Of a DNA stretch of 29,712 nucleotides, positions 1 to 29,712 are shown in pieces. The notes below the pieces were generated by a model. That model was not told the origin of the DNA, did no database searches, and was given only the letters and a program-made list of their open reading frames with translations. Each line of letters starts with the position of its first letter. Positions within the stretch are counted from its first letter, which is position 1. A program made the translations under genes and the position numbers. Source of the stretch: a virus; the IMG/VR virus record IMGVR_UViG_3300022929_000132, positions 1 to 29,712 of that record. One strand, written 5' to 3'.

Positions 1-72
1 CATGAATTTATTAAGATCAATCTCAACTTCATTTCTGGACATATCACCAGAGAATCTATCTCTATCTGCCAT
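1..72 (-). CDS. Partial CDS (N-terminus only), unidentified tail/hub-region gene
   Basis: The first 24 codons of a minus-strand gene are present and the frame is open to the window edge. The peptide begins MADRDRFSGDMSRNEVEIDL and is hydrophilic. The start is supported by an AAGAGG ribosome-binding site a few bases upstream and by the stop of the preceding small ORF 12 nt before it. In T4 the genes after 26-51 are 27, 28 and 29 (hub and tape measure). In lambda the gene after the frameshifted chaperones is the tape measure. Position therefore suggests a tail-hub or tape-measure gene, but 24 residues do not identify it. Confidence 0.7.
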   Translation of the reverse strand, partial: MADRDRFSGDMSRNEVEIDLNKFM

Positions 73-84
73 GTTCTTTACCTC

Positions 85-231
85 TTATTGTCTTTGTTTC
101 ATCTTTCTTTCTTCTTCTTCAAGATGTTTCATTAATAATGTAACATAGACCTCTCTCTCCCATGGTATCATATTTTCTAGTTCAGTTAAACTATAATTGT
201 GATACTGCATCATCGCGAAATTTGTTTGCAT
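85..231 (-). CDS. gp51-like short ORF, probable C-terminal part of a gp26 frameshift fusion
   Basis: A 48-codon reading frame counted from the ATG at 231. It contains SLTELENMIPWEREVYV and a highly charged, probably helical tail rich in E, K, R and Q. From memory, this 'ELENM-PWER--Y' signature is typical of the short protein following gp26 in T4-like phages; T4 has gene 51 (hub assembly) there. No convincing ribosome-binding site precedes this ATG; the nearest is a weak GAAAG 13 nt away. The frame stays open upstream through codons reading SLSHESLYNY to the slippery site in gp26. It is therefore probably translated mainly as a -1 frameshift extension of gp26, not on its own. The gp51 identity is inferred from position and motif and is not certain. 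Confidence 0.7.
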   Translation of the reverse strand: MQTNFAMMQYHNYSLTELENMIPWEREVYVTLLMKHLEEEERKMKQRQ

Positions 232-260
232 GTAATTATACAAACTTTCGTGAGAGAGGC
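150..260 (-). promoter_or_regulatory. Candidate RNA structure stimulating frameshifting
   Basis: On the minus strand, CCTCTCTC (259-252) is exactly complementary to GAGAGAGG (157-150), with an extra G-U pair outside. Nested one base inside is CGAAAGTTTG (250-241), pairing with CAAAC (228-224) and TTTCG (220-216) across a 3-nt AAA bulge. The inner loop (240-229) contains the ATG at 231. The outer helix starts 7 nt after the slippery heptamer, within the usual 5-9 nt spacing for -1 stimulators. The pairings are read directly; folding energy and function are untested, and the roughly 90-nt span of the outer helix makes it uncertain. Confidence 0.4.
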
Positions 261-968
261 TTATCCGAAAAAATCAGAAATACCCTGTAACTCTCTATCT
301 TGTGTTTTACCACATTCACTACATTCATAAGATACTTTATTAACAAGTCTAGGCATGTCTTCAAAGAATCCTTGGATTCGTTCAAACTGTTCTGTAGATA
401 ATGATTCCATAAACTCCATCAATTCTTTTTGATCGAAATCTTCTCTAGTGTGAACTTCATCTCCATCATATATTGATTCAACACATGCTGCTAACATATT
501 AAATATATCATTACTATTTATATCATCCGTACTGTTTTGAAGTGATATTATGTTAGGATATGATAAATTTATTCCAATATCTTCTGTAATTTCTATAGTT
601 GATTCTTGATTGCCTTCATGAATTGTTAGATTTCTTAAATCAACTTGAACTTGAGTTCTAGCTTCTTCATGGCAATCACAACCTAATAGTAGGTCTGCTG
701 TCTCACCGGCTGATTTAATTCTAATTTGTACGAATAACCATTCTACATCTGTTAATGGTAGATAATCTAGTTTGAGTTCATCTTCATTGTAAACACATGC
801 TTTGATTAGATCGAACATTGAACTTTGTATAGTCTTATCATCTTCACCTTCTAAAGCTGATAATAATACTTTTTGTTCTTTGACCAAAAATGGTCTAAAG
901 TCTGCTTTCTTTTTTGTAATAGGTAGTTCTGTAGTATATCGAACTGCCTCAAGTTTAGGTAATGCCAT
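261..968 (-). CDS. gp26: gp26 baseplate hub assembly protein
   Basis: A 235-residue protein of the T4 gp26 family (Pfam T4_baseplate), which in T4 takes part in assembling the central baseplate hub with gp51, gp27, gp28 and gp29. The N-terminal pattern MALPKLE followed by RPFLVKEQKVLL (residues 25-36) is characteristic. Two cysteine pairs, C97-x-C99 (followed by H100) and C216-x2-C219, could form a Cys4 zinc site. The start has a GAGGA ribosome-binding site, and a TATAAATA late promoter lies about 25 bp upstream, inside the end of the preceding gene. The C-terminal codons contain a slippery heptamer that can fuse this protein to the following short ORF. Family membership is well supported; metal binding is inferred. 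Confidence 0.85.
   Translation of the reverse strand: MALPKLEAVRYTTELPITKKKADFRPFLVKEQKVLLSALEGEDDKTIQSSMFDLIKACVYNEDELKLDYLPLTDVEWLFVQIRIKSAGETADLLLGCDCHEEARTQVQVDLRNLTIHEGNQESTIEITEDIGINLSYPNIISLQNSTDDINSNDIFNMLAACVESIYDGDEVHTREDFDQKELMEFMESLSTEQFERIQGFFEDMPRLVNKVSYECSECGKTQDRELQGISDFFG
267..273 (-). promoter_or_regulatory. -1 programmed ribosomal frameshift slippery site
   Basis: The gp26 codons read GAT TTT TTC GGA TAA, so the heptamer T TTT TTC matches the X XXY YYZ rule in the correct phase. A -1 slip replaces the last glycine and stop with CGG ATA AGC CTC and continues without a stop into the gp51-like ORF ending at 85. The product would be about 294 residues: 234 of gp26, 12 linker residues and the 48-residue ORF. 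The phase match, the missing ribosome-binding site downstream and the gene pair's likely chaperone-type role support function. Efficiency cannot be judged from sequence. Confidence 0.7.
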
Positions 969-992
969 AATTTATTCCTCAATAATAATGTA

Positions 993-1000
993 TATTTATA
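993..1000 (-). promoter_or_regulatory. T4-type late promoter upstream of gp26
   Basis: A perfect TATAAATA on the minus strand overlaps the last codons of the gp54-like gene. Transcription would start a few bases downstream, giving a short leader that carries the gp26 ribosome-binding site GAGGA. It could give gp26 and the following genes expression independent of the upstream genes. It matches the T4 late-promoter consensus recognised by the gp55 sigma factor with gp33 and gp45. Confidence 0.65.
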
Positions 1001-1604
1001 GTCTTCCAAATAGTTTGTCTTCAACCTTTGTTTTAACTTTACTTTTAATTTTTCTTTTGAACTTATTAAATAGACCACCAAGTAATCCTGAAGGTGAATT
1101 TTCGAATGATGAAGACCATGATCTAAAAGCTACTGAAACTGTAAATGTTTGTATGTCTGATGCTGATGCATCTAATGTTTGTTCTTGAATGTTCTGTGGA
1201 AATGCTTCGTGTAATTCTACTTCATATACAGCCAAATTATCTTGACCCATTTGTCTTATTTTAATTGTACCTGTATAGTCATCTTGATATTGAAAACCAT
1301 ACGCTTCATCATGAATATATTGTTGCCACAATTCGAATGTTTGTTTATCTTCAAAAGTATGATCACACATGAAAGTCATTGTCACAACACCACCACCATA
1401 GTCAACTTTGTTTGGGTGTTTTCTCATAGGACCACCACCATACTCAGACATCTCTGCAAAGACTATTTGTTTACCTGGTATGTTAATATTAGTACATCTA
1501 AGTCCTCTACTTCTGATACCAGCTGGTCCGAATATCTCAACTTCAAATTTATTTTGACGAGTCATTTGATCAACATGAGCTGCCATAAATCTATTGATGT
1601 TCAT
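996..1604 (-). CDS. gp54-like baseplate tail-tube initiator
   Basis: A 202-residue protein of the tail-tube fold. The N-terminal half reads as a gp19/gp54-type tube domain: a residue 19-26 strand (NKFEVEIF), a loop with RCTNINIPGK, then an EYGGGP stretch and a V-x-M-x-F strand followed by FELWQQYI. T4 gp54 joins gp48 on top of the hub and nucleates the inner tube. The basic C-terminal tail (FNKFKRKIKSKVKTKVEDK) is not expected in a simple tube subunit. Its ATG shares one base with the upstream stop (TAATG), implying coupled translation. It is shorter than T4 gp54 (320 aa). The alternative is the major tube protein gp19, less likely in this baseplate context. Confidence 0.6.
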   Translation of the reverse strand: MNINRFMAAHVDQMTRQNKFEVEIFGPAGIRSRGLRCTNINIPGKQIVFAEMSEYGGGPMRKHPNKVDYGGGVVTMTFMCDHTFEDKQTFELWQQYIHDEAYGFQYQDDYTGTIKIRQMGQDNLAVYEVELHEAFPQNIQEQTLDASASDIQTFTVSVAFRSWSSSFENSPSGLLGGLFNKFKRKIKSKVKTKVEDKLFGRL

Positions 1605-2182
1605 TAAAATCTACTCCTACTTTCTTTCCAAACAGTATCTTTACTAACTTTTCTAAATGACTCAGTTGGTAAGAATATAGCAATCTCCCAATCTTGAGGT
1701 TCAATTAATAATAATTTAGATTGAATATGTTCTGATAGATAATGTTTAAAACATGGTTTAAAAAATCTGTATTGTGTTGCTCTCTTTAATATTTGATAAG
1801 TTAATTTAAATTTTGTACTTCTATCATATTTATCGTTATTTGTTATGTCCATTAACGAATCTAAGAACTGTGCTCTGATATTTGGAGCTATATAATGTAA
1901 ATTCATACCATGAAACCCTTTCTTAGCAGGTTGTACAGGTATGACTAGTGGAAATCTATCGTAATAAGGTAGTGTTTGTTTTGTTTTAGGATCATATTGA
2001 AAGTTGTACATACTACCATAAACTTGTCTTGCTCTTGTTGGACCGTCTTTAAGTAAAGCGGCTCGGGAGACATTGACATTACTTACTCGGTCTTGAAACC
2101 AAGCCATAGACTCTTTTGTTCTAGCAGCTATTCCTGCTCTAAAAGCTTCTTGTTCAAGTTTGTCGAATAATCTCCCTGCCAT
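1604..2182 (-). CDS. Conserved T4-like virion protein, possibly DNA end protector gp2
   Basis: A 192-residue soluble protein without signal peptide or membrane segment. Recognisable is the block YDPKTKQTLPYYDRFPLVIP (about residues 63-82), then KKGFHGMNLHYIAP and a C-terminal aromatic, basic half (residues 125-190). I recall this 'LPYYDRFPL...G-NLHY' pattern as conserved across T4-like and other large phages, often labelled DNA end protector (gp2). The nearby gp4 gene fits, since T4 genes 2 and 4 are neighbours. The assignment is tentative, as T4 gp2 is longer (274 aa). The AGGA ribosome-binding site overlaps the stop codon of the upstream outer-membrane-like gene, so the two are coupled. Confidence 0.55.
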   Translation of the reverse strand: MAGRLFDKLEQEAFRAGIAARTKESMAWFQDRVSNVNVSRAALLKDGPTRARQVYGSMYNFQYDPKTKQTLPYYDRFPLVIPVQPAKKGFHGMNLHYIAPNIRAQFLDSLMDITNNDKYDRSTKFKLTYQILKRATQYRFFKPCFKHYLSEHIQSKLLLIEPQDWEIAIFLPTESFRKVSKDTVWKESRSRF

Positions 2183-2190
2183 TTTTTGTC

Positions 2191-2835
2191 CTAGAATTTT
2201 GAAGTAAAATGTAAAGAAACGGCATCACCGAGACTTACATTACTATCTCTAACATTACTCATGACCATTAACCCAAGACTCATTGAGTCAGACAAAGCGT
2301 ATTCTATATTAACACTTTTGTCTTTGACACCATCATAATCTCCATAGTGTAATGTAACATCAGCAAAATCAATGAATGGTAGTTTTAAATCTACCCAATC
2401 ATAGTCTGGTGCTAAATCTTCACCTGATGCATGACCAATATCAATTGGACCATACCCAAGCACTAGATATTTTTCTTCAAAGTTTAAAGACTTTTGATCA
2501 TGGTAACGATATGAAACATATCCTAAATCCATTCTAAAATCTCCCTTTGAAAGACTATAACCACCACGGAGGTCGAATTCGACCTTAGCGTCATTATTAA
2601 AGTCAACTGAACTAGCACATCCTGCTACATAGAAACCTTGTCCTACTGCTTGTTCTAGACATGCGTGTACAGAGGGTTTACCATCTGATTGTGATATTCC
2701 TCTCCACATATAGTCAGAACTTATTCCATAATGTCCAGACAAACCACTAAGAACAGGAGATTTATACTCTCTTGCTTCAGAAGCTCCTAGAAACATAATA
2801 GAAAAAGTTGCTAATAATACTAATATTTTATTCAT
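2191..2835 (-). CDS. Phage-encoded TIGR02001/Gcw_chp-family outer-membrane-like protein
   Basis: A 214-residue protein with a clear signal peptide: Lys3, a hydrophobic core at residues 4-17, and a probable cleavage after the SEA motif at 19-21. The mature part contains SSDYMWRGISQSDGKP (about residues 39-54) and GFYVAGCASSVDF (67-79). These match the N-terminal signature of TIGR02001/Gcw_chp (PF09694), a proteobacterial family of probable outer-membrane beta-barrels of unknown function. Alternating-polarity strands continue to the end, and the chain ends in phenylalanine, as BAM-inserted porins often do. It has its own late promoter and a strong AAGGAG ribosome-binding site. No such gene belongs to the T4 virion set, so it looks like a host-derived accessory gene acting in the infected cell's envelope. 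Family call is fairly firm; role unknown. Confidence 0.75.
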   Translation of the reverse strand: MNKILVLLATFSIMFLGASEAREYKSPVLSGLSGHYGISSDYMWRGISQSDGKPSVHACLEQAVGQGFYVAGCASSVDFNNDAKVEFDLRGGYSLSKGDFRMDLGYVSYRYHDQKSLNFEEKYLVLGYGPIDIGHASGEDLAPDYDWVDLKLPFIDFADVTLHYGDYDGVKDKSVNIEYALSDSMSLGLMVMSNVRDSNVSLGDAVSLHFTSKF

Positions 2836-2853
2836 ACTTTCTCCTTATATATT
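2836..2853 (-). promoter_or_regulatory. Strong ribosome-binding site of the outer-membrane-like gene
   Basis: On the minus strand TATAAGGAGAAAGT precedes the ATG at 2835. AAGGAG at good spacing is the most canonical site among the minus-strand genes here, suggesting high translation of this accessory gene. Confidence 0.6.
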
Positions 2854-2888
2854 AGTTTTCATGATATAAAATCATAATGTTAATAAAG

Positions 2889-2896
2889 TATTTATG
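2889..2896 (-). promoter_or_regulatory. Late promoter upstream of the outer-membrane-like gene
   Basis: CATAAATA on the minus strand, one mismatch to the T4 late consensus, lies in the 65-bp gap between gp4 and the outer-membrane-like gene, 54 bp upstream of that ATG. The expected leader contains a short AT-rich hairpin (ATGAT/ATCAT) and the strong AAGGAG site. Confidence 0.5.
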
Positions 2897-2900
2897 TCAA

Positions 2901-3356
2901 TTAGTATGCGTTTATATCTTTTTCTGTTAGAATTCTCCAATTCCACTTTCTATCTTTACAATACTTCATAGCAGAGTTCCATTTTGCATCATTTACTATG
3001 TAAGTCTGTACTTCTTTGAGATATCTTTTAGAAGTTCTACCTGTTTTAGTCAGTTTTTTATTTGGATCTGGAGGTGAACATTGAGCAAATGGTTTTACTT
3101 CAATGAGTTCTTCTACTATCATACCGTTTTTGTTTTTGTATTTGATATAGAAATCAGGAAAATATCTATGCACACGATTGTCTACCGGTGATACATACGG
3201 TATAATAATTTCTTCTGAACACCATTTTAATATAGAGGGATTACTATCTAGATACACCATGAATCTTCTCTCTAATAAAGAACGATAAATAATGTTAGTA
3301 GGATTACCTTTATACTTATTTGGATTCTTAGGTCTAAACTTTCCTTTATAAGACAT
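2901..3356 (-). CDS. gp4: gp4 head-completion protein, PD-(D/E)XK nuclease fold
   Basis: A 151-residue protein matching the T4 gp4 (gp50/4) head-completion family, which acts after DNA packaging before the tail joins the head. The nuclease-type residues are visible: E29 in SLLERRF, D68 in RYFPDFYI, and E86-V-K88 in ELIEVKP, the PD-(D/E)XK order also seen in TnsA-like nucleases. Length is typical. Its presence beside tail genes parallels T4, where gene 4 precedes gene 53. The ATG has no obvious ribosome-binding site and overlaps a plus-strand late promoter motif. It is transcribed divergently from gp48. Confidence 0.85.
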   Translation of the reverse strand: MSYKGKFRPKNPNKYKGNPTNIIYRSLLERRFMVYLDSNPSILKWCSEEIIIPYVSPVDNRVHRYFPDFYIKYKNKNGMIVEELIEVKPFAQCSPPDPNKKLTKTGRTSKRYLKEVQTYIVNDAKWNSAMKYCKDRKWNWRILTEKDINAY

Positions 3357-3361
3357 AAATA
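3354..3361 (+). promoter_or_regulatory. Late promoter for the gp48 operon
   Basis: CATAAATA on the plus strand, one mismatch to the T4 late consensus, is 38 bp upstream of the gp48 ATG. It overlaps the divergent gp4 start codon. The gap 3357-3398 is very AT-rich and holds no other recognisable element. The matching minus-strand promoter for gp4 was not identified. Confidence 0.5.
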
Positions 3362-3398
3362 ACTATAAAGTATATATTACAATCGAGTATCAAGAATT

Positions 3399-4670
3399 AT
3401 GAGTTTCAAAAAAGTAAAAGCTACAGCCAAAAGTTATGTAAGTTCAGCCAAAGGTGATCTTAATAATATTATCAATGATGTAAAAAGTATAGATTCAAAG
3501 ATCGGTGAACTAGGAAACAAGTTCGATCAAAGAATAGCTGACGGATTATCTGATTTACTAACAGGTCTTACAGGTATTCGTGTATCTAATATACCTGAAA
3601 TATCAGCAGAAGTATTAGATATGAAAGGAAAGAATAGAGAAGCTCGAGCAGCTATTCTTAATGATCCTTCAAAAGGTAGAAGTTCAGAATCACCAAGTAA
3701 TAAAATAGCATTAGCTTTCCCAAAAGAATTTAGAAAAGAAGATGGTACAGGTCAACCTCTTACAAATTATATTCACTTTAGATCATTAGATAGAAATGTT
3801 AAAGATCATTCTGGTGAAGATGTATACGATATATTTTTATATGTACCTGATACTCTACAAGATAATGTATCTGTAACTTATAAAGAAGCTGAGAAAGGAA
3901 TAGTAGAAGGTATTGTTGGACAGATATTTAATGAAGAAGGTGCTCAAACAAGTGCAGAAGAACTAGGTAATATAATAACAGCAGGAGCTCCTGGTGGTGA
4001 TCTACTCATGCAAGCAGCTGGTAAAACAGTTAACCCATTAAAGTTCCAATTATTTGAAGGTGTAAATTTTAGAACATATTCTTATACATTTAATTTACGA
4101 CCTAAGAATGCAGATGATGCTCAGTCAATACAAGAAATAATTCATGCTTTCAAACTATCAGCTTTACCAGGTACAATCGGAGCAAATAAAAGAATTTATA
4201 CTTTTCCAAATGAGTGGGCAATAAGATTCAGAGGACCTTTCAAAGATCATATTGATTATCCTTTAGTTTCAGTATGTACAGGTGTTGAAGTTAATTATAC
4301 AGACGGTCAATCATTCTCTACATTTATTGATGGTGCACCCACTTCTGTTGGTTTGACATTAAACTTTACAGAAACATCTACACTTACAAGAGACAAATAC
4401 AAAAATAGATCATCAGCATTCTTAAATGTTAATAGTGATGCTCGTGAACAAAGTCAAGAAATGGGTAGTGATGTAGTTACTACTAATGAACAAAAACGAC
4501 AAGCATCAGAAAAGGCTAGAAAAGAAAAAGAAGCTAAAGCTAAAGAGAAGAAAGCACAAGAAACTAGAACTGAACCTAGTGGGACTTCTAGAAATGGAAG
4601 ACAGATAGGAGCTCCTGTCGGTGGTGGTAGACAAATTGGTCCTCCAGCAGGTCCTGGGAGAGATATATAA
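3399..4670 (+). CDS. gp48: gp48 baseplate tail-tube cap
   Basis: A 423-residue protein of the T4 gp48 family, which sits above the gp27/gp5 hub and links it to the tube. An N-terminal helix-rich part (residues 1-60) precedes the core. Near residues 220-240 is GVNFRTYSYTFNLRPKN, a characteristic gp48 segment, followed by helix IQEIIHAFKLSALPG and IYTFPNEWAIRF. The C-terminus is a low-complexity tail: an E/K/A-rich charged helix (about 365-392), then G-, R- and P-rich repeats of GRQIG(A/P)P. It opens the plus-strand operon and ends in a TAATG overlap with gp53. T4 gp48 is 364 aa, so the extra length is mainly this tail. Confidence 0.8.
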   Translation: MSFKKVKATAKSYVSSAKGDLNNIINDVKSIDSKIGELGNKFDQRIADGLSDLLTGLTGIRVSNIPEISAEVLDMKGKNREARAAILNDPSKGRSSESPSNKIALAFPKEFRKEDGTGQPLTNYIHFRSLDRNVKDHSGEDVYDIFLYVPDTLQDNVSVTYKEAEKGIVEGIVGQIFNEEGAQTSAEELGNIITAGAPGGDLLMQAAGKTVNPLKFQLFEGVNFRTYSYTFNLRPKNADDAQSIQEIIHAFKLSALPGTIGANKRIYTFPNEWAIRFRGPFKDHIDYPLVSVCTGVEVNYTDGQSFSTFIDGAPTSVGLTLNFTETSTLTRDKYKNRSSAFLNVNSDAREQSQEMGSDVVTTNEQKRQASEKARKEKEAKAKEKKAQETRTEPSGTSRNGRQIGAPVGGGRQIGPPAGPGRDI

Positions 4671-5410
4671 TGGCTAGAGGATTTTTTAAACATATACCTG
4701 ATATAAGATATGACTTCAAAAGTGATGGTAAATATTTTCGTGCTAAAGATTTATTTCGTAAAGTTTCTACTTGGAGTTATCTACAAGAAGGTATCTCTGG
4801 ATATAATTACTACAGAATAACAGATGGTGAAAGACCTGATGTTGTAGCATCAAAATTATATGGTGACTCTACATTATATTGGACTTTCTTTTTAGTCAAT
4901 GAAAATTTACAAGACTTTAATGATTGGCCAAAATCAGGTACAGTATTTCATAGATTCATAGAAAGAAAATATTCAGGTACTGCTTTAATTGGAAGTTCAT
5001 CTACAGATATAGTTTCATTTAATCATACAACAGAAGTGTCTAGTAAGTTTCAATTAGGTGAAAAGGTTTCACAATCATCATCTAATGCTTTTGGATTTGT
5101 TACTCAAGTCGATCCAACATTTAATAGAATAATATTAAATAGTGTTGATGGTACATTTACAACAGGTACAGTAGTCGGTGCTGATTCAGAAAAAAGTTTT
5201 ACAGTTACTTCTGTAGCTGCTGAAAAAGATGTAGTACATCATTATACAGATTCAAATAATTTAAAGACAACTGTTTCTACAAGTAATACACCAGTTTCAA
5301 ATGAACAATATGAAAGAGATTTAAATGAAGATAAGTTTTTAATTCGTATAATAGAACCTAGATATATAGATAAAGTTGTAAAAGAATTTAGAACATTAGT
5401 TAGAGATTAG
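4670..5410 (+). CDS. gp53: gp53 baseplate wedge protein with inserted beta-module
   Basis: A 246-residue gp53 homologue. Residues 44-80 (GYNYYRITDGERPDVVASKL, then YWTFFLVNENLQDF) form the LysM-like segment seen in gp53. The C-terminus FLIRIIEPRYIDKVVKEFR is also diagnostic. gp53 joins wedges into the ring around the hub. It is longer than T4 gp53 (196 aa). The extra sequence is a Ser/Thr-rich beta-module at about residues 112-183 (FQLGEKVSQSSSNAFGFV, then GTFTTGTVVG) that recurs in gp7, gp8 and the DUF4815 protein of this window. The start shares one base with the gp48 stop. Confidence 0.85.
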   Translation: MARGFFKHIPDIRYDFKSDGKYFRAKDLFRKVSTWSYLQEGISGYNYYRITDGERPDVVASKLYGDSTLYWTFFLVNENLQDFNDWPKSGTVFHRFIERKYSGTALIGSSSTDIVSFNHTTEVSSKFQLGEKVSQSSSNAFGFVTQVDPTFNRIILNSVDGTFTTGTVVGADSEKSFTVTSVAAEKDVVHHYTDSNNLKTTVSTSNTPVSNEQYERDLNEDKFLIRIIEPRYIDKVVKEFRTLVRD

Positions 5411-5412
5411 TT

Positions 5413-6870
5413 ATGGCAGTAGGAATAGATAACTCTAAGCCAGATAGTTATGAGTTAGAAATATTGACAATCGTAAATAATGAGGGTGAAGGATTTGATG
5501 TTCGAGACCTCATGATAGAATGTGTTCTAAGTGAATCAATACAATCTAATTTTTTACAAGGTCATCTAATGTTAGGTGATTCTATCAATCTTTTAGAGAA
5601 CGCTAAAATATTCGGTCAAGAATCTCTAAGACTTAGATTCAGACAACCAGCTGGTAAGAATGATGAAATTAATGATGAAGATGTAATTGATCAAGTATTC
5701 AGAATATATAAAGTTGGTCAATCAAGACTTGAAGATCAAACTCAAGTACTCATGTTATTCTTTACAGCAAATGAATTTTTAGAGTCTAGAAGAAAAAGAG
5801 TTAGTCAAGCACTAAGAGGTTCAATGACTAACATGGCTGCTTTGTTAGCAGAAGATCATTTAGGTATTAAGAATGAAACTGTAAAAGAAAAATTAATACC
5901 TCATTTCGAAGTAAGAGAAAAATCACAAGGTGATAATTATCATGTAGTCATACCTAACTGGACAGTAAACTACACAATAAATTGGTTATGTTCACAATCA
6001 CAAGGTATTGATGAATCATCAGGACTACAAGATTCTTTTTATTGGTATCAAACAGCTAATGGTAGTTACAGAATACAATCATTAGCTAGTATGATGTTAA
6101 TTGATTATGCTGGTGGTAGACCATTTACATATTCACAAGCTGTAGCATCAGATAGTACGAAAGATGTACCTGTTGATTCTACAGAAGATACTATTGGTGC
6201 TAGTAGAAGAATATTATCGTATGAAATAACTAATCATGCTAATGTATTAGAAGCTACTGTTAAAGGATTGTTTGGTTCTAAACAAACAACCATAGATAAT
6301 ACATATCAATTTTTTACAGAAAAATCTTACAGTTTTTTAGAAAAGTTTTATGGTGGTCAATCACAAGCTATTGAAGAACACCCTTTTGTTAGAGTAGAAC
6401 CAGAAGTTTTACATATCGGTGAAGCTTCAGACGAAGGAGAAGTTGCTATAACAGGTTCGAAAGAAGGTAATTCAATTAGTTCTTATCATGATGCACATCA
6501 AATATTAGTTAGTGATCAGTCTTTTGTAAATGATGAAAAAAATAATATTCATCATGCTAATCATCAAATACATTTAGGTTCACATCAATTTAGAGCAGCG
6601 GCCAATGAATTATTAAATTATCATTCAGTAGATTTAGTATTGTCAGCTAGAACAGATATTTCAGTTGGTCAGTTGATTAATTTAGATATACCAGCACCTA
6701 ATCCAGGACAAGATGAAGTTGATCCTAAGTTTTATAATGGTAAACATTTAATTACACATTGTCAATGGATTTTGGGTCCTTCATCATGTGATTTGAATGT
6801 AAGATGTATTAAAGATTCAGTAATTAATAATATTGAAACTACAGCTTTAGAATATGGAAAAACAATATAA
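5413..6870 (+). CDS. gp27-like baseplate hub protein
   Basis: A 485-residue protein between gp53 and gp5, the expected place of the trimeric hub that carries the gp5 spike. It starts SYELEILTIVNNEGEGFDVRD and continues LMIECVLSESIQSNFLQGHL, a two-strand opening typical of gp27/gpD-type tube-domain hub proteins. Towards the C-terminus HQFRAAANELLNYHSVDLVL and IDISVGQL-like segments match the second tube domain, ending with GKHLITHCQWIL. T4 gp27 is 391 aa. Function is inferred from position and fold-like patterns. The gene is two bases downstream of gp53 and overlaps gp5 by one base (TAATG). Confidence 0.65.
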   Translation: MAVGIDNSKPDSYELEILTIVNNEGEGFDVRDLMIECVLSESIQSNFLQGHLMLGDSINLLENAKIFGQESLRLRFRQPAGKNDEINDEDVIDQVFRIYKVGQSRLEDQTQVLMLFFTANEFLESRRKRVSQALRGSMTNMAALLAEDHLGIKNETVKEKLIPHFEVREKSQGDNYHVVIPNWTVNYTINWLCSQSQGIDESSGLQDSFYWYQTANGSYRIQSLASMMLIDYAGGRPFTYSQAVASDSTKDVPVDSTEDTIGASRRILSYEITNHANVLEATVKGLFGSKQTTIDNTYQFFTEKSYSFLEKFYGGQSQAIEEHPFVRVEPEVLHIGEASDEGEVAITGSKEGNSISSYHDAHQILVSDQSFVNDEKNNIHHANHQIHLGSHQFRAAANELLNYHSVDLVLSARTDISVGQLINLDIPAPNPGQDEVDPKFYNGKHLITHCQWILGPSSCDLNVRCIKDSVINNIETTALEYGKTI

Positions 6871-8093
6871 TGTTAAAATATCAAGGTAAAACAGGATTCA
6901 TTTGGTTTACGGGTGTCGTAGAAGATAGAAACGATCCATTATTCCAAAATAGAGTTCGTGTTAGAATACACGGGTCTCATACTTGGGAAAAACAAATGAT
7001 AGCTACACCAGACTTACCATGGTGTCAAGTAATGATGCCTGTAACAGCACCTTCTGTATCAGGTCTTGGTACATCTCATCATGGGTTAGTTGAAGGTTCT
7101 ACAGTCATGGGATTCTATAGAGACGGTGAAGAAATGCAAGATGCTGTCGTGATAGGATCTTTTTCAGGTATCATGACTGACATCTATAGAATAGATGAAC
7201 AGATAGATGATAAAGGTACACGAACATTTACAGAAGTCAAAAGAACTACAAAAGAAGGATTTAATGATCCTCGATTAAAAAATGTTTCTGAATACGAAGG
7301 TACACCTGACGGACCTAACCCAAAACATATTAATAGAAATTATGGTCTATCATTAGACCTCGAATCATCACCTAGAAGATTTGGTGAAACTGAAGGTTCA
7401 TCTTATCCTAAAAAAGATTATCAAGCATCATCAAGTGTAAACTATTTAGCTAGAGCTACAGACTACGCTTCTGAAAATAGTAATCCTATAAAAGACATTT
7501 ATCCTATTTTAACTTTAGAAACTCAAGAAGGACCTGGACTAGAAAATTTAGAAGTCGGTAAAACAGAAGGTAAAAATAATACTGCACTAAGAGATACTAC
7601 TACATATTTAAAACCTAAGTATCCTTTCAATCATGTTCATGAAACAGAGTCAGGTCATATAATAGAATTAGATGACACACCTGATTATGAAAGAATACAT
7701 CTTTATCATAGAACAGGTACAAGAGTTGAAATAGATAAAGAAGGTAATTATGTAGAGAAAATTGTAAAAGATAAGTATTCAGTTACAGCTGGTAATGATT
7801 ATGTAACAATTACTGGAGATGTTGTTGTCAATATAACAGGTAACGCTTATGTGAATGTTACTGGTACAAGCAATATAACTTCAGAAGATAAGATAACAAT
7901 TACAGGTAATAATACAACAGAGATTATTTCAGATACAACAATCACAGGTAAACTTCATGTCACGGGTGAACAAACTAATGATTCTACAATTACAGCTACT
8001 GAAAGTATAACAGGTAAAGAGGTAGTTCTTGATACACATACACATACAATAAGTTCTGGTTCATCAGCTGGTAAAACTAAAGAACCTGATTAA
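6870..8093 (+). CDS. gp5: gp5-like central spike, no lysozyme domain
   Basis: A 407-residue spike protein. Residues 1-110 form the gp5/VgrG OB-fold (FTGVVEDRNDPLFQNRVRVR, then PWCQVMMP and GLVEGSTVMGFYRDGEEMQD). Residues 115-250 are a loop-rich linker. The catalytic lysozyme domain that T4 gp5 carries between OB-fold and beta-helix is not recognisable. From about residue 260 a triple-stranded beta-helix is suggested by repeats such as VTITGDVVVNITGNAYVNVTG. The tip carries H390-T-H392 in LDTHTHTISSG, like the HxH iron-binding apex of P2 gpV and related spikes. It acts as membrane-piercing needle under the hub. Confidence 0.8.
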   Translation: MLKYQGKTGFIWFTGVVEDRNDPLFQNRVRVRIHGSHTWEKQMIATPDLPWCQVMMPVTAPSVSGLGTSHHGLVEGSTVMGFYRDGEEMQDAVVIGSFSGIMTDIYRIDEQIDDKGTRTFTEVKRTTKEGFNDPRLKNVSEYEGTPDGPNPKHINRNYGLSLDLESSPRRFGETEGSSYPKKDYQASSSVNYLARATDYASENSNPIKDIYPILTLETQEGPGLENLEVGKTEGKNNTALRDTTTYLKPKYPFNHVHETESGHIIELDDTPDYERIHLYHRTGTRVEIDKEGNYVEKIVKDKYSVTAGNDYVTITGDVVVNITGNAYVNVTGTSNITSEDKITITGNNTTEIISDTTITGKLHVTGEQTNDSTITATESITGKEVVLDTHTHTISSGSSAGKTKEPD

Positions 8094-8110
8094 TCGACAT
8101 AAATAATAGT

Positions 8111-8524
8111 ATGGCACAGTTTAATAGTAAAAATAAAAGTTCTAGAGTAGCAAGAAGGTGGTTTACCGATCTTGATACTAACTTTACATTACACCCTCAA
8201 AGTGGTGATTTATCATTGAAACAAGATATCAATGCTGTAAAAAGATCAGTAAGAAATTTATTGTCTACTAACCTTTTTGAGAGACCTTTCAAACCTAGTT
8301 TGGGTGTTGATTTAAGAGGTATGTTATTTGAACTATCTACAACTTTTTCAGATGTTCTAGAAGATGATATTAAAGCAGTCATAAACAAATTTGAACCTAG
8401 AGCTCAAGTAACAGATGTAGTTACATTTTTAGAAGGTAATAGTTTAGATGTATCAATGTATTTTACTGTTCAAAATGACCCAGCACCACACGAAATAAAT
8501 ATAACTTTACAGAGAGTAAGATAA
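8111..8524 (+). CDS. gp25: gp25 baseplate wedge (sheath initiator)
   Basis: A 137-residue gp25/TssE-family protein, close in length to T4 gp25 (132 aa). LKQDINAVKRSVRNLL (about residues 36-51) and the conserved E95-P96-R97 (FEPRAQV) are the family hallmarks; the EPR motif underlies contacts with the sheath and wedge core. It joins gp6 and gp53 in the wedge and nucleates the contractile sheath. There is no clear ribosome-binding site, and its stop overlaps gp6 (TAATG). Confidence 0.9.
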   Translation: MAQFNSKNKSSRVARRWFTDLDTNFTLHPQSGDLSLKQDINAVKRSVRNLLSTNLFERPFKPSLGVDLRGMLFELSTTFSDVLEDDIKAVINKFEPRAQVTDVVTFLEGNSLDVSMYFTVQNDPAPHEINITLQRVR

Positions 8525-10389
8525 TGGCAACGATAAACAGTTCAAACATTAACATAACAGATTTAGACTTTGAAGATGTAGAAAGTAGTCTTAAAGAATA
8601 TCTTAAAGGACAATCTACACTTAAAGATTATAACTTTGAAGGATCAAATCTATCAGTATTAATTGATCTATTAGCATACTCAGCTCATACATCAGCTTTC
8701 AATGCTAACATGGTTGCATCAGAAATGTTTTTAGATACTGCTCAGATCAGAAAAAATGTAGTATCAAGAGCTAAAGAATTAGGTTACACACCTTCGTCTA
8801 GAACAGCAGCAAAAGCTAAATTTGATTTAACAGTAACTAGTCCGAGGGTCGGTGGTGTTGTCCCTTCTAGTTTAACAATTAATAGAGGACACGAATTTAC
8901 AACAGTCTTTGACGGCACATCATTTACATTTATTGCATTGGATAATAAAACAATAAGTCCTGATGGTGGTACATTTACCTTTAAAGATTTAGAAGTGTTT
9001 CAAGGTAAATTGACTACAGACATTTATAGATTCGATAATCAAATTTCAAATCAAAGATTTGCATTATTAAATTCTAACATTGATACAAGTACTATTAAAA
9101 TTAATATTACTTCAAATAATACAGTCACTGCTTGGACAAAAGCTGGAGACTTGACGGGTATCACATCTTCATCAAATGTTTTTTATGTACAAGAAAATGA
9201 TGAAGGTTTATTCGAAGTATATTTTGGAGATGGTGTCATAGGTGCACAACCAAAAGATGGTGATCAGATTTCAATTTCATATCTAGTAACAGACGATACA
9301 CATGCTAATGGTGCTAGTACTTTTTCTATGGCTACATCTATAAGTGGTAATTCAGATGTTGTATTTACAAATACTCTAAGTGCTTCAGGTGGTAAAGATA
9401 TAGAAACAACAGATCAAATAAAATTCTCAGCTTCGAAGTTTTATACATCACAAAATAGATTAGTGACAGTACAAGACTACAAAGCTAAACTACAAGAACT
9501 TTATCCTGGAGCTGATTCAATAGCTGTATGGGGTGGTGAAGATAATGATCCTGTACAATATGGTAAAGTATTTGTAGCACTTAAACCTTCTCAATATTCA
9601 AACAACTTAACAACAGCTGAAAAAACAGATTTAAAAAATAGTCTTTCTAAATTAAGTGTATTAACTGTAAGACCTGAAATTGTTGATGCTGAAATATTAC
9701 AAATATTAATAACAACTAATTTCAAATACGATCCTACTAAAACTTCTCAAACTAAATCAGCTTTAGAAACTTTAGTAAGAGCATCTATTATTTCTTATGA
9801 TAATAATCAACTATCAGGATTCGATACATTGTTTAGACATTCACAATTAACAGGACAAATAGATAATACAGAAACATCTATTCTTTCAAATATTACAAAT
9901 ATTAAATTAAGAAAAAACTACACTGCTGTCGTAGATGGTACAAAGTCATCTATTAAATTAGACTTTGGTAATGCTATCTATAACCCTCATTCAGGACACA
10001 ACGCTGATGGTGGTGGTGTATTAGAATCAACAGGTTTCTTCATCTCTGGAGATGCTAATAATTATTTCTATGATGACGATGGTAATGGTAATGTCAGAAG
10101 ATATTACTTAGACGGTTCAACAAGAGTATACGCTGATAATACAGCAGGTACTATAACATATTCAACAGGTGTAGTCAGTATTAATACATTGACTTATAGT
10201 TCAACATCTAATACAGATACATCTATAGATTTCACAATTACTCCTAGTTCAAATGATATAATTTCAACTAGGAACCAATTGTTGGATATCACAGCTGACC
10301 AAATCACAGTAACGGGTACTGCTGATACAGTCGCTAGTGGTGAAACGAGTGCTGGAGTAGGTTATACAACCTCATCTAGTTACTCCTAA
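8524..10389 (+). CDS. gp6: gp6 baseplate wedge core protein
   Basis: A 621-residue homologue of T4 gp6 (660 aa), a J-like wedge core protein that dimerises to form the inner baseplate ring. The N-terminal segment NITDLDFEDVESSLKEYLKG followed by SNLSVLIDLLAYSAHTSAFN (about residues 45-65) and the helix with MFLDTAQIRKNVVSRAKELG is diagnostic. A central beta-domain carries EVYFGDGVIG, followed by DYKAKLQELYPGADSIAVWG. The C-terminus (about 500-621) is a Gly/Asn/Asp/Thr-rich beta region. It follows gp25 directly, as in T4-like wedge modules. Confidence 0.9.
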   Translation: MATINSSNINITDLDFEDVESSLKEYLKGQSTLKDYNFEGSNLSVLIDLLAYSAHTSAFNANMVASEMFLDTAQIRKNVVSRAKELGYTPSSRTAAKAKFDLTVTSPRVGGVVPSSLTINRGHEFTTVFDGTSFTFIALDNKTISPDGGTFTFKDLEVFQGKLTTDIYRFDNQISNQRFALLNSNIDTSTIKINITSNNTVTAWTKAGDLTGITSSSNVFYVQENDEGLFEVYFGDGVIGAQPKDGDQISISYLVTDDTHANGASTFSMATSISGNSDVVFTNTLSASGGKDIETTDQIKFSASKFYTSQNRLVTVQDYKAKLQELYPGADSIAVWGGEDNDPVQYGKVFVALKPSQYSNNLTTAEKTDLKNSLSKLSVLTVRPEIVDAEILQILITTNFKYDPTKTSQTKSALETLVRASIISYDNNQLSGFDTLFRHSQLTGQIDNTETSILSNITNIKLRKNYTAVVDGTKSSIKLDFGNAIYNPHSGHNADGGGVLESTGFFISGDANNYFYDDDGNGNVRRYYLDGSTRVYADNTAGTITYSTGVVSINTLTYSSTSNTDTSIDFTITPSSNDIISTRNQLLDITADQITVTGTADTVASGETSAGVGYTTSSSYS

Positions 10390-10392
10390 ATA
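10385..10392 (+). promoter_or_regulatory. Possible late promoter before the 153-residue gene
   Basis: CCTAAATA overlaps the gp6 stop and shares the last six bases with TATAAATA. It is 78 bp upstream of the next ATG, with the hairpin pair in the leader. Two mismatches make it a weak call. Confidence 0.3.
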
Positions 10393-10397
10393 ATGGT

Positions 10398-10436
10398 CCA
10401 TGTATATGCATGGAGTAGAATTCCTTGGTAACAAGG
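10398..10436 (+). terminator. Two short hairpins in the gp6-downstream gap
   Basis: The 80-bp gap contains CCATG/CATGG (10398-10402 with 10409-10413) and CCTTG-GTAA-CAAGG (10423-10436), a 5-bp stem with a GNRA-type tetraloop followed by TTTAATTAA. They could be a weak terminator or a processing/stability element in front of the highly translated next gene. The T-run is too short to be confident of termination. Confidence 0.35.
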
Positions 10437-10469
10437 TTTAATTAATGCTAACTTAGAGAGGAACTAAAA

Positions 10470-10931
10470 ATGGCAGATAAAAAAATAACCGCGCTTACGG
10501 ATTTAAGCACAAGTATTGCAGGCGAAGATTTATTGCATGTGATTGATGATCCTTCTGGAACTCCAGTTAACAAGAAAGTAACAGTAGCTAATGTTCTTAA
10601 TTACCTACCAACTTTCTTAGCTTTTGCTCAAGCAGAACAATCTTTAACAGGAGCTGGAGCAGCTAATGTTACATCTGCAGTTACAGCGTTTACTACAAAT
10701 ACTGATAACTCAGGTAACAACGCAGTTACTTTGGCAGCAGGAACAGCTGGTCAGATTAAAATTCTTTACACTAAAGTAGAGTCTTCATCTGGTCAAACAA
10801 CAGTTGTTACACCAGCAGCTTTCGCTAATGGTACAACAATCACCTTTGATGCAGTAGGTGACGCAGCTATACTTTACTACAACGGATCTACATGGGTTTG
10901 TTTAGCAGAAGTAGGTGTTGCAATTGCATAA
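10470..10931 (+). CDS. Small structural protein of marine T4-like phages
   Basis: A 153-residue Ala/Thr/Val-rich protein beginning [20 protein letters not shown] and then [17 protein letters not shown]. This opening is a recurrent start of small virion proteins and fibre N-termini in marine T4-like phages. The rest is predicted beta-rich ([14 protein letters not shown], then [20 protein letters not shown], ending TWVCLAEVG), resembling a trimerising fibre or decoration head domain. It has one of the best ribosome-binding sites here (GAGAGGAAC), suggesting many copies. No cysteine cluster, signal or membrane segment. The exact position in the virion is unknown. Confidence 0.6.
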
Positions 10932-10941
10932 TTAATATACT

Positions 10942-13900
10942 ATGCCTATTTTTCATGACAGAATAGCTGATCAAGTCGAGGAACTTCTTCCTGAGTATTA
11001 TCAGAAAGATGGACCTCGGTTTGTATCTTTTCTAAAGTCATATTTTGAATTTTTAGAAAAGGGTCAACTTGTCTATAAAGATGCGGCTGATATTGATTAC
11101 ATCGGATTAGAAGACGGTACAGTAGCGGGAGAAGAACTGAATGCAGCAGGTGAGAGAGGTAATCTCTTACAAGAATCAGGTACTTACGCTCCGTCTTCTA
11201 TATCCTCTGCTAAATTTAATTATGAAATAGATATCGATTCAGGTGGTGTACAGAAAACATCTTTTGAACAAGGTGAATATGTTGTAGGTAATACAACAGG
11301 TGCATTAGCTAGAATTGATGTTATAGGTAATAGTTCAAACCTTTATATTGAACAATTTTCAGAGACACAATTTGATATAGATGAAACTATAACAGGTAAG
11401 ACTTCTGGTATGACAGCTAAAGTAGCTTCATTCGTTGCAAGTCCTTTACAAGCTTCTAATAATTTATTATCCTACGCAGATGTAGATAAAACCTCAGGTG
11501 ATTTCTTAGAATATTTCAGACGAGACTTCATGCCATTCATTGATAGAGATGTATTGGCAAATAAAAGATTATTACAAAAGCATGTACAAGATTTATATCT
11601 ATCAAAAGGAACAAAAGAATCCTACGAATTTTTATTTAGAATATTATATGGTTTAGAAGCCGAAGTTGTTTTTCCTGGTGACAATGTAATCAAACCTTCT
11701 GAATCAGAATTCTCAGAACCAACAGTCATGAGACTGTTCAGTACAAAAGATTTAACACCTTATAAAAGAGGTCAAGTAAAAAAATTAGTTGGTAGTACAG
11801 TTGTATCATCAGCTTATATCAATGATGCATCAGGTATATCAGGAACAAACGATGCTACAAATGCTTATGAATTAGAATTAATTCTACCTCATGTTGGTAC
11901 ATTCTCACCAGGTGATTCAGTTATATTATCTGATAGAGACGGATTACGAATAGATGCTGAAGCGACAGTTCGTGGTGTCATGTCAGGTATTTCTACAACA
12001 GATAGTAGTTTGTATATCGGTACAGAAGATGGTACCTCAGATGAAGTAGAAGATGTTATCAGATTAGAATCAGCAACTCCAATTCACATTATCAATGAAG
12101 ATGATACTGGTGATAAGATTTTAATGGAAGATGGTGATGAGTTAATATTTGAACATGCACTAGGTGGTGAGAAATATCAAGCTAGACCTATTGGTTTAGA
12201 AACAGGTACTGGTGTTGGTGTTCTTCTAACAGAAGAAGGTGGTGTTGTTATAGATGAGAATACAGATTTATATCCTCACTACACAGGTGGTCCAGACTCT
12301 ATTACAATGGGTGGTGGTCTGTATAATGAAGAAGTATCAGACGGATCATTATATTCAGAGTCAGAAACATTTAATTATAATTCACCAAAAGGTGGTACAG
12401 CAACAGCATCAATTAATGTAATCGGTTCTATTGGTAGAGGTGGTGTAACTGAAATCGTAATAGACGATGCCGGTTCAGGTTATAGTGTTGATGATCAAGT
12501 AGTATTTATTAACACAGGAACAGAAGGTTCAGGAGCAGAAGCTTACATAGAAGTAACAGACGGAAACATAGAACTAGAAACAGCTACTGAACCAGGTATT
12601 CACCCATTCACCGGAGATGGTTCTGAAACAGAATTCTCAGGTTTAGATAACAATGGTGTAACTTTAGGTTTTGATCCTAGAAAGGTACAAGTATTTGTCA
12701 ACGGATCAGAGATAGCTAGAACAACAGGATTCACTACAGATCAATCAGGTACTAAAATAACATTCGTATCAGCACCAGCTAATAATGCTGATATAGAAAT
12801 TATACTTGATAACAGAGGTATACTATTAGAAGATAGTTTACGAGGATCAAGATTAAAGTATGGTGAATTAGTAGAAAGATTCGACATCATAGCAAAAGAA
12901 GATGATGGCGGTATTAAAAAGATTGAAATATCACATGAAGGATCGGAATATAAAACATTACCTAAAGTATTCATGGGTGGTTATATTTACTATGATACAT
13001 TAACAACAGGTACAGAATTCTCAGTTGGTGAAGTAATAACATCAACAAACAGTAAAACATTAATCGTAGCAAATCACGATACAGAAAAGAAAAGATTATT
13101 AGTTTATAAAAGAACTACAGACCCAGCTGGTGTACCAACAGGTACAATAACAGGTGGGACTTCATCAGCATCGTTTACTATCACGCAACATAATGTGACA
13201 GCTGGATCGGGTGCTAAACTTTGGGCGTTTAGTGATGATATAGGTTCAATCAAAAAATTAAAGATACAAGATCCAGGTCATGACTTTGATATAGGTGGTA
13301 TTGGTAATTATACACAAAATTGTATTCTTAAAGATGTATCAGCAAATCCAATAGTTAATACGACAGTTACAGCAGCACTTACAGGCGCAACAGGTACAGT
13401 TAAAACAATGAATGGTGATTTAAATCTGTTATCTATAGAAAATGTTAAAGGTATATTTAATGATGGTGATTATGTAACTACAAGTGATGGTAAGAATTTT
13501 TATATAGCAAAAACAAATCCTTGTACTGCTAGAGGTACAGTATCAGGTGAATCAAAACTAGATGGAAACTATTTAGATGATAAAGGTTTCCCTTCTGTAG
13601 ATTCAATGAGAATACATGATAATTCACAATATCAAGACTTTTCATATAAGATTAAAGTCGGTAAAAGTATAAATGAATATCGAAGTTTAGTCAAGTCTTT
13701 ATTGTCACCAGCTGGTACAATATTCTTTGGTGAAGTATCAATTAGAAATCAAGTAGACGGGTCTGCGAATATTTACAATGTAGACTTTGATGGTACAAAT
13801 ACTACAAGATCATTTATACCTACATTAATTATTGGTTCTAAAATTGATACAGCAGATATACAATTAGAAGATGGTACTCAATCAGGTGAAGATAATGTAT

Positions 13901-15402
13901 TCAGTTCTTTTGAAGGTAGATTAGAATTAGAAACAGGTGAAGGATTCGTTACAACTGAAAGATTCTTAGCTTTATCACCAACAACAGTACAAGATCAATC
14001 ATCTGGTAGACCATATGTTATTGGTACAGATACAGTTGAAGAAACAGATAGAGACTTCTTTGAAAGACAACTAACAGCTGAAGCTACAGCTAAAGGACAC
14101 AAAGTTACAAAAGAATTAGATATCAGTCCTCATAAAAATCAACATAAGATATCTTATAGTACATTAAATAATTCATTAGCAGTAGGGACTAGAGTGAGAG
14201 GTGCTTCTTCTAATGCTTTAGGTATTGTAATGAAACATGATACTACAAATAAATTTATCATAGTTCATAGAGATATTAAAGATTGGGGTCAACCAGGTTC
14301 ACAATTTAGTGGTACAGAAATAATTCAAAACACTGCAGCTTCTACAAATTACTTTACTGCTACATCTATAGAAATAAGTCATGTACCAGAAGATATTATT
14401 ACTAAACAAGAACCAAGTACAATTACACCAGACACAACAATAACATCAGCTAATCAGAAGATTAGTAATGGTGTTGAAGGTGGTGGAGACGCTTACGCTC
14501 ACGCTGATTACTTACCTGGATTCCAAGGTAGAGGTAGAAAACTTACAGCAAACGATCCTAACGAAACATACGATTCAGAGATGAGACAAAGAAAAGTAAA
14601 TATAGTTTCATCTCCAATATTTACACAATCAGTTACACAAAGAGGTAGAACATATTCAGCAGTACCTAGACAGACACGAGCATTAAATACACAAAATACA
14701 AGAACAGAAGGTTCCAATACTACAGCAAACAATAGTAATGGATCAGCTCTAAGAATAGATTCGTCTTTTAATACTACATCACTAGCTGGTGTAAGTTTTG
14801 GTCATAGACCTGCAGGACAAAAACTATTTGAAACAACTAATTTCTTATCAGAAAGAATAGTAACAGAGAATCAAGAACCTCTGATATTTGAACCTGATAA
14901 TGGTAATATCTTGGGTGAAAATTTCTCTCAAGGCGGAATAATTTTATTAGAAGATGGTCAAGAACTTCTTTGGGAAGATGCAACTATCAATGATGAAACA
15001 AAATATTTCGTAAGTGAAGAATCTACACAAATAGGTTCATTCAATATAATAGCTGAAAATAATGATAGACTAGTAGATGAAACAGATAGTCTACCATTAC
15101 TTTTAGATGATGCACTAATGATAGGTCAAAAAGAGTCAAATCAATCAGGACCAACCATTGGTGATTTAGGTGATATGATGTTTACTGAAAATTACAGTAT
15201 AATGCAGAAGATACAACAAGAAGGTAATACAGACGATATTCTTTTAGAAACAGGAGAACATTGTTTATTAGAATCACCTTCTGAAGGTATCCGTATTAGT
15301 GATATAAGTACATTATATAATAATAGGTTTGTATCAAATATCGAACAAGAATTAGGAAGAAGACAATCATTAACTCATTCTGCGGTAATTCAAACGGGAT
15401 AA
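10942..15402 (+). CDS. gp7-like large baseplate wedge protein
   Basis: A 1486-residue protein located between gp6 and gp8, where T4 has gp7 (1032 aa). The N-terminus FHDRIADQVEELLPEYYQKD, then FVSFLKSYFEFLEKG, and the later DFLEYFRRDFMPFIDRDVLA with LYLSKGTKESYEFLFRILYG are characteristic of the gp7-like wedge proteins of marine T4-like phages. The remaining ~1200 residues are a chain of beta-modules: repeated FxxGExVxGxxSGAxA units, GxGYxxxD units and acidic loops of the form LEDGT/EDGDEL. It ends with GRRQSLTHSAVIQTG. Extra length over T4 is due to these modules. Identity as gp7 rests on position and N-terminal pattern. Confidence 0.65.
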   Translation: MPIFHDRIADQVEELLPEYYQKDGPRFVSFLKSYFEFLEKGQLVYKDAADIDYIGLEDGTVAGEELNAAGERGNLLQESGTYAPSSISSAKFNYEIDIDSGGVQKTSFEQGEYVVGNTTGALARIDVIGNSSNLYIEQFSETQFDIDETITGKTSGMTAKVASFVASPLQASNNLLSYADVDKTSGDFLEYFRRDFMPFIDRDVLANKRLLQKHVQDLYLSKGTKESYEFLFRILYGLEAEVVFPGDNVIKPSESEFSEPTVMRLFSTKDLTPYKRGQVKKLVGSTVVSSAYINDASGISGTNDATNAYELELILPHVGTFSPGDSVILSDRDGLRIDAEATVRGVMSGISTTDSSLYIGTEDGTSDEVEDVIRLESATPIHIINEDDTGDKILMEDGDELIFEHALGGEKYQARPIGLETGTGVGVLLTEEGGVVIDENTDLYPHYTGGPDSITMGGGLYNEEVSDGSLYSESETFNYNSPKGGTATASINVIGSIGRGGVTEIVIDDAGSGYSVDDQVVFINTGTEGSGAEAYIEVTDGNIELETATEPGIHPFTGDGSETEFSGLDNNGVTLGFDPRKVQVFVNGSEIARTTGFTTDQSGTKITFVSAPANNADIEIILDNRGILLEDSLRGSRLKYGELVERFDIIAKEDDGGIKKIEISHEGSEYKTLPKVFMGGYIYYDTLTTGTEFSVGEVITSTNSKTLIVANHDTEKKRLLVYKRTTDPAGVPTGTITGGTSSASFTITQHNVTAGSGAKLWAFSDDIGSIKKLKIQDPGHDFDIGGIGNYTQNCILKDVSANPIVNTTVTAALTGATGTVKTMNGDLNLLSIENVKGIFNDGDYVTTSDGKNFYIAKTNPCTARGTVSGESKLDGNYLDDKGFPSVDSMRIHDNSQYQDFSYKIKVGKSINEYRSLVKSLLSPAGTIFFGEVSIRNQVDGSANIYNVDFDGTNTTRSFIPTLIIGSKIDTADIQLEDGTQSGEDNVFSSFEGRLELETGEGFVTTERFLALSPTTVQDQSSGRPYVIGTDTVEETDRDFFERQLTAEATAKGHKVTKELDISPHKNQHKISYSTLNNSLAVGTRVRGASSNALGIVMKHDTTNKFIIVHRDIKDWGQPGSQFSGTEIIQNTAASTNYFTATSIEISHVPEDIITKQEPSTITPDTTITSANQKISNGVEGGGDAYAHADYLPGFQGRGRKLTANDPNETYDSEMRQRKVNIVSSPIFTQSVTQRGRTYSAVPRQTRALNTQNTRTEGSNTTANNSNGSALRIDSSFNTTSLAGVSFGHRPAGQKLFETTNFLSERIVTENQEPLIFEPDNGNILGENFSQGGIILLEDGQELLWEDATINDETKYFVSEESTQIGSFNIIAENNDRLVDETDSLPLLLDDALMIGQKESNQSGPTIGDLGDMMFTENYSIMQKIQQEGNTDDILLETGEHCLLESPSEGIRISDISTLYNNRFVSNIEQELGRRQSLTHSAVIQTG

Positions 15403-15406
15403 GTGA

Positions 15407-15414
15407 TATAAATA
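15407..15414 (+). promoter_or_regulatory. T4-type late promoter before gp8
   Basis: A perfect TATAAATA starts five bases after the gp7-like stop, 40 bp upstream of the gp8 ATG. The leader contains an AAAGGG ribosome-binding site at suitable distance, so promoter, leader and site are correctly ordered. Confidence 0.7.
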
Positions 15415-15453
15415 ACTAGTAACAATTAAAAATAAACTTTAAAGGGTATAACA

Positions 15454-16926
15454 ATGGCAGCAATAATAACTGAAAAATTTCGTTTGAATAACGCGAAACA
15501 GTTTGTCGAGGATATAACTCAGAGTTCTTCTGTAGCTTATTCTTTTATCGGCAGAGGACATGCGTGGACAGACGATTCAACACCGCCAACTCCCGTAGAC
15601 AGTCCAAATGATGAGTTTGATGCTTATCGAAACATGGTGGCATTGAAGAAAATTTCCACAAGTGATATATCACATGCGATTGTTAGACGAGATTGGACAA
15701 GCGGTACAACCTATGACGAATATCGTCATAACTATGCATCTGGTAACACAGCGAATAGTGGAGCCACAACTTTGTGGGATTCTACTTTCTATGTTGTAAC
15801 AGATGACTATAATGTATATAAGTGTTTAAATAACGATGGTAATACAGCTTCAACTGTAAAACCTGATCATACAACACTTGCAACACCAACAGAGTCAGAT
15901 GGATATCAATGGAAATTCATGTACTCAATATCTGCATCAGATGTAATTAAATTCGTAACTAACGATTTTATTCCTGTTAAAACATTAGGTGCTCAACTAG
16001 CAGTAGCTGGTGGAGTCGATACAGGTTCTCAAGACGGAAGACTTGGAGATGCAGCTACAGACGATGGTTCAGCACAATGGGATGTTGAAAACGGAGCTGT
16101 AGATGGTGCTCTTGATAGAGTTAGAGTTAAATCAGCTGGTTCAGGATACACAGCTTCAACAACTACAACTAATATAACTATTCGTGGAGATGGTACTGGT
16201 GGTGTAGCAACAGTAGTAACAAACGGTTCAGGTGGTGTTTCATCTGTATCTATTACTACAGCGGGATCAGGATATACAACAGCTTTCATAGCTAATGAAG
16301 ATATACCTGGGTTTGACGACGCTAACCAAGCAGCTGATGGTACAAATAGTTCAGCTGACATAGAATTTATAATCGGACCTAAGAATGGACATGGTTCAGA
16401 TCCTATCGAAGAATTAGGTGGTAACTATGTAATTCTAAATTCAAGACTTGAATATTCAGAAGGTAGTGGTGACTTCCCAACAGATAACGATTTCAGACAA
16501 ATCGGTGTTGTTGTGAATCCAACTGATAATGGTGGTAACACACTTTGTTCAGCTACTACAAGAACAGCTTACAAGAAAATGACTTTTGCATCTTCTGGTT
16601 TCTCAGCTCCTGCAGTCGATACGATTATTCGTAACGCATCTACAGAAGTTGTTGGAACAGCTGTTGGTATTGTTGTATCAGTAGATTCAACAAATAGAGT
16701 TATCTCATACTTACCATATCCAAATGAGTCCGGTAACTTTGTTGATTTTGCAAACGGTAATACTATTTATTCATCAACAAGTACAAACCATGGTACTTTG
16801 AATGCAGCTATAACTGCAGAAGAAGTCGAAAGATATTCTGGTGACATCATCTATCTAGAAAATAGGCAAGCTGTCTCTAGAGCATCAGATCAGATTGAAG
16901 ATATTAAACTTATAGTAGAAATGTAA
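15454..16926 (+). CDS. gp8: gp8 baseplate wedge protein
   Basis: A 490-residue homologue of T4 gp8 (334 aa). The N-terminus ITEKFRLNNAKQFVEDI, then SVAYSFIGRGHAW, and the core with NVYKCLNNDG and SDGYQWKFMYSISASDVIKF are family hallmarks. gp8 dimers link gp7 and gp10 in the wedge. Extra length is a beta insertion at about residues 215-310 with two SAGSGYT/TAGSGYT units, and a C-terminal module (about 385-455) of the type seen in gp53 and gp7. The end NRQAVSRASDQIEDIKLIVE is also typical. Translation starts after AAAGGG. Confidence 0.85.
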   Translation: MAAIITEKFRLNNAKQFVEDITQSSSVAYSFIGRGHAWTDDSTPPTPVDSPNDEFDAYRNMVALKKISTSDISHAIVRRDWTSGTTYDEYRHNYASGNTANSGATTLWDSTFYVVTDDYNVYKCLNNDGNTASTVKPDHTTLATPTESDGYQWKFMYSISASDVIKFVTNDFIPVKTLGAQLAVAGGVDTGSQDGRLGDAATDDGSAQWDVENGAVDGALDRVRVKSAGSGYTASTTTTNITIRGDGTGGVATVVTNGSGGVSSVSITTAGSGYTTAFIANEDIPGFDDANQAADGTNSSADIEFIIGPKNGHGSDPIEELGGNYVILNSRLEYSEGSGDFPTDNDFRQIGVVVNPTDNGGNTLCSATTRTAYKKMTFASSGFSAPAVDTIIRNASTEVVGTAVGIVVSVDSTNRVISYLPYPNESGNFVDFANGNTIYSSTSTNHGTLNAAITAEEVERYSGDIIYLENRQAVSRASDQIEDIKLIVEM

Positions 16927-16936
16927 GGTAACATAA

Positions 16937-19900
16937 ATGGCACAGAATACAGATTTAAATGTATCGCCTTATTATGATGACTACACCGAAAGTAAGAATT
17001 TTCATAGAATTCTCTTTCGACCATCTAATGCGATACAAGCAAGAGAACTAACTCAACTACAGAGTATATTACAGAACCAAGTTGAAAGATTTGGTAATCA
17101 TGTATTTGATGAGGGAGCTCTTGTTATGGGTGGTACTGTAACAGTAAATACATTGTATTACGCTGTTAAAGTGAACGCATCTAATCCTAATGGATCAGGT
17201 ACATCTACAGCAGAAACATATAGAACTGCTTCTCACGGAAAGTATTATCAAGGTCAAACTTCTGGTGTCGTTGCTAAAGTAATTAATTCAGTTGCTGCCA
17301 CAACAGGTGGAGATCCACTTACTTTATTTGTTACTTATGTTAAATCAAATGCTGATTCTTCTACTACTACATATACTGAATTTTTAGATAACGAAGAACT
17401 TCAAGAAGTTACTTTAGCATCAGATGGTTCATATTCTGATGCGTCAAATAATAACGAATTCAAAACAATTCTACCTAGTCAAGTAGCAGGACATGATTCT
17501 TCTACTGCAGTAGGTTCTGCCGCAACAGTAAGAGGTGGTATATTTTATACAAGAGGTTTCTTTGTAAGGTGTGATGAACAAACAATCATACTAGACAAGT
17601 ACACCAATACACCTACTTATAGAATTGGTTTACAAATCGTTGAAAGTTTACAATCTTCTACAGACGATACTAGTTTATTAGATAACGCTTCTGGTACTAC
17701 AAATGAAAATGCACCAGGTGCTAATCGTTTAAAAATAGAATTAACTTTAGTTAACAAAACAATTACTGGTACTCAAGATATTGATAACTTCATTGAGTTG
17801 TCAAGAGTTGAAGAAGGTATTATAACTAAACAAACAGCTATCACAGCTTACAATACATTAGAAAGAACTTTAGCTAGAAGAACTTATGATGAAAGTGGTG
17901 ACTATATTGTTAAACCTTTTCAGATTGAATTAAGAGAACATTATAATGATACATTAAATAATGGTGTTTATCTTTCTGATAATACTTCTATTCCAGGTGA
18001 CAAAACTAAAATCGTTGGTGTAGTATCACCAGGTAAAGGATATGTCAAAGGGTTTGAAGTAGACAAACAATCACAATCATTACTCACATTAAATAAAGCT
18101 AGAACAACTAAAGATTCAGGAGCATTAGCTGTACCATTTGAAATAGGCAACTATTATAATTTAGATAATGTCTTTGGTCAACCAGAATTTGGTATTGGAG
18201 ACAGTGCTATAACACCATTTGGTATCGTAGGATTAAGAGACACAGCAAAAGCTAATGTAGAAGGTGGTGATGGAACTGAAATAGGAACAGCTAGAGTTAG
18301 ATTCTTTAATTGTACATCACCAACAACAAGTAGTGGTAAACATACATCAGCTTCTTCATTTAGAATACATCTATTTGATATTAGAATGTACACTAAACTT
18401 ACAACAGCTTCTACTAACTATGCCTTAACAGCAGGTCAAAGAGTTAAAGGTACTGTATCAGGAGCTAAAGGTACAGTAGCTGTAACATCAGCAGCTGGTG
18501 CTACTACAATTATGTTAATAGATGTAGAAGGTTCTTTCTCAACATCAGACACATTAAGACTTGAACATGCTACATCAGGTGGTAAAGCAATATCAGCTGT
18601 AAGAACATACTCTACAGATAGAGTCAGACAAGTTTATCAATCATCAAGAACAAGTGGATCAGCTGTATTTGCTGCAGATACAATTACAACAGACAATCAA
18701 TTTGTATTGACAGGAACAGTTATTGGTAATGGTAGTGCTAATACACAAACAGGTGTCAATACTAAATTTACTCAAGAATTAAAAGAAGGAGATATACTTA
18801 TAGCTCCTGATGGAACATCACATATTGTATCATCAATTACTAGTGATACATCTTTAGAATTGACAGCTAATGGTAATGCGGGTGATGGTAAGTATATCAG
18901 ACAAAGAGCTAGATTACTAGAACAAGAAAAAACAGTATCCGTAATGCCAACACCGAAGAATTTTGTTTCTTCTATTACACCTAATACAGTTACAATTAGA
19001 AAACAAGCTACAGTTCAATTATCAAGTGGTAGTGGTTCAATATCAGGTGTTGCTGATGAATCACTAGTAGCAGAAGATAGTAATGATTATATCATAGCTA
19101 TCATGGAAGCAGAAGGTACAGAATCAAATCCAGAAGATAATAATGAGGGTTCTGTTTTAGATATCGATGGAGATCAGAACACACCAGCTAACTTCTTACA
19201 AGTTGCAACAACTTCTGGTGGTGCTATAACAATAGCAGGTAACAGTAACAGTGCTCTTGGATCATCAGCTACAGATCAATTAAAAGTCATATATGCAGCT
19301 ACTAAAGATGTAGCGAACGACACAGCAGCAAAAACATTAAGAAGATCAAGAGGTGTTAAAGTTACTTCAACAGCATCAGCTAATGCTGGTGGATCAGTTT
19401 CAGCAGAAGTATTTGGTACAAATATAAATGATTCTATTATAACATTAGGTGTACCAGATGTCTACGCTGTTAGAGCTATATATGAATCAAATGATACAAC
19501 AGATGCATTACCACCTAAGTTAACATTAGCTTCAGGTTTTGCTGGTAATCCTGGTGATAGAATAACAGGTTCTTCATCAGGTGCTGTAGGTAAGATTATT
19601 CAAGTAACAGGTACAACCGTTTATTTTTATTATGTATCAGATGCTTTATTTACAACAAGTGATACAGTTACAAATGAAACTTCAACAAATACATCTACAA
19701 ATAGCAGAGCATGTAGTGCTGTAACAGTAGATTCAAAAGATATTACAAACAATTTCACTTTTGATACAGGTCAAAGAGATGGATTCTATGGTTTAGGTTC
19801 TATTAGAAGAAAACCTGGGGCTCCAACACCTACAAACAAACTATTAGTAATATTTGATTACTTCACAGCAGGATCAGGTAGTTTCTTTACAGTTAATTCA

Positions 19901-21082
19901 TATGGTGATTTAGAGTTTGAGAATATACCAACTTATATACCAAATGTTATTGATCCAAATGGTCTAGAACCTGATGGTGAAATTGAACTATCAGATGCTG
20001 TAGACTTTAGGTCTTATGTACATTCACTTCATGATGTATCCTCAGCACTAGATCCAACATCAGCTACGGATGTATCATCTATAACAGCTCAACCATTCGC
20101 ATTTGCATCAGAAGAATTTACAAGTGCTAGAGCTGTAACATTTAATTTACCTAAGAGTGGTCAATCATTATTGACAACAGCTATGAATCACTATCTACCT
20201 AGAATAGATAAAATATCTCTAAGTTCAGATGGTGAATTTATTATCTCAGAAGGTCAACCAGCTGATGAACCAGCTGCTCCAGCTACACCAAGTAATTCAA
20301 TATTATTACATACTTTATACATACCTGCTTACACAGGTCAAATTGATAAAGTAAGTGTACAATCTCAAGATCATAAACGATTTACAATGAAAGACATTGG
20401 TAGAATACAAGGTCGTGTTAAGAACTTAGAGAGAGTAACAGCTTTAAATTCACTAGAACAAGAAACAAGTTTAACACAAATACAAGACGCTGATGGTCTA
20501 GATAGATTTAAATCAGGTTTTGTAACAGATAATTTTAGAGGACACAAAGTAGGAGATGTCAATCACCCTGATTATAAAATCGGTGTTGATAGAACAACTG
20601 GTACATTAAGACCTCAACATAATTCTAAGTTTGTAGAAATATCTCTTAATACAGGAGCATCATCTGGATATACGAAAACAGGTGACATGATTACTTTACC
20701 ATTTACAGAAACACCTTATGTTACTATAAATAAAGCATCAACAACAGAATTTGTTAATCCTTATGATGTTGTATTGTTTAACGGTACAGTTGAACTAAGT
20801 CCTTCAAGAGATTTATGGTTTGATACAGAAAGATTACCAGCAGTCAGAAGAACAGTCGAAGGAGACTATGATACTGTTCTAGCTGGAGTACAAAATTCAT
20901 TAGGTACTGTTTGGAATAATTGGCAATCTGATTGGACAGGTGAACCTGTAACTACAGTAGAAGAACCAACAAATAGAACAGTCACATCACCAACACCACG
21001 AAGAGCTGTTAGAGCCGCTACTGGTAGAAGAATATTACCTGGTTCTACAAGGAGCATGGTAAGATTGAGGGAGCAAAGATAA
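16937..21082 (+). CDS. DUF4815-type baseplate/tail structural protein
   Basis: A 1381-residue protein. The N-terminus DLNVSPYYDDYTESKNFHRI, then FRPSNAIQARELTQLQSILQ and NQVERFGNHVFDEGALV, is the DUF4815 signature found in tail proteins of many large myoviruses. T4 has gp9/gp10 at this place in the order; no sequence similarity to those is evident. Middle regions are beta-rich with repeated modules (QRVKGTVSGAKGTV; DRITGSSSGAVGKI). Near the C-terminus a helical stretch (KDIGRIQGRVKNLERVTALN) precedes the end, and the tail is Arg-rich (residues ~1350-1381). Probably part of the peripheral baseplate or fibre attachment. An AAGG site is upstream, and a TAATG overlap joins it to the next gene. 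Confidence 0.7.
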   Translation: MAQNTDLNVSPYYDDYTESKNFHRILFRPSNAIQARELTQLQSILQNQVERFGNHVFDEGALVMGGTVTVNTLYYAVKVNASNPNGSGTSTAETYRTASHGKYYQGQTSGVVAKVINSVAATTGGDPLTLFVTYVKSNADSSTTTYTEFLDNEELQEVTLASDGSYSDASNNNEFKTILPSQVAGHDSSTAVGSAATVRGGIFYTRGFFVRCDEQTIILDKYTNTPTYRIGLQIVESLQSSTDDTSLLDNASGTTNENAPGANRLKIELTLVNKTITGTQDIDNFIELSRVEEGIITKQTAITAYNTLERTLARRTYDESGDYIVKPFQIELREHYNDTLNNGVYLSDNTSIPGDKTKIVGVVSPGKGYVKGFEVDKQSQSLLTLNKARTTKDSGALAVPFEIGNYYNLDNVFGQPEFGIGDSAITPFGIVGLRDTAKANVEGGDGTEIGTARVRFFNCTSPTTSSGKHTSASSFRIHLFDIRMYTKLTTASTNYALTAGQRVKGTVSGAKGTVAVTSAAGATTIMLIDVEGSFSTSDTLRLEHATSGGKAISAVRTYSTDRVRQVYQSSRTSGSAVFAADTITTDNQFVLTGTVIGNGSANTQTGVNTKFTQELKEGDILIAPDGTSHIVSSITSDTSLELTANGNAGDGKYIRQRARLLEQEKTVSVMPTPKNFVSSITPNTVTIRKQATVQLSSGSGSISGVADESLVAEDSNDYIIAIMEAEGTESNPEDNNEGSVLDIDGDQNTPANFLQVATTSGGAITIAGNSNSALGSSATDQLKVIYAATKDVANDTAAKTLRRSRGVKVTSTASANAGGSVSAEVFGTNINDSIITLGVPDVYAVRAIYESNDTTDALPPKLTLASGFAGNPGDRITGSSSGAVGKIIQVTGTTVYFYYVSDALFTTSDTVTNETSTNTSTNSRACSAVTVDSKDITNNFTFDTGQRDGFYGLGSIRRKPGAPTPTNKLLVIFDYFTAGSGSFFTVNSYGDLEFENIPTYIPNVIDPNGLEPDGEIELSDAVDFRSYVHSLHDVSSALDPTSATDVSSITAQPFAFASEEFTSARAVTFNLPKSGQSLLTTAMNHYLPRIDKISLSSDGEFIISEGQPADEPAAPATPSNSILLHTLYIPAYTGQIDKVSVQSQDHKRFTMKDIGRIQGRVKNLERVTALNSLEQETSLTQIQDADGLDRFKSGFVTDNFRGHKVGDVNHPDYKIGVDRTTGTLRPQHNSKFVEISLNTGASSGYTKTGDMITLPFTETPYVTINKASTTEFVNPYDVVLFNGTVELSPSRDLWFDTERLPAVRRTVEGDYDTVLAGVQNSLGTVWNNWQSDWTGEPVTTVEEPTNRTVTSPTPRRAVRAATGRRILPGSTRSMVRLREQR

Positions 21083-23559
21083 TGAACGGACCATTTAATA
21101 TTGAATTTGATGTTAATGTCAATACTCAAGATATAAGAAGACAGATTCGTACAGGTGTAACAACTTCTGTAGTAGAAGAATTTTCAGAGTCTAGAGCAGA
21201 TAGAGTAGTATCAACTAACATAGCTCAAACAATGAGAGCTAGAGATATTACAATCACAGGTTCAAACTTCAAACCCAATACACCTTATTATGTTTTCTTT
21301 GACGGTATAGATGTTAATTCTCATGTAACACCAGCTTCAGCAACATATGGTATGGGTGGTGCTACAGCAAAAGGAACAACTCTTAGATCAGATAATGTAG
21401 GTAATATATCAGCTACATTCTCCATACCCAATACAGATACACTAAGTTTTACAACAGGTACTAAAACATTAAAACTTACAACTAGTTCATCTGGTGCTGC
21501 TTCTACTTCTGAAGGTCAAGCACAATATTCAGCTAGTGGTGAAATTAAAGTAGTACAAGAAGAAATCACTTCTACAAGAAATGGTAGAGTAGTTGTTGAT
21601 GAAGTATCAGACGAAAGACAACAAGTTAGATGGGTTGATCCTCTAGCACAATCATTCTTAGTTGATAAGAAAGGTGGTATATTTGTTTCTTCTGTAGAAC
21701 TTTACTTCGGTGCTAAAGATACAGCATTACCTGTAACAGTTCAAATCAGACACATGGAAAATGGTTTTCCAACTCAAAAGATTGTACCATTTGGTGAAAA
21801 ATCATTGACACCAGCTTCTGTAAACACATCAGCGGATGCATCATCAGCTACTAAATTTACATTTCCTTCACCTGTTTATTTAGAATCAGGTAGAGAATAC
21901 TGTGCAGTAGTTATGACAAACTCAAATGTTTATACTTGTTGGATTTCAGAAATGGGTCAGAAAGATATTAAATCAAATGACTTTATAGATCAACAACCAT
22001 ACGCGGGTTCATTATTTAAATCACAAAATAATTCAACATGGACAGCTGATCAATTAAAAGATTTAAAAATGACTATCAATAGATGTAAGTTTACAACAGG
22101 TACAGCAGCTAATGTTGTATTTGAAAATGATACTCTACCAGTTGAAACATTACAAAACAATCCTATTGAAACAATAGCAGGTACTAAAACATTTAGAGTT
22201 CATCACTATTCACATGGTAATTATGATGAGAAATTATCTAATATTACTATAGCAGAAGTTAAAGGTGATAGAACAGGTTCAGTATTTTCTTTTGATGATG
22301 ATACAGTTAGTACTTCAGGTACAGTTACAGCAGATGCTCAGTCATTATCACAAACAAGTACATCAGGTTCTGGTACAGGTATTGTAGCTACAATAACTAC
22401 TAGTACATCAGCATCAACAAGTGTTGTCATAACAAATCCAGGACAAGGATACGCTGTAGATGATACAATTACATTTACTAAAGATTCTGAAACGATTGTA
22501 CTTACAGTAGCAGCTGTAAAAGAAACATTGGGTGGTATACCTATCGAGTATATCAATGAAACTCATGTAGCAGGTACTGCAGATGCTCAAACAACAAATG
22601 GTACAGCTAAAATATTAGCTGACATGGATTCATACTTAATAACTATACCTGATTCAGTATGGCCAGCAAGAGTTGACGGTACAGACACAACACCAAACTG
22701 TCAAACAGCTTCTGAAAGTACAACAGGTGGTGGTACAGCTGTAACAGCTACAGCTAATGTTTACTATGATACTATTCATACGACAGTACCTAGTATAGAA
22801 CTACCTAATACTTCAATTTCAACAAGTTTCTTAGGTACATCAGCTACACAACCAATAGTATTAACAAGTCCAGCAGTGTCATTTACAAAAGATACTACAT
22901 CAACTTCTATTACTTTAAATGATAATAATATATTAACAACACCGAAGATCGTAGCATCAGGTGTCAATGAAACTAGAGAGATGGGTGGAGCTAAAAGTTT
23001 TCAATTAACTGCTTCACTATCATCAACTCAAGATAATGTTTCACCTGTACTTGATGTAGATTCAATAGGTGTTATTGGTATACAAAATAGAATTAATAAT
23101 GTTGATGCTATCGGTGATGTATCACAAGCTACAGATGGTAACTTTGTTGACAGTACAGGTGTATCAGCATCATTTGTACCTTCAACTGATCCAAAAGGAG
23201 ATAGTAATTCAGCAGTCTACTGTACGAAGAAAGTAGTTTTAGAAAATCCAGCAAATGCTATTCATGTATTATTCGATGGTTATAGAGCTACAGATGGTTC
23301 AGGATTGACACCAGATATTCTTGTATATTATAAGATACAAGGACCAGACTCAAATCTACCTTTTAATGATTTAGGTTGGATTGAAGCTACAATCAAAGCA
23401 TCTGTACCAGCAGATGCATCAGACTTCAAAGAATATGTTTATGAAGTAGAAGGACTAGAAGATTTCAACAGTTTTTCTATTAAATTAGTTTTACAATCAG
23501 ACAACACATCTAATGTTCCTTTAGTTGAGAACTTTAGAGCAATAGCGTTGAGTACATAA
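21082..23559 (+). CDS. Large tail structural protein, probable fibre-linking baseplate component
   Basis: An 825-residue protein. An Ig-like segment is suggested near residues 50-75 (ITITGSNFKPNTPYYVFFDG). At about 188-310 lies a conserved block: WVDPLAQSFLVDKKGG, VSSVELYFGAKDTALPVTVQ, then YLESGREYCAVVMTNSNVY and GSLFKSQNNSTWTADQL. I recognise this block as widespread in tail proteins of large marine myoviruses next to DUF4815 proteins; I do not know its exact role. A GQGYAVDD beta unit like those in gp7 and gp8 occurs near residue 451. The C-terminal 150 residues are a jelly-roll-like beta domain (NAIHVLFDGYRATD; FNSFSIKLVLQSDN). One-base overlaps at both ends show coupling with its neighbours. 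Confidence 0.65.
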   Translation: MNGPFNIEFDVNVNTQDIRRQIRTGVTTSVVEEFSESRADRVVSTNIAQTMRARDITITGSNFKPNTPYYVFFDGIDVNSHVTPASATYGMGGATAKGTTLRSDNVGNISATFSIPNTDTLSFTTGTKTLKLTTSSSGAASTSEGQAQYSASGEIKVVQEEITSTRNGRVVVDEVSDERQQVRWVDPLAQSFLVDKKGGIFVSSVELYFGAKDTALPVTVQIRHMENGFPTQKIVPFGEKSLTPASVNTSADASSATKFTFPSPVYLESGREYCAVVMTNSNVYTCWISEMGQKDIKSNDFIDQQPYAGSLFKSQNNSTWTADQLKDLKMTINRCKFTTGTAANVVFENDTLPVETLQNNPIETIAGTKTFRVHHYSHGNYDEKLSNITIAEVKGDRTGSVFSFDDDTVSTSGTVTADAQSLSQTSTSGSGTGIVATITTSTSASTSVVITNPGQGYAVDDTITFTKDSETIVLTVAAVKETLGGIPIEYINETHVAGTADAQTTNGTAKILADMDSYLITIPDSVWPARVDGTDTTPNCQTASESTTGGGTAVTATANVYYDTIHTTVPSIELPNTSISTSFLGTSATQPIVLTSPAVSFTKDTTSTSITLNDNNILTTPKIVASGVNETREMGGAKSFQLTASLSSTQDNVSPVLDVDSIGVIGIQNRINNVDAIGDVSQATDGNFVDSTGVSASFVPSTDPKGDSNSAVYCTKKVVLENPANAIHVLFDGYRATDGSGLTPDILVYYKIQGPDSNLPFNDLGWIEATIKASVPADASDFKEYVYEVEGLEDFNSFSIKLVLQSDNTSNVPLVENFRAIALST

Positions 23560-23777
23560 TGAGTCATATTAAAGTAGAAGGTAGTCAACATTTATATAGA
23601 GATGAAGAAAGTTTTGCTATCATCAATAAAGACACATCAGCTTTACAGACTGCAAAAAGAATTAAACAAAGAATGGTTACTCAAGAAAGTGAGATAAATA
23701 CACTTAGAGAAGAAGTAAACGAAATGAAAAACATTTTACTACAGATGAATGAGAGATTAAAATGGCAAGAACAGTAG
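23559..23777 (+). CDS. Small coiled-coil virion-module protein
   Basis: A 72-residue protein. An N-terminal extended part ([20 protein letters not shown]) precedes a long amphipathic helix (about 28-70) with heptad-like Leu/Ile/Met spacing ([20 protein letters not shown]), predicting a coiled coil. Small proteins of this design are common between tail genes of marine T4-like phages; function is not known to me. It overlaps the 825-residue gene by one base and the following fibre by 16 bases in another frame, suggesting production with the fibre. It might be a fibre chaperone or linker, by inference. Confidence 0.7.
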
Positions 23778-25729
23778 ATACAAGTTCAACTTTTGAAAAC
23801 TGGAGACAGAACTATAATGACCTAGCAACAGATGTTGGTGCTTTAGGTAACTTAACAACAGGTGACAAAACAAGTCTTGTTGCAGCTGTTAATTTTATCA
23901 TGGATCAATATTTCTTTTTCCAAGATTTCGATTTTGATGGTTCAGACGGTGCTTCTTCTAATACAGTTTTCTCAGGTAATGATAACGCTGGTAATTCATT
24001 AGCTTACTCAGCAGGTAAAGTTTTAGTATACAAAAATGGTTTATTACTTAGAAGTGGTACAGATTATTCAGCAACAAATGGTACTTCTGTTACATTAACA
24101 TCAAGTGCTAACAATGGTGATGTAATTCGTATATCAGCTTTTACAGGTTCTTATGAAAATGTAGGAGCTTCATCAAGTGATTCTGTTGATGGACAATGGG
24201 TTTTATCAGGTGGTGTTTTACATAATAAAAACACTGGTGGTATTGTTCTTAATGCTGATACATCAATTACAACTAGTCCAACTACAGCAGAAACTATTGA
24301 GTTAGCTGGTGATACACATATTTATGGTGACTTTAATGTAAGAGCTTCAGGTGGTGCAGTCAACGATCTTAGATTTTGGGATAATGATAACTCACATACA
24401 GTAAGTATTGATGCACCTGGTACAATCAGTACTAGTTATACACTAACATTACCAGATGCTGACGGATCAGCTGACCAATTTTTAAAGACAGACGGAAATG
24501 GTAACTTATCATTTGCTACAGTATCAAGTACAGCTCCAGATTTTACAGTATCAGCTCAGAATTCAGAAAACTCTACTCATTATCTAGTCTTTGTAGACGG
24601 AGCAACAGGAGCTCAAGCTGCTGAAACAGATACCGGTCTAACATTTAATCCTTCATCTAATACACTAACAACAACAACATTCAGTGGTGCATTAACAGGT
24701 AATGCTTCTACAGCTACGGCATTAGCTTCATCAAGAAATATTCATGGTGTAGCTTTTGATGGTACAGCTAATATTGATTTATCAGAAGAAATTCAAGATA
24801 CAGTTGGTGCTATGTTCAGTTCAAATACTGAAACAGGCGTCACTGCCACATATCAAGATTCAGATGGTACTATAGACTTAGAAATAGGTTCAGGAGCTGT
24901 GGGTACAGCTATGTTAGCATCTTTAGCAGTGACTGAACCAAAAATAGCTGACAATGCTATTATAAGAAGACATATTACTTCTAATATAATACAAGCAGCT
25001 GAATTAGCTGTATCAGGTGATGGTTCATCAGGTCAAGTTCTAGCTTCAGATGGAGATGGTACATTCTCATGGGTAGCTAATAACGCAGGACCAGCCGGTC
25101 CAACAGGACCAGACGGACCTACAGGACCCACAGGACCTACGGGACCAGCAGGAAGTGATGGTAGTGATGGATCAGATGGAGCTACAGGACCAACTGGACC
25201 TACGGGACCAACAGGACCAACTGGAGCAACAGGACCGACTGGACCTGCAGGTAGTAATGGGTCAGATGGAGCTACTGGACCAACAGGACCGACTGGACCA
25301 ACAGGTGGTTTCTCAACAAACTCAAATGGACAAGTTAATAGTTTAGGTGTTGGAGTGGCGGCTAGTGGTACAACAGGTACTATTAGAGCGACTAATGATA
25401 TCACAGCATTCTATTCTTCTGATATTACACTAAAAGAAAATATTAATCCTATTGATAATGCTTTAGACAAGATAAATCAAATAGGTGGTTATATGTTTGA
25501 TTGGACAGATAAGTTTATTGAAGATAACGGTGGTCTAGATGACACTTTCATGAGAAAAAGAGACACAGGTATTATTGCTCAAGAGATAGAACAAATACTA
25601 CCAGAAGTAGTAGCGACAAGACCTACAGGTACTAAGGCTGTTAAGTATGATAAACTAACACCATTACTTATACAAGCAATAAAAGAATTAAAAACAGAAT
25701 TAGACGAGTTAAAATCGTCTAAGATATAA
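23762..25729 (+). CDS. Collagen-like tail fibre with S74 intramolecular chaperone
   Basis: A 655-residue trimeric-fibre protein. Residues 1-45 are a short N-terminal attachment domain. At about 85-130 is a beta-module ([20 protein letters not shown]) shared with the last gene of the window. Residues 443-514 are 24 uninterrupted Gly-X-Y triplets (mostly GPT). From about 550 is a peptidase S74 chaperone domain: S553-D-I-T-L-K558 keeps the Ser-Lys spacing of the endosialidase self-cleavage dyad, followed by [15 protein letters not shown] and [15 protein letters not shown] with a closing coiled coil. The domain folds the trimer and then releases itself by cutting before the serine. Likely a host-recognition fibre; receptor unknown. 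Confidence 0.85.
25088..25303 (+). repeat. Collagen-like Gly-X-Y repeat (24 triplets)
   Basis: A 9-bp-periodic DNA repeat (GGACCAACA-like and variants) encodes 24 consecutive G-X-Y triplets: mainly GPT, with GPA, GPD, GAT, GSD and GSN. The GC-richer codons stand out from the AT-rich surroundings. Such stretches form triple-helical rods in phage fibres and change length readily. Confidence 0.95.
25412..25726 (+). other. Peptidase S74 chaperone domain with predicted autocleavage site
   Basis: Encodes residues 551-655 of the fibre. The predicted cut is before S553 (codon 25418-25420) with K558 as partner. The released domain would be about 103 residues. The residue pattern fits known S74 domains; cleavage itself is inferred. 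Confidence 0.8.
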
Positions 25730-25732
25730 ATA
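25725..25732 (+). promoter_or_regulatory. T4-type late promoter before the 111-residue gene
   Basis: A perfect TATAAATA overlaps the stop codon of the fibre gene. The next ATG is only 13 bp downstream of the motif, so a T4-like start point would leave a very short leader and could trim part of the AAGAGA ribosome-binding site. Confidence 0.5.
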
Positions 25733-25744
25733 GTAGTAAGAGAC

Positions 25745-26080
25745 ATGGCAGCAGTATCAAATTTATACATTGATCAAGGAGCAGATTTCTCTACAACAAT
25801 CAGTTTGACTGATTCTAATGGAGATGTTCTTAGTTTGACAGGGTATACAGCTATTGGACAGATAAGAAAGACACATGGGTCTTCTTCAATAGCAGCTACA
25901 TTTGGTACATCATTAGCTGCAGCTACAGGTCAAATAACTTTGACTTTAGCTGATACAGTAACAGCTGCTATGGATAGTGGGAGATATGTGTATGATGTTT
26001 TGATTACAGATTCTTCTGGAGATAAAACAAGAATATTGGAAGGACATGCAACAGTAACACCGAGTGTAAGCAGAACATAA
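25745..26080 (+). CDS. Small beta-sandwich virion protein, BppU-N-like
   Basis: A 111-residue protein with no signal peptide: SNLYIDQGADFSTTISLTDS, a central AIGQIRKTHGSSS, then SGRYVYDVLITDSSGDKTRI and LEGHATVTPSV. The strand order and the 'YDV-ITD-SG---RI-EG---V-P-V' ending resemble the Ig-like N-terminal domain of baseplate upper proteins and small proteins common in marine T4-like phages. It sits between two fibre genes with AAGAGA upstream and is followed two bases later by the next small gene, so it probably contributes to fibre attachment or is an adaptor. The function is inferred. Confidence 0.6.
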   Translation: MAAVSNLYIDQGADFSTTISLTDSNGDVLSLTGYTAIGQIRKTHGSSSIAATFGTSLAAATGQITLTLADTVTAAMDSGRYVYDVLITDSSGDKTRILEGHATVTPSVSRT

Positions 26081-26081
26081 C

Positions 26082-26300
26082 ATGGCAGATATAGTAGTAA
26101 AAGTCAATCCAGTAACAACTAATAAAGTTAAACAGGTAGCTATTGGACAAGTAGCTGCAGAGAATTTTGAGTTGAACGATTTAAAAAATGTAGATACAAC
26201 AACGGTAACTCCTAGTGAAGGTGACACAATAGTATTTGATGCTACAACTCAGAAATTTGAAGCTGCCGCAGGTATTGACGGTGGTTTTTATGGGTCATAA
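26082..26300 (+). CDS. Small hypothetical fibre-module protein
   Basis: A 72-residue protein. NFELNDLKNVDTTTVTPSEG followed by DTIVFDATTQKFEAAA is the 'L-DV---T-S-GD-L-YD-----W' unit used repeatedly in phage tail fibres, here as a free-standing short protein ending GGFYGS. It lies one base after the stop of the preceding gene and 11 bases before the next fibre. The context suggests a fibre tip, linker or trimming remnant of a larger fibre, by inference. The initiating ATG has no clear Shine-Dalgarno site (AGCAGAACATA), so translation may be coupled. Confidence 0.6.
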   Translation: MADIVVKVNPVTTNKVKQVAIGQVAAENFELNDLKNVDTTTVTPSEGDTIVFDATTQKFEAAAGIDGGFYGS

Positions 26301-26311
26301 AGGGTAAATAA

Positions 26312-28747
26312 ATGTCAACAATTATTCAGATAAAAAGAAATTCCGGGACTACAGCACCTACTACAAGTGATTTAGTTGTCGGAGAAATGGCTTATGCATA
26401 CGATGCATCTAACGATGGTGCTGGTGCTAAGTTATACATAGAAGCCGTAAATAGTTCATCAGCAGCTGATGTTCATATCATAGGTGGTAAATACTATACA
26501 GATTTATTAGATCACACTAAAGGTACTCTTACAGCCAACAGTGCTATACTAACAGATTCAAATTCTAAAATTGATGTTATAAATGTTGACAATGTAACAA
26601 TCAATGGAAACGATATTTCTACAACAAACTCAAATGGTGATTTGACACTAACACCAAATGGTACTGGTATTGTAGATATCAACAAAACAGACGGATTCAA
26701 AGTACCGGTTGGAACAACAGCACAGAGAGCGAGTTCACCGGTAACAGGACAACTAAGATATAACTCAACAACTTCTCAATTTGAAGGATACGCAGCTTCT
26801 TCATGGGGTTCACTAGGTGGAGTTATTGATGTTGACCAAGACACAAAGATTACAGCAGAAAGTGCAGCAGGACAAGACGAAGATGTTCTAACTTTCTTCA
26901 CAGCAGGTACAGCTCAAGTAGTTATAGCAGACGGAGCATTAAGACCTGTAACAGACAATGATATTGACTTAGGTACAAGTTCTTTAGAATTCAAAGACGC
27001 TTACTTTGATGGAACAGTTACTTCTGATGCATTTGCTGGACCACTAACAGGTGATGTTACTGGTACTATTCAAACAGCAGCTCAACCTAATATTACAAGT
27101 TTAGGGACTCTAACAGCATTAACAGTTGATGATGTAGCAATCAATGGTAAAGTAATTACCATGACAGGTTCTACTAGTGATACAGCTACATTAACAGTAG
27201 GTACTAATGGTGCGTTAGACATAACAACTACAGACGATGCTGCAGCTGCAGCTAATATTACTATAACTGCAGACGGAACTTTTGAAGCAATTGGTTCTAC
27301 AATAACACTAGATTCAGGTGGAGCTATTAATTTAGAACCAGCTGCTGGTTCAGCTATCTTATTAGACGGAACAATTAGTGTAGATGCAGGTGTAGTTACA
27401 GGTGCTACAAGTATTACTTCAACAGCATTTGTAGGTACTTTAAGTACAGCAGCTCAACCTAATGTTACAAGTCTTGGTACTTTAACAATAGCTAATGTTG
27501 ACAATTTAAGACTAGACGGTAACATTATATCATCTACAGATTCAAATGGTGATATCAATCTTAATCCAAACGGAACAGGTAATGTAGTAGTAGGTTCAGA
27601 TTCACTAATCATCTCAGCGACAGAAGGTGAAAGTTCAACTTTAATGTTCAGAACAGATGAAGGTGATGATAATGGTGATGATTGGACAATCGTAAACGCT
27701 ACAGGAAACACATTAACATTTAATAATGATATATCTGGTTCAAGTGTAGCACAGATTACATTAACACCTCATGCAACAGTAGCTAGTTCAACAACAGCTA
27801 TAGGTGGTGCTTTAACAGTAGCAGGAGTTACAACATTCTCTGGTGCTGTGAACATGAATTCACAAGCAACTACAAATGTTAATATAGACTCAGGTGCTAT
27901 TGATGGTGTCACAATCGGTACCAACTCAGTTGTTACAGATTTAAGAGTAGATAATATTAAAGTTGATGGTAATACTATATCATCTACAGATAGTGGTGGT
28001 AATGTTATATTAGCACCTAATGGAACAGGTAATGTTGTAGCAAATACAGATACACTATCAATTTCAGCAACAGAAGGTGAAGCAGCGTCTCTACTTCTTC
28101 AAACAGACGAAGGAGATGATGACGGAGATGATTGGACAGTAACAAACACTACAGCTAACAAACTAGCTTTCTATAGTGATATCTCTGGATCAGCAGTAGA
28201 ACATTTCTCACTTACACCACATGCTACAGTAGCTTCATCAACAGCAGCCTTCGCGGGTCATGTTACAGTTGCTGGTGATTTAACAGTTTCAGGTTCTACA
28301 ACAACAGTTTCATCAACTAATACAACTATAACAGATAAGTTAATCGAATTAGCTAACGGAGCATCAGGTTCAGCATCAGGAGATGTTGGTCTAGTTCTTG
28401 AAAGGGGAGATGATGCTAATGTCTTTATCGGTTGGGACGAATCAATCGATGCGTTAGTAGTTGGAACAGGTACATTCACAGGTTCTTCAACAGGTGATTT
28501 ATCACATACACTAGCAGCTGCCAAGTTCGGTTCATTAACATTATCAACTGATCTAGCAGTAGCAGATGGTGGTACAGGTGTTTCATCATTTACTGATAAT
28601 GGTATTGTTTATGGTGATGGTGGTAATGCTCTAGATGTTACAGCAGCACCTGGAAGTTCACCAGAAACTACATCATTCCAAATCTTGACAGCAAACTCAA
28701 GTGGCGTTCCTAAATGGACTACAACTATTGACGGTGGTACATACTAA
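26312..28747 (+). CDS. Large repeat-containing tail fibre
   Basis: An 811-residue Thr/Ser/Gly/Asn-rich protein. The N-terminus IIQIKRNSGTTAPTTSDLVV, then GEMAYAYD, is the Mtd-like fibre N-terminal attachment pattern, also seen in the next gene. The shaft has repeated units: AAQPN(I/V)TSLGTLT at about 256 and 380, and a ~110-residue unit at 396-504 repeated at 546-654, exactly 150 residues apart, with LNPNGTGNVV, SATEGE, a GDD-GDDWT acidic loop and LTPHATVASS. The end has the fibre signature VADGGTGVSSFTDNGIVYGD and GVPKWTT. Unlike the collagen-like fibre it has no S74 chaperone. An AAAGG site precedes the ATG. Probable host-recognition fibre. Confidence 0.75.
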   Translation: MSTIIQIKRNSGTTAPTTSDLVVGEMAYAYDASNDGAGAKLYIEAVNSSSAADVHIIGGKYYTDLLDHTKGTLTANSAILTDSNSKIDVINVDNVTINGNDISTTNSNGDLTLTPNGTGIVDINKTDGFKVPVGTTAQRASSPVTGQLRYNSTTSQFEGYAASSWGSLGGVIDVDQDTKITAESAAGQDEDVLTFFTAGTAQVVIADGALRPVTDNDIDLGTSSLEFKDAYFDGTVTSDAFAGPLTGDVTGTIQTAAQPNITSLGTLTALTVDDVAINGKVITMTGSTSDTATLTVGTNGALDITTTDDAAAAANITITADGTFEAIGSTITLDSGGAINLEPAAGSAILLDGTISVDAGVVTGATSITSTAFVGTLSTAAQPNVTSLGTLTIANVDNLRLDGNIISSTDSNGDINLNPNGTGNVVVGSDSLIISATEGESSTLMFRTDEGDDNGDDWTIVNATGNTLTFNNDISGSSVAQITLTPHATVASSTTAIGGALTVAGVTTFSGAVNMNSQATTNVNIDSGAIDGVTIGTNSVVTDLRVDNIKVDGNTISSTDSGGNVILAPNGTGNVVANTDTLSISATEGEAASLLLQTDEGDDDGDDWTVTNTTANKLAFYSDISGSAVEHFSLTPHATVASSTAAFAGHVTVAGDLTVSGSTTTVSSTNTTITDKLIELANGASGSASGDVGLVLERGDDANVFIGWDESIDALVVGTGTFTGSSTGDLSHTLAAAKFGSLTLSTDLAVADGGTGVSSFTDNGIVYGDGGNALDVTAAPGSSPETTSFQILTANSSGVPKWTTTIDGGTY
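27497..27823 (+). repeat. Fibre internal repeat, copy A
   Basis: Encodes residues 396-504 of the 811-residue fibre (VDNLRLDGN to LTVAG). It aligns without gaps to copy B 450 bp downstream. A shorter relative of its first 30 residues occurs at residues 92-122 (VDNVTINGN to GTGIVDI). Confidence 0.85.
27947..28273 (+). repeat. Fibre internal repeat, copy B
   Basis: Encodes residues 546-654 (VDNIKVDGN to VTVAG). Landmarks SATEGE, GDD-GDDWT and LTPHATVASS are each exactly 150 residues from copy A. Divergence is at both protein and DNA level, so the duplication is not recent. Confidence 0.85.
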
Positions 28748-28751
28748 CTGT

Positions 28752-28759
28752 TATAAATA
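28752..28759 (+). promoter_or_regulatory. T4-type late promoter before the last fibre gene
   Basis: A perfect TATAAATA five bases after the preceding fibre's stop region, about 95 bp upstream of the next ATG. It predicts a leader of about 90 nt, the longest in the window, containing two perfect palindromes. Confidence 0.65.
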
Positions 28760-28772
28760 GTTTTATACAGAA

Positions 28773-28819
28773 AGAGTTATATAACTCTAATTAATTTATA
28801 TAAAGACTCTATATAGAGT
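28773..28819 (+). promoter_or_regulatory. Paired palindromes in fibre leader (hairpins or terminator)
   Basis: AGAGTTATATAACTCT (28773-28788) and ACTCTATATAGAGT (28806-28819) are perfect palindromes 17 bp apart. Their arms AGAGT/ACTCT are interchangeable, so the two could fold separately or pair with each other. Both lie after the late promoter and before the fibre ATG. They may act on translation, mRNA stability or termination; no long T-run follows. Confidence 0.45.
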
Positions 28820-28854
28820 TAAGTGATTGAACATAGTCTAAATAGGCGGGAACA

Positions 28855-29712
28855 ATGGCAACAAACATTAAATTAAAGCGTTCTGCTACGCAGGGAGCTG
28901 TACCAGGTACTTCGGATATAGAATTAGGAGAAATAGCTCTTAATACTTACGACGGAAAGATGTACATGAAGAAAACCGTTTCGGGTTCTTCTTCAATCGT
29001 AGAATTAACAGGTTCATCAGCACCAACTTCATCAGCATTCGCTCATAGTACATATAAGTATACTGCATCAGGTAGTCAAACCACATTTACAGGTTCAGAT
29101 GCTGACAGTAAAACTTTATCTTATACAGCAGGACAAATTCAAGTATTTCTAAATGGTGTATTACTAGATGCGGCTGATTATACAGCTAGTAATGGTTCTA
29201 GTGTTGTATTAGGATCAGCAGCTTCAGCTAATGATATATTATACATCATTTCTTTTGAAGGTACAAACCCGTTTGACTATTTCAAATACACAGCAACAAA
29301 TGCTCAAACATCATTCTCAGGTAATGATGATAACTCAGAAAGTTTATTATATACAGTAGGAAATATAGCTGTATATCTAAATGGTGTTCTTCTAGACGCA
29401 ACAGACTACACAGCAACAACAGGTACAAGTGTCGTATTAGCATCAGGTGCTTCTACAGGTGACATACTTGTAATATACGAATTCAATGAAACAGGTCTTA
29501 CCGATCTAGCAAACGATACAACTCCTCAGTTGGGTGGTGATTTAGATGTAAATGGTAGTGATATTGTTTCAACTTCTAATGCTAATATTGATATTATACC
29601 ACATGGAACAGGAAATGTAAACCTTGGTACAGATACAGTAGCAATAGGTACTAGTGGTGAAAATGTAACAATTACAACTACAGGTACAGGTGATCTAACA
29701 CTTAATACAAAT
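28855..29712 (+). CDS. Partial tail fibre (N-terminal 286 residues)
   Basis: The gene is open to the window edge; 286 codons are present. The N-terminus NIKLKRSATQGAVPGTSDIE, then LGEIALNTYDGKMYMKK, is the Mtd-like fibre attachment pattern. Two tandem beta-modules follow: QVFLNGVLLDAADYTASNG (about residues 98-130) and AVYLNGVLLDATDYTATTG (about 176-208), each followed by a VVL--GAS-GDIL strand. Then the shaft unit TPQLGGDLDVNGSDIVSTSN and IIPHGTGNVNLGTDTVAIG is shared with the preceding fibre. SD-like sequence AGGCGGGA precedes the ATG. The C-terminal receptor or chaperone part lies outside the window. Confidence 0.8.
   Translation, partial: MATNIKLKRSATQGAVPGTSDIELGEIALNTYDGKMYMKKTVSGSSSIVELTGSSAPTSSAFAHSTYKYTASGSQTTFTGSDADSKTLSYTAGQIQVFLNGVLLDAADYTASNGSSVVLGSAASANDILYIISFEGTNPFDYFKYTATNAQTSFSGNDDNSESLLYTVGNIAVYLNGVLLDATDYTATTGTSVVLASGASTGDILVIYEFNETGLTDLANDTTPQLGGDLDVNGSDIVSTSNANIDIIPHGTGNVNLGTDTVAIGTSGENVTITTTGTGDLTLNTN

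Follow-up and report, generated by a model that had tools for sequence, protein, structure and literature searches.

A conserved poly-T slippery site at the end of gene 26 points to frameshift-made short and long tail assembly chaperones in T4-like phages

Layout of the gene 26–gp51 locus

We analysed a stretch of 29,712 nucleotides from the IMG/VR virus record IMGVR_UViG_3300022929_000132 (positions 1 to 29,712, hereafter the window). The features relevant here lie on the minus strand at the beginning of the window, with the gene for the tube protein directly upstream of gene 26:

996–1604, minus strand: gene for a gp19-like tube protein (PF06841, E 1.7e-7; phrog_45 tail tube, E 2.5e-26)
261–968, minus strand: gene 26, putative short chaperone (TAC-N, counterpart of lambda gpG), 235 aa
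283–286, minus strand: Shine-Dalgarno-like core AGGG, probable frameshift stimulator, 9 nt before the heptamer
267–273, minus strand: slippery heptamer T_TTT_TTC in −1 phase, read from the sequence
85–267, minus strand: gp51 / TAC-C extension in the −1 frame (putative lambda T counterpart), 60 codons plus stop
1–72, minus strand: beginning of the following gene, truncated where the window ends; it has a ribosome-binding site of its own, GAGG

Direct reading of the minus strand shows that gene 26 ends in GGT ATT TCT GAT TTT TTC GGA TAA, with the stop codon at 263–261 and, as an earlier note on this DNA had pointed out, a T_TTT_TTC heptamer in phase near the end of the gene, at 273–267. The −1 frame, which reads CGG ATA AGC CTC TCT CAC and onwards from position 267, has no stop until the TAA at 87–85, confirming the open frame and the fusion of about 294 residues that had been predicted, with 234 residues from gp26 and 60 from the extension making up 294 aa. 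Both parts match the T4 gp26/gp51 family (PF12322, phrog_150 and phrog_634), with hits of gp26 to PF12322 (T4_baseplate, E 1.1e-55) and phrog_150 (E 1.8e-56), and of the downstream open reading frame to phrog_634 (gp51, E 3e-24). In the window genes examined, other in-phase poly-T or poly-A heptamers lead into open frames of at most 14 codons; a 60-codon open −1 frame has a chance probability of about 1e-4 per locus.

Conservation of the heptamer and the shifted frame

Across 98 gathered loci (84 from IMG/VR and 14 from phage records), which are not phylogenetically independent, yet have highly diverse gp26 proteins that are mostly 33–41% identical to that of the window, an in-phase T_TTT_TTN stood at the end of gene 26 in 97 (61 with C, 30 with T, 5 with A and 1 with G as the last base). 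The gp51 domain lay in the −1 frame in all 94 loci where it was detectable, bearing out the suggestion that both the heptamer and the open −1 frame would be conserved among relatives. The chance of an in-phase T_TTT_TTN elsewhere in gp26 genes is 0.001 per codon, corresponding to 0.016 expected per gene in the last 15 codons, against the 97 of 98 loci observed. Because the heptamer recurs in nearly every locus and the gp51 domain follows in the −1 frame wherever it is detected, we do not regard the heptamer as a chance occurrence. In 4 loci the gp26 stop codon is placed 21 nt further downstream, with the position of the heptamer relative to the tail unchanged.

The codon preceding the Phe pair always ends in T, though the encoded residue differs (S, D, N, A or G), and the first Phe codon of the pair is TTT without exception. 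For 81 representatives below 70% identity, this NNT TTT codon choice has a log10 P of −29 under the genes' own synonymous usage. The heptamer and the tail are also found in Aeromonas phage Aeh1, Cronobacter phage LPCS28, Agrobacterium phage OLIVR5 and Vibrio phage D481; in Aeh1 (locus L136, 2235–2402) and LPCS28 (locus L137, 2178–2342) the gp51 tail is unannotated.

Coding of the junction and alternatives to ribosomal slippage

Conservation of the FFRIALSHDSLENYYKTNFALMQHHKYSLTELENMIPWERE... sequence sets in at the heptamer, some 18 residues ahead of the Met that is usually annotated, and runs on from there. Differences between close pairs at the junction, sorted by codon position in the −1 frame (1.45, 1.61 and 4.05), fall mostly in the third position, and by these sequence measures it is the −1 frame of the junction that codes for protein. 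This bears on the reading that gp51 is a separate small protein made from its own start, with the heptamer and its −1 phase being incidental, which in the window would mean initiation at the ATG at 231–229 on the minus strand and a product of 48 aa. Short separate gp51 genes with varying starts are indeed annotated in GenBank records; however, conservation begins well ahead of the annotated Met, the heptamer is invariant, and 35 of the 81 representatives lack any ATG, GTG or TTG in the stretch from the heptamer to the conserved NF motif. No good ribosome-binding site precedes the window ATG at 231–229, whereas gp26 and the gene after gp51 each have one, as had been noted earlier from the sequence, and set-wide pairing with the anti-Shine-Dalgarno sequence (mean dG) amounts to −0.65 kcal/mol at tail ATGs, resembling random internal ATGs (−1.30 kcal/mol), compared to −5.97 kcal/mol at gp26 starts. 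Because of the −1-frame coding, the absent junction starts and the weak anti-Shine-Dalgarno pairing, independent initiation is a poor explanation, and we consider it very improbable.

Reinitiation after termination (translational coupling), where a stop and a start codon overlap as in TAATG, would likewise place the tail in the −1 frame. In V05, BUCT608, S-CRM01, AF3, K444 and GR28A the gp26 stop codon does overlap an ATG. The window and most of its relatives, however, have no start codon at the gp26 stop, and the heptamer is retained even in most of the overlap cases, leaving this route with scarcely any probability as the source of gp51; stop-start coupling probably only supplements slippage, or takes its place in Ackermannviridae-like phages. 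The T run could also act on RNA polymerase rather than on the ribosome, giving mixed mRNAs, as six consecutive T might support transcriptional slippage. We hold this to be very unlikely too, since both the exact X_XXY_YYZ phase and a selected Shine-Dalgarno-like element at fixed spacing, described below, point to the ribosome, and the T run is usually just six, closed by C.

Elements flanking the slippery site

Set-wide, anti-Shine-Dalgarno pairing peaks 9–10 nt upstream of the heptamer, with a mean of −6.1 kcal/mol versus 0.06 kcal/mol gene-wide. The signal exceeds that of synonymous shuffles (z = −10.6), while control EG, QG, KG and RG dipeptides elsewhere in the same genes gave z = +2.4; 12 T4-type genes, which would no longer need such an element, gave z = −2.1, compared to z = −5.0 for 12 random frameshift-type genes. 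A start codon at initiation distance from the element was found in only 1 of 78 cases. Judged by these comparisons, the upstream element is under selection, and the AGGG of the window is probably a frameshift stimulator. Downstream of the heptamer, a weak excess of local structure was detected at 6–18 nt (z about −0.75). A consensus downstream hairpin was also considered, and RNAalifold on the ungapped alignment gave no stem.

The frameshift site of Escherichia coli dnaX combines an A_AAA_AAG heptamer with a Shine-Dalgarno-like stimulator about 10 nt upstream and a strong downstream stem-loop. The spacing and kind of the upstream stimulator match the window element, but the heptamer differs (T_TTT_TTC in the window) and the downstream structure in our set is weak. 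An upstream element of this kind offers a simple account of how the ratio of short to long product could be set.

Separate genes in the T4 branch and exceptions in Ackermannviridae-like phages

The earlier note had given T4 the same 26-51 gene order, but T4 lacks such a run in a single direction: its genes 26 and 51 are separate and divergent, gp51 consisting of an entire gp26-like protein with the tail added. Separate genes are found in T4 and 32 similar loci, many of them near-identical. Residues 1–201 of T4 gp51 (249 aa) match the gp26 family (PF12322, E 4e-55), and the C-terminus of T4-type gp51 carries the tail (phrog_634). Profile comparison with hhalign aligned T4-type gp51 with the window gp26 (98.3%, E 1.6e-14), and matched the frameshift tails to T4-type gp51 across the junction, beginning at the shift-site residue (95.9%, E 5e-9). 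T_TTT_TTN was absent from the end of T4-type gene 26 in all 33 loci, where the Phe pair, if kept, is usually TTC TTT and where, in most cases, a stop interrupts the −1 frame after a few codons; loss of the heptamer is expected if the long form now comes from its own gene.

In a phylogenetic tree, frameshift gp26, T4 gp26 and T4 gp51 are separate, with T4 gp51 forming one clade, and frameshift gp26 groups with Ackermannviridae-like gp26; the root of the duplication is not placed by the tree. Because of its wider spread, the frameshift would appear to be the older state. Two further arrangements were seen among annotated records. In the RB43-like Cronobacter phage GAP161 (locus L140, 1501–2794), gene 51 (long) lies directly before gene 26 (short) on the same strand, unlike in T4, and T4 gene 26 (locus L142, 1807–2094) has an annotated internal in-frame product, 26'.

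In four Ackermannviridae-like phages (loci L020, L134, L135 and L138) the tail is kept in the −1 frame after gp26 and the slippery heptamer is absent. Two of them, K444 and GR28A, show the stop-start overlap TAATG, and Menlow and PhaxI have neither heptamer nor overlap. Judging from these loci, the Ackermannviridae-like tail can be expressed in some way other than heptamer slippage.

Likeness to the lambda and HK97 chaperones

The window order of tube gene, 26 and 51 parallels V, G and T of lambda, and the locus resembles lambda gpG/gpGT in that the predicted −1 shift comes shortly before the short gene ends, the C-terminal extension lies in the −1 frame, and the gene follows that for the tube within the tail cluster. 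The tail is contractile in the window phage and flexible in lambda, the slippery sequence and the protein sizes differ, and the likeness comes from gene layout and shift signal, not from a sequence match. On the other side of gp51, the homologue of the gene at 1–72 in a related locus (L002) belongs to phrog_10198 and is followed by a long protein that is not securely a tape measure; the long proteins downstream match tape measure families weakly or not at all.

AF2 models were obtained for gp26 (pLDDT 88.9) and T4-type gp51 (pLDDT 91.4), and the fold search library comprised 350,542 chains. The best-probability PDB match of the gp26 model was 2ob9, the HK97 tail assembly chaperone, with a probability of 0.63 and 0.47 for its two chains and an E-value of 1.0, about 95 columns being aligned and the window protein being more than twice as long; the next match was 3fgx (probability 0.35), the E-values of the matches being near 1 or above. 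This is suggestive of a weak fold link between gp26 and the HK97 chaperone. No PDB match was obtained with the T4-type gp51 model, comparison of the gp26 and gp51 profiles with PDB sequences gave nothing credible, and the tail family had nothing above noise in Pfam. The proposal that gp26 and gp51 are the T4-type counterparts of lambda G and GT is thus supported by the conserved heptamer, the −1 phase, the open frame and the coding junction, together with this weak fold link.

Discussion

Our preferred reading, to which we assign a probability of about 0.94, is that gene 26 and the gp51 frame constitute one recoded gene producing short and long tail assembly chaperones by frameshifting. Most ribosomes would stop at 263–261 and release gp26 (235 aa), the short chaperone. 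In a minority, the 3' end of the 16S rRNA would pair with the AGGG 9 nt upstream and so hold the ribosome, which would move back by one base on T_TTT_TTC and continue to 87–85, producing the long chaperone, the 294-aa fusion. If lambda is a guide, the tape measure protein would be coated by a large number of short and a small number of long molecules, the C-terminal tail would recruit tube subunits, and neither chaperone would stay in the virion. In the T4 branch each product would have a gene of its own, 26 for the short form and 51 for the long form, which is read in frame. The signal, its phase, its conservation, the junction coding and the homology to T4 gp51 are what the sequences show, and from these we infer the slippage and its rate, what the upstream element does, and the function of the products as chaperones. 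Sequence evidence could hardly support the frameshift better. Weighing against this reading are the Ackermannviridae-like loci that have no heptamer, the weak downstream structure, the poor E-value of the fold match and the uncertain identity of the tape measure gene next to the locus.

A 2010 review of the T4 tail (PMC3004832) places gp26 and gp51 among the hub assembly chaperones, with gp51 described as essential, of unknown function and absent from the final particle, and a 2016 review of recoding (PMC5009743) calls G-T frameshifting widely conserved 'except T4'. The earlier note knew of no description of such a frameshift for T4-like phages, a statement that fails in the light of Vladimirov, Gautam and Davidson 2022 (Virology 566:9-15, doi 10.1016/j.virol.2021.11.003), which identified tail assembly chaperone genes of T4-like phages and is cited for poly-T −1 frameshift signals in T4-like TAC-N genes (PMC12846349) and for T4-like phages that instead encode the short form and the long fusion in two separate genes (PMC10885494). 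Additionally, some GenBank entries label both proteins 'tape measure protein assembly chaperone'. The abstract of the 2022 study reportedly names genes 26 and 51 and describes frameshifting as conserved in several T4-like groups. Because of that study, as the citing papers present it, and the existing GenBank labels, the frameshift finding is right in substance but not new.

As far as it is described in those papers, the TAC-N/TAC-NC system of Vladimirov et al. 2022 involves the same genes, the same poly-T −1 site at the 3' terminus of the short form and, in the T4 group, the same division into separate short and long genes; nothing essential differs in the window, which would be another, uncultured marine member. 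The new parts may be the upstream Shine-Dalgarno-like element, the marine-wide numbers and the Ackermannviridae-like exceptions without a heptamer, of which the stimulator and the exceptions seem to us worth following. A broader scenario, in which the shift is driven mainly by the upstream stimulator, had a single origin close to the root of the T4 superfamily and twice gave way to other means, to gene duplication in the T4 branch and to stop-start coupling or another device in Ackermannviridae-like phages, has in our estimate even odds of being correct.

Seen across about 100 diverse marine and cultured phages, the 'gp26' and 'gp51' of most T4-like genomes would be two products of one recoded gene, which many records split wrongly or leave without gp51, as in Aeh1 and LPCS28. 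T4 gp51 fits as an in-frame version of the long chaperone.

Other genes in the window

A 153-aa open reading frame at 10470–10931 on the plus strand, situated between baseplate wedge genes, has no PHROG or Pfam match. At 2191–2835 on the minus strand, between gp2-like and gp4-like structural genes, lies a Gcw_chp protein (PF09694, E 1.6e-16) with no PHROG match and with an N-terminal signal-like stretch, which looks like a phage-carried bacterial envelope protein.

Follow-up and report, generated by a model that had tools for sequence, protein, structure and literature searches.

Phage genes that place a barrel in the outer membrane of the host include those for the Lc porin of phage PA-2 and for Lom of lambda; both are temperate-phage conversion genes and belong to other families than the gene described here, which sits in a T4-like late gene cluster. 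Marine T4-like phages with an outer-membrane channel are also described, namely the pelagimyophages and phage Melnitz, which carry CsgG/CsgF (PMC7029224, PMC9004378), a channel that differs from the present one in family, pore type and locus. KdgM and NanC are specific monomeric diffusion channels (PMC4849052), and torF (SO4694) of Shewanella oneidensis is listed as a TMAO reductase system outer membrane porin (PMC5955497). The TorF family, which is represented by the TIGR02001 and PF09694 (Gcw_chp) models, and its carriage by cultured phages annotated in GenBank are already known: the copy of Acinetobacter phage AB1I1M-1 is named “TorF family putative porin” and that of Caulobacter jumbo phage CcrBL9 “putative exported protein”. 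From its family name, we take SO4694 to be a member of TIGR02001/PF09694. In the literature searched, the family is not discussed under the Gcw_chp or PF09694 name, and a late exchange cassette that consists of one gene with its promoter, and for which empty sites exist, appears to be undescribed.

Such a locus is found in the window, which is the whole stretch of viral DNA that was analysed (IMG/VR record IMGVR_UViG_3300022929_000132, 29,712 nucleotides). Its features, in the direction of transcription, are the following:

2901..3356, minus strand: gp4-like head closure gene, 5' flank of the cassette (phrog_218, E 4.3e-57)
2889..2896, minus strand: T4-type late-promoter-like CATAAATA, its position after gp4 conserved in filled and empty sites
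2860..2880, minus strand: near-palindrome ACATTATG-ATTTT-ATATCATG in the leader, conserved in aligned cassettes
2841..2846, minus strand: ribosome-binding site AAGGAG, -9.3 kcal/mol to the anti-SD
2191..2835, minus strand: TorF/Gcw_chp-family porin gene, 214 aa (PF09694 61.4 bits, TIGR02001 83 bits)
2773..2835, minus strand: probable signal peptide, residues 1-21 (MNKILVLLATFSIMFLGASEA), from the sequence, a conserved Ala21 and a low-confidence helix in the model
2197..2739, minus strand: predicted 12-stranded beta-barrel, residues 33-213 (AlphaFold2; KdgM/NanC structural matches)
1604..2182, minus strand: gp2-like DNA end protector gene, 3' flank of the cassette (phrog_429, E 2.8e-56)

The gp2-like gene is followed on the minus strand by a gp19-like tail tube gene and a T4_baseplate/baseplate hub gene, and the remainder of the window encodes mostly T4-like baseplate and fibre proteins. 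Between the porin stop codon and the gp2 ATG there are 8 nt with no late-promoter motif, so the coupling to the next gene that had been predicted holds in the sense of close spacing and not of overlap. The porin gene has a GC content of 35.2% (window, 34.2%) and a third-position GC of 0.19, equal to that of gp2 and gp19, and its composition thus matches that of the phage. Bacterial contamination is rejected because the gp4 and gp2 flanks are present in every relative that carries the gene at this locus, and an artefact of frame or strand is rejected because stop codons abound on the plus strand and dN/dS is low. An Rfam search returned nothing, and a tRNA search found none.

The open reading frame is complete, starts with ATG and encodes a protein that was scored against the curated cut-offs of both family models. 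It passes that of PF09694 (E 1.6e-16, 61.4 bits vs 24) and that of TIGR02001 (E 2.4e-23, 83 bits vs 47.15), which bears out the family originally predicted, and the scores are so far above the cut-offs that a chance match is rejected. Both matches are N-terminal and cover at most residues 1-135; the TIGR02001 alignment covers model positions 1-140 of 244 only, and in the copies of the Ccr and Acinetobacter phages it reaches position 244. The C-terminal part of the window protein is divergent in sequence and completes the barrel in the model. At E<=1, PF09694 is the sole Pfam family reported, with no KdgM sequence-family match, and neither the PHROG families nor the solved structures gave any match by sequence to the protein.

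The window protein shares with the TorF family the conserved Y-x-x-R-G-x-x-Q, E-x-D and E residues; each of the 23 marine-phage copies retains residues Y42, R45, G46, Q49, E86, D88, Y109, E121, and G165. The terminal Phe noticed in the original prediction, F214, is nearly invariant among the phage copies. The marine-phage copies differ from the rest of the family in being shorter (median 204 aa vs 231-244), in their divergent C-terminal part, and in forming a clade of their own within phage gene clusters. The N-terminus consists of MNK and a hydrophobic stretch, Ala21 is conserved in bacterial and phage relatives, and the region is a low-confidence helix in the AlphaFold2 model, which together point to a signal peptide. 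Cysteines at residues 59 and 73, on neighbouring strands, occur in 6 of the 23 copies, possibly as a disulfide-bearing allele group.

The AlphaFold2 model, built with 24 sequences, has 12 strands between residues 33 and 213 (pLDDT 85.8, pTM 0.75), and a member of a second allele group (L018) is also modelled with 12 strands (pLDDT 83.7), two of its five models being poor. The top match among solved structures is KdgM (Z 17.2, rmsd 2.5, 160 residues), followed by NanC (Z 16.0) and VhGalP (Z 15.2), the three of them ahead of other barrels; Foldseek alone returns several barrels at similar E-values, and the label KdgM-like is based on Z, TM-score and coverage. The predicted fold agrees with the beta-barrel proposed originally, and the protein is very probably an outer-membrane barrel. 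It may work like KdgM, with which it shares the predicted 12-stranded barrel, but it is not filed as a member of the KdgM/NanC group, to which it has 5-9% identity. KdgM and NanC take acidic sugars, whereas the window protein is itself net acidic.

The late-promoter-like CATAAATA lies just past the gp4 stop codon, with its near end 53 bp upstream of the porin ATG. Because TATAAATA-like 8-mers (<=1 mismatch) are not enriched over chance in the AT-rich window, the promoter is called from its conserved position and not from the frequency of the motif: every aligned filled site has it at an identical position, and ATAAATA right behind gp4 is conserved both in filled sites and in the clade's empty ones. 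The porin gene, within the late/virion cluster, thus has a putative late promoter of TATAAATA type at the position given in the original prediction. The ribosome-binding site had been called the strongest of its strand, and its pairing is in fact the best among the 22 starts checked on both strands, the runner-up having -7.7 kcal/mol. Between promoter and ribosome-binding site, the aligned cassette leaders contain the near-palindrome ACATTATG-n-ATATAATG. It has no predicted stable RNA pairing, so an RNA hairpin is unsupported, and it could be a protein site.

Relatives were gathered by the porin protein itself and, free of that bias, by gp4 and gp2, and are counted as distinct loci. The porin gene is present between gp4 and gp2 in all 27 loci with a gp4 at least 84% identical to that of the window. 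Among the 15 loci with a gp4 of 74-84% identity, 3 carry the gene, 1 has other content, and 11 are empty, with a gap of 20-32 bp in which the late promoter is retained. With more distant gp4 proteins the gap is empty in 45 loci and holds other genes in 5. Among named complete phages, the one whose gp2 is most similar, Phage C48C1, has an empty site as well. The absence of the gene from 11 distinct related loci agrees with the prediction of an accessory gene and disfavours an essential virion gene. The simplest history would be an insertion that separated gp2 from its late promoter, which the porin gene now uses.

The same gap has other occupants. A HAD phosphatase, a cytidylyltransferase similar to CMP-KDO synthetase (PF02348) and a protein of unknown kind are encoded there in L062-L064 and L088 (L numbers denote the sequences compared), suggesting a second kind of envelope-related cassette. 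T4-like contigs L134, L137, and L157-L159 have sulfotransferase-like (PF03567) and GT25-like glycosyltransferase (PF01755) genes, and in L050 and L051 the gap of 756 bp contains two small minus-strand ORFs and no porin gene.

At this one fixed locus the gene is swapped between phage backbones as a cassette: copies that are 94-100% identical in DNA occur in backbones whose gp19 is 55-62% identical. The gene is 100% identical (rounded) in L030 and L034, with the leader at 98%, gp4 at 88%, gp2 at 80% and gp19 at 59%; it is 95% identical in L117 and L121 (gp4 81%, gp2 70%, gp19 57%) and 94% in L018 and L026 (gp4 88%, gp2 79%, gp19 55%). When the window is compared with L006, its nearest relative, the neighbouring genes have about 91-96% DNA identity and only the porin gene drops, to about 74%. 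In protein the L006 allele is 92% identical to the alleles of L003 and L004, and for gp26 the identity of L006 to these two is only 41-43%. In eight discordant pairs (L003/L004, L002/L004, L006/L004, L007/L008, L018/L026, L035/L038, L048/L117, and L021/L029) dS is 0.16-0.35 in the porin gene vs about 0.5-2.0 in gp2, and constraint is therefore rejected as the source of the near-identical alleles; in window/L006 and L025/L027 the dS pattern is reversed. In line with identity and dS, the tree of the porin gene disagrees with that of the backbone. In AU tests, the backbone data reject the L035/L036/L038 allele group as a clade (p 4e-66); the tests are non-significant for window plus L006 in the porin gene tree (p 0.11) and for L048 plus L117 in the backbone tree (p 0.087), and these two cases of exchange are drawn from identity profiles and dS, not from a tree test. 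The dN/dS of the porin gene is 0.02-0.25, which indicates purifying selection.

Copies of the family are also found at other loci. In a profile scan of further viral contigs, the gene follows gp46-like SbcC and 2OG-oxygenase-like genes (L191, L192), adjoins nrdA/nrdB (L193-L196) or is near a helicase gene (L181), in each case with no late-promoter motif just upstream, and these DNA-metabolism neighbours make a strictly end-of-infection role unlikely for the family. In Caulobacter phages CcrSC, CcrBL9 and their relatives the copy is located directly before genes for a PnuC-like ribosyl nicotinamide transporter and a ribosylnicotinamide kinase. The tandem trio of CcrSC (L200, 3977-6349) looks like a phage operon for uptake of NAD precursors that includes the outer-membrane step. 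In AB1I1M-1, a T4-like phage of Acinetobacter, the copy precedes a gene for UTP-glucose-1-phosphate uridylyltransferase. The Caulobacter and Acinetobacter phage copies all score above the TIGR02001 cut-off, but they are not beside gp4 and gp2 and have no late-promoter motif just upstream.

A tree of 109 copies groups the 23 from marine phages in one clade (SH-aLRT 99) and places the Caulobacter and Acinetobacter phage copies on other branches, so these were probably acquired separately. The tree is a quick one with long branches, in which the starred branches force at least two changes, provisionally suggesting three acquisitions of the family by phages. Among bacteria, a family match is present in 206 of the 398 genomes that were drawn evenly from the phylum searched; a scan of named genomes gave only two loci. 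The family had been thought to point to a proteobacterial host; this pointer is weak, and no host can be named, since the family is so widespread and the marine-phage clade has no close bacterial relative.

The phylum and class draws supplied 62 bacterial copies, made up of the best scorers and a low-scoring batch, and in 10 of them amtB/glnK lie within 700 bp on the same strand; in two selected small-genome orders this applies to 15 of 20 copies. The copies so linked mostly share their half of the tree with the marine phages. However, of the 20 phylum-draw copies with the highest scores against the phage profile, none is adjacent to amtB, which leaves the link to ammonium only suggestive.

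The original prediction had left the role open-ended, listing receptor masking, altered permeability, lysis and mimicry; permeability, in the form of a channel, is the one favoured by the KdgM/NanC-like fold, the invariant residues, the short loops, and the amtB/glnK and pnuC neighbours. With family membership, the predicted KdgM/NanC-like barrel, the late-promoter-like site, purifying selection and locus swapping all obtained by computation, we give a probability of roughly 0.45 to the reading that the locus is a mobile, probably late-expressed cassette for a small outer-membrane diffusion channel, nutrient benefit included. The protein would be exported by Sec and folded by the host BAM machinery, and its pore would pass small solutes across the outer membrane during virion production. 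As cargo, small nitrogen compounds or similar nutrients are the best guess, given that amtB/glnK are beside some bacterial relatives and the nicotinamide-riboside transporter and kinase genes are behind the Caulobacter phage copy; taken with the TMAO listing of torF, these contexts suggest small, mostly nitrogen-bearing solutes. The gene would act as an auxiliary transport gene, whose alleles would suit different hosts or waters. Against a channel, late expression is an odd timing for nutrient uptake, and frequent swapping of alleles also fits a role in the surface or in host recognition.

The main rival, which we consider rather unlikely, is that a late barrel remodels the cell surface, displacing or masking a host receptor protein and so blocking superinfection or the sticking of progeny to debris, a role that has been proposed for other envelope proteins of phages. 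The swapping of cassettes at a fixed locus speaks for it, and in other phages the gp4-gp2 gap holds candidate surface-modifying genes, namely those for cytidylyltransferase and HAD phosphatase, sulfotransferase and GT25 glycosyltransferase. Comparable proposals are published for marine T4-like phages, as LPS-modifying genes of pelagimyophages are thought to prevent coinfection (PMC7029224) and an S-layer protein of Melnitz is proposed to act against it (PMC9004378). The predicted outer loops, whose side was set by analogy with the orientation of KdgM, argue against a mask: they have 15, 8, 7, 6, 2, and 2 residues, the longest of them, loop 1 (40-54), is also the most conserved outer loop, and variability among copies is not limited to them. 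Short outer loops of which the longest is the most conserved fit a channel better than a variable mask. Superinfection exclusion by T4 is early, whereas the promoter here looks late, and the family-conserved residues are kept although a simple decoy does not need them.

A late pore could also weaken or permeabilise the outer membrane and help the progeny to escape, and the late-promoter-like site and the strong ribosome-binding site would suit such an aid to lysis. This is improbable, since KdgM-like pores are narrow, no lysis genes were found adjacent to the porin gene, and relatives in other phages are near DNA-metabolism genes with no late-promoter motif just upstream. That a bacterial gene of little effect was caught at an insertion hotspot is very improbable; the gap does receive varied genes, but the low dN/dS, the presence of the gene in 27 of 27 close relatives and the strong ribosome-binding site speak against a neutral passenger. 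Least credible is a component of the virion, present in the particle as a barrel or surface protein, since, although the gene lies inside the virion cluster and probably shares its late operon with gp2 and gp19, its product has a probable signal peptide and a predicted outer-membrane barrel, is homologous to bacterial envelope proteins and is missing at the site in the 11 related loci.

If the diffusion channel is retained, a broader proposal can be made, tentatively: marine T4-like phages would share a pool of outer-membrane nutrient-channel alleles, exchanged as promoter-leader-gene cassettes in one fixed late locus, which would tune host outer-membrane permeability to host or nutrient regime and form a phage-encoded outer-membrane arm of nitrogen or cofactor uptake. 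The known functions of phage auxiliary genes are mostly inner-membrane or cytoplasmic. If the proposal is true, the first permeability barrier would also be under phage management, by a selected and widely traded outer-membrane channel, and phages would offer a way into the function of a bacterial family that is common but little characterised in functional terms. Nutrient and superinfection roles may be separated by a natural experiment, provided by alleles that are nearly identical in divergent backbones and by empty sites in which the promoter is intact.
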